Source of the DNA: an uncultured Lachnospiraceae bacterium
Lineage (GTDB): Bacteria > Bacillota > Clostridia > Lachnospirales > Lachnospiraceae
DNA: 64,000 nucleotides
Assembly (NCBI GenBank): GCA_947174505.1
Contig: CAMWJF010000006.1
Coordinates: forward strand, 47,302-111,301
Reading direction: 5' to 3'
The translations under genes were made by a program, and so were the position numbers. Under the pieces are notes generated by a model, which did not search any database, was not told where the DNA came from, and worked only from the letters and a program-made list of their open reading frames with translations. Position 1 is the first letter of the stretch. Each line of letters starts with the position of its first letter. Positions 1 to 64,000 of the stretch are shown piece after piece.

Positions 1-471
1 GATACGATTATGAACGCAATAAGACACATAAAAAATACAGGTGATTTGAATGATGAAACAATACTCGTGACGCACGATTCTGTTAGACCATTTGTAACGC
101 ACCGGATTATTGAGGAAAATATAGATGGCGCAATCCGATATGGAGCATGTGATACAGTGGTCGCTGCATCTGATACAATCGTTGAAAGCCGTGATGGTGT
201 TGTGATCAGTAATATCCCGGACCGGATGCAGATGTATCAGGGGCAGACACCTCAGTCATTTAAGGCAGAAAAGCTTATGCATATTTTCAATAGTCTGTTA
301 CCAGAGGAGAAGGAGATTCTGACAGATGCCGCGAAGATATTTGTAATAAAAGGAGAGCCGGTTCACCTGGTAAAGGGCGAAGTATTTAATACGAAGATAA
401 CCTATTCTTATGATCTTGAAGTGGCGGAAGCAATGATCCGGAGAGAAAACAATGTTGAACACTGTATATAG
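1..471 (+). CDS. IspD/TarI-family cytidylyltransferase, C-terminal part (5'-truncated by window edge)
   Basis: Frame open from base 1; 'THDSVRPFVTHRIIEENI' and 'NIPDRMQMYQGQTPQSFK' typical of IspD/TarI nucleotidyltransferases; overlaps a TarJ-like gene. Confidence 0.85.
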   Translation, partial: DTIMNAIRHIKNTGDLNDETILVTHDSVRPFVTHRIIEENIDGAIRYGACDTVVAASDTIVESRDGVVISNIPDRMQMYQGQTPQSFKAEKLMHIFNSLLPEEKEILTDAAKIFVIKGEPVHLVKGEVFNTKITYSYDLEVAEAMIRRENNVEHCI

Positions 472-1477
472 ACTCATATCCCCCAAAAGAATAGAGGCAA
501 ACTTTACAGATATTACGTTGACGGCGGACAATGTGCTTGTCCGTCCAACATATCTGTCTATCTGTCATGCTGACCAGCGGTATTATCAGGGCAGGAGAGA
601 GGGGGATATTCTTAGGGAAAAGCTTCCGATGGCGCTGATACATGAAGCGGTGGGGAGAGTTATGTATGACCCGGTTGGGAAATTAAAAGCAGGAGAAGGC
701 GTCATACTGATACCAAACCAACCATTTGAGAAAGATGCGGTTATAGAAGAAAATTATCTGGAAAGCAGTAAATTCAGAGCCAGCTCCTGTGACGGGTTTA
801 TGCAGGAATATGTAATAACAAATAGGGACAGACTGCTCAGGGTTCCAAAAGATTTAACAGCTGAGATGGGAGCGTTTACAGAAATGGTATCTGTCTGTAC
901 TCATACTGTGATGAGGTTTGAAAGGTTTTCCCATGACAGGAGAAAGAAAATTGGAATATGGGGAGATGGAAACCTAAGTTATATACTCTCTGCAATACTC
1001 AGCGAGTTGTACAAGGATTGTCAGTTATATGTTATGGGGGTACATGAGGAAAAGCTTGCCACATTTACTTTTGCGGATCAGACTTTTCATGTGGATCATA
1101 TTCCAGATGACTTGAGAATAGACCATGCGTTTGAATGTGTCGGAGGTAGTGCGTCGCAAAGCGTTATAGAGCAGATTATAGCTCGTATTCATCCGGAAGG
1201 ATCGGTAGCGCTTATGGGTGTGTCGGAAAACGCAATTCCTGTTAATACGCGCATGGTTCTGGAAAAAGGGCTGCATGTATTTGGCAGCAGTCGCAGCGGA
1301 AAAAAGGATTTTGAAAAAGTAATTGAATTATATAAAACATATCCGCGACTGAAGAACTATTTTTTAAATTTAATTGGATGTGTGATGGACGTGAAGAATA
1401 TACAGGATATGTCGAACGCATTTGAATATGATTTGAATAGTTCTTTTGGAAAGACAATTATGCGGTGGGATGTATAA
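452..1477 (+). CDS. TarJ-like zinc-type alcohol dehydrogenase (ribulose-5-phosphate reductase-like)
   Basis: ORF 341 aa; 'LSICHADQRYYQG', 'ALIHEAVGRV' MDR-type dehydrogenase; overlaps upstream TarI-like ORF. Confidence 0.8.
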   Translation: MLNTVYRLISPKRIEANFTDITLTADNVLVRPTYLSICHADQRYYQGRREGDILREKLPMALIHEAVGRVMYDPVGKLKAGEGVILIPNQPFEKDAVIEENYLESSKFRASSCDGFMQEYVITNRDRLLRVPKDLTAEMGAFTEMVSVCTHTVMRFERFSHDRRKKIGIWGDGNLSYILSAILSELYKDCQLYVMGVHEEKLATFTFADQTFHVDHIPDDLRIDHAFECVGGSASQSVIEQIIARIHPEGSVALMGVSENAIPVNTRMVLEKGLHVFGSSRSGKKDFEKVIELYKTYPRLKNYFLNLIGCVMDVKNIQDMSNAFEYDLNSSFGKTIMRWDV

Positions 1478-1504
1478 GCGGATATGAATAGGGGGCAGGA
1501 ATAA

Positions 1505-2542
1505 ATGATTCTCTTTTTTGCGGCAGCGCTGCTACTTGTTATAGCAGGATTAAAAAGAACTAATGGGAATAAAACCGATTATATGTCCATAGATATGACA
1601 AACAGTATCAAGGGATTCTTTTTGTGTATGGTCTTTTTTTCACATATCTGGACATATGCAGATTTTTTGCATCCTTATTTGGATGCGCCCTATCAGCTGG
1701 TCAGGAGAATGACGGGACAGTGCATTGTGGCAATGTTTCTTTTTTATTCAGGCTATGGAATTATGGAGTCTATTGAAAAGAAAGGACTGAGCTATGTAAA
1801 GAGTATTCCTGTACATAGATTTTTAAAAGTATTATTGCTGTTTGACAGTGCACTTGCCTTTTTCTTTGGATACCGCTATTTAACAGGATCACAGTTTGGG
1901 CTTAAAAAGATTATCCTGACGCTAATTGGCTGGGATTCAATAGGAAACAGCAACTGGTATATTTTTTGTGTATTGTGGCTGTATATATTTACTTATATTG
2001 CCTTTATGGCATTTGTATCAGATTATAAAAAAGCAGTGATTGGTATTTTTGTTTTATCACTGTTTTATATGGCGATTGTCTGTAAATTAGGAAAAGAGTA
2101 CTGGTGGTATGATACAATTTTATGTTATACCTACGGAATGCTTTTTTCCTTGTACCGCGATAAGATTGAACATTTTATTAATGAAAATTTTCGATCCTGG
2201 TTATTTTTTGTCATGTTGTTTGCAATTGGATTTGTCACGCTTTACTTTTATAAAAATATGAGTTGGATTGTATATCAGATGTGGGTATTTTGTTTTGTTG
2301 CGTTTATTGTATCGTTTACAATGCGGTTTGCGGTAGATAATCGTTTTTTGCAGTGGGGAGGGATGAATTTATTCGAGCTGTATATATTGCAAAGACTACC
2401 AATGATGATATTGAAACCGTATCTATTGCCGGGGAAAAATTATGTTTATGTAATTGCCTGTATCATATTTACGGTTTTAATTTCTGTTCTATTTCAAAAG
2501 ACAATTAGTAAGATTATTCAAAAGTTTGTCGAGTTTAAGTAG
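1505..2542 (+). CDS. Acyltransferase-3-like polytopic membrane protein
   Basis: 345 aa, many hydrophobic segments, 'NSIKGFFLCMVFFSHIW...FLFYSGYGIMES'. Confidence 0.65.
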   Translation: MILFFAAALLLVIAGLKRTNGNKTDYMSIDMTNSIKGFFLCMVFFSHIWTYADFLHPYLDAPYQLVRRMTGQCIVAMFLFYSGYGIMESIEKKGLSYVKSIPVHRFLKVLLLFDSALAFFFGYRYLTGSQFGLKKIILTLIGWDSIGNSNWYIFCVLWLYIFTYIAFMAFVSDYKKAVIGIFVLSLFYMAIVCKLGKEYWWYDTILCYTYGMLFSLYRDKIEHFINENFRSWLFFVMLFAIGFVTLYFYKNMSWIVYQMWVFCFVAFIVSFTMRFAVDNRFLQWGGMNLFELYILQRLPMMILKPYLLPGKNYVYVIACIIFTVLISVLFQKTISKIIQKFVEFK

Positions 2543-2576
2543 AAGTTATATCACCTATTCTGGGAGGATTTGAAGC

Positions 2577-4082
2577 ATGTCCAGATTAATTCATGTGGGT
2601 AATTGTATATCTGTACTATTTTTCTATTTAGTTTGCATAGTTGCGTTGAAAAGTATGATTTCTGAATCTTATTTAGCGGCAATTGTTTTGCTTCCTGCTC
2701 TAGTTGGTTTTGGGAAATTATATAGAAAATATAAAAAAACAGACATGGACTTACGATTGGACGAAGAAATAAAAAAATATCGGGTACTAATATGGTGCTG
2801 TTTACAAACACTTTCCATAATCGTAATGGTGATTATGACGGTTAATCTCCGCGTAAAATTTTCGTGGGATTGGGGAAAGCTCATTTCAACTGCAGTATCT
2901 AAGGTAGTTACTGGTGAATGGAGTGCTATGGAATATTATAGCCGTTATCCGAATAATCAGGCGTGGCTATTATGTTTGACAGCATATTTCAAGTTTATTC
3001 GCCTGATGATTCCAGTGGCAACTGAAAAAACTTTCTATGTAGCAGCTATTCTAGTAAGTATAGCTTTTACGCAAATAACACTTTGGTTGGTGTATCAGAC
3101 GGCTAGAATACTCTTTAGTGAGAAAAGAGCACTTTTAGTCGGTATGATAGGTTTGATATGTCTTCCCTTTTATTTATATGCTCAATTTGCATATACAGAT
3201 ACTATCAGTATGATGATGGTCATTTTTGCAGCTTATATCTACTTAAAATTGAAAAGTTCAAAAGGGAATGGGAACTGTATTGGGCTTGGTTTCTTACTTG
3301 TAGTCACATCAGTCCTTATTTTTAATATAAAGATACTTGGCTTTATTGCTATAATTGCTATGGTTCTTGATAGTATTTTGAACTGTGATAATTATAGGAA
3401 GCTTATTTTCATATTAATAAGTTGCTTTGTACTTTGGGGAGCAGGAACTAAAATATCTGTTATGGTAATAGAAAACAAGTTACCGATGACAGATGAAATG
3501 GCTGATCGATATGAGTTTTCATGGACTCATTGGGTAATGATGGGAATGAACAAAAAAGGGGGATATTCGGAGGATGATGTTGCTTTTTCAAAAAGCGTTG
3601 TAAGTTTTGAAGAAAGGCAGGAGGCGGAAATATCAGAGCTAAAACGGCGTATCACGGGTTACGGAGTAAAAGGAACATTAAATCATCTTTTCAATACCAA
3701 GCTTTCAAGGACATGGGGGAAAAGTTGCTTAGCTGGAGATGACTATATTCATAGGAAACCATATTCTGAAAACAGTTTATGGCAAAGGCTGTTTGGGGTA
3801 GGAGAAGATTTGCATTGGATTGTTTTGACTTATTCATGGATTTTCCATATTCTGATGATTTTGGGGATGTTTCTTGAGGGAATTTATTCTTTAAAAGAGG
3901 ATGCAGGAAGTCGGAAGTTTATGATGTTGCGTTATACGGTATTAGGAGTAGGTATTTTTCTTACATTATGGGAGTGTAATAGCCGTTATCTTTTGCCATT
4001 TTTGCCAGTAATGATATTGTTATCAAGCAGAGGGTGGGAACTGGTTATTTATAAGTGTAGCGTCTGGAGGTTGTATGAATGA
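2577..4082 (+). CDS. Polytopic membrane protein, GT39/mannosyltransferase-like
   Basis: 501 aa, multiple TM segments, 'YSRYPNNQAWLL' typical of membrane glycosyltransferases; stop overlaps next start (ATGA). Confidence 0.55.
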   Translation: MSRLIHVGNCISVLFFYLVCIVALKSMISESYLAAIVLLPALVGFGKLYRKYKKTDMDLRLDEEIKKYRVLIWCCLQTLSIIVMVIMTVNLRVKFSWDWGKLISTAVSKVVTGEWSAMEYYSRYPNNQAWLLCLTAYFKFIRLMIPVATEKTFYVAAILVSIAFTQITLWLVYQTARILFSEKRALLVGMIGLICLPFYLYAQFAYTDTISMMMVIFAAYIYLKLKSSKGNGNCIGLGFLLVVTSVLIFNIKILGFIAIIAMVLDSILNCDNYRKLIFILISCFVLWGAGTKISVMVIENKLPMTDEMADRYEFSWTHWVMMGMNKKGGYSEDDVAFSKSVVSFEERQEAEISELKRRITGYGVKGTLNHLFNTKLSRTWGKSCLAGDDYIHRKPYSENSLWQRLFGVGEDLHWIVLTYSWIFHILMILGMFLEGIYSLKEDAGSRKFMMLRYTVLGVGIFLTLWECNSRYLLPFLPVMILLSSRGWELVIYKCSVWRLYE

Positions 4083-5110
4083 AAAAAATTTTAGGGGGGG
4101 GGGCATATGCTCAATCTCAATCCAAACGGATTTTTCTGTATGAAAACGTGCGTTTTGCGCTAATTGTATTAGTTGTTATTGGACATGCTATTGATTTGAA
4201 CACAGCACAGTCAAAAGTGTATCGGGGTATTTTTCTATGGATTTATTCTTTTCATATGCCAGTATTCTTGTTTTTGTCGGGAATGTTTCACAAAAACGAA
4301 AAAATAATTGCAAAAATGCTGGGATATATATGCATAGGGTTTTGCTTGAAAATATTTTATTTTATAGAAAACATGCTATTATTTGAAAACGCTTCCTTTT
4401 CACTTCTTTCAGATGGAGGAATACCCTGGTATATGTTTGTACTCGCAATGTATATTGTGGTTTCGTATGGCTTAAGAAACATAGATAAAAGGTTTCTTTT
4501 CATATTTTCTGTTATGCTAGCCTGTTTTGTCGGATATGATGCAGCTATAGGCGACTTCCTGTATCTTTCGCGTGCGGTTGTATTTTATCCGTTTTTCCTA
4601 TTGGGAGAGATGACGAATGCAGAGGCGCTGGCTAAAGCTGCAGAAAATAAGAGAATAAAGGGAATGGCTTTTGTGGTGTTGATAGTTTGGGGAATAGCTT
4701 GTATTGCCCATGTAGATCAGCTGTATTTTTTGCGGGCTCTTTTCACGGGGCGTAGTTCTTTTAACGTAAATGAAATATTTAGCAGGTGGGGATGTATATT
4801 CCGCATAATATGTTATATGATCAGCGTGATCATTGGATTTTCTGTAATTTGCATTATGCCAAACCGATCTGTTCCTGTAATCACTTTGGTTGGGAGCCGC
4901 ACGTTGCAGGTTTATTTCTGGCATTACTTTGTGATTGCTATTTTAGACAAAGTGGGAATAGATGATTTCTTTATGACGTTTTTGGCAGGAAGGCTGATAT
5001 GGATTTTGTGCGCCGTCTTTCTTGTGGCCGTTTTGAGCTTAAGGCCGTTTGCGTTTCCGATGGGATATATAATGAAATCGTGTAGAAGTGTATCACATAC
5101 CAGACATTAG
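4079..5110 (+). CDS. Acyltransferase-3 family membrane protein with G10 tract in codons 6-9
   Basis: 'RFALIVLVVIGHAIDLN...SFHMPVFLFLSGMF'; RBS GGAGG at 4066-4070; ORF open only at the present G-tract length. Confidence 0.8.
   Translation: MKKILGGGAYAQSQSKRIFLYENVRFALIVLVVIGHAIDLNTAQSKVYRGIFLWIYSFHMPVFLFLSGMFHKNEKIIAKMLGYICIGFCLKIFYFIENMLLFENASFSLLSDGGIPWYMFVLAMYIVVSYGLRNIDKRFLFIFSVMLACFVGYDAAIGDFLYLSRAVVFYPFFLLGEMTNAEALAKAAENKRIKGMAFVVLIVWGIACIAHVDQLYFLRALFTGRSSFNVNEIFSRWGCIFRIICYMISVIIGFSVICIMPNRSVPVITLVGSRTLQVYFWHYFVIAILDKVGIDDFFMTFLAGRLIWILCAVFLVAVLSLRPFAFPMGYIMKSCRSVSHTRH
4094..4103 (+). repeat. Homopolymeric G10 tract inside the acyltransferase 5' coding region
   Basis: ATG AAA AAA ATT TTA GGG GGG GGG GCA; counted directly. 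Confidence 0.97.
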
Positions 5111-5350
5111 AGAAAATATTATAGGGGGTATGATGGAACTAGTATGATTTACTTTAATTGCCTGTATGTTTCGCACCCTTTAACCATTTCGCAACAGAAT
5201 ACGCAGAGGATTTAAAAAATGTTGCTTAACATACGGTTTTCGCATATAATATGCTTGCAAACAAGAATCAAAGTATGGCGGCGGTATGATCATCTTGACG
5301 GTGATGATAAGTAGCATTTAAAGTTTTACATTTATTTGGAGGCCAAGAGT

Positions 5351-5587
5351 ATGCTGGATTATGACATTGTTTATGTAAAAAGTAAGCAGGAGTTTGACGA
5401 CAGAGTAAGCGACTATTTTGTTAATATGACAAATAACGCAAGAACGCTTCATAAAACATACGCCTGTCATTCTGCAAATATGGCATATAGGTTTATTGCT
5501 TTTGATACGCTTGAAGATGTAGCAGAGTATGAAAAATTGCATCGGAATTCGACACCGTTTAAGCGGTGTGGCAATTGCTTTAAATAA
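5351..5587 (+). CDS. Small hypothetical protein with C-terminal CGNC motif
   Basis: ATG after TTGGAGG; 'MLDYDIVYVKSKQEFDDRV...FKRCGNCFK'. Confidence 0.6.
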   Translation: MLDYDIVYVKSKQEFDDRVSDYFVNMTNNARTLHKTYACHSANMAYRFIAFDTLEDVAEYEKLHRNSTPFKRCGNCFK

Positions 5588-5597
5588 GAGGATTCAC

Positions 5598-5690
5598 GGT
5601 TCATCGGTGATCCTGGCTGGTGTGTATGAAATTAAAAATTTGAAATCAAATATCTATTCATTCATAATGGAGTCATTGGTATGTCACCAT
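5598..5690 (+). pseudogene. Fragment of an AAA-ATPase-like gene (related to the 7177-8760 gene)
   Basis: Translated 'SSVILAGVYEIKNLKSNIYS' matches 'QSVILAGVYDIKNLKSKIRP' of the downstream ORF, with nucleotide similarity. Confidence 0.7.
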
Positions 5691-5813
5691 ATTCCCATAA
5701 ATGCGGAAATTTAATATAAAAGCTTTGATATTAATGAGTTTTCTTTTTAGATGTAGTATAATAGAGTGCGGGAAAACAGGAAAAATAGCAGAGAAACGGA
5801 ATCGAGGTACATT

Positions 5814-6158
5814 ATGAGCAGTAGCTGCCAAATCCCAACACCGACTGAATATGTTAGAAAAATGTTGGATTATGCAGGGTACATAAGGGGGCTGTGTGGG
5901 AAACGTATACTGGAAAATTTTTGTGGGGAAGGCAATATTTTATGCGAAATAGTAAGAAGATATATTGAAGATGCTATTAACTCCGAGTATTCTATTACAG
6001 CAATTGTGCAGGGGCTTGAAAATGACATTGTTGGTATAGAAATTGATGAGAATAAGGTGACTGTTTGTATAGATAATCTGAATCGCATTTTAGAGGAATA
6101 TGGTATAGGGGAAGTAAAATGGAATGTAAGTTACAGTGATTATTTACAATCTCGTTGA
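5814..6158 (+). CDS. Truncated SAM-dependent (N6-adenine type) DNA methyltransferase-like N-terminal region
   Basis: 'TPTEYVRKMLDYAG...GKRILENFCGEGNILCEIVRRYIEDA...IVGIEIDENKV'; SAM-binding motif I-like, but ends before an NPPY motif. Confidence 0.55.
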   Translation: MSSSCQIPTPTEYVRKMLDYAGYIRGLCGKRILENFCGEGNILCEIVRRYIEDAINSEYSITAIVQGLENDIVGIEIDENKVTVCIDNLNRILEEYGIGEVKWNVSYSDYLQSR

Positions 6159-6181
6159 AGAAGTGATTGGAGGATTATTGC

Positions 6182-6790
6182 ATGTATAGAGTTGGATATA
6201 TAGATGATGAAAATGATTTGATATCCGATTATATTAAGCGGTTACAAAGACGAGACATTGAATTAATAGTGGCGCCTGTTGGTGATATGGCTGCGATAAA
6301 AAAATGGATAGTAGAGACCAATATTGAATGCATGCTAATAGATTATCAACTAAAAGCATCGTATGACTACGTGGGAACGGAATTGTTTTCGTATCTTTAT
6401 GATGAATTGCCAGGCCTTCCGTGCATAATCTTAACCAGCTTTACAGATTCATCGGTAAATGAGAATACGGTGGTTAAGAATTGCATCATGGATAGAGGTG
6501 TGCTGGATAAGAGTGGAATGGAATTTGATGAATTTTGTGATATGTTGAAACAGTCCACAGAGGTATTTAAGACGAATAAAAATAAGTATATTTCTAAATA
6601 TAATGAATTATATAAGAAGAAAAGTGAAGGCAGTATCATGCCAGAGGAAGAAGAGGAATTATTATCGGTTTTCAAAATCTTGAGGGCATATGGAGAGGTC
6701 GATGATATTTCGTCCCAATTTTTGAAGACAAAAGTTGATGATGCTCTTGACGCAGTGTTGAGGAAACTGGATGAATTATTGAACAAGTGA
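6182..6790 (+). CDS. Stand-alone receiver-domain protein without recognisable DNA-binding output
   Basis: 'YIDDENDLI' acidic pair, 'CMLIDYQL' acceptor Asp, 'ILTSF', 'LDKSG' Lys; helical C-terminus. Confidence 0.65.
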   Translation: MYRVGYIDDENDLISDYIKRLQRRDIELIVAPVGDMAAIKKWIVETNIECMLIDYQLKASYDYVGTELFSYLYDELPGLPCIILTSFTDSSVNENTVVKNCIMDRGVLDKSGMEFDEFCDMLKQSTEVFKTNKNKYISKYNELYKKKSEGSIMPEEEEELLSVFKILRAYGEVDDISSQFLKTKVDDALDAVLRKLDELLNK

Positions 6791-7176
6791 TAAAGGGTTA
6801 ACAAACTTGTGAATATATGGACAAAAAGATTGTAAGAAGATCATTGGTTGAACATAGAAGTCCATATAGAGAATATAAAGATATATTAAGAGAGGATTTT
6901 ACAGAAATAATGGCAAAGGCTTTGTCGATCCGGTATGGACGCTTGACGGGGAATATGGTGGAGAAGAGTGGGATGTGGAAATTTTAAATATGGAGAAGAG
7001 GCTGGCAATTGTGTGTGAGAGATAAAAGCAATATACAGGGGGAATGAAAGTAGTCGTGCTTGCGCGCTTGTTGTCTTACCAGCACCTTTACATACATCAG
7101 ACCGAATGATAGAATAAGTGGAGTGAAGATATTATTTCCAGCAGGCAAATGTCGGTTATCATATGGAGGAATTGCA

Positions 7177-8760
7177 ATGCGGTATTTCAATACAGAAGGG
7201 TGCTGTAAACCAAACAAACATTATATGGTATGCCTTGACGACAGATTAAGAACGATCAGGGAGGAGTTTGTAGAAAAAGGGAAGTATTTTGTTATCAACA
7301 GGGGAAGACAGTACGGCAAGACAACGACGCTTATGGCATTGGCGGAGTATTTAAGCGCCGATTATGTTGTTATCCATATGGATTTTCAGATGATGAGTAC
7401 GGCCAGTTTTGAAAATGAGCAGACCTTTGCGGTAAAGTTTATCAGACAGATAGAGCGCTATATTTCCCGGAAGAAAGAGCGAATGGAGGGGATTGATGCA
7501 GAAACCTTCCAGGCGTTGCTCACGTTGAAAAACGAAGAAAAGCTCTCGCTGGATCTGCTGTTTGAGGGATTGAGCGAAATGTGCGAAACAGCGGGAAAGC
7601 CCGTTGTTCTTATGATTGATGAGGTAGACAGTGCGTCGAATAATCAGGTGTTTATTGATTTTCTTGCGCAGCTGCGGGGATATTATCTGAACAGGGATGA
7701 GTTTGCGACGTTTCAGTCGGTGATCCTGGCTGGCGTATATGATATCAAAAATTTGAAATCAAAGATACGGCCGGATGAGGAGCATCAGTATAACAGTCCG
7801 TGGAACATCGCAGCAAACTTTCATGTAGCCATGAACTTTTCGGCGGAGCAGATTGCAGGTATGCTGTCTGAGTATGAGGCAGACCATCATACGGGAATGA
7901 GCGTAGAGGCGGTTGCAGGGGAGATATATCAATATACTTCCGGCTATCCGTATCTGGTGTCCGCGATCTGTAAAATTATGGATGAAAGGACGGAAGGCGT
8001 AGATGATTCGACGGCATGGACAAGGGAGGGAATCCTGCAGGCGGTAAATTACATTTTAAAAGCGGATTTACCATTGTTTGGAAGTATGATAAAGCATGTC
8101 AATGAATATCCGGCGATAAAGAAGATGCTGTATGATATCTTATTCTGGGGTGAGTCAATGTCCTATAACTCTGATAATCGTGCCATAGGACTTGCGGGAA
8201 TGTTTGGATATGTGGAGGATCAAGGCGGAAAAGTTCGGGTGTCAAATCGTATTTTTGAAACCCGTTTGTATGATTATTTCCTCTCAGAGGAAGAGCTGGC
8301 AAATGAAATAAGTGGTTTTTCAAAACAGGATAAAAATCAGTTTGTGAAAGGCAGAAAGCTGGATATGGATCGGATACTTGAAAGGTTTGTGGAACATTTT
8401 ACAGATATTTATGGAGACAATGATGAGAAGTTCATTGAGAATTATGGTCGTAAATTTTTCCTGCTGTATCTGAGACCGATTATTAACGGAACGGGCAATT
8501 ACTATATTGAAGCCCAGACAAGGGATGCAAAGAGAACGGATGTAATTGTGGATTATTTAGGAGAGCAGTTTGTTGTAGAGCTTAAAATATGGCATGGGAA
8601 TGAGTATAATGAGCGGGGTGAGCAGCAGCTTACAGATTACTTGGACTATTACCATAAAGACAAAGGGTATTTACTCAGTTTTAATTTTAACAAGAAGAAG
8701 GAAGTGGGTGTAAAGGAACTGAAGATTGGAGATAAAATAATAGTAGAAGCAGTGGTGTAA
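7177..8760 (+). CDS. AAA-ATPase-like protein with C-terminal PD-(D/E)XK nuclease-like domain
   Basis: Walker A-like 'GRQYGKTTT', 'LMIDEVDSAS', C-terminal 'RTDVIVDYLGEQFVVELKIW'; ATG after ATGGAGGAATTGCA. Confidence 0.8.
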   Translation: MRYFNTEGCCKPNKHYMVCLDDRLRTIREEFVEKGKYFVINRGRQYGKTTTLMALAEYLSADYVVIHMDFQMMSTASFENEQTFAVKFIRQIERYISRKKERMEGIDAETFQALLTLKNEEKLSLDLLFEGLSEMCETAGKPVVLMIDEVDSASNNQVFIDFLAQLRGYYLNRDEFATFQSVILAGVYDIKNLKSKIRPDEEHQYNSPWNIAANFHVAMNFSAEQIAGMLSEYEADHHTGMSVEAVAGEIYQYTSGYPYLVSAICKIMDERTEGVDDSTAWTREGILQAVNYILKADLPLFGSMIKHVNEYPAIKKMLYDILFWGESMSYNSDNRAIGLAGMFGYVEDQGGKVRVSNRIFETRLYDYFLSEEELANEISGFSKQDKNQFVKGRKLDMDRILERFVEHFTDIYGDNDEKFIENYGRKFFLLYLRPIINGTGNYYIEAQTRDAKRTDVIVDYLGEQFVVELKIWHGNEYNERGEQQLTDYLDYYHKDKGYLLSFNFNKKKEVGVKELKIGDKIIVEAVV

Positions 8761-8826
8761 TTGACCGAAAATGATAGGCTGAATGTGGAATATAAAAATA
8801 TATGTAGGGTGGTACTAAGTAGAGCA

Positions 8827-8858
8827 AAAATCCGCATTGTTAAAATGCGGATTTTTTT
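8827..8858 (+). terminator. Rho-independent terminator
   Basis: AAAATCCGCAT tgttaaa ATGCGGATTTTTTT. Confidence 0.85.
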
Positions 8859-8920
8859 GTATACTTATTATGGAATTGAGAAATGTATGTCGGTTTTCTG
8901 TAAAAGAGGAATCAATATTC

Positions 8921-10315
8921 ATGATGAAACAGGAAAAGGAACATAGTGACACAGAGCAGAATCCCATGAAAAAAGAACCCGTCAAGGAGCAGGCGGAATA
9001 TACACCGTCGGTTCAGACGGAGTTTATGCGGGAAAAGATCAAGCAGAAACCTGTCAATAAGAAAAAGCTTCTTCGCAGGACGGTCATTACCGCTGTGATG
9101 GCGGTGGTATTCGGTCTGGTGGCATGTTTTACCTTTCTGGTGCTGGAGCCGGTGATCAGCAACCGCCTTTACCCGGAGGAAGAGCCAAAGGAAGTGGCGT
9201 TTCCCGAGGAGACACCGATCGAGGAAATGAAGCCGGAGGACATGCTGGTTACAGAGGAAGATGCGGAGCCGCAGACGCCGGACCCGGTGGATCTGGAGAT
9301 GGTGGATGAACAGATTCAGGAGGTGCTGTCCCAGGTGGACAGGGAGCTTACGCTGGAGGATTATCAGTCGCTCCATGAGGAACTGCGGAAGTTTGCGGTG
9401 GACGCGGGTCGCGCGGTGGTGACTGTGGCCGGCGTCACTTCGGATGTAGACTGGTTTAACAATATATATGAAAATGTAGCCTCGGCCTCCGGTGTGATCG
9501 TGGCCAACAATGAGAAGGCGCTGCTTATTTTAGTCAGTGCAGGGAACATAAAAGGGGCGGACAGTATAGAAGTTACTTTCTGTGACCAGACACAGGTGGA
9601 GGCGGAACTTGTGCAGAAGGATGAAAATACAGGGCTGGCGATTCTGTCAGTGCCTCTCACGGCTGTCAGCGGGGAAACCATGGAAAAGATCGACATTGCG
9701 GAACTGGGCAGCTCCAACACCGTAAACATGCTGGGAATGCCAGTGGTGGCGCTGGGAAGTCCGCTGGGAACCAGCGGTTCCATCAGCTACGGTATCGTGA
9801 CCTCCACGGGGACAGTGATTGACCTGCCGGACGCAGCTTATAAGAAAATTACAACGGATATTTACGGGAGCCGCAATGCGACGGGAATCCTGATTAATTT
9901 GAAGGGCATGGTGATAGGTATTATAGACAATGTCAATACCGGTAACGATATGAGCAATCTGCTCACGGCATTCGGCATCACTGAGCTGAAAGGCACGATT
10001 GAGCAGATGTCCAACAATAAGGAGCGCGCATATCTGGGTGTGCATGGGGCGGATGTGCCCAAGGAGGCCATTGAGGATACGCAGATTAACACCCCGGCGG
10101 GCACATATATCAGGGAGATTGAAATTGACTCACCGGCCATGGAGGCGGGCATTCAGAGTGGCGACGTGGTAACCAGAGTGGAAAATACGGAAATTACGAC
10201 TTACAATGAGCTTTTGGGAGTTTTGCATGCGTCGAAACCGGGAGACGTGCTGACAGTCACGCTGACAAGACAGGGGCATGAGATGAGTGTGGATGTGACA
10301 CTGGGAAGCTGGTAG
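8921..10315 (+). CDS. HtrA/DegP-like membrane-anchored protein with PDZ domain; predicted pseudoprotease
   Basis: N-terminal TM, trypsin-like fold segments and 'AYLGVHGADV...SPAMEAGIQSGDVVTRVENTEITTYNEL' PDZ; catalytic residues missing. Confidence 0.75.
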   Translation: MMKQEKEHSDTEQNPMKKEPVKEQAEYTPSVQTEFMREKIKQKPVNKKKLLRRTVITAVMAVVFGLVACFTFLVLEPVISNRLYPEEEPKEVAFPEETPIEEMKPEDMLVTEEDAEPQTPDPVDLEMVDEQIQEVLSQVDRELTLEDYQSLHEELRKFAVDAGRAVVTVAGVTSDVDWFNNIYENVASASGVIVANNEKALLILVSAGNIKGADSIEVTFCDQTQVEAELVQKDENTGLAILSVPLTAVSGETMEKIDIAELGSSNTVNMLGMPVVALGSPLGTSGSISYGIVTSTGTVIDLPDAAYKKITTDIYGSRNATGILINLKGMVIGIIDNVNTGNDMSNLLTAFGITELKGTIEQMSNNKERAYLGVHGADVPKEAIEDTQINTPAGTYIREIEIDSPAMEAGIQSGDVVTRVENTEITTYNELLGVLHASKPGDVLTVTLTRQGHEMSVDVTLGSW

Positions 10316-10430
10316 ACTTTTATGGGTTTCGGAGAGTGGCGAAACTGAACAGAGAAGTAATTCCTGGCCGGAACCGATTTATTCGTACAGGTATAGGCAG
10401 GAAATAGAGGATAAAGGAGCGTAGAAGAAA

Positions 10431-11375
10431 ATGAAGTATATTAAAGACTACAAGGAAGGCGACAGATTATCTGATATTTATTTATGCAAGCATAAACAGT
10501 CGGCAGTCACAAAAAATGGTAAACCTTATGACAATGTGATTTTACAGGATAAGACAGGCACCGTAGATGCGAAAATCTGGGATCCCAACAATGCGGGGAT
10601 TGAAGACTTTGACAGCTTGGATTACATAGAAGTGTACGGCGATGTTACAAGCTTTCAGGGCGCATTGCAGGTTAATGTAAAGCGCGTGCGCAAATGTGTG
10701 GAGGGTGAGTATGATCCGGCAGAGTATCTTCCTGTCAGCAAGTTTAAGCCTGAGGATATGATGAAGGAGCTTTTGGACTTGGTAGAAAGCGTCAAAAATC
10801 CGTACCTGCATCAGTTGTTAGAGGCTTTTTTTGTAAAGGATGAAGCGTTTGTCAAAGTGTTCCGGCAGTCCTCGGCGGCCAAGACGGTACATCATGGGTT
10901 TGTGGGCGGCCTGCTGCAGCATACGCTGGCGGTGACAAAGCTCTGTGACTATTTTTGTACCCAGTATCCCGTGTTAAACAGGGACCTGCTGCTTACGGCG
11001 GCGATCTGCCATGATATCGGGAAAACGAAAGAACTGTCGCTTTTTCCGCAGAATGATTATACAGACGACGGGCAGTTTCTTGGCCATATCGTGATCGGCA
11101 GTGAAATGATCGGGGAGAAGGTCAGGGAGATAGACGGTTTTCCGGCATTGCTCGCCAATGAGCTGAAACACTGTATTCTGTCCCATCATGGGGAGTTTGA
11201 GTTCGGCTCGCCCAAGAAGCCTGCAATCGTGGAGGCAGTGGCTTTAAATTTTGCAGACAATGTGGATGCCAAAATGGAGACCTTTACGGAAATTCTGGAA
11301 AACAGCACGGAGAAGGGATGGCTTGGGTATAACAGACTGTTTGAGTCGAATTTGCGCGGGACGAGTGTGGATTAG
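10431..11375 (+). CDS. yhaM: 3'-5' exoribonuclease YhaM family (OB fold + HD domain)
   Basis: 'VHHGFVGGLLQHTLAVTKLCDYF', 'AAICHDIGKTKEL', 'CILSHHGEFEFGSPKKP', 'NFADNVDAKM'. Confidence 0.9.
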   Translation: MKYIKDYKEGDRLSDIYLCKHKQSAVTKNGKPYDNVILQDKTGTVDAKIWDPNNAGIEDFDSLDYIEVYGDVTSFQGALQVNVKRVRKCVEGEYDPAEYLPVSKFKPEDMMKELLDLVESVKNPYLHQLLEAFFVKDEAFVKVFRQSSAAKTVHHGFVGGLLQHTLAVTKLCDYFCTQYPVLNRDLLLTAAICHDIGKTKELSLFPQNDYTDDGQFLGHIVIGSEMIGEKVREIDGFPALLANELKHCILSHHGEFEFGSPKKPAIVEAVALNFADNVDAKMETFTEILENSTEKGWLGYNRLFESNLRGTSVD

Positions 11376-11450
11376 AGAGGTTTCATGTAAGAGATTGCCT
11401 GAAAAGTGGCATTCTCTGTATGAATTGAAGATAGCAGAGCGGGGTAATTT

Positions 11451-13448
11451 ATGGAGCAGGGAAGTTATAAAAAAAATGATATTGTCCGACTTACGATAGA
11501 GGATATCGGAAACGACGGCGAGGGCATTGGGAAGGCGGATGGCTATACCCTGTTTGTGAAAGATGCCGTGATCGGGGACATTATTGAAGCGCGCATTACG
11601 AAGTGTAAGAAAAATTATGGCTATGCGAGAGTGGAGAAGGTGGTGACACCTTCTCCTTTCCGTGTGGAGCCACAATGCCCTTTCCACAGACAATGCGGCG
11701 GCTGCCAGATTCAGGCCATGAGTTATGAGAGGCAGCTTGCCTATAAGCAGAATAAAGTGCGCAATCATCTGCAGCGTATCGGCGGCTTTTCACCGGAACA
11801 GACCGATGCTGTCATGGAGCCGATTGTCGGCATGGAGGAGCCATGGCATTACCGCAATAAGGCGCAGTATCCTGTAGGATATGACAGGGAAGGAAATCTG
11901 GTCACGGGTTTTTATGCGGGCAGAACCCACGATATCATTGCCAATACGGACTGTCCGCTGGGGCCGCCTGAAAATAAGGCAATTTTGGAGGCGGTTCTTT
12001 CTTATATGAAGGAGAATAACGTAAGCGCCTACCGGGAAAACACGGGAGAGGGGCTGGTGAGGCATGTGCTGATCCGTACGGGGTTTTCTTCCGGTGAGAT
12101 CATGGTGTGTCTGGTGATTAACGGGAAGGAACTGCCGGGAGAAGATAAGCTGGTAGAAAGGCTGACGGGGGTGCGGCTGGAAGGCGGGAGATTGGGTGAA
12201 GCCGGTTTAGCGGATGGCGGCGGACAGGCTGTGGCGGGTGAAGAGATGGCTGCTGGCGCGTGTGATAGGACCGCGCAATTGGAAGCCGGAAAAGCGCCGC
12301 ATAAGAGGCTTGTCAGCGTTTCGATCAATGTTAACAGGGAAAAAACGAATGTGATTATGGGAAAGGAAATGCGGGTACTCTGGGGGAGAGGATGGATTGA
12401 GGACAGCCTCAGAGTGTTGGATTCGGCAGATTTCGGAGAAGCCGGGGGCGCAGAGGATAGGAGTGCGGATAGTGACGAAAAAGTCACGTTTCGGATTTCG
12501 CCCTTGTCGTTCTATCAGGTGAATCCCCGCCAAACCGAAAAACTCTACAGCCTTGCGCTGGAATATGCGGGCCTGACAGGAAAAGAAACCGTATGGGACC
12601 TGTACTGCGGAATCGGAACGATATCTCTCTTTATGGCAAAAAGAGCAAAGAAGGTTTATGGGGTGGAGGTCATTCCGCAGGCCATTGAGGACGCGAGGGA
12701 AAACGCCCGCAGGAATCGGATTACAAATGCGGAATTTTTTGTGGGGAAGGCGGAGGAAGTGCTGCCGGGGTTTTATAAAGGCGAACCGTTGACAGTATCT
12801 GAGGGAAATCCGGTAGGAACGGCTGAGAACCGCCCGGATGGATTGACAGAAAGCAGCAGCGATGGGAAAGCGTTAAAAACTAACGGGATGGATCGGGCGG
12901 AAAATGGCAAGGTGACTGCAGAGGTTCAAATGTGCCACCCGGATGTGATCGTGGTTGACCCTCCCCGGAAAGGCTGCGACGAAAAATGCCTGGAAACCAT
13001 GCTCGCCATGCAGCCGGGGCGGATTGTCTATGTGAGCTGTGACCCGGCGACGCTGGCGAGGGATCTTAAGATTCTGTGTGTGGGAGGGTATGAGATTAAG
13101 AGGGTAAGGGCCGTGGATCAGTTCGGGCATACGGGGCACGTGGAGACGGTATGTTTATTGTCCAAACTTAATGTCGAGCATCATATTGAGGTGGATGTGA
13201 ATTTAGACGAGATGGATTTGACGGCTGCGGAGAGCAAGGCGACCTATGAGGAAATTAAGGCGTATGTGAAAGAGAAGACGGGTCTGCAAGTCAGCAATCT
13301 CTATATTGCACAGGTGAAGCGGAAGTGTGGGATTGTGGAAAGAGTAAATTATAATCTGCCGAAGTCTGAAGATTCCAGACAGCCGAAATGCCCACCAGAA
13401 AAAGAGAAGGCTATCATAGAGGCATTAAGACATTTTTGGATGATATAG
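11451..13448 (+). CDS. 23S rRNA (uracil-5)-methyltransferase RlmD/RlmCD type with low-complexity insertions and a C-terminal extension
   Basis: TRAM-like N-terminus, 'CPFHRQCGGCQIQ', 'VWDLYCGIGTISLFMA', 'DVIVVDPPRKGCDEKC', 'IVYVSCDPATLARDL', then ~95 extra aa. Confidence 0.9.
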   Translation: MEQGSYKKNDIVRLTIEDIGNDGEGIGKADGYTLFVKDAVIGDIIEARITKCKKNYGYARVEKVVTPSPFRVEPQCPFHRQCGGCQIQAMSYERQLAYKQNKVRNHLQRIGGFSPEQTDAVMEPIVGMEEPWHYRNKAQYPVGYDREGNLVTGFYAGRTHDIIANTDCPLGPPENKAILEAVLSYMKENNVSAYRENTGEGLVRHVLIRTGFSSGEIMVCLVINGKELPGEDKLVERLTGVRLEGGRLGEAGLADGGGQAVAGEEMAAGACDRTAQLEAGKAPHKRLVSVSINVNREKTNVIMGKEMRVLWGRGWIEDSLRVLDSADFGEAGGAEDRSADSDEKVTFRISPLSFYQVNPRQTEKLYSLALEYAGLTGKETVWDLYCGIGTISLFMAKRAKKVYGVEVIPQAIEDARENARRNRITNAEFFVGKAEEVLPGFYKGEPLTVSEGNPVGTAENRPDGLTESSSDGKALKTNGMDRAENGKVTAEVQMCHPDVIVVDPPRKGCDEKCLETMLAMQPGRIVYVSCDPATLARDLKILCVGGYEIKRVRAVDQFGHTGHVETVCLLSKLNVEHHIEVDVNLDEMDLTAAESKATYEEIKAYVKEKTGLQVSNLYIAQVKRKCGIVERVNYNLPKSEDSRQPKCPPEKEKAIIEALRHFWMI

Positions 13449-13590
13449 GATTTCCTTAAATGTCATAATTGCATATCTGAAATTACTAAAGAAGTAATGG
13501 ATGAGAGCGTGCATTAAAACAATAATTTGATATAGTAAATCTTTCAGAAGTAATATTGGTTAAGGTCATTATTTAGGAGTAAACGAAAGA

Positions 13591-13758
13591 TGGATTTTAT
13601 GGGTAATATGTTTGAAAATGAAAAAACGAAAGATGATATTTCAAAGATTGTCAATAAGATATCAAATTATGATATTTTTGATTTCATTGCGAGAATATCG
13701 GGTTTAAATTTGATGTCTGAAAATCAAAACAAATCAGTCTTATGTTCTGTGTCATGAC
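13591..13758 (+). pseudogene. Short truncated ORF, likely gene remnant
   Basis: 'MDFMGNMFENEKTKDDISKIVNKISNYDIFDFIARISGLNLMSENQNKSVLCSVS*' ends abruptly at a palindrome. Confidence 0.35.
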
Positions 13759-14377
13759 ACAGGGAGTGCTTGCTGTTTCGGTGAGATGAACAAATGGATT
13801 TTAAGTTGTATGGTTAGTCTGTCCTAAACTGATATGGGCGTTGCCGCCCATTTTAACAGAAAAATTTTGAAAAAGTTTTGTAAATAGGAAGGAATTTTGC
13901 ATATTTACCATATAGAATAATATTTAAGGCATATGAAATAAAAGCCTGCTTGAAAACTGAATATTGCAATATACATACAGGACGTGAGGATATGCGTAGC
14001 CACAATGTAGGTGCGCCATGATATGCTCGCTTCAATCCATTTTCAGGCAAATGTGAAGAAATGAAAAACAAACCGCTGAAGCGAAGGCATTGAGCGATAA
14101 AAACCTGACAAAATGCACAGCAGTTGTGTGGGGCGATGAAGCATATCTGTGATAATGATACTTCTGGATTTTTGATTGAAATTCAGTCATATAATGACGG
14201 TGCGATTCCGATGTGGGCAGCGTAATGACCTGTCACTTGTATGTAGGTTTATGGATTAAAGTACAGGAAAAATTGACGGGGAATTTGTGATTTTTTAGAA
14301 TTAAAACAGCGTAAGGGCAGTTATGAACGTAACAGTTTATAGCTGTCTTTTTTTGCGTTCATATGGGAGGGATATTT

Positions 14378-14536
14378 ATGACTGATGAATGGAGCGGATT
14401 GGCAGATATGCTTGCAAATTTGATTGAAAAATATGCGTCAGATTTGGATATAGAAAATTTACCTGATATAACAGTAGATAATCATGTGGAAGAAAAAAAT
14501 AAGGCAACAAAAGACTGGAAAGATGTTTCTTGCTAA
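14378..14536 (+). CDS. Small hypothetical protein
   Basis: ATG after GGGAGG; 'MTDEWSGLADMLANLIEKYASDLDIENLPD...'. Confidence 0.5.
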   Translation: MTDEWSGLADMLANLIEKYASDLDIENLPDITVDNHVEEKNKATKDWKDVSC

Positions 14537-14635
14537 TAGCAAGTGTATAATGTATAATAAACATGATAAGCGTGTCCAAACCAAATTTGGAAAAACATAC
14601 TTGCTTATATTTGAGTGTAAGTACAAGGAGATAAG

Positions 14636-15652
14636 GTGACTATGGATTACAGAGATGAAATGGGAAAATCAAATATTATAATCTATACAACAGAGGATGG
14701 TTTGTCTAAGATCGAAACAACTTTTGATGGGGATACTGTGTGGCTGTCTATTGACCAAATGGCAGAACTATTTCAGAGAGATAAATCAACAATTTCAAGG
14801 CATATTAAAAATATTTATTCAGAAGAAGAACTTGTGCAGGAAGCAACTGTTGCATATTTTGCAACAGTTCAAAATGAAGGAAACAGGCAGGTAGAACGCA
14901 GCATTTGTTATTATAATCTCGATGTAATCATCTCTGTCGGCTATCGTGTAAAATCAAAACGCGGCACACAGTTCAGGATATGGGCAACCGGAGTTTTGAA
15001 AGAGTTTATGCGTAAAGGTTTTGCACTGGATGATGAACGTCTGAAAAACTTAGGCGGCGGTGGATATTTTAAGGAACTGCTTGAACGGATCAGAGACATT
15101 CGTGCATCTGAAAAGGTATTTTACAGACAGATTTTGGAAATTTATGCCACAAGCATTGACTATGATCCAATAGCGGAAATATCCATTCAGTTTTTTCAGA
15201 AGGTTCAGAACAAAATTCATTATGCCATTCATGGGCAGACGGCGGCGGAGGTTATTTATACAAGAGCGGATGCGGAAAAGGAATTTATGGGGCTTACCAC
15301 ATTTGCAGGGAACCAGCCGACTTTGCGGGAAGCTGTTATTGCCAAAAACTATCTGAATGAAAAAGAACTTCGTGCAATGGGGCAGCTTGTGTCGGGATAT
15401 TTGGATTTTGCAGAGCGTCAGGCAGAACGGGAACAGACTATGACCATGAAAGATTGGGCGAAGCACTTAGACCGGATTTTGACAATGAGCGGCGAACAGT
15501 TATTGTCAGGAAATGGAAGTGTGACGCATAAGCAGGCGGTGGAAAAAGCAACTGGGGAATATAAGAAATATAAAGAGCGTACTTTAAGTGATGTGGAACA
15601 AGACTATTTAAACTCAATAAAAATATTGGGTAAAAAGTCAGATAAAGAATGA
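14636..15652 (+). CDS. RhuM-family protein
   Basis: 'TVWLSIDQMAELFQRDKSTISRHIKNIY...YYNLDVIISVGYRVKSKRGTQFRIWAT' hallmark RhuM sequence. Confidence 0.9.
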   Translation: MTMDYRDEMGKSNIIIYTTEDGLSKIETTFDGDTVWLSIDQMAELFQRDKSTISRHIKNIYSEEELVQEATVAYFATVQNEGNRQVERSICYYNLDVIISVGYRVKSKRGTQFRIWATGVLKEFMRKGFALDDERLKNLGGGGYFKELLERIRDIRASEKVFYRQILEIYATSIDYDPIAEISIQFFQKVQNKIHYAIHGQTAAEVIYTRADAEKEFMGLTTFAGNQPTLREAVIAKNYLNEKELRAMGQLVSGYLDFAERQAEREQTMTMKDWAKHLDRILTMSGEQLLSGNGSVTHKQAVEKATGEYKKYKERTLSDVEQDYLNSIKILGKKSDKE

Positions 15653-15729
15653 GAATTTACAGATTACGAAAAGAATATGGTTATCAAAATGTAAAAGTGC
15701 AACGGGCGTTGCACAAATGGAGAGATGAT

Positions 15730-17421
15730 ATGCACAGCGAGAAAATAAAGGTTTACACATATACAAGAGTATCTACAGCCATGCAGACAGACGGTTACTC
15801 CTTGGATGCGCAGAAAGCCAGAATGAAAGCGTATGCCGACTATAATGATTATGAAATTGTCGGTACATATGAGGATGCAGAAAAATCTGGAAAGTCCATT
15901 GAGGGGCGAATAGAATTTAACCGCATGATGGAGGATATCAAGTCAGGGAAAGACGGCATTTCCTTTGTTCTTGTTTTTAAGTTATCCAGATTTGGCAGAA
16001 ATGCGGCAGACGTACTTTCTGCATTGCAGGTTATGCAGGACTTTGGGGTAAATCTGATCTGCGTGGAAGATGGCATTGATTCTTCAAAGGATGCAGGCAA
16101 ATTGATGATTTCTGTCCTGTCGGCGGTTGCCGAGATTGAACGGGAGAATATTCGTGTACAGACAATGGAGGGGCGTATTCAGAAAGCCCGTGAGGGAAAA
16201 TGGAACGGCGGATTTGCGCCATATGGTTATCAACTGATAGATGGCAAACTTCAGATTAACGAAGAAGAAGCAAAAGCTGTCCGTACAATTTTTGAACAGT
16301 ATGTGAAAACAGACATTGGCGCTAACGGTGTTGCAAAATATCTTGAAAACCACGGCATCCATAAAATACAGCGGCAGAATGGGAAAAATCCTCTTTTTGA
16401 TGCGCACTTGGTTCGCCTTATTCTGAAAAATCCGGTATATTGCGGGAAAATTGCTTATGGACGCAGAAAGACAGAAAAGGTTCACGGAACACGGAATGAG
16501 TATCATCTTGTAGAGCAGGATAATTATATTCTGGTGGACGGACAGCATGATGCGATTATTGAGGAAGATGTTTGGCAGGCGGCACAGGTCAAACTTATTT
16601 CACAGGCAAAGAAATATGAACATATAAATAGAGGGAAGGACACCAAAACACACCTTCTTTCCGGTATTGTAAAATGTCCGGTCTGCGGAGCAGGCATGTA
16701 TGGAAATAAGAGTATTAAGCGCAAAAAGGATGGAACGAAATACAAGGATTTTTATTACTATGGCTGTAAGCATAGGACCATGACGCGTGGACATAAGTGT
16801 GATTATAAAAAGCAGATACGGGAGGAACTATTGGACGATGCGGTGGCGGAAGTCATTGTAAAGTTAGTTGGCAATCCTAAGTTTGCGGCAATGATGCAGG
16901 AAAAGATCAACTGCAAAGTGGATACTGTCACAATAGACGGAGAACTTGCAGATTTTGAAAAGCAGTTGTGGCAATATTATGCAGTCAAGCTAAAACTGGC
17001 GGAGGAAATTGATTCCCTTGATCCGGATGACAGACATTATATCAAACGAAAAGCAGACCTTGATGACCGCCTTTATCGAATGTATGATAAGATAGAAAAT
17101 GTGGAAACACAACTTATTGAAACGAGGGCAAAGAAGCAGGCAATTGAAGCTGAGAAGCTAACGGGAGATAATATCTATAAAGTGTTGATTTATTTTGAAA
17201 AACTGTATGCTGTGATGAATGAGATAGAACGGCGGCAGTTTATGGAGGCGTTAATTTCTGAGATACAGATTTATGAGGACAGAAAACCCAATGGACAGTG
17301 GCTGAAGTCTATTAAATTTAAGCTTCCAATTATTGAGGAAGATATGGATTTGAGTTTGGAAGATGATAAACACGTCGAGGTAATAATAATGATGCAGTAT
17401 TGTGGAAAAGAGAAGAATTAA
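15730..17421 (+). CDS. Large serine recombinase
   Basis: 'YTRVSTAMQTDGYSLDAQ', 'VFKLSRFGRNAADVL', 'SAVAEIERENI', Recombinase domain, zinc-ribbon 'CPVCGAGMYG', coiled coil. Confidence 0.92.
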   Translation: MHSEKIKVYTYTRVSTAMQTDGYSLDAQKARMKAYADYNDYEIVGTYEDAEKSGKSIEGRIEFNRMMEDIKSGKDGISFVLVFKLSRFGRNAADVLSALQVMQDFGVNLICVEDGIDSSKDAGKLMISVLSAVAEIERENIRVQTMEGRIQKAREGKWNGGFAPYGYQLIDGKLQINEEEAKAVRTIFEQYVKTDIGANGVAKYLENHGIHKIQRQNGKNPLFDAHLVRLILKNPVYCGKIAYGRRKTEKVHGTRNEYHLVEQDNYILVDGQHDAIIEEDVWQAAQVKLISQAKKYEHINRGKDTKTHLLSGIVKCPVCGAGMYGNKSIKRKKDGTKYKDFYYYGCKHRTMTRGHKCDYKKQIREELLDDAVAEVIVKLVGNPKFAAMMQEKINCKVDTVTIDGELADFEKQLWQYYAVKLKLAEEIDSLDPDDRHYIKRKADLDDRLYRMYDKIENVETQLIETRAKKQAIEAEKLTGDNIYKVLIYFEKLYAVMNEIERRQFMEALISEIQIYEDRKPNGQWLKSIKFKLPIIEEDMDLSLEDDKHVEVIIMMQYCGKEKN

Positions 17422-17452
17422 GAGGTCTAAACTGCAAGATATTGTGGTTTGA

Positions 17453-17500
17453 GGGCAAAAATTGGAGTGAAAATCGACCAGTTTTTGCCCTATTTTTTTG
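17453..17500 (+). terminator. Rho-independent terminator after the serine recombinase
   Basis: GGGCAAAAATTGG / CCAGTTTTTGCCC (12 of 13 paired) followed by TATTTTTTT. Confidence 0.75.
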
Positions 17501-17842
17501 CCCGTTTTTATAGATGCAGGGGAGCCAAAATTGGTTTTGGGGACGATTTGGGGATATTTTCAGAATGAGAAGGAGGTGGGAACCAGATTGAAAGAAGAGA
17601 TGAGTCCATTCTTTTTGGCGGTAGCGGAACTGGCAGAGAACAGAGGGTTTGAAGTCGACGGCGTAAGAGGAGGAGCCTTGAACCTAAACTTAAATGGAGA
17701 GTTTGCGGTAACGGTTGATGAAATCGGCGCAATGAACTACCATCCGTACAAAGAAGTTTTCGATATGATGGATGAGGTATTAAAAATACGGGCAGAGATT
17801 CCCTATGATAACCCGGAGGAAGAAATGCAGCTGAACATGTAA
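17498..17842 (+). CDS. Hypothetical protein, possibly 5'-truncated
   Basis: ORF 114 aa, start overlaps terminator so true start uncertain. Confidence 0.4.
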   Translation: MPVFIDAGEPKLVLGTIWGYFQNEKEVGTRLKEEMSPFFLAVAELAENRGFEVDGVRGGALNLNLNGEFAVTVDEIGAMNYHPYKEVFDMMDEVLKIRAEIPYDNPEEEMQLNM

Positions 17843-17897
17843 GGCGGTACATATTTTTAAAATAAAATAGGTACTGCTTTTTTTACAGGAGGCAGGG

Positions 17898-18143
17898 ATG
17901 GAAAACGCAGGAAAAGAAAGATTTGAACTGGCCATGCTGGATGAGTATGTGGCGGTCAATCATTGGGGAACGATCCTGACAAAAATGGAAATCGCGATGG
18001 CAGAAGGCGGCAGATATTATCCAAAGGAAGATATGAATTATCTTGGGGAGACACTCACTGTGGAAGAGTATATGCGGCTGGACATGCGGCAGGACGGAGT
18101 ACAGGAGGAAAACGGGCAGGACAGGATGCAGATGGAGCTGTAA
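17898..18143 (+). CDS. Small hypothetical protein (mobile-element type)
   Basis: ATG after ACAGGAGG; 81 aa. Confidence 0.5.
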   Translation: MENAGKERFELAMLDEYVAVNHWGTILTKMEIAMAEGGRYYPKEDMNYLGETLTVEEYMRLDMRQDGVQEENGQDRMQMEL

Positions 18144-18215
18144 AGGCGGCGGCTGCTTTAGCAGCATAGCCGGATGCGTTACGATGAATGACGAAGAGAA
18201 AGGAGGACCATACCA

Positions 18216-19022
18216 ATAAAAAGTGGAACAGAAGTAACCTATGCTGGCAGGAAATATATTTCCCTTCGGGAACTATGCAGGGATTTAAACCTTCCGTATT
18301 CTCAGGTCATGCATAAGTATTACCGGACCAAGAGCATTGAGGAGTCAGTTGAATGGGCAAAAAAAGTGCAGGCAAGGAAAGCAGGATTTGTCCTGTGGGG
18401 GCGGCAGTATGATACGCTGAATGATATCGCTAAGGCATTTGGACTGAATACAGACTCCCTGCGTGCGAGGATTGCCGGAGGAAAAACGCTGGAGATGACC
18501 GTTTCGGAAATGCTTGAAAAGGATGTTATCCTGTTCCGTGGCAGAGAATACACCGGGATATCATCCCTTGCGACAGCGAATGGACATGATGGCGCCCTGA
18601 TAAGTGACAGGCTGACATACAGGATGACACTGGAGCGGGCATTGTCCCAACCCATCCGCCAGATGGACAGACCGGAATTTGCGATTGAATATGATGGGAA
18701 AATGTATGCAAGCAAGCGGCAGCTGTCCCGCGAGATCGGGATCAGTACGGGCTGCATCCATGAGATGATGGTCAATAATGACCTTGATTTCGAGACGGCA
18801 GTGGATATCCTTCTGGAAACAAAAGACCGGATAGGAATCCCAAGAGAAAAAATGATATCCGGGCTTCCGGTCTGCATTATTGACGGAAGGACATACAGGA
18901 CGGCACAGTCATCGTGCCCGAAGAGGCGGAGATCGTGCGGACAGTGTTCCGGCTGTATCTCGAAGGGTACAGCGCCGCCAAGATCAGCGAACATCTGCAG
19001 GAGAAGGGCATTCGGACGATGA
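18216..19022 (+). pseudogene. Tandem ~45-50 aa HTH-like repeat protein, 3' end fused out of frame to recombinase remnant
   Basis: Repeats 'GRKYISLRELCRDLNLPYSQV', 'GRQYDTLNDIAKAFGLNTDSLRARI', 'GREYTGISSLATANGHDGALISDRL', 'GKMYASKRQLSREIGISTGCIHEMM'; frame open from 18192, no ATG/GTG/TTG before 18309. Confidence 0.5.
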
Positions 19023-19491
19023 CCATGAGGCCATCCACCGCATCACGAGAAACGAGGGCGATTTTGGAGGCGCATTCCGGCAGAATGTCATCCGAGTGAT
19101 TGGCAGTTACGGACGGGAACAGCAGCTCGACGAATATACCGGTAGGATAAAAGCCAAACAGGAAGAGATGGTTGCCCTGATTGCGGAGAACGCAAAGACG
19201 GGCACCTATACGCAGGAGTTTGATGAACGCTACTGCAGGATTGCGGAGGAGATCAATGGCCTGAAAGAAGAACAGGCGGAGACAGGGAAAAAGAAAAAGC
19301 TGGCTGAAAATTATGGACAGTGGGTAAAGGACATGGATGCTTTCCTGAATGGAAACAGCGGTCAGATACCGAAATTTGATAACGACCTTGTCAGACGGTT
19401 GGTCGCAAGTATCAGGGTAATCACGGCGGACAGGATACAGATACAGTTCCAGTCCGGCATCGTCATGGAACAGGGGATCGGGAATGAGTAA
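18905..19491 (+). pseudogene. Serine recombinase remnant (Recombinase-domain and C-terminal segments, internal deletion and frameshift)
   Basis: 'PEEAEIVRTVFRLYLEGYSAAKISEHLQEKGI' then, in another frame, 'DHEAIHRITRNEGDFGGAFRQNVIRVIGSYGREQQLDEYTGRIKAKQEEM...'. Confidence 0.75.
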
Positions 19492-19765
19492 AACAGGGCA
19501 GGGATGACAACAGAATAAAAGGTGTTGTTCCTGCCGGCCTGCGGTAAGAATAAAATGCCCGTCGGGGGACGGGTGTTTTATTGTTGGCGCAAGAAACAGA
19601 GCAAGGAATGGAGAGGTAGGAAAATGGGTTTTGTAATGGGGTTATTGGTGAGATATATTATTTTTACGGTTGCGACTTTTATGGTTGGCGGGGGTATGGG
19701 GTGGTTTTTTGATGGAAAGAAAGGTAGTTAGATAGATAGAAATTTATTAAAAATTAGTTGTTAGG

Positions 19766-19795
19766 TTGAATTTATCCTAATAAATAGTATATAAT
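19766..19795 (+). promoter_or_regulatory. Promoter of Phd-Doc operon with embedded inverted repeat
   Basis: TTGAAT - 18 nt - TATAAT; TTAGG...CCTAA inverted repeat overlaps the -35 region. Confidence 0.5.
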
Positions 19796-19825
19796 ATAAA
19801 TAAAAAAGGAAAGGAACTGTAATTT

Positions 19826-20068
19826 ATGAATGTTAACTTAAAAAATCTTGTATCTATATCAGAGGCAAATCAGAATTTCTCAAAAGTTGCAAGAATGGTT
19901 GATGAAAACGGTGCAGCTGTAATATTAAAGAATAATGCGCCACGGTATGTGTTGATTGATTATGGTAAACTACAGGTTGATGTGGAAGCGGATAATGAAA
20001 CACTGGAGGATGTGGCAACTCGATTATTACAGAAGCATAGAAAAGCATTTGAGGAATTGGCAAAATGA
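19826..20068 (+). CDS. Phd/YefM-family antitoxin
   Basis: 'VSISEANQNFSKVARMVDENGAAVILKNNAPRYVLIDY'; overlaps doc start. Confidence 0.85.
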   Translation: MNVNLKNLVSISEANQNFSKVARMVDENGAAVILKNNAPRYVLIDYGKLQVDVEADNETLEDVATRLLQKHRKAFEELAK

Positions 20069-20442
20069 TTTTATTAAACAAAGAGCAGATAAAGCATCTT
20101 CATAGTAAATTGATACGGGAAACTGGTGGTATTGATGGAATACGGGATGAAGGTTTATTGGATTCTGCATTATCTGTACCCTTTCAATCCTTTGGTGGAG
20201 AGGAATTGTACCCAACTATTCCACGAAAGGCGGCCAGATTATGTTATGGATTAATTAAAAATCACGTTTTTCTCGATGGAAATAAGAGAATTGGAATTTA
20301 TGCAATGTTGGTATTTTTAGAACTGAATGGAATGGAGATAGAATGTAGTGATGAAGAGATGGTTACTTTAGGACTAGGAATTGCTGCAGGCCAATATAAG
20401 GATGATGAGATTGTGCTTTGGATTGTAGGGCATAATAAGTGA
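20065..20442 (+). CDS. Doc-family (Fic-fold) toxin
   Basis: 'GGIDGIRDEGLLDSALSVPFQSFGGEELYPTI...HVFLDGNKRIGIYAM'. Confidence 0.9.
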   Translation: MILLNKEQIKHLHSKLIRETGGIDGIRDEGLLDSALSVPFQSFGGEELYPTIPRKAARLCYGLIKNHVFLDGNKRIGIYAMLVFLELNGMEIECSDEEMVTLGLGIAAGQYKDDEIVLWIVGHNK

Positions 20443-20608
20443 TAAACAAGGTATGTTAAGAAATATCGTGAGTTTTGGAGAAATATATGGGTTATATGGA
20501 CGAACTGTGGCCAATTGAAAGTCATAGTTTTTATGACATAAATGATACTAACTTTCAGGTGCATATTAAGTGGAGTAAAAATATAAACACCACTTTACAA
20601 CTTTTAGA

Positions 20609-21293
20609 TTAAGCCGCGTCTTCCAAACATAGATATCTCAAGGCTTTAATAACAATCTTTGATTTTATGTGGGTTTCGATGTTTTGTGCCAAGTTTACAT
20701 AAAATATCTGCCGCCGTATCTGCTCACTGAGTACAAAGCGAAATTCCTGTACACTGCCATTCCTGTATTGTGAGAATGTTTCCTCCATATAGGGCAGTAG
20801 TTGTACCATTCCCTTTTCCGCTGGAAGTTACATGGGCCATGACTTCACGGGTTCCGAAAATATTGGTCAGTACAAGACGGCACCCTGTATAGTAACCACC
20901 CATCTTCTCACTGGAAAGGGGAAAGTCGCTGTCTATTGACAGGCGGCGGCCATGCTTTGCCGGTCTGCCCTTTTTCCCGGTGGGAGCTGGCGGCAGGTCA
21001 TACAGGACAGAATCAGCCCTCGCGCTGCCGATCAGGTCAAGGTTATCATATTCCTCTACGATGGATACGAGGTTCTGCTTTACATACCAGCTGTCGCACA
21101 GAATGATGACATTCTTCTGTGCATGAAACTCCGGCATCACATGGCGTACCATGGCTGCAGCAAGTTCCAGTTTTGATTCCTTTTTCTGCCACATACGGTA
21201 TCCAAGGGGGACTGAGAGATAAGAGATTCTGCGCTGATGCCATACCGGCACACGCAGCATAAGGCTGACAAAGCAGTGCCTGTTTGATAGCAA
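20609..21293 (-). pseudogene. DDE-type IS transposase remnant (frameshifted, N-terminus missing)
   Basis: Two overlapping frames: '...VIILCDSWYVKQNLVSIVEEYDNLDLIGSARADSVLYDLPP...' and 'MVQLLPYMEETFSQYRNGSVQEFRFVLSEQIRRQIF...'. Confidence 0.7.
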
Positions 21294-21324
21294 ATAGAAT
21301 GTATATTAACCAAAGGAGAACAGC

Positions 21325-21696
21325 ATGAAAGAAATGCAATCTTTCCTGAATTTCTTTTATATTTTAGATCAATGCTATAATCAATGTTATGGAAAAGGTA
21401 GGGAGGATGACTTACCGTGGTTTCTAGGAGCTATTTGCCCTGAATTATGGGATGATGGAAAACCTATTGATGAAGCTATTTTTGATGAATGGCTGAAGTT
21501 TAGTGATTCCAAAACCATTGACATAAACAATATAATGGAAAAGACGTATTTGTTTTTGGAATATTATGAGCTGAAATTTGGGTTTAATTTTTCCAAAGCA
21601 AAACATTGGATTCTGATGACAACAGATAGGACAGTGGCGCAAAGTGCATATGACAAGGCAGAAGTAATGTACCAAGAATACAAGTACGATAATTGA
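21325..21696 (+). CDS. Small acidic hypothetical protein, immunity-protein-like by size and context
   Basis: 123 aa ORF with RBS AAAGGAG; directly upstream of the RHS remnant. Confidence 0.45.
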   Translation: MKEMQSFLNFFYILDQCYNQCYGKGREDDLPWFLGAICPELWDDGKPIDEAIFDEWLKFSDSKTIDINNIMEKTYLFLEYYELKFGFNFSKAKHWILMTTDRTVAQSAYDKAEVMYQEYKYDN

Positions 21697-21737
21697 GATT
21701 CGCCCAAACCATTATCTATTCTATAATGCAAGAAACA

Positions 21738-22189
21738 TAACCACAGGGACAAGACGCGTTATACCGTGGACGGTTGAAGTCGTATCCTGTATACGGGACA
21801 GCAGTACGATCAGGAGACAGGGCAGTATTACTTAAGAGCGAGATACTATAACCCTGTAGTGGGAAGGTTTTTACAGAAAGACACTTATCGCGGCGATGGA
21901 CTGAATCTGTATGCTTACTGTGCGAATAACTCGGTGGTTTATTTTGATCCGAGTGGGCATAAGCAACAATATGCAAATGACATCGGGAAAGGAAATTATA
22001 ATAAAGTTAGAGATAATTATCTCGGCAACATGGGAATTGATGCACATGAATTTAAGAAAGATTTCTTGGGTAGAAAGGCTCCAATTTCTAAATATGATAT
22101 AAACGTAAATAAAGATAATGGGGAGTTATTTATTTTCAAAAAAAGGAGGGAAGGGGAGTGGAATTCCCACTGGAGAATTTATTAAATAA
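21738..22189 (+). pseudogene. Orphan RHS C-terminal tip with toxin domain (in-frame stop upstream; 1-nt frameshift near 3' end)
   Basis: 'YTGQQYDQETGQYYLRARYYNPVVGRFLQKDTYRGDGLNLYAYCANNSVVYFDPSGH' RHS core end, then 'DAHEFKKDFLGRKAPISKYDINVNKDNGELFIFKK'. Confidence 0.85.
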
Positions 22190-22595
22190 AAATACAGCAC
22201 ATACAAATATTAGAGCAAGTCTAAGGATTTTGGGAGAATATTTTGATGTGCAGAAGATTACAGATGCATTAGAGGTGGCTCCAAGCTGTACATGGAATAA
22301 GGGAGAATTTATTAGAGATTCGGGGAAAAAGCGTACATATACAGCATGGATTTATAAGACAGAAATTATTGAAACTTTGGATATAAATGCTTCAGTTAAG
22401 CAAATTGGAGAGTTGTTTTATTCAAAAGTAGATAATTTAGTTGGGCTAAGGAAACAGTATGAATTAGATATTAGTATTGACTTTGTAATAGTAATAAAAA
22501 ATGAGGAGCCACCGGCAATATATTTTGAACCCGATTTTATCAGATTTGCAGCGAAAATAGGAGCACAATTTGATGTTGATACTTATATTAACTAA
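22158..22595 (+). CDS. DUF4279-like protein, candidate cognate immunity protein
   Basis: 'TNIRASLRILGEYFDVQKITDALEVAPSCTWNKGEFI'; AGGAGG 8 nt before GTG 22158. Confidence 0.65.
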   Translation: MEFPLENLLNKNTAHTNIRASLRILGEYFDVQKITDALEVAPSCTWNKGEFIRDSGKKRTYTAWIYKTEIIETLDINASVKQIGELFYSKVDNLVGLRKQYELDISIDFVIVIKNEEPPAIYFEPDFIRFAAKIGAQFDVDTYIN

Positions 22596-22739
22596 ATTGA
22601 AATAATTATGTTGGGACTTTAGAGGGAAAAGAGTCACGACAAACGCATGAGTAAATAAATTGTAAACAACCTGTTTTTCTGGTAAGATAAAAGAAAAAAG
22701 AAAGGTTTACATAATGTAAGAGCTGCTGGACTGGATGGA

Positions 22740-23110
22740 ATATACAATATATAGAATTAGAGAACGGGATGCCGTCCCATATCGTATCCGCATGGAGCAG
22801 GGAGGACGGCTTCTGTCTGGGGCAGAGGGCAGTCAGCGAAAAGAGCAATGAGATCACGACAATCCCGGAACTGCTTGATAAAATACAGATAAAAGGGCAG
22901 ACCATTACAATAGATGCCATGGGGACGCAGAAAGCCATAGCGGAAAAGATCCGGAAGAAGCGGGCAGATGGAGAAGCGGGAATATTACCAGACCGATGAC
23001 ATAAGATGGCTTTCGTAGAAAAAGGAGTGGAAAGGCATAAGAAGTATAGGGATGGAAGAAAAGACGATAACGGATGAAAAAGGGGAGCGGAAAGAAAGGA
23101 TATCTGGAAG
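22740..23110 (+). pseudogene. ISAs1-family (H-repeat-type) transposase remnant
   Basis: 'PSHIVSAWSREDGFCLGQRAVSEKSNEITTIPELLDKIQIKGQTITIDAMGTQKAIAEKI' then in another frame 'EKREYYQTDDIRWLS*KKEWKGIRSIGMEEKTITDEKGERKER'. Confidence 0.8.
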
Positions 23111-23141
23111 AGTTAGAGGGTAAACGACTGACGCGGTACGG

Positions 23142-23966
23142 ATGTTCCCTGTTGCGGGTTTGCCAGAACACAGATATAATGGTTGTAAACTATTTCGGGA
23201 ATGGGGTGCAGTTTTGGATATATCGGGATTACTGGAAAAAAGGAAGCAGTATGAGGCAGTAAAGGACAGCATTCCAGAAGCGACAAGGATTTCATTGGAA
23301 AATGCTTTCGAGGTGGAGTATACCCATCATTCAACAGCCATTGAAGGAAATACACTGACCTTGATGGAAACGAAGCTAGTGCTGGAAGACGGGATTGCAA
23401 TCGGCGGGAAATCCCTTCGGGAGATTTATGAAGTGGTAAACCACAATAAGACATACCGGTATGTAAAAGAATGTATCGGCAAAGGGTTCGCACTGGAGGA
23501 AAACATTGTAAAGGATATTCATGCCCTGCTTATGGAGAATATCCTTACCGGCGGCATCTACCGCAGGGAAGAGGTGGTGATCAGCGGCGCAAGCCATACG
23601 CTGCCTGCAGGCAATGAAATGTATGCACAGATCAAGAACTTTTATGTGGAGCTTTCCGGGAAAAATGGATTGAACGATATCGAACTGGTGGCGTGGACAC
23701 ATGCTGAGTTTGTGCGGATACATCCTTTTCTGGACGGAAACGGCAGAACATCAAGACTGCTTATGAATTACCAGCTGATGGCAAAAGGCTTCCTGCCTGT
23801 ATATATTGCGAAGGAGGACAGGCTGGCGTATTATAACGCGCTGGACCAATATGCCGCGCATGGCAGTCTGGATGATTTTGCAGATATGATAGCCTTGCTG
23901 GAGGAGAAAAAGTTAGACAAGTATCTGGAACTGGCCGCCATACAGGAGCAGGAACCGTTGGCATAG
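23142..23966 (+). CDS. Fic-family protein (start uncertain)
   Basis: 'HHSTAIEGNTL' inhibitory-motif-like segment and 'HPFLDGNGRTSRLLMN' Fic motif. Confidence 0.85.
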   Translation: MFPVAGLPEHRYNGCKLFREWGAVLDISGLLEKRKQYEAVKDSIPEATRISLENAFEVEYTHHSTAIEGNTLTLMETKLVLEDGIAIGGKSLREIYEVVNHNKTYRYVKECIGKGFALEENIVKDIHALLMENILTGGIYRREEVVISGASHTLPAGNEMYAQIKNFYVELSGKNGLNDIELVAWTHAEFVRIHPFLDGNGRTSRLLMNYQLMAKGFLPVYIAKEDRLAYYNALDQYAAHGSLDDFADMIALLEEKKLDKYLELAAIQEQEPLA

Positions 23967-24180
23967 ACCATGTAGACAACATCATACAAACCAGATTATG
24001 TTATGGATTAATTAGTGTCTGCTGATTGAGCGAATATTTGCATACTCCTTCATTTATATTTTCCCCATATTGGAACAGATACAATACAAAAGGGTGTAAA
24101 GTATCCGCTTCCGAATCTTAAACAGATTCGTCACGAATACGAAAAAGTGAATAAAAATTTTAAAAGACACGTAAAATTCC

Positions 24181-24208
24181 TTGCTATTTTAAGGGGGGGG
24201 GGTATAAT
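24181..24208 (+). promoter_or_regulatory. Predicted promoter with a G10 tract in the -35/-10 spacer
   Basis: TTGCTA (24181-24186), 16-nt spacer ending in G10 (24193-24202), TATAAT (24203-24208). Confidence 0.7.
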
Positions 24209-24215
24209 GGTATTA

Positions 24216-24242
24216 CGTGTTTTTTGATGCGCAAAAAACACG
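24216..24242 (+). other. Perfect 11-bp inverted repeat (5-nt loop) at the predicted 5' end of the transcript
   Basis: CGTGTTTTTTG atgcg CAAAAAACACG. Confidence 0.9.
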
Positions 24243-24277
24243 GTAGCAGACAAATTTTTAGAAAGAGAGGACAGAAA

Positions 24278-27200
24278 ATGGGTAGGACGAAAAAGCTGTA
24301 TCTGGCCAAAAGAATGCTGGCTATGATACTTGCAGCTGCTATGTCAATCACTATGGTACCCCAGACGGTGTTCGCAGCACCCGCTGGCGATACCGCTGTG
24401 GAAGATATAGTAGATGCTGCAGCAGAAGGAAACGGCGATGTGGATACGCCGGAAAATGAAGACGGATCGGAGGATACGGGAGACATCGTGTCGGACGGTG
24501 CTGCAGCAGATGATGCAGATGACGGCGCATCGGGCGTCGGCGACGTGAAAGATACGGACGGCACTGCGGACGCTGCAAATAATGACGCGGATGATGTCAT
24601 GACCGACGGCGATGTTGAAAAAACAAATAAGGAGCCGGTCGATGGTGGAAACGCGGAAGTAAAGAATGAGCCGAACGCGGAGGGCGATACGTCCGCAGCG
24701 GTCTATGAGATCAGCGTTGATGACATGGAGACAGAGGCGGTCTATGATGGATACACGCCGTTTGATCCGGACAGTGCTGTGCTGAAAAAGACGGAGAACG
24801 GTGAAACTACAGTCGTGACTGGTGTAACGCTGACATCTTCATGGAAAGTACAGGGCGGGGATGGAAATTTTACCGCGCTGACAGGCGAACCGGTAAACGT
24901 GGGTGTCTATGAGTTGACTCTGACTTGCGCGGCGGTAGCTAATGTACATGCAGAGACTGTTAGGTGTGAGATCAAGAAGGCGCCCCTTACTGTCAGGGCG
25001 ACAGCCACTGCGAAACCAGGTGACAAAGCGGATAAAGCGAATGTTACGGTGGCGGTTTCTGGTGTAGAACCGGCAGAGGGCGACTCGTTCGGTTGGACGA
25101 CCGACGATATCGCGCTGGAAGTTAAAGGCGTAAGAGAGGCGTTTGGCTCTTCTCTTACGGCGGATGATGTGCTGAAAGAGAATGGCGATTATGTAGTGGA
25201 TGTTACGCCTTCCCTTAAGGCGGATGCTGCTGAGGCTGTAAAAGAGGCTGCAAAAAATTATACGTTTGATGATTTTACGGCGGATGTCGCGATGGCGGAG
25301 TTGGCTGAGACAGAGATTGAGGTCACTCTTACGGAGAAGTGGAAAGAAACAAATGCAGTAACGCTTCACGTATATGACGGGGCGGAGGCGGCGGTTCCGG
25401 CGCTTACTGTGGATTATACCTATGTAGTTAAGTATTTGGACGATACGGGAGAGTGGAAGATAATAGATGGCGCCGAGGCAGTCGGAGAGTGGGAAGCATA
25501 CACCGGCAGCGAAGTGGATGGAAACGGCAAGGTAAAGGCTCCGACTGATGCGGGCGAGTATACATACATCCTTAACTATGAGGACAAAAATGGCAAGTAT
25601 GCGAAAAGTCAGGCTGAAATTACCGTTGTGATCGATCCTGCGCCGGTAACGGTTGAGCTTGCAAACGACACGACGAAGGAGCTTACGGTTCCGGCAGGCA
25701 CACTTATGACAAAAGTGCTGTCACAGGTAAAGTATAAGGCGACATCCAAGAACCGTAGTGGTGCGGCGGTTACGATTGACGCGAAAAAGAATCATATCTG
25801 GGGTACCGGTTATGACGATAAGAACGTAAGCCAGATTTATGAGCCGGCGTTTACGCTTCAGGTAAAGGACGGGGACGCATGGAAGGATATCAGTGACGCT
25901 GCTTACAGAATGGAAGGCGGTAAGGAGTACCGCGTGATCTATGATGGCAAGAAGGCGATCTATAACTCGGACGGCACCTATGCACATAGAACGGATATCA
26001 ATTCCGGCCTGGATGAAAACGGGGAAGAGATCAATGGTGTAGATGCTAACTATATTACCGATAAGACGCCTACTGCGGACGCCAATGCCTTGAAAGTCGT
26101 GGCGCAGGCGGGTGTCGAGATGGAGTGGGATCTGACAGCCCTGCTGGCTGATGGTAAGGCGAACGAGAAACTTGGCAAAGATGCGGTTGCAAAAGATTAT
26201 GACGATAAGGCCCTCTATGAGAAGAAGGCAGATTATAAGAATAAAGTAAAGCTGAAGGGGGCGGGCAAAACGCTCGATGCGGTCGGCAGTGACTTTACCT
26301 ATACATGGTATAAGAATACTGCGGCAGATGACCTTTTGGACATAGAGATTGCGGATCAGAATAAGGCGAACGGTTTCGCGTATGATGACTATGAGCAGTC
26401 CTGGGGTTCTCCGAGTAGTATCGCCCCGACCAATGCGGGTGTTTATAAGCTGGAAATTATGTATGAGGATAACACCGACGACGATACCTTCTACTATGTC
26501 AAGGAAGGCAAAGCGGCTGAGGTGTATTTTGTCATCAACAAGGTGCAGCTTGAAATCGTGCCGGAGGGTACGTATGAGGCATTGGAAGGACGTACGCCTA
26601 GAGAGTTTTTTGTACAGGAGAAAAAAATAGACGACCTCAACAAGGCGTATAAAGTGTTGAAAGACGGAAATGCCTACACGTTCCCGGAAAGTCTTGGAGA
26701 AGTAGTGCCTCAGTGGGGCGTACTGGAGAACATAGCGGGCGAGTCAGGAGTAGACACCACATGGTATCCTGAAAATTCTGAGGACATTGGGTTCAGTACC
26801 GGGACAGGTTATAGCTATGATATTCAGGCTCGGGCACTGGGACGCCGTTATTATGAGAATGGTGAATATGACGGGTTCTTCAGCACAGTTAAGATTCGTA
26901 ATAACTATACGCTTTATAAAAGTGAAATCAAGGTGGCGGAGGATGGCGGAAAGAATCGCGCATATCGCGATGATACGCTTTTGAGTGGTAAGGCTGCCCT
27001 TAAAATAAATCCTGTGGGTACGACCAGGCTGGAGCTTGTGGCGAAAGCGCCTCTGGCAGCGTATGAAAAGACTTATAACGGCAAAGCGCTCACCAGAGCG
27101 GAAGTGAAACCCGAGGAGGATTATACACTCACGGCAAACGGACAGCCGGTAGAGGATCCTGGCATAGAGTATATGTGCGTAAATACAGAGACCGGTGACT

Positions 27201-30200
27201 GGTGCATGCTGGAAGACCAGCGGGATGCAGGGAAGTATGATCTGTACGCATGTTTCTGGGGCAGCGAGACATACGCGCCGCTCGACCTGGGCGAGAATCC
27301 GGATGGTGACCCCGGTGTGAAGATTGCAACCGTAACGATCAGGAAATGTCAAATCAGTCTGGAGCTTGATGTGGATGATACCTACGAGGCGGGCTATATG
27401 GAGGCGCTTTGGAGTGATATTGGCAACTATAAAGTAACGGCTTATGAGAAGAATGAAGAGTGGGACGATGAATGGGCGTTTAGCGCAGGTGGATATGCCT
27501 GGGGGAATCTGGAGTTCTATGTCAATAAGGCGGGGAGCAAAACTCGCTTGTATGAAGGAGAGATTCTTCATAGAGACGGGGACTTTGAGATCCATTATGA
27601 TGCTGACAATAGTTACCTGAACTGGCCTTATAGCATAAACTACGAGGTGAAGAATGCGGCGGAGGTTCTGGACACCTTTAAGACCGTTGCGGCGCCAGCA
27701 GGGATTAGATCCGCAAAGGTTGGGAATGTACAGGTACTTGACATCGCGGCACCTGAAGTAAAGAGAAACAATGATGGCAGTATTACACAGACAGTGAATG
27801 TGCTGGAAGGAATCCCTTACACAACTTACGGCATAGGCGCGGATGCAATGAAGGGTAACCTTGCGGCGTTTAGCATTTACGCACCGGAGGAGTTTGGTGG
27901 ACGGATTCCTGACACGGCAATGTACAAAAATGAAGTGGAAGGGATCGGCGGTAAGGTTGTCAGCACTTATAGTAATAGGTTTGTAGTGCTTTTTGATGCG
28001 GCGGAAGGTGAAAAGACAGTCAATATCCGGTGGGCGGACAAATATATCGAGACCATCATCCTGAAGCTGGATGAGAAACTGTGCCTTGGCGACCTGACGA
28101 AGGCGGTGGCTCCGAAGTCGCTCGCATTTAACGTGGCGCCCAAGAAACTGGCGGTTGGCGAGTCAGCACAGTTGGATGTAAAGATTACGAAGTTGCAGAT
28201 GACCGACGTGGTATGCCTCGGTTACGAGAGCGATCACCCGGAGATCATACATGTCGATCCTGACAGCGGTTATGTGACGGCGCTTCGGAAAGATAAGGCG
28301 ACCATTACAGTTTACCCGAAACAGATGGATAAAGATGGCAAAATGGTGAGGATTCCGGGCTTTAAGGCTGTGACGGTGACGATCGAGGGAACGGCCCTGA
28401 CGGCGCCCAAGTCGGTTAAGGTAACACCGCGCGGCAATGAAGCGCTTGTCAATTACGACAGGGTAGTGGACGGATACCGCCGTGAGATCTATGTGGTGGA
28501 TAATACGGCAAATCCTACCTTGAAGAAAGCTTCAGACATCGAGGCTAAAGTAAAGGAGATGCAGGGAAACAAGAACCAGTGGAGGGGAACCTTCGCGATT
28601 GCACCGATCTATCTGGACAGTGCGGATGAAAACTATGGCAGATCCTGGAACGGTATTTGGTATAAGGCATGGCTAAGTGGGCTGCAGAGTGAAACACCGT
28701 ATACGGTGTATGTCAGAAACGTATGTGAAGCGAAGACACTGCCTGATGGATATATGATTACGCAGGAGACGGTTGACCTCAGTGCGGCCGGAACAGCGGT
28801 TAGCTTCAAGAGCCTGAAATCTGAGGTGACGGCGTTGGAGCTTGAGCTGGATGAAACGCTCGACGGTATTGACTATATGGGTGACGGTACATATAGGGTA
28901 GAGCTTCCTAAGTTTGCAAAAGGTCTTGACAGTAAGACATTCGGATTATTTTACCAGAATGTAAGTGATAAGGCGGCGGACGGTGGCGACCAGATAAGGC
29001 TGGAACTTCCGCTTAAGGATAAGAATAGCGTTTATCAGGATCCGAAACTGGAGTATTATGTATTCGCAGAGGATAAGAACGGATATTCGGGGAAAGCGCT
29101 GAAGAATGAATTCGTAAGTGTAGACAAGAAGGGCAAGATTAAGCTTACTGGCGTGACGGGCTGGGCTTACCATGACGCGGATGAAGACGAATGGTATTAC
29201 GACGGCGGCATCAATGTCTATGTGCGCGACAGCAGCACGGGCACATATACCTACATTAAGCTTGTGGTCGTGGCGGATGTGGACTCCGTGACGGCGAAGA
29301 AGAAGACCATGAACCTGACGGTGGGCCAGGGCGTGGATCTGAATGACATTGCACTTTACACCTATAAGGCGGGTAAAAATAAGCTGACGTCCTATAAATG
29401 GCCGGATATGGATATGGACGCAGTTCGGACGGCGGTGAAGGCACAGAGCGAATATTTCGAGCTGGAGGACACAACACTTCGCGCGATCAAAGCCGGCGGA
29501 ACACTGAAACTGGCTCTGACGGATAAGACTGTGGAGAAGAACGCGCAGAAGGCGGCGGATGCGACGGCGGAGATCACCTTCTCCTCGAAGGAGCTGGCGC
29601 CGGTCAAGAAGATCAAGGCATTTGACATCACCAATGACAAATTTGGCCTGACCTTTACCAGCGCGGGTTATCCCGATGCTTTCCGTGTGGAAATCAGGGA
29701 TTCGAGCAACAATATGCTTCTCGATAAGCGCTATGAAGTTGGCGGAGAAGTATATAGAGTAAAGGAAAGAGCGAAAGATCGGGGTGCCTGGGTAAATGTG
29801 AAGGATACGTACGGCATCGATGCGTATACGATCCAAAATGATGTGGAGGCCGGTGGCAGGAGAAGGCTGGCGAAAGAAAGCCAGTACACGGTTAAAATCA
29901 CTGCGCTGTATGGCGGTGTTGCATCGAAAGAGGCGACTGCCAAGGTAAAGACCACAAAGATTCCGGCGGTATCTGACGGTCTGAATGATAATGATCCTGA
30001 GAATTGGTACTGGAATGATGAGAAGAAGAGCTGGTATTCATACCTGCCGAGGGGCGGAATGTCGATACAGGTATCTGAGTCAAACTGGAATCTGAGTTAT
30101 GGAAGCGAGGGGCTGTATGTATTGTCCGGCAATTCCTATACGCTGACAGCGGAGCCTACGAATCGGGGCCGTGTCAATGATACGTTGGTATGGACGGTCG

Positions 30201-32377
30201 GAGACAAGAAGGTGGCGAGTGTTAAGGCAGCGGCGGGAACCTACTGTATTACTCTGAAAGGCATGCAGCCGGGATATACCACGCTGGAAGTGAAATCTAA
30301 GATTCTGGGTAAGGTGATTGCCAGATATGATATTTATGTGGCGGCGGTCGGAGACGCTTATAAGAACGACAATGGCAGAACCCGCTACTATGGGGATGAT
30401 GAACCGGAGAATCCCGGTGGATCGTATAATCCCGGTCACGAGGGGGATGGCTCACCTGATTATCTGCCTCTGAGCGTGGATGATCGGAGAAAGACGAAAG
30501 ACAATAAATATCGGAATGCAGGATACGATTACGGTTATTGTAGTTTCTTCAGTTTCATGGCGCCGGAGACTGGTAAATACCGTTTTAGTACAGGCAATAA
30601 TTATTCCGTTTATCTTCAAAAGAGAACGGAGAAATACGGTGATTGGTCCAGTGGATCTTATGGCAACTTGAATCTCAACTGGCTGGAAAAAGGGCAGACT
30701 GTATATCTCAGATCTCAGAATTATAACGAAGACGCATTATATTACGTGGAGATTGGGTTGACACAGCGCATGGAAGCGGCGGAGAACGGAAAAACGGTTA
30801 CAGGCCAGGGTGAACCGGCGAGCTTCGAGTTTAAGGCGCCGGAAACCGGCCAATACCAGTTCTCCCTGACTTATGGAAATAATAGTAAAGTGACATTATA
30901 TCTTTACACGAATATGCAGGATGCGATGAATCAATCTTATACCTCCAGCCAGGGATCGACAGTTGAGGCCCGGATACAGGAAGGCGATAGCGTTTGGCTG
31001 ACCACCCGGAATAGTGTTTTAACCAGTGGTGTGGAATATACGCTGAATGCGAAAAAAATCAGTGAGGATGTCGCGTTTGGCACGCCGAAAACAGTGACGC
31101 TTACGGCGGGCGAAACAAAGTATCTCATGTATGCGATTGAGAAGAGTGGACGTTACCAGTTTTCTTCTACGGCTGATACGGTAAGCTATTCTGTTTTGAG
31201 CAATATAACAGTAGGCGATGAAGTTAAGCTTTCAATCAATTCGGCTAATTTTACCAAGAAGCTGGAATTAAATCAGGGTGACGTGGTTTGCGTGAAAGTC
31301 ACCAATAATGGCAGCGCTGACGTAACATTTACGGTAAATACGGCGGATATCACACCGACAGACCTGTCAGCAGTGACCGGGGATGTAAAGATTAACGGCG
31401 GCGATACTTTCTATTCGTTTACGGCGTCGGCAGCCGGGGCATATAAGTTTACCCTGACAGTAGATCAGGCAAACGCTTCGGATGTAGAACTGAAAATCTG
31501 GAACAGCGTAAGTGATCCGGAAGATTATAGAAGTCCGCTGGCGACAGGCACGGATGGAGACCCTGCGGACAATAAGGTCACGATCTCAGCAGATATTCTT
31601 CTGGCGGCTGGACAGACGGTATATGTGAATCCGATCAACAATTCCGGGAGTGAGCTGACAGTCGGCGTGGCTGGTGCGAAGGATGACAGCATACCTGAGA
31701 TCAACGCATCCGGGACGAATATCGCATTGCAGGCTAATCAGAAAATGAAAGCCATATTTACCGCAGACAGCACGGGAATCTATGAGTTTATAACTACGGG
31801 TGAGCTGAATGGTGATGTATATTTTACACTGGCTAAAGGGGAAAACTCTACAGAAAATATACGTGTGCCTAGTAATGGAGCGCTGTCAAAGAAGGTAGTA
31901 CTGAAATCGGGCCAGGCGGTGTTGTGGACGATGGAAGCGGCAGATGAAGTGAGTTTCTCTCTGTGTGCAGAATTGACAGATACTCTGGAAGAGCTTAAGC
32001 TGGGTCAGGCTGCGCAAGCATCCGTACTTGGAAGTAATGATGCGCCTGACGGGCAGGCTACCGCGGCGGGTTTTGTATTTACCGTGCCCGAAGATGGAGA
32101 TTATACGTTCTGGTCTGAAGCAGACTTTGATACGTATGGATATCTTTATGATATCAACAAGGTGGATGCAGGATATTGTCTGCTGTACAGTGATGGTAGT
32201 AACCGTGATTACCTGGCGTACGATGATGATAGCAGAGGGTATCGCAATAATTTTGCGATTGAATATGAATTGCAAAAAGGGACAGTAGTTTATTTGAAAT
32301 GTAGAGCCTATGAGGAGAGCAAGACTGGTTCTTTCCCAGTATATGTAGAGCAAGGTTCTCAACCTTGGAATAACTAA
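24278..32377 (+). CDS. ~2700-aa secreted multidomain surface protein (signal peptide, acidic linker, MBG/Big-like domains, C-terminal PPC-like beta-sandwich repeats)
   Basis: Uninterrupted ORF; 'KRMLAMILAAAMSITMVPQTVFA' signal peptide; Big2-like 'KKLAVGESAQLDVKI...HPEIIHVDPDSGYVTAL'; repeated 'FKAPETGQYQFSLTYG'-type motifs. Confidence 0.9.
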   Translation: MGRTKKLYLAKRMLAMILAAAMSITMVPQTVFAAPAGDTAVEDIVDAAAEGNGDVDTPENEDGSEDTGDIVSDGAAADDADDGASGVGDVKDTDGTADAANNDADDVMTDGDVEKTNKEPVDGGNAEVKNEPNAEGDTSAAVYEISVDDMETEAVYDGYTPFDPDSAVLKKTENGETTVVTGVTLTSSWKVQGGDGNFTALTGEPVNVGVYELTLTCAAVANVHAETVRCEIKKAPLTVRATATAKPGDKADKANVTVAVSGVEPAEGDSFGWTTDDIALEVKGVREAFGSSLTADDVLKENGDYVVDVTPSLKADAAEAVKEAAKNYTFDDFTADVAMAELAETEIEVTLTEKWKETNAVTLHVYDGAEAAVPALTVDYTYVVKYLDDTGEWKIIDGAEAVGEWEAYTGSEVDGNGKVKAPTDAGEYTYILNYEDKNGKYAKSQAEITVVIDPAPVTVELANDTTKELTVPAGTLMTKVLSQVKYKATSKNRSGAAVTIDAKKNHIWGTGYDDKNVSQIYEPAFTLQVKDGDAWKDISDAAYRMEGGKEYRVIYDGKKAIYNSDGTYAHRTDINSGLDENGEEINGVDANYITDKTPTADANALKVVAQAGVEMEWDLTALLADGKANEKLGKDAVAKDYDDKALYEKKADYKNKVKLKGAGKTLDAVGSDFTYTWYKNTAADDLLDIEIADQNKANGFAYDDYEQSWGSPSSIAPTNAGVYKLEIMYEDNTDDDTFYYVKEGKAAEVYFVINKVQLEIVPEGTYEALEGRTPREFFVQEKKIDDLNKAYKVLKDGNAYTFPESLGEVVPQWGVLENIAGESGVDTTWYPENSEDIGFSTGTGYSYDIQARALGRRYYENGEYDGFFSTVKIRNNYTLYKSEIKVAEDGGKNRAYRDDTLLSGKAALKINPVGTTRLELVAKAPLAAYEKTYNGKALTRAEVKPEEDYTLTANGQPVEDPGIEYMCVNTETGDWCMLEDQRDAGKYDLYACFWGSETYAPLDLGENPDGDPGVKIATVTIRKCQISLELDVDDTYEAGYMEALWSDIGNYKVTAYEKNEEWDDEWAFSAGGYAWGNLEFYVNKAGSKTRLYEGEILHRDGDFEIHYDADNSYLNWPYSINYEVKNAAEVLDTFKTVAAPAGIRSAKVGNVQVLDIAAPEVKRNNDGSITQTVNVLEGIPYTTYGIGADAMKGNLAAFSIYAPEEFGGRIPDTAMYKNEVEGIGGKVVSTYSNRFVVLFDAAEGEKTVNIRWADKYIETIILKLDEKLCLGDLTKAVAPKSLAFNVAPKKLAVGESAQLDVKITKLQMTDVVCLGYESDHPEIIHVDPDSGYVTALRKDKATITVYPKQMDKDGKMVRIPGFKAVTVTIEGTALTAPKSVKVTPRGNEALVNYDRVVDGYRREIYVVDNTANPTLKKASDIEAKVKEMQGNKNQWRGTFAIAPIYLDSADENYGRSWNGIWYKAWLSGLQSETPYTVYVRNVCEAKTLPDGYMITQETVDLSAAGTAVSFKSLKSEVTALELELDETLDGIDYMGDGTYRVELPKFAKGLDSKTFGLFYQNVSDKAADGGDQIRLELPLKDKNSVYQDPKLEYYVFAEDKNGYSGKALKNEFVSVDKKGKIKLTGVTGWAYHDADEDEWYYDGGINVYVRDSSTGTYTYIKLVVVADVDSVTAKKKTMNLTVGQGVDLNDIALYTYKAGKNKLTSYKWPDMDMDAVRTAVKAQSEYFELEDTTLRAIKAGGTLKLALTDKTVEKNAQKAADATAEITFSSKELAPVKKIKAFDITNDKFGLTFTSAGYPDAFRVEIRDSSNNMLLDKRYEVGGEVYRVKERAKDRGAWVNVKDTYGIDAYTIQNDVEAGGRRRLAKESQYTVKITALYGGVASKEATAKVKTTKIPAVSDGLNDNDPENWYWNDEKKSWYSYLPRGGMSIQVSESNWNLSYGSEGLYVLSGNSYTLTAEPTNRGRVNDTLVWTVGDKKVASVKAAAGTYCITLKGMQPGYTTLEVKSKILGKVIARYDIYVAAVGDAYKNDNGRTRYYGDDEPENPGGSYNPGHEGDGSPDYLPLSVDDRRKTKDNKYRNAGYDYGYCSFFSFMAPETGKYRFSTGNNYSVYLQKRTEKYGDWSSGSYGNLNLNWLEKGQTVYLRSQNYNEDALYYVEIGLTQRMEAAENGKTVTGQGEPASFEFKAPETGQYQFSLTYGNNSKVTLYLYTNMQDAMNQSYTSSQGSTVEARIQEGDSVWLTTRNSVLTSGVEYTLNAKKISEDVAFGTPKTVTLTAGETKYLMYAIEKSGRYQFSSTADTVSYSVLSNITVGDEVKLSINSANFTKKLELNQGDVVCVKVTNNGSADVTFTVNTADITPTDLSAVTGDVKINGGDTFYSFTASAAGAYKFTLTVDQANASDVELKIWNSVSDPEDYRSPLATGTDGDPADNKVTISADILLAAGQTVYVNPINNSGSELTVGVAGAKDDSIPEINASGTNIALQANQKMKAIFTADSTGIYEFITTGELNGDVYFTLAKGENSTENIRVPSNGALSKKVVLKSGQAVLWTMEAADEVSFSLCAELTDTLEELKLGQAAQASVLGSNDAPDGQATAAGFVFTVPEDGDYTFWSEADFDTYGYLYDINKVDAGYCLLYSDGSNRDYLAYDDDSRGYRNNFAIEYELQKGTVVYLKCRAYEESKTGSFPVYVEQGSQPWNN

Positions 32378-32460
32378 GAATCAGCCGCTTACACGCCATC
32401 AAATCGGGCGGACAGGAAGTGCAGAAGTAATGTAAAAGAAGAAAAGATCAAAGACTGCAG

Positions 32461-32497
32461 AAAAACAGCTCCGGGCATATTGCCTGGAGCTGTTTTT
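32461..32497 (+). terminator. Rho-independent terminator after the giant gene
   Basis: AAAAACAGCTCC...GGAGCTGTTTTT. Confidence 0.85.
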
Positions 32498-32598
32498 GCT
32501 AGAGGCGGTTATTGGCAGATGATAAAATATATTTGGAATTTGTTGTTGAGAATAAAGATATATGCTATACCGTAACTGATAAGAAAGGGTGTGATTAT

Positions 32599-32763
32599 AT
32601 GTTGGCAACCAAACTACAAGTAACTGCAGAAACGTCAGATTCTGCAAAATTGGAATTATATAGATTAATTGGTGAAGGCTATAAAGCAATGCAGGAAGGC
32701 AGGACCAGCACAATTGAAGAAGTAAGGGAAAAACTGGAAAAAAGGAGAAAAGAACATGGCTAG
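32599..32763 (+). CDS. Small antitoxin-like protein
   Basis: 'MLATKLQVTAETSDSAKLELYRLIGEGYKAMQEGRTSTIEEVREKLEKRRKEHG'; overlaps ParE-like ORF start. Confidence 0.6.
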   Translation: MLATKLQVTAETSDSAKLELYRLIGEGYKAMQEGRTSTIEEVREKLEKRRKEHG

Positions 32764-32917
32764 AGTGGTATTTACTGAGCCGGCAGAGTATGACCTACTG
32801 GATATAGAATACTATATCTTTGTTGATCTCTGTAACCCCCAAGAGGCGCAGAGGATATCAGATGGTATCTTAGGCGTTGTAGATAAGCTGGCAGAATTGG
32901 CAGCCCTGCTATTTTAA
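32756..32917 (+). pseudogene. Truncated ParE/RelE-like toxin (53 aa)
   Basis: 'MARVVFTEPAEYDLLDIEYYIFVDLCNPQEAQRISDGILGVVDKLAELAALLF*' ends where the convergent toxin gene begins. Confidence 0.7.
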
Positions 32918-33214
32918 AAAGGTGCCGTAATTTTGCCTGTCATCGATGATATATTCAATTTTTACACATTTTTCCTCTTCCCTGACCTGAAATACAAGCC
33001 ATAAATGGGGCCAGAAAGTAATCACACGATATTTGGAAGGGATATATTTTAGTCTGGCGCATCCGATCATCGGAGTGGTTTCCAGATATCTGACTTTTTC
33101 ATCAAAAGCGTCGAGAAGCCGGAGTGCGCATTCCGTGCCGTTGTCTTTGGCACAGCGGAGGCTGTAGTCTTCCAGCACGGAGTTGGCTGAGGGGGAAATA
33201 TCCACTTTATACAT
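32909..33214 (-). CDS. RelE/ParE-family toxin
   Basis: 'YKVDISPSANSVLEDYSLRC...YIPSKYRVITFWPHLWLVFQV'. Confidence 0.8.
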   Translation of the reverse strand: MYKVDISPSANSVLEDYSLRCAKDNGTECALRLLDAFDEKVRYLETTPMIGCARLKYIPSKYRVITFWPHLWLVFQVREEEKCVKIEYIIDDRQNYGTFLK

Positions 33215-33488
33215 TGGAATGCTCCTTTAACAGAGAACGGATATTAGCGGATGCTGTCCGGGCGGGAATGTCGGAGATACCCGCTTTTCTCAGCTCTTCA
33301 ATTTCAATCAGCTTTTCCCTTAATTCCAGTTGCTTTTCACGCTGGTCATATACAGCGATATCCATGACCACCAGATCGCCTTCACCGTTTTTGGTCAGGA
33401 AAACAGGTTCCCCGGTTTCCTTGCAAAGATTAGCGATTTCGGTATAGTTCTGGCGGATGGCGGCAGAAGGTTTAATCAGTGTATGCAT
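33207..33488 (-). CDS. Phd/YefM-family antitoxin
   Basis: 'MHTLIKPSAAIRQNYTEIANLCKETGEPVFLTKNGEGDLVVMDI'; overlaps toxin start; RBS AAAGGAG. Confidence 0.8.
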   Translation of the reverse strand: MHTLIKPSAAIRQNYTEIANLCKETGEPVFLTKNGEGDLVVMDIAVYDQREKQLELREKLIEIEELRKAGISDIPARTASANIRSLLKEHSNV

Positions 33489-33893
33489 AAAAACTCCTTT
33501 CAACATTGCTAACTTTAATTATAGTAATATTCTACATTAATTCTAATGACATTATACTATGGATTTAAAAAAAATAAAATTCAAAAGAAAAATTTAATTT
33601 TCTGGGTATGCAAAACGCGTCTCAGTATAAGTACCTAATGAGAGGATATTTTCTGGATAGATGGTCTCTTCTGGGGTAGCCTCCGTACAGAGCTTTGCAA
33701 ATGCCGGAAGCTCAAATATATTTGCAATTTGTTGTTGAGAATAAAGATATATGGTATATTGTAACCAATAAGATTTGCCTGTACAGATTGTTTTTCGCGT
33801 AAAAACCAGTACATATGGACTGGCTGACTGTACAAATAAGCATGGTGTGGATAATTTTCGGTCGGTTATAGCATAATGCAAAAGGATGACAAA

Positions 33894-36296
33894 ATGAAAG
33901 CTGGAGAATTAAACCGAAGAAGGAGGCAGATTAAAAAAAGAGAACTCTGCATCATCGGGATAACTGCACTTGGCACGGTGCTTGCGTCCTGCGGTGCACC
34001 GTCAGGAAGAATGGATGGAAACTCTGGCATCGGGAATGGTTCCGATATGGAGGTGATTCCCGAAGAGGATGATATGGAGGAAGAACCAAAAGAATGGCCC
34101 CGGGAGCATGCTAGCTGTGAAGTGCAGGAGCTTAGCGGCTATCTGTTTGATCATAGTTCCGTAAGCCCTTATGCCAGTGCGAAGATTATGATAAAGGATT
34201 ATGAAGGGGAACAGTTGGAATCCGAGTGGGATGCACCGTCGGCTTTCCGGTTTGCGGGAGAAGCGGATGTGACATGGCAGTTTTACAATTCGCTTGCGGA
34301 AATGGAGACAGCGCTGAACGAAGCGACCGGGCAGGAAGTGGATGAGAACGCGTTTCATTTTCTGTACTATACCTTCCCCATGACAGGGAACGATCATGCT
34401 CTCGATTTGTACCACACTCTGAAAAGAAAATTTGATACGGAAGAGCATCCTCTGACGGCATGGAGTGCAGACAACGGGAAACTGTTTTATTATATACAGG
34501 AAACGATAAAAGAGGAGGACGGTTACAGGCTTACATATCAAAACAATCGGAACTCGAAGGTTAACCTTTATGTGAAGGATCGGACGGCATACGGACTTAC
34601 CCTGTTGAACCCACCGTCGGACGGCGGGGAAACTCTGGAATATGTGTTTGTTGATGTTTTCCAGCACTACGGCATTCTGGGGAGCGGCTGGGGATTGGAT
34701 GAGGAAAACCTGTACTGGATCGATCATGCGGAGCGGCTGACCGAGTTAGAGGATCCAAAGCGCAGCTTTCTGGAAGTCCGTGGGATTGATGAGAATTGGG
34801 AGGACTCCGGGGACGAAGGGATCATGCGGTATTTCGGCCTGCTTGTGGAGGCCGATTACGAGCTGCCGCATACGGAGAACGGCAGGATGCTTTCCCTGCA
34901 TTTTTCACTTGCGAAGGAGGAGGGAGAAGCGGATTCTTATTCCGATTATCTATATGATCTCAAAAAGGATCTCATTATTTCCGCTGCCAGTTCTTTGGCG
35001 GAAAGTGGGGACAAGACTCCCGCTGATGAAGAAGAAATATCCGTGGAGGAAGAGGATACGGAACTTCGTTATTATCTCCTGAACGGTTATTGTATGGATG
35101 AACCCTACGACATGACAGTGACGGATATGGAAACCGGCGAAGTGCTGCAGGAGAGCAGGGTATCTCTGAGTATTGAGCTGCCGGACACGATTACCTATCC
35201 GGACTTAAACGGTGACGGTTATGCAGATATGCGGGTCGGTGCGCCGGTTCATGCGAGTGGCGAAAAAGCGGCGGAGGAATACTATTCGCCGCCCTCTTAT
35301 CTACTCTGGAATCCGCTGTTGGAGCAGTTTGAGCGCAAGACGGAAAAAGAGGTGGAAAACAGCAGGCAGGCGGTGGCGAACGGGTTAACGGAGGGAGAGC
35401 AGGAAGAAAAGACCAAGCGGGAGAGGAAAGATCCTTTTGCGCCGATTCAGGAGCTGCCGGAAGGAGCCGGGCCGGAGGACTATATTAAACTTATCAGCGA
35501 CACAATGTCGGAATACGAAGTGCAGGAGGGAGACAGTCTCTGGCGTATCAGTGAACGTTTTTATGGAACCGGATATAAGTGGCCGACAATTGTGCGGGCC
35601 GAGGATGCGCCGGAAGATCCGAATTATCTGCCGGTTGGGGAGACGGTATTCATGCCGGAGATTTTCTATATCCGCAAAGACCCGTTTTCCAGGGGCGGTC
35701 TGCGCTCCGAGGGAAGCTTCCAGATTGAACAGCCGGATGGGTTCGCTTATTATTTTCTGAATGGTGATTTGACTTATGCTTCCTGGGAGGAAGAGAACCA
35801 GATTCACAGTCTGCCGGTAACGAATCCTGTGGGGGAAAATCCATTCCGTGAACCGGAGGATTGGGAAGCATTTCAGGCGGAGGCGATACGGTGCAGCGAA
35901 GAGCTTTGTCCGGGAAGAGTGTCGAACCTTACTTTTGAAAAGTGTCATATGGAGGATGGCTGTGACCTGTACGGGTATTCCTTTGCGTATGATACGGGGA
36001 AAGAAATCATAGAGTACGTGGATTTCTTCAAGTTTGGCAAGGACAATATGTCTGAAGTAATCGGCGTGCGCGAGCAGGAACCCAACACGGTGCTGGTGAA
36101 TACCGTCCGTTATGTGGCGGCCAGCTTCACCGATTACGGCGGCGCGCCGGGCATGGGATGGGGTGACGGCACGATCCCCAACGTAGGTGCGGATAGATGG
36201 GAGTATCCTTACCTTCACAATTTGTTTGAGGCGGCGAGGGAACAATTTGAAACTACTAATGGTTCTGTAGAAGGAGCTGCCTCGGAAAGTTCATAG
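33894..36296 (+). CDS. Lipoprotein with LysM domain
   Basis: Lipobox 'VLASC', acidic region, 'YEVQEGDSLWRISERFYGTGYKWPTIVRAED' LysM. Confidence 0.75.
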   Translation: MKAGELNRRRRQIKKRELCIIGITALGTVLASCGAPSGRMDGNSGIGNGSDMEVIPEEDDMEEEPKEWPREHASCEVQELSGYLFDHSSVSPYASAKIMIKDYEGEQLESEWDAPSAFRFAGEADVTWQFYNSLAEMETALNEATGQEVDENAFHFLYYTFPMTGNDHALDLYHTLKRKFDTEEHPLTAWSADNGKLFYYIQETIKEEDGYRLTYQNNRNSKVNLYVKDRTAYGLTLLNPPSDGGETLEYVFVDVFQHYGILGSGWGLDEENLYWIDHAERLTELEDPKRSFLEVRGIDENWEDSGDEGIMRYFGLLVEADYELPHTENGRMLSLHFSLAKEEGEADSYSDYLYDLKKDLIISAASSLAESGDKTPADEEEISVEEEDTELRYYLLNGYCMDEPYDMTVTDMETGEVLQESRVSLSIELPDTITYPDLNGDGYADMRVGAPVHASGEKAAEEYYSPPSYLLWNPLLEQFERKTEKEVENSRQAVANGLTEGEQEEKTKRERKDPFAPIQELPEGAGPEDYIKLISDTMSEYEVQEGDSLWRISERFYGTGYKWPTIVRAEDAPEDPNYLPVGETVFMPEIFYIRKDPFSRGGLRSEGSFQIEQPDGFAYYFLNGDLTYASWEEENQIHSLPVTNPVGENPFREPEDWEAFQAEAIRCSEELCPGRVSNLTFEKCHMEDGCDLYGYSFAYDTGKEIIEYVDFFKFGKDNMSEVIGVREQEPNTVLVNTVRYVAASFTDYGGAPGMGWGDGTIPNVGADRWEYPYLHNLFEAAREQFETTNGSVEGAASESS

Positions 36297-36312
36297 GAGG
36301 TGGGTGCAGAAT

Positions 36313-36909
36313 ATGAACGGAAACGCATTGCTTGTATATATAATTTTTGTTCTTTTGGGGATGTTTGCGTTAGGCGTTTTCCTGATTATGATGTTGATTG
36401 CAGTTGTAAAAAAGAGTAAGTCATTAGCCAGAAAGGCATGTGTCGTAGTGCTTGCATATGTCTCGGTTCTAATCATATTCTTTGTGCTGGATGGAATTCG
36501 GGCTAAACGATTTGATCATATGCCACAGTTGGCAGTCGCTGGAAATCAGATGACGGTATTAAACTCCGGTACCGGCTCAATGGGAAGTCGGGCAGTATAT
36601 GTCTGTTCCGAGGAAGGCATTATTGGGGAAATTGCTACCCCATCTTATCGATATTATATGAGCAAGAGATTTGGTTTTACCTTTGAGTCCAGGACTGAGG
36701 GTGAAGTGTATATAGCTGTTATTGAGAGCGACTGTGGTGACTGGTCGTATGCCGATATTTATGAAGTGAAAGTAGGGCAGGATGGTTTGCTGTCGGCTGA
36801 AAAGGTAGAGCACGTAGATCCGATATTAATGGAAGAATTTTTGGAATATCTTATGGAGGAGTATGGTTTTTCAAGAGAGATAGTGGAGGAAGAGTTTGGG
36901 TATTATTAA
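36313..36909 (+). CDS. Membrane-anchored hypothetical protein
   Basis: Two N-terminal hydrophobic segments, extracellular-like domain. Confidence 0.6.
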   Translation: MNGNALLVYIIFVLLGMFALGVFLIMMLIAVVKKSKSLARKACVVVLAYVSVLIIFFVLDGIRAKRFDHMPQLAVAGNQMTVLNSGTGSMGSRAVYVCSEEGIIGEIATPSYRYYMSKRFGFTFESRTEGEVYIAVIESDCGDWSYADIYEVKVGQDGLLSAEKVEHVDPILMEEFLEYLMEEYGFSREIVEEEFGYY

Positions 36910-37403
36910 AAGAATTACTAAATGAATACGAAGCATCCGTATGACATTAAGAACATCACACCAATGGTAAAATCCGCCGATTCAGTCTCGGATTGGTGGC
37001 AGGCATATAATTTTATAAAGGCAACTCTCAAAAATGTTTTGTATGCAAGGGCAGATTTATTTAGCGACGAACGTATACCTTAAGCCGGGAGGCAGTGAAA
37101 ATTATTATATATAAAGTATCGAAATGTTCAATTTGCCAGAGACCCCAAATAGACAATTCCATCTGGAGTACTGATAATGCATATATTTACTAGGTAGTGG
37201 TAAAAACATTGGGGGTTTGATATAATTTGTAACAGATAAATGCCGCATAAAAAGAATATAGCGTGTCAACTAACAAATGGATTGATTAAAAAAATTTAAA
37301 GCAATGAAGTAAGAGTGCTTAGTTAAAAGATGAGTATTGTGATTTAAAATGAAAATTCTTATTTACATGCTAATATACAGATCTCTGAAAGGAGACAACC
37401 AAG

Positions 37404-37598
37404 ATGATCATCATAAACGAATTAGATTCTACCTGTGGAATTTCTGATGAGGAATTAACAATAAGATTCAAAGAATCAATTAGAATTGATAATGAAGTTA
37501 GAAAGATTAAAGGGTTGCCCATCGCTGGATATGACGATGAGACAAAGAAGGCGTATCTTGAATATCCAGACGGGAGGCGTGAATATGTTGGAGAATAG
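37404..37598 (+). CDS. Small putative antitoxin partner of the zeta-like kinase
   Basis: 64-aa ORF with RBS AAAGGAGA overlapping the kinase start. Confidence 0.5.
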   Translation: MIIINELDSTCGISDEELTIRFKESIRIDNEVRKIKGLPIAGYDDETKKAYLEYPDGRREYVGE

Positions 37599-38169
37599 TG
37601 AGGTAAGGCTTCCAGAAGTCATTGTATTCGCCGGCCCGAACGGAAGCGGAAAATCAACAATAACTCAAATGGCGAAAATTGGGGGCACATATATTAATGC
37701 AGATGATATCAAAAGATCTACTTTGTGTAGTGGTCTTGAAGCGGCTGTCAAAGCGGAAGAATTAAGGGAAAGCATGATAGAAAATAAAGAGGATTTTACT
37801 TTTGAGACAGTGCTGTCTACAGATAGAAATTTATTGTTATTGCAAAAGGCGAAAGAACGAGGATATTTTGTCAGAGGAATCTATGTTTTGACATCTAATG
37901 TAGATATTAATGTTGCAAGGGTTCAGGCAAGAGAAGCGCTGGGAGGGCATGGAGTGCCAGAAGAAAAAGTCAGATCGAGATATGATAAGGCGCTTGCCTT
38001 GCTTCCAAAGTTAGTTGAGATTTGTGATATTCTCCACATATATGATAATACGAAAGAGCCATTCAGAATATTTAAGAAGCGGAAAGATATTTATTATTGT
38101 TGGAATAATCAGTATTGGAGTAAAAACGATATAGAGAGGCTGAGTGGAATTGCAGAATATGTAAATTGA
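37585..38169 (+). CDS. Zeta-toxin-like P-loop kinase
   Basis: 'VIVFAGPNGSGKSTIT', 'YINADDIKR', 'DFTFETVLS', 'RARYDKALALL'-like region (RSRYDKALALL). Confidence 0.8.
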   Translation: MLENSEVRLPEVIVFAGPNGSGKSTITQMAKIGGTYINADDIKRSTLCSGLEAAVKAEELRESMIENKEDFTFETVLSTDRNLLLLQKAKERGYFVRGIYVLTSNVDINVARVQAREALGGHGVPEEKVRSRYDKALALLPKLVEICDILHIYDNTKEPFRIFKKRKDIYYCWNNQYWSKNDIERLSGIAEYVN

Positions 38170-38225
38170 ATTAATATATCAATACTCTCATCGGCGGCGA
38201 GAGAAAACAGGCGGAACAGCCGCCC

Positions 38226-38336
38226 ATGTCGTTCTCTGAAAATATTATTTATAGGGACAATATCCGCAGAATTTTATCTAGTTTCTTTTCATGGTTGGAG
38301 GATGAGGACTACATCATTAAGAGCCCGGTACAATAG
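38226..38336 (+). pseudogene. Tyrosine integrase N-terminal (SAM-like) fragment
   Basis: 'DNIRRILSSFFSWLEDEDYIIKSPVQ*'. Confidence 0.6.
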
Positions 38337-38412
38337 CAATCTTTAACGGGCTATCATTATCCTTAAACTTCTTTGCCAGCTCATCCTTATGACGCTTATT
38401 TCCAATGGCTAT
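38337..38412 (-). pseudogene. Type I restriction HsdR helicase fragment
   Basis: Reverse strand reads 'IIAIGNKRHKDELAKKFKDNDSPLKIA', resembling the HsdR 'F.D.DSPLKIAIV' segment. Confidence 0.45.
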
Positions 38413-38674
38413 GATGCAAGAATTGATGATGGAGGTAATGCAAAAGATGCTGCCTTACCTAGACAACGCGCAGATTACATCCCCATCATGGACGATATAC
38501 TCAGATTTAATGGATTCGGAGATCTTTGATCCGAAGGGTATCTGTAGGGATATAACCGGCCTTGGACGGTGGGGCAATGGAGATGTGGAACTGTATATGG
38601 AGCACACGTCGGAAGTGGATCAGATTATGGAAATTGTCGGGCAGTCGCATCGTATGCAGGCTGAGGAGGCTTGA
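38405..38674 (+). CDS. DUF5655-like fragment
   Basis: 'GICRDITGLGRWGNGDVELYMEHTSEVDQIMEIV'. Confidence 0.4.
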   Translation: MAMMQELMMEVMQKMLPYLDNAQITSPSWTIYSDLMDSEIFDPKGICRDITGLGRWGNGDVELYMEHTSEVDQIMEIVGQSHRMQAEEA

Positions 38675-38728
38675 TTGATTTTTCGGATGGAATGAAAAAC
38701 GTGTAGAGACGCTGTCAGGTATAGGAAT

Positions 38729-39457
38729 TTGCAGATTGGAGGAATGCAGGACATGGATAGGGAGCAGGGAAAACAGGATACTTCAGGAAGCATAGAAGAA
38801 CAATTCAACCTAATCGCCGAAGAATATGATATCAATCGCAAAAAATTTATTCCGTGTTTTGAAGATTACTACAAAAACACGACAAAATTTATTGTATCAA
38901 ATATAACACAGCCGAAGCGTATCCTGGATTTGGGGGCGGGAACGGGACTGTTGTCTTATTTTTGGTATAAGTATTTTCCGGCGTCTGAATATGTGCTTGT
39001 CGATATTGCAGATGATATGTTGCAGGTTGCCCGAAAAAGATTTGCCGGAATAGATACCGTATCGTATCAGGTGGCAGACTATAGCAGGGAGCTTCCGGCT
39101 CAGAATTTCGACGTCATTGTTTCGGCGCTGTCGATTCACCATCTGGAAAACAGGGATAAAGAAGCGTTGTTTGAAAGGATTTATGACAAACTGCCGGAGG
39201 GTGGGTTGTTTGTAAATTATGACCAGTTTTGCGCCGGACAGCCCGATATGGATAGCTGGTTTGACTCTTATTGGGAGAGCCAGTTGGCGGATAGCGGACT
39301 GACGGAACACGATATTGCATTGTGGAAAGAGCGGAGGAAGTTGGATAAAGAGTGTTCCGTTGAGGAAGAAACGGCAATGCTTGGTAAAAGAGGTTTTAAG
39401 AGCGTTAAGTGTGTTTATTCTTATCAGAAATTTTCTGTTATAGTTGCGATAAAATAA
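38729..39457 (+). CDS. Class I SAM-dependent methyltransferase
   Basis: 'RILDLGAGTGLLSYFW', 'VLVDIADDMLQVA', 'ALSIHHLENRDKEALFERIYDKLPEGG'. Confidence 0.85.
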   Translation: MQIGGMQDMDREQGKQDTSGSIEEQFNLIAEEYDINRKKFIPCFEDYYKNTTKFIVSNITQPKRILDLGAGTGLLSYFWYKYFPASEYVLVDIADDMLQVARKRFAGIDTVSYQVADYSRELPAQNFDVIVSALSIHHLENRDKEALFERIYDKLPEGGLFVNYDQFCAGQPDMDSWFDSYWESQLADSGLTEHDIALWKERRKLDKECSVEEETAMLGKRGFKSVKCVYSYQKFSVIVAIK

Positions 39458-39551
39458 TTTCTGGCGGGGTTCCGAGAGTACCTGTTACAGGTACTCCCAA
39501 ACTGCATTCGACGCTAGGCCAAAATGCAGGAACCGCGGCAGTATAAACCAT

Positions 39552-40478
39552 TCAAGGAGAATATACAAACTGCTCCAGATATTTCCTGGACTGTGACAGG
39601 GATTTTTCTACCTTCTCCCTGCTGCCCTCAAAGGCTCTGTCCTCCACCTCAACGCACGCATATCCGTCATATCCGATATCCGTAAGCGCAGAAACAAAGG
39701 TGCCCCAATCGATATCGCCAAGCCCCGGAATCTTGGGCTGCATATAGTCCAGAGGATAGGCCATAATCCCACATTCCGCCAACTTATCTTTATGTATTTT
39801 AATGTCTTTAAAATGAATATGGAACATTTTATCCTGAAATTCATAAATCGGCTGGATATAATCCATTCCCTGCCAGACAAAATGGCTTGGATCATAATTT
39901 AACCCAAAATAATCGCTTTCAATCCGCCGAAACAGCTCTCTCCATATGACCGGCGTAGTCATCAGGTTCTGCCCGCCCGGCCACTGATCCGGGCCAAACA
40001 GCATGGGGCAGTTTTCTATCCCGATTTTAACCTGATGATCTTCCGCATACTTTAAAATGTCCGGCCAAACTGCGTCAAACAGTTCCAGATTCTCTTCTAT
40101 GGTTTTGTTCTGGTCTCTTCCGATAAATGTAGTGGTCATGTAAATACCAAGTAACGCAGAAGCTTTGATCACCTTTTTCAGATGACTGATATTCTCGTCC
40201 CGTTTTCTCTCATCTCCATCCATAGTATTGGGATAAAAGGCAAGAGACGATATTTCCACATTTTTTTCTCTGGCATAAGCAAGGATATGTTCTCTGTACG
40301 TCTCATCCTCTATCACACGGCCCACATCAATATGGGATACCCCCGCATAACGCCGCTCGGCTCCCCCCGCCGGCCAGCATGCCGCCTCCACACAGGCAAA
40401 TCCAAGGGCAGATGCGGTATCTATCATTTCTTCGTATCCATAATCATCCAGAATAGATGTTACAAATCCTATTTTCAT
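39552..40478 (-). CDS. Sugar phosphate isomerase/epimerase (TIM barrel)
   Basis: 'GFACVEAACWP', 'IGIENCPM', 'GLNYDPSHFVWQGMD', 'HIHFKDIKI', 'ACVEVEDRAFEGS'. Confidence 0.85.
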   Translation of the reverse strand: MKIGFVTSILDDYGYEEMIDTASALGFACVEAACWPAGGAERRYAGVSHIDVGRVIEDETYREHILAYAREKNVEISSLAFYPNTMDGDERKRDENISHLKKVIKASALLGIYMTTTFIGRDQNKTIEENLELFDAVWPDILKYAEDHQVKIGIENCPMLFGPDQWPGGQNLMTTPVIWRELFRRIESDYFGLNYDPSHFVWQGMDYIQPIYEFQDKMFHIHFKDIKIHKDKLAECGIMAYPLDYMQPKIPGLGDIDWGTFVSALTDIGYDGYACVEVEDRAFEGSREKVEKSLSQSRKYLEQFVYSP

Positions 40479-40560
40479 ATAGTTTCATCCCTTTCGCTTC
40501 CTTACGGCACAAATAAGTTTACTGCCGGTCCCTGTCAGGACCTCACTCGTTGTCCGTACT

Positions 40561-41607
40561 TTACTGGTCTTCCTGATTTACAGTGACTGTATACCCCTTT
40601 TGCGAAGATTCCATACTCCCGAACACTGCGCGCATCGCCTGTAAGACAGACTCACCGGAAATTTCCGGAACACTCCCCTTTTCCAGACAATCTATAAACA
40701 CATCGATCATGCCTGAATTTGTCTGGTTATCGTTGGTCTGGATTGCCTCCACATCATATTCCTTCCGGGTTCCATTTTCCTTCGTAACTACAATGGTATG
40801 TACCGGGTCGTCGTATATTTTCATAATTCCCTTTGTTCCATATAGAACTGTGGAATTATCTTCGGCCCCGTAGTGGGTCCAGGATGCGGTCATAGTTCCC
40901 ATGGCGCCGCCGGACAGTCTGTAAATGCAAAAGGCATTGTCATCAACGCCGATTGGTTCCCCCGTTCCGTCCTTCTTATGAAGGGTCGCAAGTCTTGCCG
41001 TAACTTCCACGATCTTCTGTGATGTCAAAAACTGGATCAAATCTGTCTTATGGATGCCTAAATCTGCCATGGCGCCCATGACCGCTTTGTCCTTATCAAA
41101 AAACCATGTGTTTTTCCCAGGATCTATGCTCCAGGTCTCCGGTCCGCCGTGTCCAAAGGTGGTGCGGAAGGTAAGGATATCTCCTATTTCTCCTTCATCT
41201 ATCATCCGCTTGGCGATTCTATGTGCCTTGGCAAGTCTCTGGTTCTGGTCAATCATCAGGATTCTGCCATGTTGCTTCGAGGCCGCTGCCATTGCCTCAC
41301 AATCCTCCAGCGTGACTGCCATGGGTTTTTCACAAAGCACATGTTTGCCGGCCTTAAGCGCCGCTATGGTGATACTCGCATGTACACTGTTAGCCGCACA
41401 CACCGACACCGCATCAATCGTATCATCTGCCAGCAGTTCCTCGTAAGAGGCATAGGCCTTTGCCTGATACTTCTTCGCAAGTTCTCCGGCCCGTTCCTGA
41501 TTGATATCATAAAATCCGCAGATTCTGGCGTTCTCATTGGCCTCATATTCCGGAATATGGCGGACCTGTGCAATCCTGCCGCATCCTATAATGCCTACAT
41601 TTATCAT
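40561..41607 (-). CDS. Gfo/Idh/MocA-family oxidoreductase
   Basis: 'VGIIGCGRIAQVRHIPEYEAN', 'GKHVLCEKPMAVTLEDCEAM', 'DLGIHKTDLIQFL'. Confidence 0.92.
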   Translation of the reverse strand: MINVGIIGCGRIAQVRHIPEYEANENARICGFYDINQERAGELAKKYQAKAYASYEELLADDTIDAVSVCAANSVHASITIAALKAGKHVLCEKPMAVTLEDCEAMAAASKQHGRILMIDQNQRLAKAHRIAKRMIDEGEIGDILTFRTTFGHGGPETWSIDPGKNTWFFDKDKAVMGAMADLGIHKTDLIQFLTSQKIVEVTARLATLHKKDGTGEPIGVDDNAFCIYRLSGGAMGTMTASWTHYGAEDNSTVLYGTKGIMKIYDDPVHTIVVTKENGTRKEYDVEAIQTNDNQTNSGMIDVFIDCLEKGSVPEISGESVLQAMRAVFGSMESSQKGYTVTVNQEDQ

Positions 41608-42467
41608 TGCATTTCCTCCTCATCTCCAAAATTTCGGATGCTTTCCTCTGTCATCCGTATATAGTCGATTGCCTGTTTTGCATATCTGTCCATCAGACTC
41701 GTCTGTGTGCTGAGTTGTGCCGCGCTGTAGGGATCGGCCAGACGATACATGAATTCCATGGTAAGGGAACCCTTATAGCCAATTCTCTGTAAGACGCGCA
41801 GCACTTCCTTAAAGTCAGTCTGACCCATCCCAGCGGCTTCTCTGGTGTTGTCTGCGATATGCACATGCACCAGCTTGTCACGGATCATATACAGGCTGTC
41901 CGTCAGGCTTGCCTCTTCTATATTCATGTGAAACAAATCTGCCATCATACCAACTGCGGGGTGATTTACCGCTCTCACAAAATCCATTCCTTTTGCAAGG
42001 GTATTCATAAAGTATGTTTCATACCGGTTAATGGCTTCGATTGCCAGTGTTACCCCTCTTTCTTTGGCATAATCTGCCGCTTTCCTCACATTATGCACGG
42101 CATTTTCCATCAGCTTGTCCATAGATATTCCCTCCGGCTTCACACATCTTCCTACCGGAGAAGGCACGACGATCATAATCTTTGCCCCCACTTTGACGGC
42201 AAAGTCCACGCTGTCCCTGATATACTGAACTGCCTGCTCTCCTGCCTCTTTGTCCGCTGTTAAATCCCTGCTCTCGTCAAAAATACCGCATAGGGAACGG
42301 CAGTCCAGACCATACTTTTCCAGCAGTCTCCTGCATTCCCCTGCATCCAGTTGATAGGGCTCTGCCGCAAATTCGATGCCGTCATAACCGTACTTCTTAA
42401 GCCGTGCACAGCTTACTTCCAGCGGTTCATCTCCCACAATCCATTGTGTCATTCCTATATGAAACAT
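41604..42467 (-). CDS. D-tagatose/D-psicose 3-epimerase-like sugar epimerase
   Basis: 'LAIEAINRYETYFMNT', 'VGMMADLFHMNIEE', 'VHIADNTREAAG', 'LTMEFM'. Confidence 0.8.
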   Translation of the reverse strand: MFHIGMTQWIVGDEPLEVSCARLKKYGYDGIEFAAEPYQLDAGECRRLLEKYGLDCRSLCGIFDESRDLTADKEAGEQAVQYIRDSVDFAVKVGAKIMIVVPSPVGRCVKPEGISMDKLMENAVHNVRKAADYAKERGVTLAIEAINRYETYFMNTLAKGMDFVRAVNHPAVGMMADLFHMNIEEASLTDSLYMIRDKLVHVHIADNTREAAGMGQTDFKEVLRVLQRIGYKGSLTMEFMYRLADPYSAAQLSTQTSLMDRYAKQAIDYIRMTEESIRNFGDEEEMQ

Positions 42468-42497
42468 ATTTCCCTCCATTTCAGCAGACTTTTATAA

Positions 42498-43475
42498 TTA
42501 TCCGTTACGCTTTCCTACCGTATAACTGCGGACTGCCGTAGTTGCCAGTGCCAGTAAAATCACAATGCCGTAAACCATGTATTCGTAAAAAGTATTAATG
42601 TGGAGCATATTGATTGCCGTGGACATCATACTCAGGAGGATTACCCCCATAAAAGTTCCCACCACACCGCCTTTTCCGCCGTTGATCGAAGAACCGCCAA
42701 TGACTACCGCACCAATGGCCTCTGTCTCCATACCGTAGCCTGTTGTAGCCTGTGCCGCACTGATTCTTGAAAGCATCAGCATACTTGCAATGCCCACCAG
42801 AACGCCGCTGATGACAAAGAACTTGAGTTTACTGAGCTTAATATTCACACCGGAAATAAATGCCGCCCGCTCATTGGTTCCGATGGCGTAGACATGCCGC
42901 CCGGTTCTCGTATGCTTCAAAATTACATGTATGCTCACAAATCCCAGAATCAGGATCAGGTAAATCAGCGGAAACACGCCGAAAATCTTAAAGGATGACA
43001 GCGTCCTGTATTTTCCATACAGAGTCTGCATATATCCGTTGGTCAAAAGCAGCGCGATGCTGTAATAGATATTCTGGGTTGCCAGTGTCACCACAAAAGA
43101 CGGCGCCTGAAAAGCAATCGACACGGCGCCGTTAAACACGGAGCAGGCGACACAGAGCAGGATGCCAAGAACCGATACCAGAACCGGGTGCATGCCGCTG
43201 TTGAGCATAATTGCCATAGCGCACATGGCAAGGCCTATCATTCTTCCTGTGGAAATATCAAAATGGCCGGATATTACGAGCACCGTCGCGCCTGCCGACA
43301 CAAGGCCAAGACCGGCGGCCTGTCCCAGAATACTGTTGATTGTTCCCCATGTGAGAAACTTACTGTTGATTGAGTTGGTCACAACAGCCACCACTATAAT
43401 AAAAACAAATAAAATAAATGGCTGTGATGTAAGCACCTTCAGCACCTTTGACTTTGCTTTTTTATGTTCTTCCAT
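42498..43475 (-). CDS. Sugar ABC transporter permease (RbsC-like)
   Basis: 'ILGQAAGLGLVSAGATVLVISGHFDISTGRMIGL', 'AIGAVVIGGSSINGGKGGVVGT'. Confidence 0.9.
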   Translation of the reverse strand: MEEHKKAKSKVLKVLTSQPFILFVFIIVVAVVTNSINSKFLTWGTINSILGQAAGLGLVSAGATVLVISGHFDISTGRMIGLAMCAMAIMLNSGMHPVLVSVLGILLCVACSVFNGAVSIAFQAPSFVVTLATQNIYYSIALLLTNGYMQTLYGKYRTLSSFKIFGVFPLIYLILILGFVSIHVILKHTRTGRHVYAIGTNERAAFISGVNIKLSKLKFFVISGVLVGIASMLMLSRISAAQATTGYGMETEAIGAVVIGGSSINGGKGGVVGTFMGVILLSMMSTAINMLHINTFYEYMVYGIVILLALATTAVRSYTVGKRNG

Positions 43476-43495
43476 AATGTCCCTCCAAAATCAGT

Positions 43496-44977
43496 CTATG
43501 ATAATCCCAAATATTTCCGCATAAGATCAGCCTCTGTTGTCTCTTTGACATCCACAATATCTACCAGTCTCCCGCCGCACATGACGCCGATTCTGTCACT
43601 CATGGACAAAAGCTCCGGCATATCCGATGAAATGATGATCACGAACTTATCCTCTTTTGCAAGATTCAGGATATGTTTGTAGATTTCTTCCTTTGCCCCC
43701 ACATCCACACCCTTGGTAGGCTCATCGAAAATGTAGACTTCTCCCGGATCCATCACACATCTTGCAATAATGGTCTTTTGCTGGTTTCCGCCGGAAAGGC
43801 TCGTCACTTCAGCGTTTTGTCCGGGCGTCTTGATGCCGAGATTCTCGATGCTCTGTACTGTCATCCGGGATTCTTTACCAAGATGAATCCACTCCTTCTC
43901 CTCATTATGGGTAATCATGATATTCTCTTTGACTGAGCGGAGTGTAAGAAGTCCCTCGCCTTTCCGGTCCTCCGAAATCATAAAAATCCCTTTACCTATG
44001 GCGTCTTTTGGATTGACAGGGGTAATCTCCTTCCCGTCCAGATACAGTTTCCCATCCAGCTTGGGGTCGGCGCCATAAATCATTCTGACCAGCTCTGTTC
44101 TTCCCGCACCAACAAGTCCTCCGAGGCCGAACACTTCTCCTGATTTCATCCCAAAACTTACATCATGTACCGTTTGCCGGTTCGCATAATGTTCGGCCCG
44201 GAGCATCCGGCTTCCCGTTTGAAAATATTCTCTCTGATAGAAACTGGAAGCGTCCCGTCCGATCATGTCATGAATGACCTGCTCCGGGGTTGTTTCCTCC
44301 GTCTTTCTCACTGCTGTCTGACGGCCGTCCTTGAGAATCAGCAGGGTATCTCCAAGCGCAAATAATTCATCAATAAAGTGGGAAATATAGATGATTCCCA
44401 TTCCCTGTCCGGCCAGCTTCTTCACCAGTTCCAGCAAAACCTTTGTCTCCTTGTCCCCCAGGGATGCCGTAGGTTCATCCAGAATCAATACCCTAGCCTC
44501 ATTTTTCAGGGCCTTCACAATCTGGACGCACTGTTTCTGCGCCGTAGACAGATTGGCTAACAACGTTTTACCGCTGATGTCGTTGAGCTGCAGCTTCTCT
44601 AACAGTTCATCGGCCTGTCTCTCCTGCTCCCTGGCCTGAATGATTCCTATCCGGTTTTTCAGTTCGGCACCCAGAAATATATTTTCTGCCACGGTCAGGT
44701 TATCTACCAGATCGATTTCCTGATATATGGTTGCCACTCCCAGGTCAATGACATTCTTGGGATGCAGCTTCCCGTACTCTTTGCCAAAATACCGGATTGT
44801 GCCTCCATCCGGATATACTGCACCGGAGATGATCTTGATCAACGTAGATTTTCCCGCGCCGTTTTCGCCTACAAAACAGAGTACTTCGCCTTTGGCAAGA
44901 TCAATCGTTATGTCCCTTAAAACCTCTACCCCCGAATAGGATTTGGAGATATTTTTCAGTTCTAACAGTTTATCCAT
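43496..44977 (-). CDS. Sugar ABC transporter ATP-binding protein (RbsA-like, two ABC domains)
   Basis: 'VGENGAGKSTLIKIISGAVYPDGG', 'LVGAGRTELVRMIYGADP', 'LSGGNQQKTIIARCV'. Confidence 0.93.
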   Translation of the reverse strand: MDKLLELKNISKSYSGVEVLRDITIDLAKGEVLCFVGENGAGKSTLIKIISGAVYPDGGTIRYFGKEYGKLHPKNVIDLGVATIYQEIDLVDNLTVAENIFLGAELKNRIGIIQAREQERQADELLEKLQLNDISGKTLLANLSTAQKQCVQIVKALKNEARVLILDEPTASLGDKETKVLLELVKKLAGQGMGIIYISHFIDELFALGDTLLILKDGRQTAVRKTEETTPEQVIHDMIGRDASSFYQREYFQTGSRMLRAEHYANRQTVHDVSFGMKSGEVFGLGGLVGAGRTELVRMIYGADPKLDGKLYLDGKEITPVNPKDAIGKGIFMISEDRKGEGLLTLRSVKENIMITHNEEKEWIHLGKESRMTVQSIENLGIKTPGQNAEVTSLSGGNQQKTIIARCVMDPGEVYIFDEPTKGVDVGAKEEIYKHILNLAKEDKFVIIISSDMPELLSMSDRIGVMCGGRLVDIVDVKETTEADLMRKYLGLS

Positions 44978-45086
44978 AGCCATGCATTCTCCCCGAATAA
45001 TTTACAATACCGCAGTTTTCCATACCGTAAAAGGAGCGGGAGGTCAACCGTCGATCTTCCCGCTCCCTTCCAAAAGCAAATGCTAT

Positions 45087-46208
45087 TTAGAAAAAGATTG
45101 CATAATCAGAAAAACTTTCCCGAATAATCGCAGTCCAGGCCTCTTCGTCTACAGACCAGGAGATGATCGCCTCCGGATTGTCCGCCTGATCCGGTGTGAC
45201 AGAAGCGATTGGGCAGGCAATAAACTGATTGGGCTCTTTCTCATTTTTCACCCCGTCGATCCCGGCAAACACCGCTACCGCACCTTCCAGTCCCGGTGAG
45301 GACGCAATGGTAAACTCAAGGGAACCGTCTTTCATCAACTGTGCACCCACCTCAGAACCGTTCTGCGCAAACACATGATACTTGTCCGCCACATTCAAAT
45401 CTTCCAGACGTGTGATGATCGCTGCCGCACAGTCCTCGTTGATAACACCGATCACCGAGAAATCCAAACCGGAGTTTACAAGGTCTTCCACTTCGTTTGC
45501 CGCTTTCTCCGGATCGTATTCTCCATAACGGATATCCGCACATTTCATCTTTCCGGATTTTTCTGTCGCTTCCTTCAGGCTTGCCTCTACTGTCTGACAG
45601 ACCACGCTGTCCACAGTACCATTGATGAATACATAATCCTCTCCCGGATATGTAGCCTCCATCCAGTCCACATAGATGCCGCCCATACTCTGCCAGTCAA
45701 AATCAACAGATGCGGTAATGTCAACATCATGGTTTTTCATAGCGCCGCAGGCATCAAAAACCACACAGCCAATGCCGGCCTCTTTACATTTCTCGGCAGC
45801 TGCCACACAGCCGGCCTCATTCCATGAAAGGATAACGATACAGTCAACACCCTCGTCGATCAGATAATCGATGTTTGTCTGTTCCTGCTCGGAATCACGG
45901 TTGGAGTTAACCGATAAAAATTCCGCGCCGGCCTTCTCGCATGCCCATTTGGCGCCTTCTTCCGCACGCAGATACCAGGTGTCAGGGCCGGGAGAAATGT
46001 AACCGATCTTAATGCCTTCAGATTCCCCCGCCGTTGGTTCCTGTGCTGCTTCCGCTGACGTCCCCTCCTGCGCAGCTGCCTGTGTGTTACCTTCCTCTGT
46101 TGCAGGTTTGCTGTTCGCGGTTTCATCTTTCCCGGACGAACAGGCCGTCACTGAAAACAGCATCGCGGCAGTAAGCGTTACTGCCAGAACTTTCTTACCT
46201 TTTTTCAT
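45087..46208 (-). CDS. Sugar ABC transporter substrate-binding lipoprotein (RbsB-like)
   Basis: Lipobox 'VTACSSG', 'IKIGYISPGPDTWYLRAEEGAKWACEKAG', 'DYLIDEGVDCIVIL'. Confidence 0.88.
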   Translation of the reverse strand: MKKGKKVLAVTLTAAMLFSVTACSSGKDETANSKPATEEGNTQAAAQEGTSAEAAQEPTAGESEGIKIGYISPGPDTWYLRAEEGAKWACEKAGAEFLSVNSNRDSEQEQTNIDYLIDEGVDCIVILSWNEAGCVAAAEKCKEAGIGCVVFDACGAMKNHDVDITASVDFDWQSMGGIYVDWMEATYPGEDYVFINGTVDSVVCQTVEASLKEATEKSGKMKCADIRYGEYDPEKAANEVEDLVNSGLDFSVIGVINEDCAAAIITRLEDLNVADKYHVFAQNGSEVGAQLMKDGSLEFTIASSPGLEGAVAVFAGIDGVKNEKEPNQFIACPIASVTPDQADNPEAIISWSVDEEAWTAIIRESFSDYAIFF

Positions 46209-46259
46209 AACCTTCCTCCTTCCGCAACTCTTGTTGCTGTTCTTGTTTTGGTTATTCAC

Positions 46260-46288
46260 ATTATTGCATTCCGACTTTTGAAAGTCAA
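46260..46288 (-). promoter_or_regulatory. Promoter of the 46-39 kb sugar operon
   Basis: Minus strand TTGACT - 17 nt - AATAAT; palindrome GACTTTtgAAAGTC (46273-46286) overlaps the -35. Confidence 0.6.
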
Positions 46289-46486
46289 CGAATTTTTTCA
46301 TTATTTTTCATTCATTTTCAGAAATATTTTCATAATATTTTCATTCTAAATCAAAAGTACTATACAAATAAACTTAATACATTATTATTTTTTGGAGTTT
46401 ATTGTATATATTTTCCATATAAATTATGGCGTGGGAACTTTGTTTTCATTTTTTTGCATTCTTTTCATTCCTTCTCTTTTTATTGC

Positions 46487-46515
46487 TTGACGCAATAATT
46501 TTAATCATATATCAT
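46487..46515 (+). promoter_or_regulatory. Promoter of divergent LacI-family regulator
   Basis: TTGACG - 17 nt - TATCAT. Confidence 0.5.
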
Positions 46516-46606
46516 AAAAAGTGATCAACCGGCAGGCGCCGTCAGAAGCATCTCGTATCCGTCTGTAAAGCACCGCCTTGAAAAATAAGATGGGAGAACC
46601 TATTTC

Positions 46607-47605
46607 ATGAACAGATCGAATATACCCTACATGAAAATTTCCGAAAAAACCGGACTGTCCGTATCCACCGTTTCCCGCGCCTTAAAACAGCCGCATCTGG
46701 TCAAACACGCAACGCTGAAAATCATCTACCGCGCCATCGAAGAGCTTGGCGGAACGCTTCCTGATGCCGTCGTTCCCATGACTCATGATATGCGTATTCT
46801 TGCCATTGTACCGGTTTTCAACAATCCTTTTTACACGGATATCGTACTGGGTATTCAGGATGCCGCCAACCAAAACGGCTGTCAGCTGCTGATCGTAAAT
46901 GAAACCCTCTCAAAGTTTAATATTCACCAAATCACAAATTTTATCAGCCAGTCCAATATTTCCGGTGTTGTTATCATGCAAAAACTCGAAACCGATGTAT
47001 TGGATCAGCTCAAACTAAGGACGCCTCTTGTGCAATGCAGTGAATTTAACGAAGTAAACGATGTTTCCTACATCACCATTGATAATCTGGAAGCCACAAG
47101 AAAAATGCTCCGCTACATCCTGAACACAGGCCGCAGGCAGATCGCCCTGATTAACTCCGATCCGGCCCGCTACACCTATGCCAAACTGCGCCTTCAGGGA
47201 TATTACGAGACTTTGGAACAGGCAGGCATTGCCGTAAATCCCCAACACATCGTCACAGTGCCGGACGGAAATTTCAGCACGGCAGTTCCTGCTATTTCGG
47301 CGCTTCTTAAAACAGCCAATCTGCCCGATGCCATATTCTGTGCATCCGATATCATGGCGGCGGCTGCCCTCAGGGCCTGCGCCCTGGAAGGGTTCCGGGT
47401 TCCGCAGGATATCATGGTTGCCGGATTCGACAACATAGACATCTCCGTTATGACCACACCCAACATCACCACCATCAACCAGCCCAGACACGACATGGGA
47501 TTTATGGCATGCACACAGCTTCTGTCTATGATTGCAGACCCTATGAAGCTGCCGCAGCGGTTTATTCTGGATACGGAATTAATCATTCGGGAATCTACAG
47601 CTTAG
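46607..47605 (+). CDS. LacI-family transcriptional regulator
   Basis: 'MKISEKTGLSVSTVSRALKQPHLVKHATL', periplasmic-binding-like sensor domain. Confidence 0.9.
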   Translation: MNRSNIPYMKISEKTGLSVSTVSRALKQPHLVKHATLKIIYRAIEELGGTLPDAVVPMTHDMRILAIVPVFNNPFYTDIVLGIQDAANQNGCQLLIVNETLSKFNIHQITNFISQSNISGVVIMQKLETDVLDQLKLRTPLVQCSEFNEVNDVSYITIDNLEATRKMLRYILNTGRRQIALINSDPARYTYAKLRLQGYYETLEQAGIAVNPQHIVTVPDGNFSTAVPAISALLKTANLPDAIFCASDIMAAAALRACALEGFRVPQDIMVAGFDNIDISVMTTPNITTINQPRHDMGFMACTQLLSMIADPMKLPQRFILDTELIIRESTA

Positions 47606-47695
47606 TTTCGGAAATTAGCAGGATTGAAAAGGAAGCAAAAGAGATTTAAAAAGAGCGGATAATCAAATAAATTAAATTTCGGAGAGGAGCATAAA

Positions 47696-48340
47696 ATGAA
47701 TCTGAATCATATCACCGTTAACACCCAAAGCAGCATCCGAATAGAAGGTTCCAAAACCATATATTTTGACCCGTACCAGATTCAGACTGCCGTTCACGAT
47801 GCGGACTTTATCTTCATCACCCATGAGCACTACGATCACTTTGAGCCGGAGTCCGTTGCGAAACTGAAAAAGGAGGACATGCGCCTTGTCGCGCCGGAGT
47901 CCATGAAGAAAAAGGCGCTTTCCGAATCAGGCGTAGCGTCGGAGAACTGCCTGTTTTACCAGCCGGGTGAGACCCACGAGGTGGGCGGTGTTACGATTGA
48001 GACCATTCCTGCTTACAATAAACTGAAGCCATTTCACCCGAAAGGAAAGAAATGGCTTGGATATGTGGTGGAAATGGATGGTGTCCGCTACTATGTATCA
48101 GGGGATACGGATGTGAATGAAGATATCAGAAAGGTGCGCTGCGATGTGGCGCTGATACCCATCGGAGGATTTTACACGATGGATTGGAAGCAGGCTGCGG
48201 AGTATATAGCACAGATAAAGCCGGAGGCGGTGATCCCGACTCATTACGGCAGTATAGTGGGGCATAAAGCCGACGGACGGGACTTCCAAAAGAGGCTGGA
48301 AAGTCTGGGTAGCAGTATTCAGGTGGAACTGAAGCTGTAA
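47696..48340 (+). CDS. MBL-fold metal-dependent hydrolase
   Basis: 'FIFITHEHYDHFEPESV', 'YYVSGDTDVNEDIR', 'IPTHYGSIVG'. Confidence 0.88.
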   Translation: MNLNHITVNTQSSIRIEGSKTIYFDPYQIQTAVHDADFIFITHEHYDHFEPESVAKLKKEDMRLVAPESMKKKALSESGVASENCLFYQPGETHEVGGVTIETIPAYNKLKPFHPKGKKWLGYVVEMDGVRYYVSGDTDVNEDIRKVRCDVALIPIGGFYTMDWKQAAEYIAQIKPEAVIPTHYGSIVGHKADGRDFQKRLESLGSSIQVELKL

Positions 48341-48441
48341 GGGCTTTTCATTTCTGCACTCCTGTCAGAGGCTTCTGATTCTCCGGCCGCAATAGTGCAA
48401 TCAGTTCATCGGATTTGCCGGAGTCCGCCAAATCATCTGTA

Positions 48442-49452
48442 TTACCGATCCGCATGAATATCTTCCTCCAATGTGGTTCCCCCATATGCATAAGTGACGG
48501 GCAGACAGACTAACGGCGGTTTTGCCATTGTGTTTTCGCGGAGAAGGAGATCGACGCACATTTCCGCCATGTCGGGGACGGGCTGGACAATGGTGGAACA
48601 GTGATAATCCATACTGCCGAAAGTGCGTATTCCGTCAAAGCCTATGAGCTGCACATCTTCCGGCACCCGTATTTGAAACCGATGCAGGATATGCAGCACA
48701 TGATAGGCAAGACGGTCGGTAACGCAGAAAATGCCGTCAAAGGATAGCTTCCCGTCCTGTATATGTTCGGATATGAAATGTTCAAACTCTTCAATGGGAT
48801 CGCCGTCGTTCAATATCTTCATCTCATAGGAAAGGCCGCGGGACAGGCAGCCCGCTTCGAATCCTGCCTTCCGCTTGTTCGGCTCATTGCTGAGGGCGGA
48901 GCCGCTTCTCAGGAAAGCGGCATGTTTACATCCGAGATCGGCCAGCTTTTCGGCGGCGATTTGTCCGCCCGCAAAATTGTCGCAGGCAACACAGGGAATT
49001 TTGGGTCCCATGGAACGGTCGATGGCGACAAAGGGGGTATTTTCATCCACAATGAGATGAGGGTTATAGGTAAGCCCGATGATGCCGTCCACTTTATTCT
49101 GCTGTGCCATCATAACGTATTCCTGTTCCTGCCGGGGATCATAGTCAGTGGCACACAACAGCATCCGATACCGCTTTTTCATAAGCGCTACATTAATATA
49201 ATAAGTGAGAGAGGCGTAAAACGGGTCAATGGTGTTGGGGATCAGGAGAGCGACCGTATAAGTCCTGTTTGCCTTGAGCCCTTGCGCGTAGCTGTTGACC
49301 TGATAGTTCAGCTTCCGGATGGCGGCTTCCACGCGGATTCGGTAGGAATCACCTACGGGAAGGCCGTTTACTACTTTGGACACGGTTCCGAGGGCAACGC
49401 CTGCCTCTCTTGCCACATCTTTCATGGTTGGAGCCGAAAAGTCTTTTTTCAT
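48442..49452 (-). CDS. LacI-family transcriptional regulator
   Basis: 'PTMKDVAREAGVALGTVSKVVNGLPVGDSYRIRVEAAIRKLNYQVN'. Confidence 0.92.
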   Translation of the reverse strand: MKKDFSAPTMKDVAREAGVALGTVSKVVNGLPVGDSYRIRVEAAIRKLNYQVNSYAQGLKANRTYTVALLIPNTIDPFYASLTYYINVALMKKRYRMLLCATDYDPRQEQEYVMMAQQNKVDGIIGLTYNPHLIVDENTPFVAIDRSMGPKIPCVACDNFAGGQIAAEKLADLGCKHAAFLRSGSALSNEPNKRKAGFEAGCLSRGLSYEMKILNDGDPIEEFEHFISEHIQDGKLSFDGIFCVTDRLAYHVLHILHRFQIRVPEDVQLIGFDGIRTFGSMDYHCSTIVQPVPDMAEMCVDLLLRENTMAKPPLVCLPVTYAYGGTTLEEDIHADR

Positions 49453-49634
49453 ATCTGAGAATCCTCCGTGCTGTCTTTTCCCTTGTTGCGCAGTAAGTAA
49501 AATTAAAATGAAACAGACCGTGAAATTTCGTGAAACGGCAATGCGCAACAGGCGAGAAATAAAGGTTATTGGTCTATATTTATACAAGCATTATAAGGGA
49601 AAATGGGTGGATTGTAAAGAATAAAAAGTCAAAA

Positions 49635-49650
49635 CATGAAACGTTACATG
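49635..49650. promoter_or_regulatory. Candidate LacI-family operator
   Basis: CATGAAACGTTACATG, near-palindrome, between divergent regulator and transport operon. Confidence 0.4.
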
Positions 49651-49790
49651 AAATATATATGTAAAAAATAGACAAAAGTGCATAAATAAATTCATATAAA
49701 ATAACAGAAATTATAAAATATGGAGACAAAATGCAGAGGCAATATTGACTGTTTGGTGAACAAAGTGATAACATGCAAATATACATAAAT

Positions 49791-49815
49791 AACGTTTCAC
49801 AATGAAAGCGTTACA
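49791..49815. promoter_or_regulatory. Second candidate operator
   Basis: AACGTTTCACAATGAAAGCGTTACA, shares TGAAACGTTA (reverse strand) with the site at 49635. Confidence 0.4.
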
Positions 49816-49859
49816 AAGTATGAATGTGAGAGAAGGAATGACAAGGAAGGAGACAGGAA

Positions 49860-50825
49860 ATGAGTAGAACGAAGACAATGCCTCAGTCGGGAGGCAGATC
49901 GCTGAAAAGGCGGTTGGCGGATAACTGGCAGTTATACGCGATGCTTCTGGTACCGGTAGTACTGACTATTGTATATAAGTACATACCGATGTATGGCATC
50001 CAGATTGCATTCAGGGATTACAAGGCCAGCAGGGGATTTACGGGAAGTGAATGGATCGGGCTTGAGTGGTTCCGGCGGTTCTTCAGCGCACCGACTTTCG
50101 GGCGTATGATGAAGAATACCATATTGCTGAGTCTTTACAGTCTGTTGTGGGGATTCCCGATTCCGATCATTCTTGCCCTGATGATGAACCAGATGCGGTT
50201 TCACCGTTTTAAGAGAGTGACCCAGACAGTGCTCTACGCACCGCACTTTATTTCCACAATGGTCATCTGCGGTATGATCCGTATTTTCTTAAGTCCTTCG
50301 GGCGGTATGGTACCCACCTATCTGGTTGTGAAACAGACAGGACTGATTAACAGCATGTGGGCCTTATTTCTTCCGGGCGGTGTGTCAGTCGGCAATATGA
50401 TTATTGTGAGAAACTTCTTTGAGAACAGTATACCGAAGGAGATGATTGAGGCGGCGAATATAGACGGTGCTTCCAAGTGGACGACATTTATTAAAATCGT
50501 GGTACCCTTAAGCCGTTCCATTATGGCGGTTATGGTGGTGTTCAGCATGGTGGCATACTGGAATGACTGGTTCACGTCCATGATTTATCTGCCGTCGCCC
50601 AATAAGGCGCCCCTGCCGCTGGTGCTGAGGAATATACTGATTAAGAGCTCTGCCAGCGCCAGTCAGGCGAGCACCATATCGGGCGGGTTTGCGGAGCTGA
50701 ATAAGATGACAGAGATGATTAAGTTTTCATCCATCATTATTGCGGCATTGCCGATGCTGATTATTTACCCGTTTGTCCAGAAATATTTTGAAAAAGGCTT
50801 TATGGCGGGTGCGGTGAAAGGATAA
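49860..50825 (+). CDS. CUT1-type ABC permease; apparent LplB(N-terminal)/LplC(C-terminal) chimera
   Basis: N-terminal 'YKYIPMYGIQIAFRDYKASRGFTGSEWIGLEWFRRFF' LplB-like; C-terminal 'VPTYLVVKQTGLINSMWALFLPGGVSVGNMIIVRNFFENSIPKEMIEAANIDGAS...YPFVQKYFEKGFMAGAVKG' LplC-like. Confidence 0.85.
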   Translation: MSRTKTMPQSGGRSLKRRLADNWQLYAMLLVPVVLTIVYKYIPMYGIQIAFRDYKASRGFTGSEWIGLEWFRRFFSAPTFGRMMKNTILLSLYSLLWGFPIPIILALMMNQMRFHRFKRVTQTVLYAPHFISTMVICGMIRIFLSPSGGMVPTYLVVKQTGLINSMWALFLPGGVSVGNMIIVRNFFENSIPKEMIEAANIDGASKWTTFIKIVVPLSRSIMAVMVVFSMVAYWNDWFTSMIYLPSPNKAPLPLVLRNILIKSSASASQASTISGGFAELNKMTEMIKFSSIIIAALPMLIIYPFVQKYFEKGFMAGAVKG

Positions 50826-50902
50826 CGGGCTGAAGGATGCCAAAAATGCAGACATTCTCTGCACAGATGGAAATTCCGGGAAATGGAATTGTGGAGGATA
50901 GG

Positions 50903-52588
50903 ATGAGAGAAAAAAGAGGATTTTACAATAGAAAGAGACTTCTGTCCTGTATGCTTGCAGTGGGGGCTGCCCTGTCGGTGACGGCGTGCGGGAACAATGA
51001 TTATGGTCACCATGAAAAAGGTGTTGCAAATACGGATACTTCCCAGACACAGTTTGCGATCATGGGCGGGCAGGGTGCGTTGAGCCCGGGATATGACAAC
51101 AATGTGGTTTTGAACCAGCTGCAGCAGGAGGCGGGTATCAGCATTGACTGGACGACCATGAAAGAATCCTTGGGTGAGCAGGTTAATATCCGCATTGCGG
51201 GCGGCGAGCTGCCGGATGCTTTTATGGGCGTGGGATTCAATAACTATGATATTTCGCGATATGGGGATGACGGGACGTTTATCGACCTGACGCCCTATCT
51301 GACGGAAGAGTATATGCCTAATTTAAGCAAAATTCTGGAGGAGAATCCCGATATCCGCAGTGCAATTACCATGGACGACGGCTATATATACGGCCTTCCC
51401 GCGGGGGAACGTATGGGGACGGCAGGCATCGGCGTGCCGGAGGATTACAGCATTTACTCCGTTCCGCAGTTTTCCATGATTAATAAGGCATGGCTGGATG
51501 ATCTGGGGCTGGAGGTGCCCACCACGCTGGATGAGCTGCATACGGCACTGAAGGCATTTAAGGATAACGATATGAGCGCAAAGTATTATGGAAACGCGCC
51601 GGGAAGCACGATTCCCATGAGTACGGGCTTTGACCAGTGGTGTTGGGGACAGAACATTTTTTACGCGGGCTTCGGTTTCACGAACTGGCCCAATGATGTA
51701 TGCAATGACCTTGTTTTAAAGAGCGACGGGACGGTAGAATTTATGTGTGTCACGGATCAGTACCGGCAGGCGGTTACCTATTTCCACGACTGGTATGCGG
51801 AAGGGCTGATGGATGTGGAGATGTTCAGCCAGACAGATACGCAGTTGATTTCCAAGTGCTCCCAGGGCTATGTGGGAGTGTCTACCTGGTGGTATATTGA
51901 AGAGCTGATGGGTGATTATGCAAAGGATTATGTGTTCCTGCCGGTTCTCGACGGGCCGGACGGCACGCACAATGTGACGATCCGTACCGGCGGCGGTATC
52001 AACAGCGGTCAGCTCAATATTACAAAGGCTTGCAAAAGCCCGGCAAACCTTTTAAAATTTTATGATAAGTGGTACGCGCCTGAGATCGTTATGCAGATGC
52101 AGTACGGCCCGATCGGCACTTATTTTACAGGGCAGGACGAAGACGGGGTGTGGCTGAGTATATCCGATGAGGAGAGCCAGGAGAAGTACGGAAAAAGCTC
52201 CGGCGAGTTAAAGGGAGAGTGCGAGGTGGCGGGTCCCAAGCTGATCCTGAGCGATTACTACCAGACGACTTTCAAAATGGAGGACCGCGCGATCGAGCGG
52301 CTGACGGACCTGTACGATTTCTGGATGCCCTATGTGGGAGATACCGCGACGTATCCTGTGGACTGTGTGTTTACGGGAAGGGAGCTGGATGACATTGACT
52401 GGTACAAGGCGAACTTCGAGAGCGCCGTATCTGAGCAGGAGGGTCTTTGGATCAAGAATGGCGGTCCTACGGACGAGGAGTGGAATGCCTACATTGAGCA
52501 TCTGACAAAGAAATGCGGTATGGAAAAACTACTGGCCGTATACCAGAACGCGTATGACCGTTATTCCGGCAAAAGCGACGCAGAATAA
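50903..52588 (+). CDS. Extracellular solute-binding lipoprotein (LplA-like)
   Basis: 'VGAALSVTACGNND' lipobox; 'GISIDWTTMKESLGEQVNIRIAGGELPDAFMGVG'. Confidence 0.88.
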   Translation: MREKRGFYNRKRLLSCMLAVGAALSVTACGNNDYGHHEKGVANTDTSQTQFAIMGGQGALSPGYDNNVVLNQLQQEAGISIDWTTMKESLGEQVNIRIAGGELPDAFMGVGFNNYDISRYGDDGTFIDLTPYLTEEYMPNLSKILEENPDIRSAITMDDGYIYGLPAGERMGTAGIGVPEDYSIYSVPQFSMINKAWLDDLGLEVPTTLDELHTALKAFKDNDMSAKYYGNAPGSTIPMSTGFDQWCWGQNIFYAGFGFTNWPNDVCNDLVLKSDGTVEFMCVTDQYRQAVTYFHDWYAEGLMDVEMFSQTDTQLISKCSQGYVGVSTWWYIEELMGDYAKDYVFLPVLDGPDGTHNVTIRTGGGINSGQLNITKACKSPANLLKFYDKWYAPEIVMQMQYGPIGTYFTGQDEDGVWLSISDEESQEKYGKSSGELKGECEVAGPKLILSDYYQTTFKMEDRAIERLTDLYDFWMPYVGDTATYPVDCVFTGRELDDIDWYKANFESAVSEQEGLWIKNGGPTDEEWNAYIEHLTKKCGMEKLLAVYQNAYDRYSGKSDAE

Positions 52589-52664
52589 TGGCAGTAAGGA
52601 AAGTAAAAAAGAAATGACAGATAGAGACAGATAGTAGTAAGTATGTTTGACATGGAGGTATGTT

Positions 52665-54149
52665 ATGATAAGCCAGACTTTACGTGACGCCAGAAAATAT
52701 GAAGAAGCGACGGAGCGGACGATAGAGAAGGAACAGAGGCCGGATTTCCATCTCTGCACGCGGGTGGGATGGATGAACGATCCGAACGGTTTCTCCTATT
52801 ATAAGGGGGAGTATCATCTGTTCTATCAGTACCATCCCTATGATTCCCATTGGGGTCCGATGCACTGGGGTCATGCGGTCAGCGAAGATCTGCTGCACTG
52901 GAGGTATCTTCCGGCGGCGCTTGCGCCTGATACGGCGTATGACAGGGACGGCTGCTTCTCCGGCAGCGCAGTCGTGCTGCCTGACGGAAGACATTTGCTC
53001 CTGTATACGGGCGTTTCCAAAGAAACGCAGCCTGACGGCAGTATGCGGGACGTGCAGACACAATGCGTTGCGCTGGGAGACGGCGTGGACTATGAGAAAT
53101 ACGCTGGGAATCCGGTACTGACGAAAAAGGATCTGCCGGAGGGCAGCAGCAAGTTTGACTTCCGCGACCCGAAGATGTGGCAGAAGCCGGACGGCTCTTA
53201 CCGGTGTGTTGCGGGCAACTGTACGGAGGATGGGGACGGACAGGTGCTTCTGTTCAGCAGTCCCAACGGCATCGACTGGAAGTATGAAAAGATATTGGCG
53301 GCGAATCATGGCCGCTACGGCAGGATGTGGGAATGCCCCGACTTTTTCATGCTGGACGGCAAGGGCGTGCTGCTTACAAGCCCCATGGATATGCTGCCCC
53401 ACGAATTTGAATATCATAACGGGAACGGAACACTGTGCCTGATCGGCTCCTATGATGAGGAGACGGATACATTTGTGGAAGAACAGAACCAGGCTGTGGA
53501 TTATGGAATTGATTTCTATGCGACACAGACGATTCTTGCGCCGGACGGCAGAAGGATTATGGTTGCGTGGATGCAGAACTGGGATACCTGTAATCTGCAC
53601 ACGCCCGACCAGCCGTGGCTGGGGCAGATGACGCTGCCAAGGGAGCTATCTGTGAAGAACGGCCGCCTGTATCAGAACCCGGTAAGGGAGCTGGAGACGC
53701 TGCACGGGGAAGCGGTGCGCCATGAGAATGTGACCTTTACGGATGTGATCAGGCTGAAAGGCGTAGAAGGGCGTAAGGTGGACATGGAGCTGACGGTCCG
53801 CCCCGCGGATGCATCCAATATTTACCGCAAATTTGCGGTCAGGTTTGCGCAGAATGATACCTATCAGACCTCTGTCAGCTTTCGGCCGTATGAGTCGATT
53901 GTAAAGGTGGACAGAAAGTTTTCCGGCTCCAGAAGGGCGATTATCCACCAGCGCCGCTGCCTTGTGAACCATAAGGACGGAAACATTAAGATGCGGATTA
54001 TTCTGGATAAGTTTAGCGCTGAAATTTTCGTGAATGACGGAGAACATGTACTGACAGCGACAATGTATACCGATCTTGCGGCGGCGGGCATTTCCTTTTT
54101 TGCCGATGGTGAAGTGACGATGGATGTGGTAAAATATGAATTGAGATAG
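52665..54149 (+). CDS. GH32 sucrose-6-phosphate hydrolase/invertase
   Basis: 'WMNDPNGFSYYKGEYHLFYQYHPYDSHWGPMHWGHAVSEDLLHW', 'FRDPKMW', 'MWECPDFF'. Confidence 0.95.
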   Translation: MISQTLRDARKYEEATERTIEKEQRPDFHLCTRVGWMNDPNGFSYYKGEYHLFYQYHPYDSHWGPMHWGHAVSEDLLHWRYLPAALAPDTAYDRDGCFSGSAVVLPDGRHLLLYTGVSKETQPDGSMRDVQTQCVALGDGVDYEKYAGNPVLTKKDLPEGSSKFDFRDPKMWQKPDGSYRCVAGNCTEDGDGQVLLFSSPNGIDWKYEKILAANHGRYGRMWECPDFFMLDGKGVLLTSPMDMLPHEFEYHNGNGTLCLIGSYDEETDTFVEEQNQAVDYGIDFYATQTILAPDGRRIMVAWMQNWDTCNLHTPDQPWLGQMTLPRELSVKNGRLYQNPVRELETLHGEAVRHENVTFTDVIRLKGVEGRKVDMELTVRPADASNIYRKFAVRFAQNDTYQTSVSFRPYESIVKVDRKFSGSRRAIIHQRRCLVNHKDGNIKMRIILDKFSAEIFVNDGEHVLTATMYTDLAAAGISFFADGEVTMDVVKYELR

Positions 54150-54223
54150 CGGCAGATAATGCATGCGGCTGACAGGCCGGGCTTAGCCGGGAGAAAAATG
54201 GACCATTGGAAGGAGACAATACG

Positions 54224-55183
54224 ATGAAAAGGTATGACGTGGTGGCATTGGGGGAACTGCTGATTGATTTTACGGAGAACGGAACAAGCGCGCAGGGAAA
54301 CCCGCTTTATGAGGCCAATCCCGGAGGTGCGCCCTGCAATGTCCTCTCCATGCTGACGCGGCTGGGCAGAAGGACCGCATTTATAGGCAAGGTGGGGCAG
54401 GATATTTTCGGGAAGCGGTTGAAGGCAGCGCTGGAGGAGGTGGGGATCGACGCCTCCAATCTGGTGATGGATGGGGAGACGCGCACGACGCTGGCATTTG
54501 TGGAAACCTTTCCCGACGGGGACAGGGACTTCTCCTTTTACAGGAATCCCGGCGCGGATATGATGCTGAGAACGGCAGAAATCAATATGGATATGGTAAG
54601 CAGCACGGAAATGTTCCATTTCGGAACCTTGTCCATGACCCATGAAGAGGTGCGGAATGCCACGAAGGCAGCGGTGGCGGCGGCCAGGGCAGCGGGCGCG
54701 GTGATTTCCTTTGACCCGAATCTGCGGGAGCCTTTGTGGAGATCCCTGGAGGACGCGAGAGAACAGACTGCTTACGGACTGTCCCAGTGTGACGTCCTGA
54801 AAATTTCTGACAATGAGATACAGTGGTTTACCGGGGAGAAGGATTACGACGCCGGCATTCGGAAGCTGCGGGAACAGTATGATATTCCGCTCATTATGCT
54901 GTCCATGGGAAAAGAGGGAAGCCGTGCTTACTATAAGGATCTGCGGGTGGAAGTGAAGCCCTTTTTGCAGGATAATACCGTTGAGACAACGGGCGCGGGG
55001 GATACCTTTGGCGCATGCTGCCTGCATCATGTGCTGACATACGGCCTGCAGAATATGGACGGGGAGAAGCTGGAAGAAATGCTGACCTTTGCCAACGCGG
55101 CGGCGTCCATTATCACGACCCGCAAAGGAGCGCTCCGGGTGATGCCCGGAGAGGAAGAGGTGCGGGAGCTCCTTGATCGATAG
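54224..55183 (+). CDS. PfkB-family carbohydrate kinase (fructokinase-like)
   Basis: 'VVALGELLIDFTENG', 'EANPGGAPCNVLSMLTRLG', 'ETTGAGDTFGACCL'. Confidence 0.93.
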   Translation: MKRYDVVALGELLIDFTENGTSAQGNPLYEANPGGAPCNVLSMLTRLGRRTAFIGKVGQDIFGKRLKAALEEVGIDASNLVMDGETRTTLAFVETFPDGDRDFSFYRNPGADMMLRTAEINMDMVSSTEMFHFGTLSMTHEEVRNATKAAVAAARAAGAVISFDPNLREPLWRSLEDAREQTAYGLSQCDVLKISDNEIQWFTGEKDYDAGIRKLREQYDIPLIMLSMGKEGSRAYYKDLRVEVKPFLQDNTVETTGAGDTFGACCLHHVLTYGLQNMDGEKLEEMLTFANAAASIITTRKGALRVMPGEEEVRELLDR

Positions 55184-55224
55184 GAAATTGCGACAGTGTA
55201 AACCATTTAAGGAGAAGCTGAACT

Positions 55225-55875
55225 TTACTTAAGCTTTGCCAGCTTCAATGTGTCTGCGATCACAATAAGCTTCATGGAGCCGTGCAGAGGCTTCTCAGGG
55301 TCGATATCAATGCACACGCTTTTCGCTTCTATGATTGCCACCACGTTGATGGAATATTTTTTTCTGAGATTTAGTTCCATGAGGGTCTTGCCCTCCCATT
55401 CCGTTCTGACGGGCAGCTCCACCATGGAGACATCTTTGGAAAGCTCCATGATGTCCATAAATCCGGAGCTTAGCAGATTTTTGGCAAGGCGGATGCCGGA
55501 CTCGCTTTCCGGGAATACGACACGGTCCGCGCCCACCTTGCTTAATATTTTCCGGTCCAGATCAGTGGCGCATTTTGCGATCACTGTCCTGACGCCGATT
55601 TCCTTGCAGAGCATGGTCGCCATGACGCTGGCTTTCAGATTGCTGGCCATGGCGATGATGACAACGTCGATATTGGCGATGCCAAGCTGTTTAATGACTT
55701 CCGCTTCTGTGATATCCGCGCATTTACAGTAAGGAATTTCGGCGATGGCGGCGTTGACAAGCTCCTCGTCCAAGTCTACGGCAAGCACTTCCGCGCCGTT
55801 TCCTACAAGCTCTTTTGCCACGGCAAATCCGTATCTGCCGAGGCCGAATACCGCATAAGATTGATGAATGCCCAT
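55225..55875 (-). CDS. TrkA/KtrA-family potassium uptake regulatory protein
   Basis: 'YAVFGLGRYGFAVAKELVGNGAEVLAVDLDEE', TrkA-N and TrkA-C domains. Confidence 0.92.
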   Translation of the reverse strand: MGIHQSYAVFGLGRYGFAVAKELVGNGAEVLAVDLDEELVNAAIAEIPYCKCADITEAEVIKQLGIANIDVVIIAMASNLKASVMATMLCKEIGVRTVIAKCATDLDRKILSKVGADRVVFPESESGIRLAKNLLSSGFMDIMELSKDVSMVELPVRTEWEGKTLMELNLRKKYSINVVAIIEAKSVCIDIDPEKPLHGSMKLIVIADTLKLAKLK

Positions 55876-55891
55876 AAGTATACTCCCTTCC

Positions 55892-57253
55892 TCAGCCCAC
55901 GCTTATATCTTCGGTGGGATTCTTGATGATATTCTTTGTTTCCTTTTTTGTATTCAGCGCGATCATAAGAGAGATCGGGCCGACTCTGCCGAGATACATG
56001 GTTATGATGATAATAATTCTGCCCCATATATTCAGTTCGGATGTAAGGCTTCTTGTCAGACCCACGGTCGCGGCGGCGCTGACGGTCTCGTAGACGATGT
56101 CGAGGGAATCCGCGTCCATGACGGCGGACAGCAGCAGGGTTGCCGTAAACAGGATGATAAAGGCCATGCTCACCACGGCGACGGCCTTGCTGACAGCCTG
56201 TTTCGGGATGGTCCGGTGAAAGAGCTCCGCCTCGGAACGGGTTTTCATCGTGGCAAATGCAGAGGTAATCAGCACCGCGAAGGTTACCGTTTTAATACCG
56301 CCTGCAGTGCCCACCGGCGAGCCGCCGATAAACATCAGAAGCAGGGAGACGATGGCGGAGGCGTTTGTCAGATCCTCCTGCGGAATGGTGGCAAATCCTG
56401 CGGTTCTTGTAGTCACAGACTGAAACAGCGAGGCTTGCAGTTTGTCAAAAAGAGAAAAGCCGCCCATAGTCAGGGGATTGTTATATTCAAAGATAAAAAT
56501 GGCCACCGCTCCGGCAAGGATAAGGATGCCTGTGACGGAGAGGGCAATTTTACTGTGAAGGGTCAGGTTGGCGAAGCAATTCAGGCGTTGTTTCCGTATA
56601 TTTTTCGCAGCGCCCACAATATCCCACCAGACAATGTATCCGATGCCGCCGAAAACGATGAGCAGGATGGTTACGGTGTTGATAACGGGGTTATGGACAT
56701 AGTCACACAGGCTGTTTTCCGATATCACATCCATGCCCGCATTACAGAAAGCGGACACGGCGTTAAACAGGGAAATCCACACGCCTTTTACGCCAAATTC
56801 CGGCACAAATACCGTCATGTACAAAAGCGCGCCGGTTCCTTCCACCAGAAGCGTGCCTGCAATCACTTTTCGGATAAATTTTACCATGCCTGACAGGGTA
56901 TTTAAGTTGAAAGCGTCCTGAATCAGCATTCTGTCCCTGATACCGATTCTCCGGTGCAGGCTGATCATGAGTCCCGACATAATCGTGACGACGCCGAGCC
57001 CGCCGATCTGTATAAGAAAGAGGATGACGATCTGGCCGAAAAGGCTCCATGTGGAAAAGGTGGGGACGGTGACAAGACCCGTCACACAGATAGAGGTGGT
57101 TGCCGTAAAGAGCGCGTCTATATAGGGTACGGCTACGCCGTCCGCTGAGCTGAACGGCAGGGCCAGCAGCGCGCTTCCGGCCAGAATTGCCACCAGAAAG
57201 CTGAGCAGGATTGTCTGTGTTGTGGATAAATTCATGCGGAAAAATTTTTTCAT
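55892..57253 (-). CDS. TrkH/KtrB-family potassium uptake membrane protein
   Basis: 'TTSICVTGLVTV', 'FCNAGMDV', 'TRTAGFATI', 'FIGGSPVGTAGGIKT'. Confidence 0.93.
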   Translation of the reverse strand: MKKFFRMNLSTTQTILLSFLVAILAGSALLALPFSSADGVAVPYIDALFTATTSICVTGLVTVPTFSTWSLFGQIVILFLIQIGGLGVVTIMSGLMISLHRRIGIRDRMLIQDAFNLNTLSGMVKFIRKVIAGTLLVEGTGALLYMTVFVPEFGVKGVWISLFNAVSAFCNAGMDVISENSLCDYVHNPVINTVTILLIVFGGIGYIVWWDIVGAAKNIRKQRLNCFANLTLHSKIALSVTGILILAGAVAIFIFEYNNPLTMGGFSLFDKLQASLFQSVTTRTAGFATIPQEDLTNASAIVSLLLMFIGGSPVGTAGGIKTVTFAVLITSAFATMKTRSEAELFHRTIPKQAVSKAVAVVSMAFIILFTATLLLSAVMDADSLDIVYETVSAAATVGLTRSLTSELNIWGRIIIIITMYLGRVGPISLMIALNTKKETKNIIKNPTEDISVG

Positions 57254-57400
57254 GGGAAAGCCTTTCTATCAGTACAGATATAGTTTACGCTGTATTTTAT
57301 ACAATTTCAAGGGAATGTATAAAACTCGCCCCGCACGGAATTGACGACCGACGGTCGAAATGCTATATTTCCTTATTGAATAAGAGAGGAGCTTTTTTCT

Positions 57401-59974
57401 ATGGATAAGGAGCAAAACGAAAAAAAGGGCGGCAATCAGGCAATGATCAAAATCTGCGGATTCATTGTGGATAAACGGAATTTGTTTTTCCTGCTGTTTG
57501 GTATTTTGATCATTTTTTCAGCCGTTTCAAGAAACTGGGTTAACGTGGAGAACTCCATGTCCCATTACCTTCCGGATTCCACGGAGACGAAACAGGGTCT
57601 GGATCTGATGGAGCAGGAGTTTATTACATACGGAACCTGTGATGTGATGGTGGCAAATGTGTCCTATGAACAGGCGGAGTCTATCGGGCGGGATCTGGAG
57701 TTTATGCCGGGAGTATTCATGGTAGACTTTGACGATACGGAAGAACATTATTTTAACGGTTCTTCCTATTATAATGTCACTTTTGACTATGACGAGAAGG
57801 ACGACCAGTGTCTGGAAGTGCTGGAACGGGTGAAGGAAGAGCTTGACGGGTATGATTATTATCTGTCCACAACGCTTGGGGATATTGAGGCGGAGCTGAT
57901 CGCGGAGGAGATGAATGTCATTGTTGTTCTTGTGGCGTTCGTGGTGGTGACGGTGCTTCTGCTTACCTCACAGGCTTATGCGGAGGTGCCGGTTCTGCTG
58001 ATCACCTTTGTAGCGGCGGCGGTTCTGCAGATGGGTACGAACTTTGTTTTCGGCACGATTTCTTTTGTGTCCAATTCCGTGACGGTGGTGCTGCAGCTTG
58101 CGCTGTCGGTGGATTACGCCATTATCCTTTTGAACAGATATAAAGAGGAGCATGCCACGCTGGAATCCCGTGAGGCGATCATCATTGCCCTGAGTAAAGC
58201 GATTCCGGAAATCTGCGGCAGCTCCCTCACTACCATAGGCGGTCTGATTGCAATGGGCTTTATGCAGTATAAGATGGGGCCGGATCTGTCCATGTGCCTG
58301 ATTAAGTCCATCTTTTTGGCGCTGGGTTCTGTGTTCCTGCTGATGCCGGGTGTAATTATGCTGTTTTCAAAACTGATGGATACCACCAGACATAAGAATT
58401 TTATCCCGGACATTCCTTTTGTGGGTAAGATTGATTATGCGACGAGGTTTATTGTTGCACCGCTCTTTGTGCTTGTCATTATAGGGGCGTACACGGTTTC
58501 CAGTAAATGCCCCTATGTGTTCGGCGACAGTACGATTACGCCGCCGATCCAGAACAGTATCCAGAAGACGGAGGAGCTGCAGACGGAGAACTTCGGTGCC
58601 AGCAATATGGTTGCGCTGATTGTGCCTGCCGGAGACTATGAGAAGGAGGCGAAGCTGTTAGAGGAGCTGGAGGCCTGCCCGGAGGTGGACTACACGCAGG
58701 GGCTTGCCAATATTGAAGCGCTGGACGATTACTGCCTGACAGATAAGCTGACGCCCAGACAGTTTTCGGAGCTGATTGATCTGGATTATGAGGTGGCGGA
58801 GCTGGTATATGCGGCTTACGCCGTAAATGATGAGGATTATGCCAAGGTGGTTAACGGTCTTCCCGAATATAAGGTGTCCCTGATTGATATGTTTATGTTT
58901 GTCCACGACGAGGTGGAGGAAGGGTACGTCACACTCGAGGATGATCTGCAGGATACGCTGGACGACGCGTTTGACGCCATGAATTTTGCCAAGAACCAGT
59001 TACAGGGCGAGAATTACAGTCGTATGTTGGTATTTCTGACGCTTCCTGAGGAGAGTGAGGAAACGTTCGCTTTTCTTGACAGGATGCATGAAATTGCGGA
59101 GAAGTATTATCCAAACGGCAGGGTGCTCGTATGCGGCGAGTCCGTGAGCCAGTATGATCTGCAAAAGACTTTTGGCCGCGATAATCTGGTAAATAACGTG
59201 GTATCCATTCTGGCCGTGCTGGTAGTGCTTCTGTTCACCTTCAAGTCGGCTGGTATGCCGGTGCTTCTGATTGCGGTGATCCAGGGCTGTATCTGGCTTA
59301 ACTTTTCGATCCCGGCGCTGCAGCATGACAATATTTTCTTCATGTCCTATCTGATCGTCAGCTCGATCCAGATGGGTGCGAATATTGATTATGCCATTGT
59401 CATTGCCGGCAGATACATGGAGCTTCGCAAGACAAACGGCAGGAGACAGTCCATCATAGATTCCATGAATCAGGCGTTCCCGACGATTATTACTTCGGGA
59501 ACCATGATGGTGGTGGCGGGATTTCTGATCGGCAAGCTGACCTCCAATGCGGCGATCTTCGGCATTGGAAAGTGTCTGGGAAGAGGTACCTCCATTTCCA
59601 TTCTGGTGACCATGTTTGTCCTGCCCCAGATCCTGCTGGTGGGCGATAAGATTATCGAGAAGACGGCCTTTGTCATGAATATGCCGATCCGCACGAAGAA
59701 TGTGACCGGGCTGATGAGAGTGGACGGTCTGGTGCGCGGCAGGATAGAAGGAACTGTAACAGGCAGCATGAGCGCCATTGTCAGAGGTAACGTGAGCGCT
59801 TATGTGGAGGCCGGAGATGTAACGGAACTTACGGAGGAGGAATACAGGCAGTTGACGGAGACGGTATCGGAAGAGATGGCGAGCAGGCGGCAGCCGGAAA
59901 TTGGAGTCAGAGATACATCGGATCGGGAAATGTCTGAACAGGATAAGAGCAGGGAGGTGGCTGATAATGAGTAA
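57401..59974 (+). CDS. MMPL/RND-family transporter
   Basis: ~12 TM segments, duplicated layout, 'LSVDYAIILLNRYKEE' and 'GANIDYAIVIAGRYMELR'. Confidence 0.9.
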   Translation: MDKEQNEKKGGNQAMIKICGFIVDKRNLFFLLFGILIIFSAVSRNWVNVENSMSHYLPDSTETKQGLDLMEQEFITYGTCDVMVANVSYEQAESIGRDLEFMPGVFMVDFDDTEEHYFNGSSYYNVTFDYDEKDDQCLEVLERVKEELDGYDYYLSTTLGDIEAELIAEEMNVIVVLVAFVVVTVLLLTSQAYAEVPVLLITFVAAAVLQMGTNFVFGTISFVSNSVTVVLQLALSVDYAIILLNRYKEEHATLESREAIIIALSKAIPEICGSSLTTIGGLIAMGFMQYKMGPDLSMCLIKSIFLALGSVFLLMPGVIMLFSKLMDTTRHKNFIPDIPFVGKIDYATRFIVAPLFVLVIIGAYTVSSKCPYVFGDSTITPPIQNSIQKTEELQTENFGASNMVALIVPAGDYEKEAKLLEELEACPEVDYTQGLANIEALDDYCLTDKLTPRQFSELIDLDYEVAELVYAAYAVNDEDYAKVVNGLPEYKVSLIDMFMFVHDEVEEGYVTLEDDLQDTLDDAFDAMNFAKNQLQGENYSRMLVFLTLPEESEETFAFLDRMHEIAEKYYPNGRVLVCGESVSQYDLQKTFGRDNLVNNVVSILAVLVVLLFTFKSAGMPVLLIAVIQGCIWLNFSIPALQHDNIFFMSYLIVSSIQMGANIDYAIVIAGRYMELRKTNGRRQSIIDSMNQAFPTIITSGTMMVVAGFLIGKLTSNAAIFGIGKCLGRGTSISILVTMFVLPQILLVGDKIIEKTAFVMNMPIRTKNVTGLMRVDGLVRGRIEGTVTGSMSAIVRGNVSAYVEAGDVTELTEEEYRQLTETVSEEMASRRQPEIGVRDTSDREMSEQDKSREVADNE

Positions 59975-62900
59975 AAGAAGAGTGACGGCCCTGTTGCTTT
60001 CCGCAGCCGTAGTTTTGAGCGCTTTTCCGGTATCGTCTGTGTCGGCGTTAGAGGAAAATCCGCAGACAGAGGCGGAGAAAGAAGCGGAAGCGGAAAAAAG
60101 GGCAGAGGGTAGAGAAAAGGATACAGAGGAGAGCGGCGAGGAAGAGGTCGCCAGCGTGGAGGATGCCAAAGAGACGATTGCTTCTTACAAAAATGAGGAA
60201 ATAGAATGGGAAGAGGTTTATATAAATGATGCGGAGGGTTTGAAAAACTTTTCCAGGGACTGCTGGCTGGATACATGGTCACAGAACAAAAAGGTGTATT
60301 TGACGGCAGATATAGACCTGGCTGGGGAGAACTTTGTCTCCATACCGACTTTCGGCGGGTATTTTGACGGGCAGGGACATACAGTCAGCGGATTTTTTGT
60401 GCATAAGCCGGTTTCTTATGTGGGACTTTTTAATTACACGCAGGAAACGGCGGTTATTGCCAATCTGAAGGTAGAGGGAACGGTCAGGCCGACAGGGAAA
60501 CAGATGGTGGTAGGCGGTATCGTGGGGGATAACAGCGGCATCCTGTTAAACTGTGTCTTTGACGGTGTTGTGGAGGCCAACGATTATGTGGGCGGTATCA
60601 CTGGCTACAATGAGATCAGCGGCGTACTGATGGACAGCGAGGCGAAGGGGACGATCACGGGCGCACATTATACGGGCGGCATAGCGGGCGATAACGTCGG
60701 CAATATTGTAGGGTGTCTCAATCGGGCGGACGTCAATATTTCCAGTGAGGATAAAGCAAAATCGCTGGAAGATATCGATTTCGGACAGTATACGGCAGGC
60801 CTTTTAGGCTCTCTCGAAGGGGGCGCTGACGAGAAGGGCGAAAAGCTTTCCACCACGGAAAATACGGTGGATACAGGCGGCATAGCAGGTCTTTCCACAG
60901 GAATTATACAAAGCTGTGTAAACGAGGGCGTGATCGGTTACGAGCATGTGGGCTATAACGTAGGCGGCATAGTGGGCAGACAGTCCGGATATGTGTATTC
61001 CTGCGTGAACAAGGGAAAGATATACGGACGTAAGGATGTGGGCGGCATTGTCGGGCAGGCGGAACCGTACATAGCGGTGGATCTGTCGGAGGATATTGTA
61101 CTGCAGCTGTCGGATCATATTGATACCATGCATGACCAGATCGACAAGATGCTGAATGATGCGGGCGACCGTTCGGATATCCTTTCCAACAGATTGTCAG
61201 TGATCCGGGATTTCGCGGACAGGGCGCTTGACGATACCTATGCTCTGGCGGACAGGACGGCGGAGTGGACGGACAGCATGATGGACTCCGTCAACGAGGC
61301 GGTGAGCCGTTTTGACTATGTGCTGGATGAGACGGCAAGGGACGGCGGTGTGATCGACCATGCTTCAGATGCGGCGGAGGATGTGAAGGATGCCGCCGGG
61401 AAACTGGAAGATATGGTAAACTCCATGGATCTCTACAAATATATGACGCCGGAGGAAAGAGAGGCGTATGACCGGGCAAAGAAGGCAATCGAGGAGGCCG
61501 GGAAGCAGCATGCCGAGGATGTGGCAAAGGCTACGGAGGCTTATGAAAATTATTATATCGATAAAGCAAGAAGTGAAGATACGACCTATGAGTATGATTT
61601 AAAGCCGGTGACTGAGTCGGGAGTGGATGCCGGGTGGGGAGGTCCTTTTAGTGAGAGTGATGTGCCGGAAAAATATATAGGCATTACCGGATGGGTACAT
61701 TATGACAGCGGTACCGGTGAGACAAGAGAATTTCCGCTTACGGACGGCAGCCCGCAGGCTGAGGCGGATCGTCAGGTGCAGGAAAAGGCGGCGGAGCAAA
61801 TGTCGGCAAATGCCCGTCAGATAGCGGAAGAAGCCGGTAAGTACGCAGATAAGCAGTACAGCGATGCAAACGGCGGCAGTTACGCAGATGACATGCGCAA
61901 ATATCTGGAGATCATGACGGATATCGCATCCAGACACGCGGACGAGATGACGGATGATGCGAAGAAGCAGCTGCGGTCTGCCGCTTCTTCTGCAAAGGAT
62001 GCCGCGGAAAATCTGGAGGATATGGGGGATGAGACGAAGGAGATCCTGACGACTTTAAATGATAAGCCGGATATCAGCTTTCCGAGGCTGGGGGACGACT
62101 ACCGTTCCACCACGGGGAGCCTCAACTCCAACTTAAAAAATATTTCGGAAAACATGGGTTACTTAAATGACGAGATGTCTTCGTCAGGAGACCTTATTGG
62201 GGATGATCTGTCGGCTATCAACGACCAGTTCAGCGAGATTATGCTGCTGTATACGGATGCGCTGGACGGGGTGCTGGATATGGACTATTCCGACAGATAC
62301 GAGGACGAGTCGCGGGAGAATGCGGAGGAGAGTATGGACGCCACCATTGCCAACTGTACCAACGGCGGCAGTGTGGAGGCGGATCTGAATGTGTCAGGCA
62401 TCGCGGGGACTATGGCGATCGAGTATGATTTTGACTTGGAGAGCGATATTACGGGACTGGATGAGGCAAGGGCGAATTCGACCTTTCTCACCAAATGCGT
62501 GCTCAGGCAGAATGTGAATCAGGCGAAGGTGACCGCGCAGAAGAGTTATGTAGGTGGTATATGCGGCCTACAGGAGATGGGCATGGTGCTTCGCTGTGAG
62601 AATTACGGCAGGATTGAGAGCACGGCAGGCGATTATGTAGGCGGTATAGCAGGACAGTCATTGTCCCATATCAAACAAAGTTATGCCAAGTGTACAGTGG
62701 CAGGCGGGGAGTATGTGGCCGGGATCACCGGTTGGGGAAACGGGATTGAAAGCTGTCTGTCTATGGTAAAAGTGAAAGAGGCGGAGGCTTTTGTGGGCGC
62801 CATAGCAGGTAAGGTTTCAGACAAAGCTGAGGTTGCGGGTAACTACTTCGTATCGGATGAAATTGCGGGTATCGACCGCATCAGCTATAGCGGCAAGGCG

Positions 62901-63677
62901 GAGCCGGTAAGCTACCAGACTCTTTTGCAGACGGAAGGGCTTCCTGCAAACTTCCGTAAGATGAAGATTACTTTTTATGCCGACGATGAGGAAGTGGGCG
63001 CGGCTGAATGTTCTTATGGCGGCAGCGTGGCACTGGAAAAATACCCGAATATTCCTGTGAAGGAAGGCTTCTATGCGGACTGGGATAATAAGGAGCTTAC
63101 AAATGTCAGACTGGACGAGGATGTGTCGGTAGAGTATGTGCGGTATTTAACGACGCTGGCGGGGAGCTGGATACGGGATAACGGGCAGTCGTCTCTTCTG
63201 GCGGACGGCCGGTTTCTTCAGGAGGATGAGCTGGCTGTGGAGAAGCTGGATGTGAATGCGGCGGACGTGGCGCTGCCGGGAGACGGGGCAGCCGGAGAAC
63301 TGACTGAGTGCTGGCAGATTGTTATTCCCGATGACGGCGCTTCGGCTCACCAGATCCGTTATCAGGCACCGAAAGGACAGACGGAAGGTGTGGAGATTTA
63401 TGTGCAGGACAGCGCCGGATGGAGAAAGGTCGAGACGGAACTTATGGGCATTTACCATCTCTTCTCTGCGGAAGGCAGCAACGTGAAGATTGCGGTCAGT
63501 GTGACCGAGAAGGGGATTATGGATTATATGGTCTATATCGCGGCCGGTGTTACTGCTGTGATTCTGCTGATCGTGCTGTTTGTACATAAGAAACGGAAAA
63601 AGCGGCATATCCGAAAGACGGAGACTGGCGGAGAAAGTGGGCACGGCGCAGAAATTGCGGAGAAAGAAACGGAATAG
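59967..63677 (+). CDS. Large surface protein: GLUG-type repeats interrupted by a coiled-coil region, C-terminal TM and basic tail
   Basis: Signal peptide 'VTALLLSAAVVLSAFPVSSVSA'; repeats 'VGGIVGDNSGILLNC', 'YVGGITGYNE', 'YTGGIAGDNVG'; C-terminal 'MVYIAAGVTAVILLIVLFVHKKRKKRH'. Confidence 0.85.
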   Translation: MSKRRVTALLLSAAVVLSAFPVSSVSALEENPQTEAEKEAEAEKRAEGREKDTEESGEEEVASVEDAKETIASYKNEEIEWEEVYINDAEGLKNFSRDCWLDTWSQNKKVYLTADIDLAGENFVSIPTFGGYFDGQGHTVSGFFVHKPVSYVGLFNYTQETAVIANLKVEGTVRPTGKQMVVGGIVGDNSGILLNCVFDGVVEANDYVGGITGYNEISGVLMDSEAKGTITGAHYTGGIAGDNVGNIVGCLNRADVNISSEDKAKSLEDIDFGQYTAGLLGSLEGGADEKGEKLSTTENTVDTGGIAGLSTGIIQSCVNEGVIGYEHVGYNVGGIVGRQSGYVYSCVNKGKIYGRKDVGGIVGQAEPYIAVDLSEDIVLQLSDHIDTMHDQIDKMLNDAGDRSDILSNRLSVIRDFADRALDDTYALADRTAEWTDSMMDSVNEAVSRFDYVLDETARDGGVIDHASDAAEDVKDAAGKLEDMVNSMDLYKYMTPEEREAYDRAKKAIEEAGKQHAEDVAKATEAYENYYIDKARSEDTTYEYDLKPVTESGVDAGWGGPFSESDVPEKYIGITGWVHYDSGTGETREFPLTDGSPQAEADRQVQEKAAEQMSANARQIAEEAGKYADKQYSDANGGSYADDMRKYLEIMTDIASRHADEMTDDAKKQLRSAASSAKDAAENLEDMGDETKEILTTLNDKPDISFPRLGDDYRSTTGSLNSNLKNISENMGYLNDEMSSSGDLIGDDLSAINDQFSEIMLLYTDALDGVLDMDYSDRYEDESRENAEESMDATIANCTNGGSVEADLNVSGIAGTMAIEYDFDLESDITGLDEARANSTFLTKCVLRQNVNQAKVTAQKSYVGGICGLQEMGMVLRCENYGRIESTAGDYVGGIAGQSLSHIKQSYAKCTVAGGEYVAGITGWGNGIESCLSMVKVKEAEAFVGAIAGKVSDKAEVAGNYFVSDEIAGIDRISYSGKAEPVSYQTLLQTEGLPANFRKMKITFYADDEEVGAAECSYGGSVALEKYPNIPVKEGFYADWDNKELTNVRLDEDVSVEYVRYLTTLAGSWIRDNGQSSLLADGRFLQEDELAVEKLDVNAADVALPGDGAAGELTECWQIVIPDDGASAHQIRYQAPKGQTEGVEIYVQDSAGWRKVETELMGIYHLFSAEGSNVKIAVSVTEKGIMDYMVYIAAGVTAVILLIVLFVHKKRKKRHIRKTETGGESGHGAEIAEKETE

Positions 63678-63727
63678 ACTTTTATATGATCCGGCAAAGC
63701 ATGAATCGAATAGGTAATATTGGAAGA

Positions 63728-63759
63728 GGGAGCATATCTTGTGAGGTATGCTCCCTTTT
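63728..63759. terminator. Bidirectional Rho-independent terminator between convergent genes
   Basis: GGGAGCATA...TATGCTCCC followed by TTTT. Confidence 0.75.
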
Positions 63760-63763
63760 GGGC

Positions 63764-64000
63764 TTATTTGCCCTGTGCTTTCAGTGCTTCGATTTCCGCC
63801 CGCAGTTGCTGGATCTGGGCATCCCGTTCGGCGAGAGCCAGCCGGTCCTGCTCAATCTTGCGCTCATAGTTACGCCGGTCCTGTTCATGCTCCAGCCGGT
63901 CCTGCTCAATCTTGCGCTCATAGTTTCGCAGATCCTGTTCATGCTCCAGCCGGTCCTGCTCAATCTTGCGCTCATAGTTTCGTAGGTCCTGATAATACTC
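63764..64000 (-). CDS. C-terminal coiled-coil part of a protein extending past the window
   Basis: Minus strand reads 'EYYQDLRNYERKIEQDRLEHEQDLRNYERKIEQDRLEHEQDRRNYERKIEQDRLALAERDAQIQQLRAEIEALKAQGK*'; not in ORF track because start is outside. Confidence 0.85.
   Translation of the reverse strand, partial: EYYQDLRNYERKIEQDRLEHEQDLRNYERKIEQDRLEHEQDRRNYERKIEQDRLALAERDAQIQQLRAEIEALKAQGK
63841..64000. repeat. 54-bp tandem repeat, about three copies
   Basis: GCCGGTCCTGCTCAATCTTGCGCTCATAGTT at 63841, 63895 and 63949. Confidence 0.95.

Follow-up and report, generated by a model that had tools for sequence, protein, structure and literature searches.

The promoter and the gene downstream

The stretch of DNA analysed here (the window; 64,000 nt from an uncultured Lachnospiraceae bacterium) carries a gene for a giant secreted protein, preceded by a promoter whose spacer ends in a run of ten G residues (Table 1). 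Read directly from the sequence, the spacer between the TTGCTA and TATAAT boxes is 16 nt long (24187-24202), and a promoter scan found the same promoter, with 10 of 12 consensus matches and a spacer of 16. Thus, the geometry described in the sequence-only reading, with TTGCTA, a perfect TATAAT and 16 intervening nt of which the last 10 are G, was confirmed. The homologues carry TTGCTT, TTGCCT, TTGATT or TTGACA at the place equivalent to the -35 box. Transcription is predicted to start near 24215. No tandem repeats were found near the promoter locus, an Rfam search for a structured leader RNA gave only sub-threshold, chance-like matches, and a search of viral contigs for the exact promoter returned no other copies.

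Table 1. Positions of the promoter elements, flanking structures and coding region of the giant gene in the window
Feature	Position	Strand	Remarks
Imperfect inverted repeat flanking the promoter	24162..24225	.	arms 24162-24174 and 24213-24225, 13 nt, 92%
-35 box TTGCTA	24181..24186	+	4/6 to TTGACA; sequence and promoter scan
Non-G part of spacer, TTTTAA, 6 nt	24187..24192	+	7-10 nt in most relatives
G10 tract, proposed slipping element	24193..24202	+	position conserved and length variable in homologues
-10 box TATAAT	24203..24208	+	sequence and promoter scan
11-bp hairpin at predicted mRNA 5' end	24216..24242	+	z-score -1.9 against shuffles
Shine-Dalgarno-like GAGAGGA	24265..24271	+	read from sequence
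Giant secreted protein, 2699 aa	24278..32377	+	in order: signal peptide, long acidic linker (predicted disordered), beta-sandwich domains

The giant open reading frame most likely begins at the ATG at 24278, behind the Shine-Dalgarno-like element; the program that listed the reading frames had placed the start at a TTG at 24224, giving 2717 aa. The product agrees with the secreted protein of approximately 2,700 aa proposed in the sequence-only reading. A Big_2-like match falls slightly below the Pfam cut-off, and a Foldseek search with a model of the N-terminal part returned Ig-like domains, those of S-layers among them, although the global TM-scores were low. A sequence search for relatives of solved structure found none, and no LPXTG-type anchor was seen when the C-terminus was read by sequence. 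A Fic gene lies upstream of the giant gene in the window, and a chemotaxis-receptor-like ORF occupies this place at the counterpart in genome G015; although the neighbours differ in this way, the unit of promoter and gene is kept among the relatives of the giant protein.

The arms of the inverted repeat lie 38 nt apart. They co-vary in the close homologue from genome G062 (CACGTAA/TTACGTG versus CACGCAA/TTGCGTG) and are not conserved in others. The repeat may serve as an operator and the hairpin may act as an mRNA stabiliser; the poly-G switch proposed below requires neither.

Poly-G promoters in the genus and order

To obtain a genome-wide expectation, homopolymer runs were extrapolated from 244 kb of the window's genome, in which G/C runs decay approximately six-fold per added base. 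The expected numbers are 7.7 for G8, 1.3 for G9, 0.23 for G10 and 0.04 for G11, whereas those observed, leaving out G/C-rich low-complexity sequence at contig ends, are 1 for G8, 5 for G9, 14 for G10, 4 for G11 and 1 for G12. Runs of G10 or longer thus number 19 against approximately 0.3 expected, and the distribution peaks at 10, contrary to what random decay would give. Coding sequence, too, contains more long G tracts than expected, and the presence of several intragenic tracts is the pattern of genomes with many slippage-prone loci. Four of 25 tracts in the window's genome, against 0.18 expected, lie less than 100 nt from a contig end; an assembly that breaks where tracts vary would give this pattern, and poor sequencing of G runs can have the same effect.

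A second G10 in the window (4094-4103) spans codons 6-9 of an acyltransferase (Acyl_transf_3) ORF at 4075-5110, which, at G10, is open from an ATG at 4079 and closed from the one at 4075; a slip of one base would shift the frame, making this tract a candidate translational switch. Tracts of G9-G11 at five further loci of the same genome (L040, L044, L059, L063 and L066 in G000) are apparently intragenic, some of them in linkers rich in Gly that follow a signal peptide or lipobox, and represent possible frameshift switches.

Within promoters, the association was assessed by pattern searches with reversed patterns as controls. The pattern GGGGGGGGTANNAT had 5 matches in the window's genome and none when reversed, and 86 matches with the G tract directly before TANNAT in 37 genomes of the genus, where the controls gave 6. 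The pattern TTGACN{6,13}G8N{0,2}TANNAT, which does not count the window promoter itself (TTGCT), matched 67 times, in 31 of 78 genomes of the genus, with 1 control match. Across the order, TTGAC-N-G8+-TANNAT occurred 53 times in 40 of 392 genomes from 25 genera, including that of the window and one more from the same genus, with no control match; one place in the genus list and one in the order list are counted twice through overlapping -10 readings. Outside the order such sites are rare, with 7 in 6 further genomes of a 399-genome phylum sample, against 1 control. The location of the window's G10 tract within a promoter is therefore not a matter of chance.

The N-terminal 441 aa of the giant protein, used as a query, matched 29 places in 18 of the 78 same-genus genomes. 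Of the 26 members with a readable upstream region, 23, including the window, carry a G7-G13 tract at or within 2 bases of a hexamer resembling a -10 box, some 50-140 nt upstream of the matched start, and the three without one (L180, L181 and L185) are weak matches. The remaining places, outside the 26, lack the N-terminus (L177, L179) or have a contig end at the promoter region (L186). The last of these, also found as L025, is a paralogue of the giant protein beginning at position 155 of contig C6 in the window's genome (G000:C6:1-1512), its promoter region falling at the contig end, in C/A-only low-complexity sequence. Spacers in 21 family members are 16 nt once (the window), 17 nt twice, 18 nt seven times, 19 nt eight times, and 20, 21 and 22 nt once each; the window spacer is thus the shortest, two to three bases below the family norm.

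Among 122 collected promoters, a collection enriched for the giant-protein family through which some sites were found, tracts are mainly G9 (50), G10 (33), G11 (22) and G8 (15), and spacers mainly 19 nt (52), 18 nt (21), 16 nt (14) and 20 nt (12). The mode at 19 nt is sharp, with a steep drop past 20 nt, unlike the usual optimum of 17 nt; because the search pattern admitted spacers of up to 22 nt, the drop past 19-20 nt was not imposed by it. Compensation between the G and non-G parts of the spacer was visible only as a weak correlation (r -0.18), on which no weight is placed.

Signal-peptide-like proteins are encoded downstream in 78 of 112 cases, against 30 of 156 background ORFs, all from the window's genome (p 9e-17); the ratio is approximate, as the signal-peptide rule was crude and related genes were scored separately. 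The excess is visible by eye among the order-wide sites as well. Forty of the 112 proteins fall into one single-linkage cluster, consisting mostly of large secreted proteins. In the window's genome, TTGACA-N19(G10)-TAGAAT also precedes the gene of a 2030-aa secreted BspA-like protein with LRR/PARCEL repeats (L165:1153-7680; G000:C10). The window promoter thus belongs to a large set of promoters with poly-G spacers found across the genus and the order, mostly before genes for secreted products.

Length variation and its interpretation

The strongest case of length variation comes from two species-level genomes, whose loci L073 (G025) and L112 (G016) can be aligned over 2,990 nt without a mismatch; the single gap sets G11 in the former against G10 in the latter. 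Such identity over 3 kb may mean that one strain was binned into both genomes or that the region was transferred recently, and misassembly in one of the two could also account for the difference. The -35 box there is weak (TTGTCC), so this pair supports instability of the tract more than the spacer mechanism. The tract (G016:C45, G025:C18) lies between dnaJ and the start of a capsule operon, with CpsB/CapC and Wzz-like chain-length genes downstream of it, and the operon is a candidate for phase variation. Flanks are kept around differing tracts in three further sets: L178 and L188 (G11/G13), L085, L202 and L238 (G10/G9/G9), and L258 and L259 (G11/G9). Many ortholog sets hold one length, mostly G9, which may represent an equilibrium length or a stable element. 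The contig scan seems mostly to have returned assemblies already in the set, as with L227, which shows no difference from the G015 locus across the 1,400 nt that were compared.

We consider it highly probable, on the evidence of sequence comparison, that the window promoter, of the housekeeping-sigma type, is phase-variable with the G10 tract as its hypermutable element, and that it operates by slipped-strand mispairing as in porA. Mispairing within the tract would alter the distance between the -35 and -10 boxes, and the altered spacing would in turn alter transcription, so that the cells of a clonal population would differ in expression, which could be high, low or absent. Three features of a porA-type promoter are present: a homopolymer of at least 8 between the two boxes (G10 within the 16-nt spacer), a product that is secreted or at the surface (the giant protein has a signal peptide and Ig-like domains; 78/112 in the class), and a tract that keeps its position while its length differs among relatives (G7-G13 in 23/26; L073/L112). 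The porA-like slippage proposed in the sequence-only reading is likewise supported by the conserved position and variable length of the tract, the enrichment in the lineage, the secreted products and the L073/L112 pair, from which we infer slippage in living cells and its effect on transcription. Against a switch stand the -35 box with only 4 of 6 matches, the shortest spacer in the family and a full-length MutS in the genome. Loss of mismatch repair, considered as a driver of slippage, was rejected on finding this MutS; any slippage therefore occurs despite it.

The sequence-only reading had taken 17 nt (G11) for the ON state, which is doubtful given that spacers peak at 19 nt in the collection (52/122) and at 18-19 nt in the family (15/21). 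With this family mode, the window allele, at 16 nt, is probably either OFF or weak, and the ON or best state may lie at G12-G13 (18-19 nt) and not at G11, bearing in mind that assembled homopolymer lengths can be wrong. The mode points to a need for one or two extra bases in spacers that contain poly-G. Poly-G DNA tends towards the A-form, with smaller rise and twist, and this tendency would explain a shifted optimum. Alternatively, the assembled alleles could be mostly OFF states.

The most serious competing explanation holds that the poly-G run is no switch: it would be a stable element, either a stiff spacer or a contact for a regulator, held near G9-G10 and 18-19 nt for normal regulated transcription, and would rarely change in length. 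The sharp mode at 19 nt and the many ortholog sets that share one tract length, with flanks 82-95% identical, would suit such an element, whereas the range from G7 to G13 within one gene family, the locus in which the tract is the sole difference over 2,990 nt, and the excess of long intragenic G tracts, where a spacer role cannot apply, make it unlikely. An artefact of sequencing or assembly is far less probable still: some contigs do begin or end in G/C-rich low-complexity junk (the start of C6, the end of C13 and the start of C29), but the sequence around the tract is unique, many genomes have a tract at the orthologous position, and the reversed controls are near zero. These observations contradict an artefact, although exact tract lengths may be off by one.

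Equally improbable is an invertible promoter, in which the inverted repeat would be a recombination site and the enclosed segment would flip. The imperfect 13-nt arms 38 nt apart, their co-variation in G062 and a serine recombinase gene approximately 7 kb upstream in the window are compatible with inversion; however, all 23 homologous promoters have one orientation, several have lost the arms, and known invertible promoters are much longer than this segment. Inversion was rejected, as well-conserved repeats and both orientations among relatives would be expected of it. The recombinase, a large serine enzyme, follows a RhuM-family gene (14636-17421), and the pair is probably part of a mobile element.

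Beyond the window, we regard as somewhat more probable than its contrary the broader proposal that Lachnospiraceae and related families possess a lineage-wide phase-variable repertoire built on one architecture (TTGAC, 7-10 nt, G8-G11, TANNAT). Its spacer optimum would be shifted to 18-19 nt by poly-G geometry, and giant secreted proteins, lipoproteins and capsule operons would be switched independently and randomly, the giant-protein family being almost obligately under such control.

Relation to known phase-variable systems

Lachnospiraceae are among the dominant gut bacteria, and phase variation by slippage is known mainly in pathogens of mucosal surfaces, Neisseria and Campylobacter among them. 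If the promoters described here switch, cells within clonal gut populations would differ at their surface, with a bearing on phage resistance, IgA targeting, adhesion and strain-level metagenomics. The claim is directly testable, since tract length can be read off sequencing reads that already exist. The mechanism itself is already known; a literature search of incomplete coverage returned no report of poly-G promoter spacers in Lachnospiraceae, nor of their lineage-wide use or near-obligate link to the giant-protein family.

In the Treponema pallidum tprL promoter, poly-G length likewise affects transcription of a putative surface-protein gene; unlike the window tract, that of tprL overlaps the -10 region, and a spacer mechanism was ruled out by the authors (PMC7864442). 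The pilus switch of Bifidobacterium breve UCC2003 also relies on replication slippage in G-tracts and acts on surface structures in a gut commensal (PMC9187656). The tracts studied there, in a member of the Actinomycetota, differ from the window tract in lying inside coding sequence and acting by frameshift, although G-tracts in promoter spacers are mentioned as well (PMC9187656). The closest layout is that of porA in Neisseria meningitidis, whose promoter is also described in PMC7864442, and in which tract length sets expression: shortening from 11G to 10G and 9G lowers surface expression 2-fold and 13-fold, respectively (PMC3639595). The window promoter, known here from its sequence, shares this layout in another phylum and before another gene, and belongs to a lineage whose spacer mode is 18-19 nt throughout.
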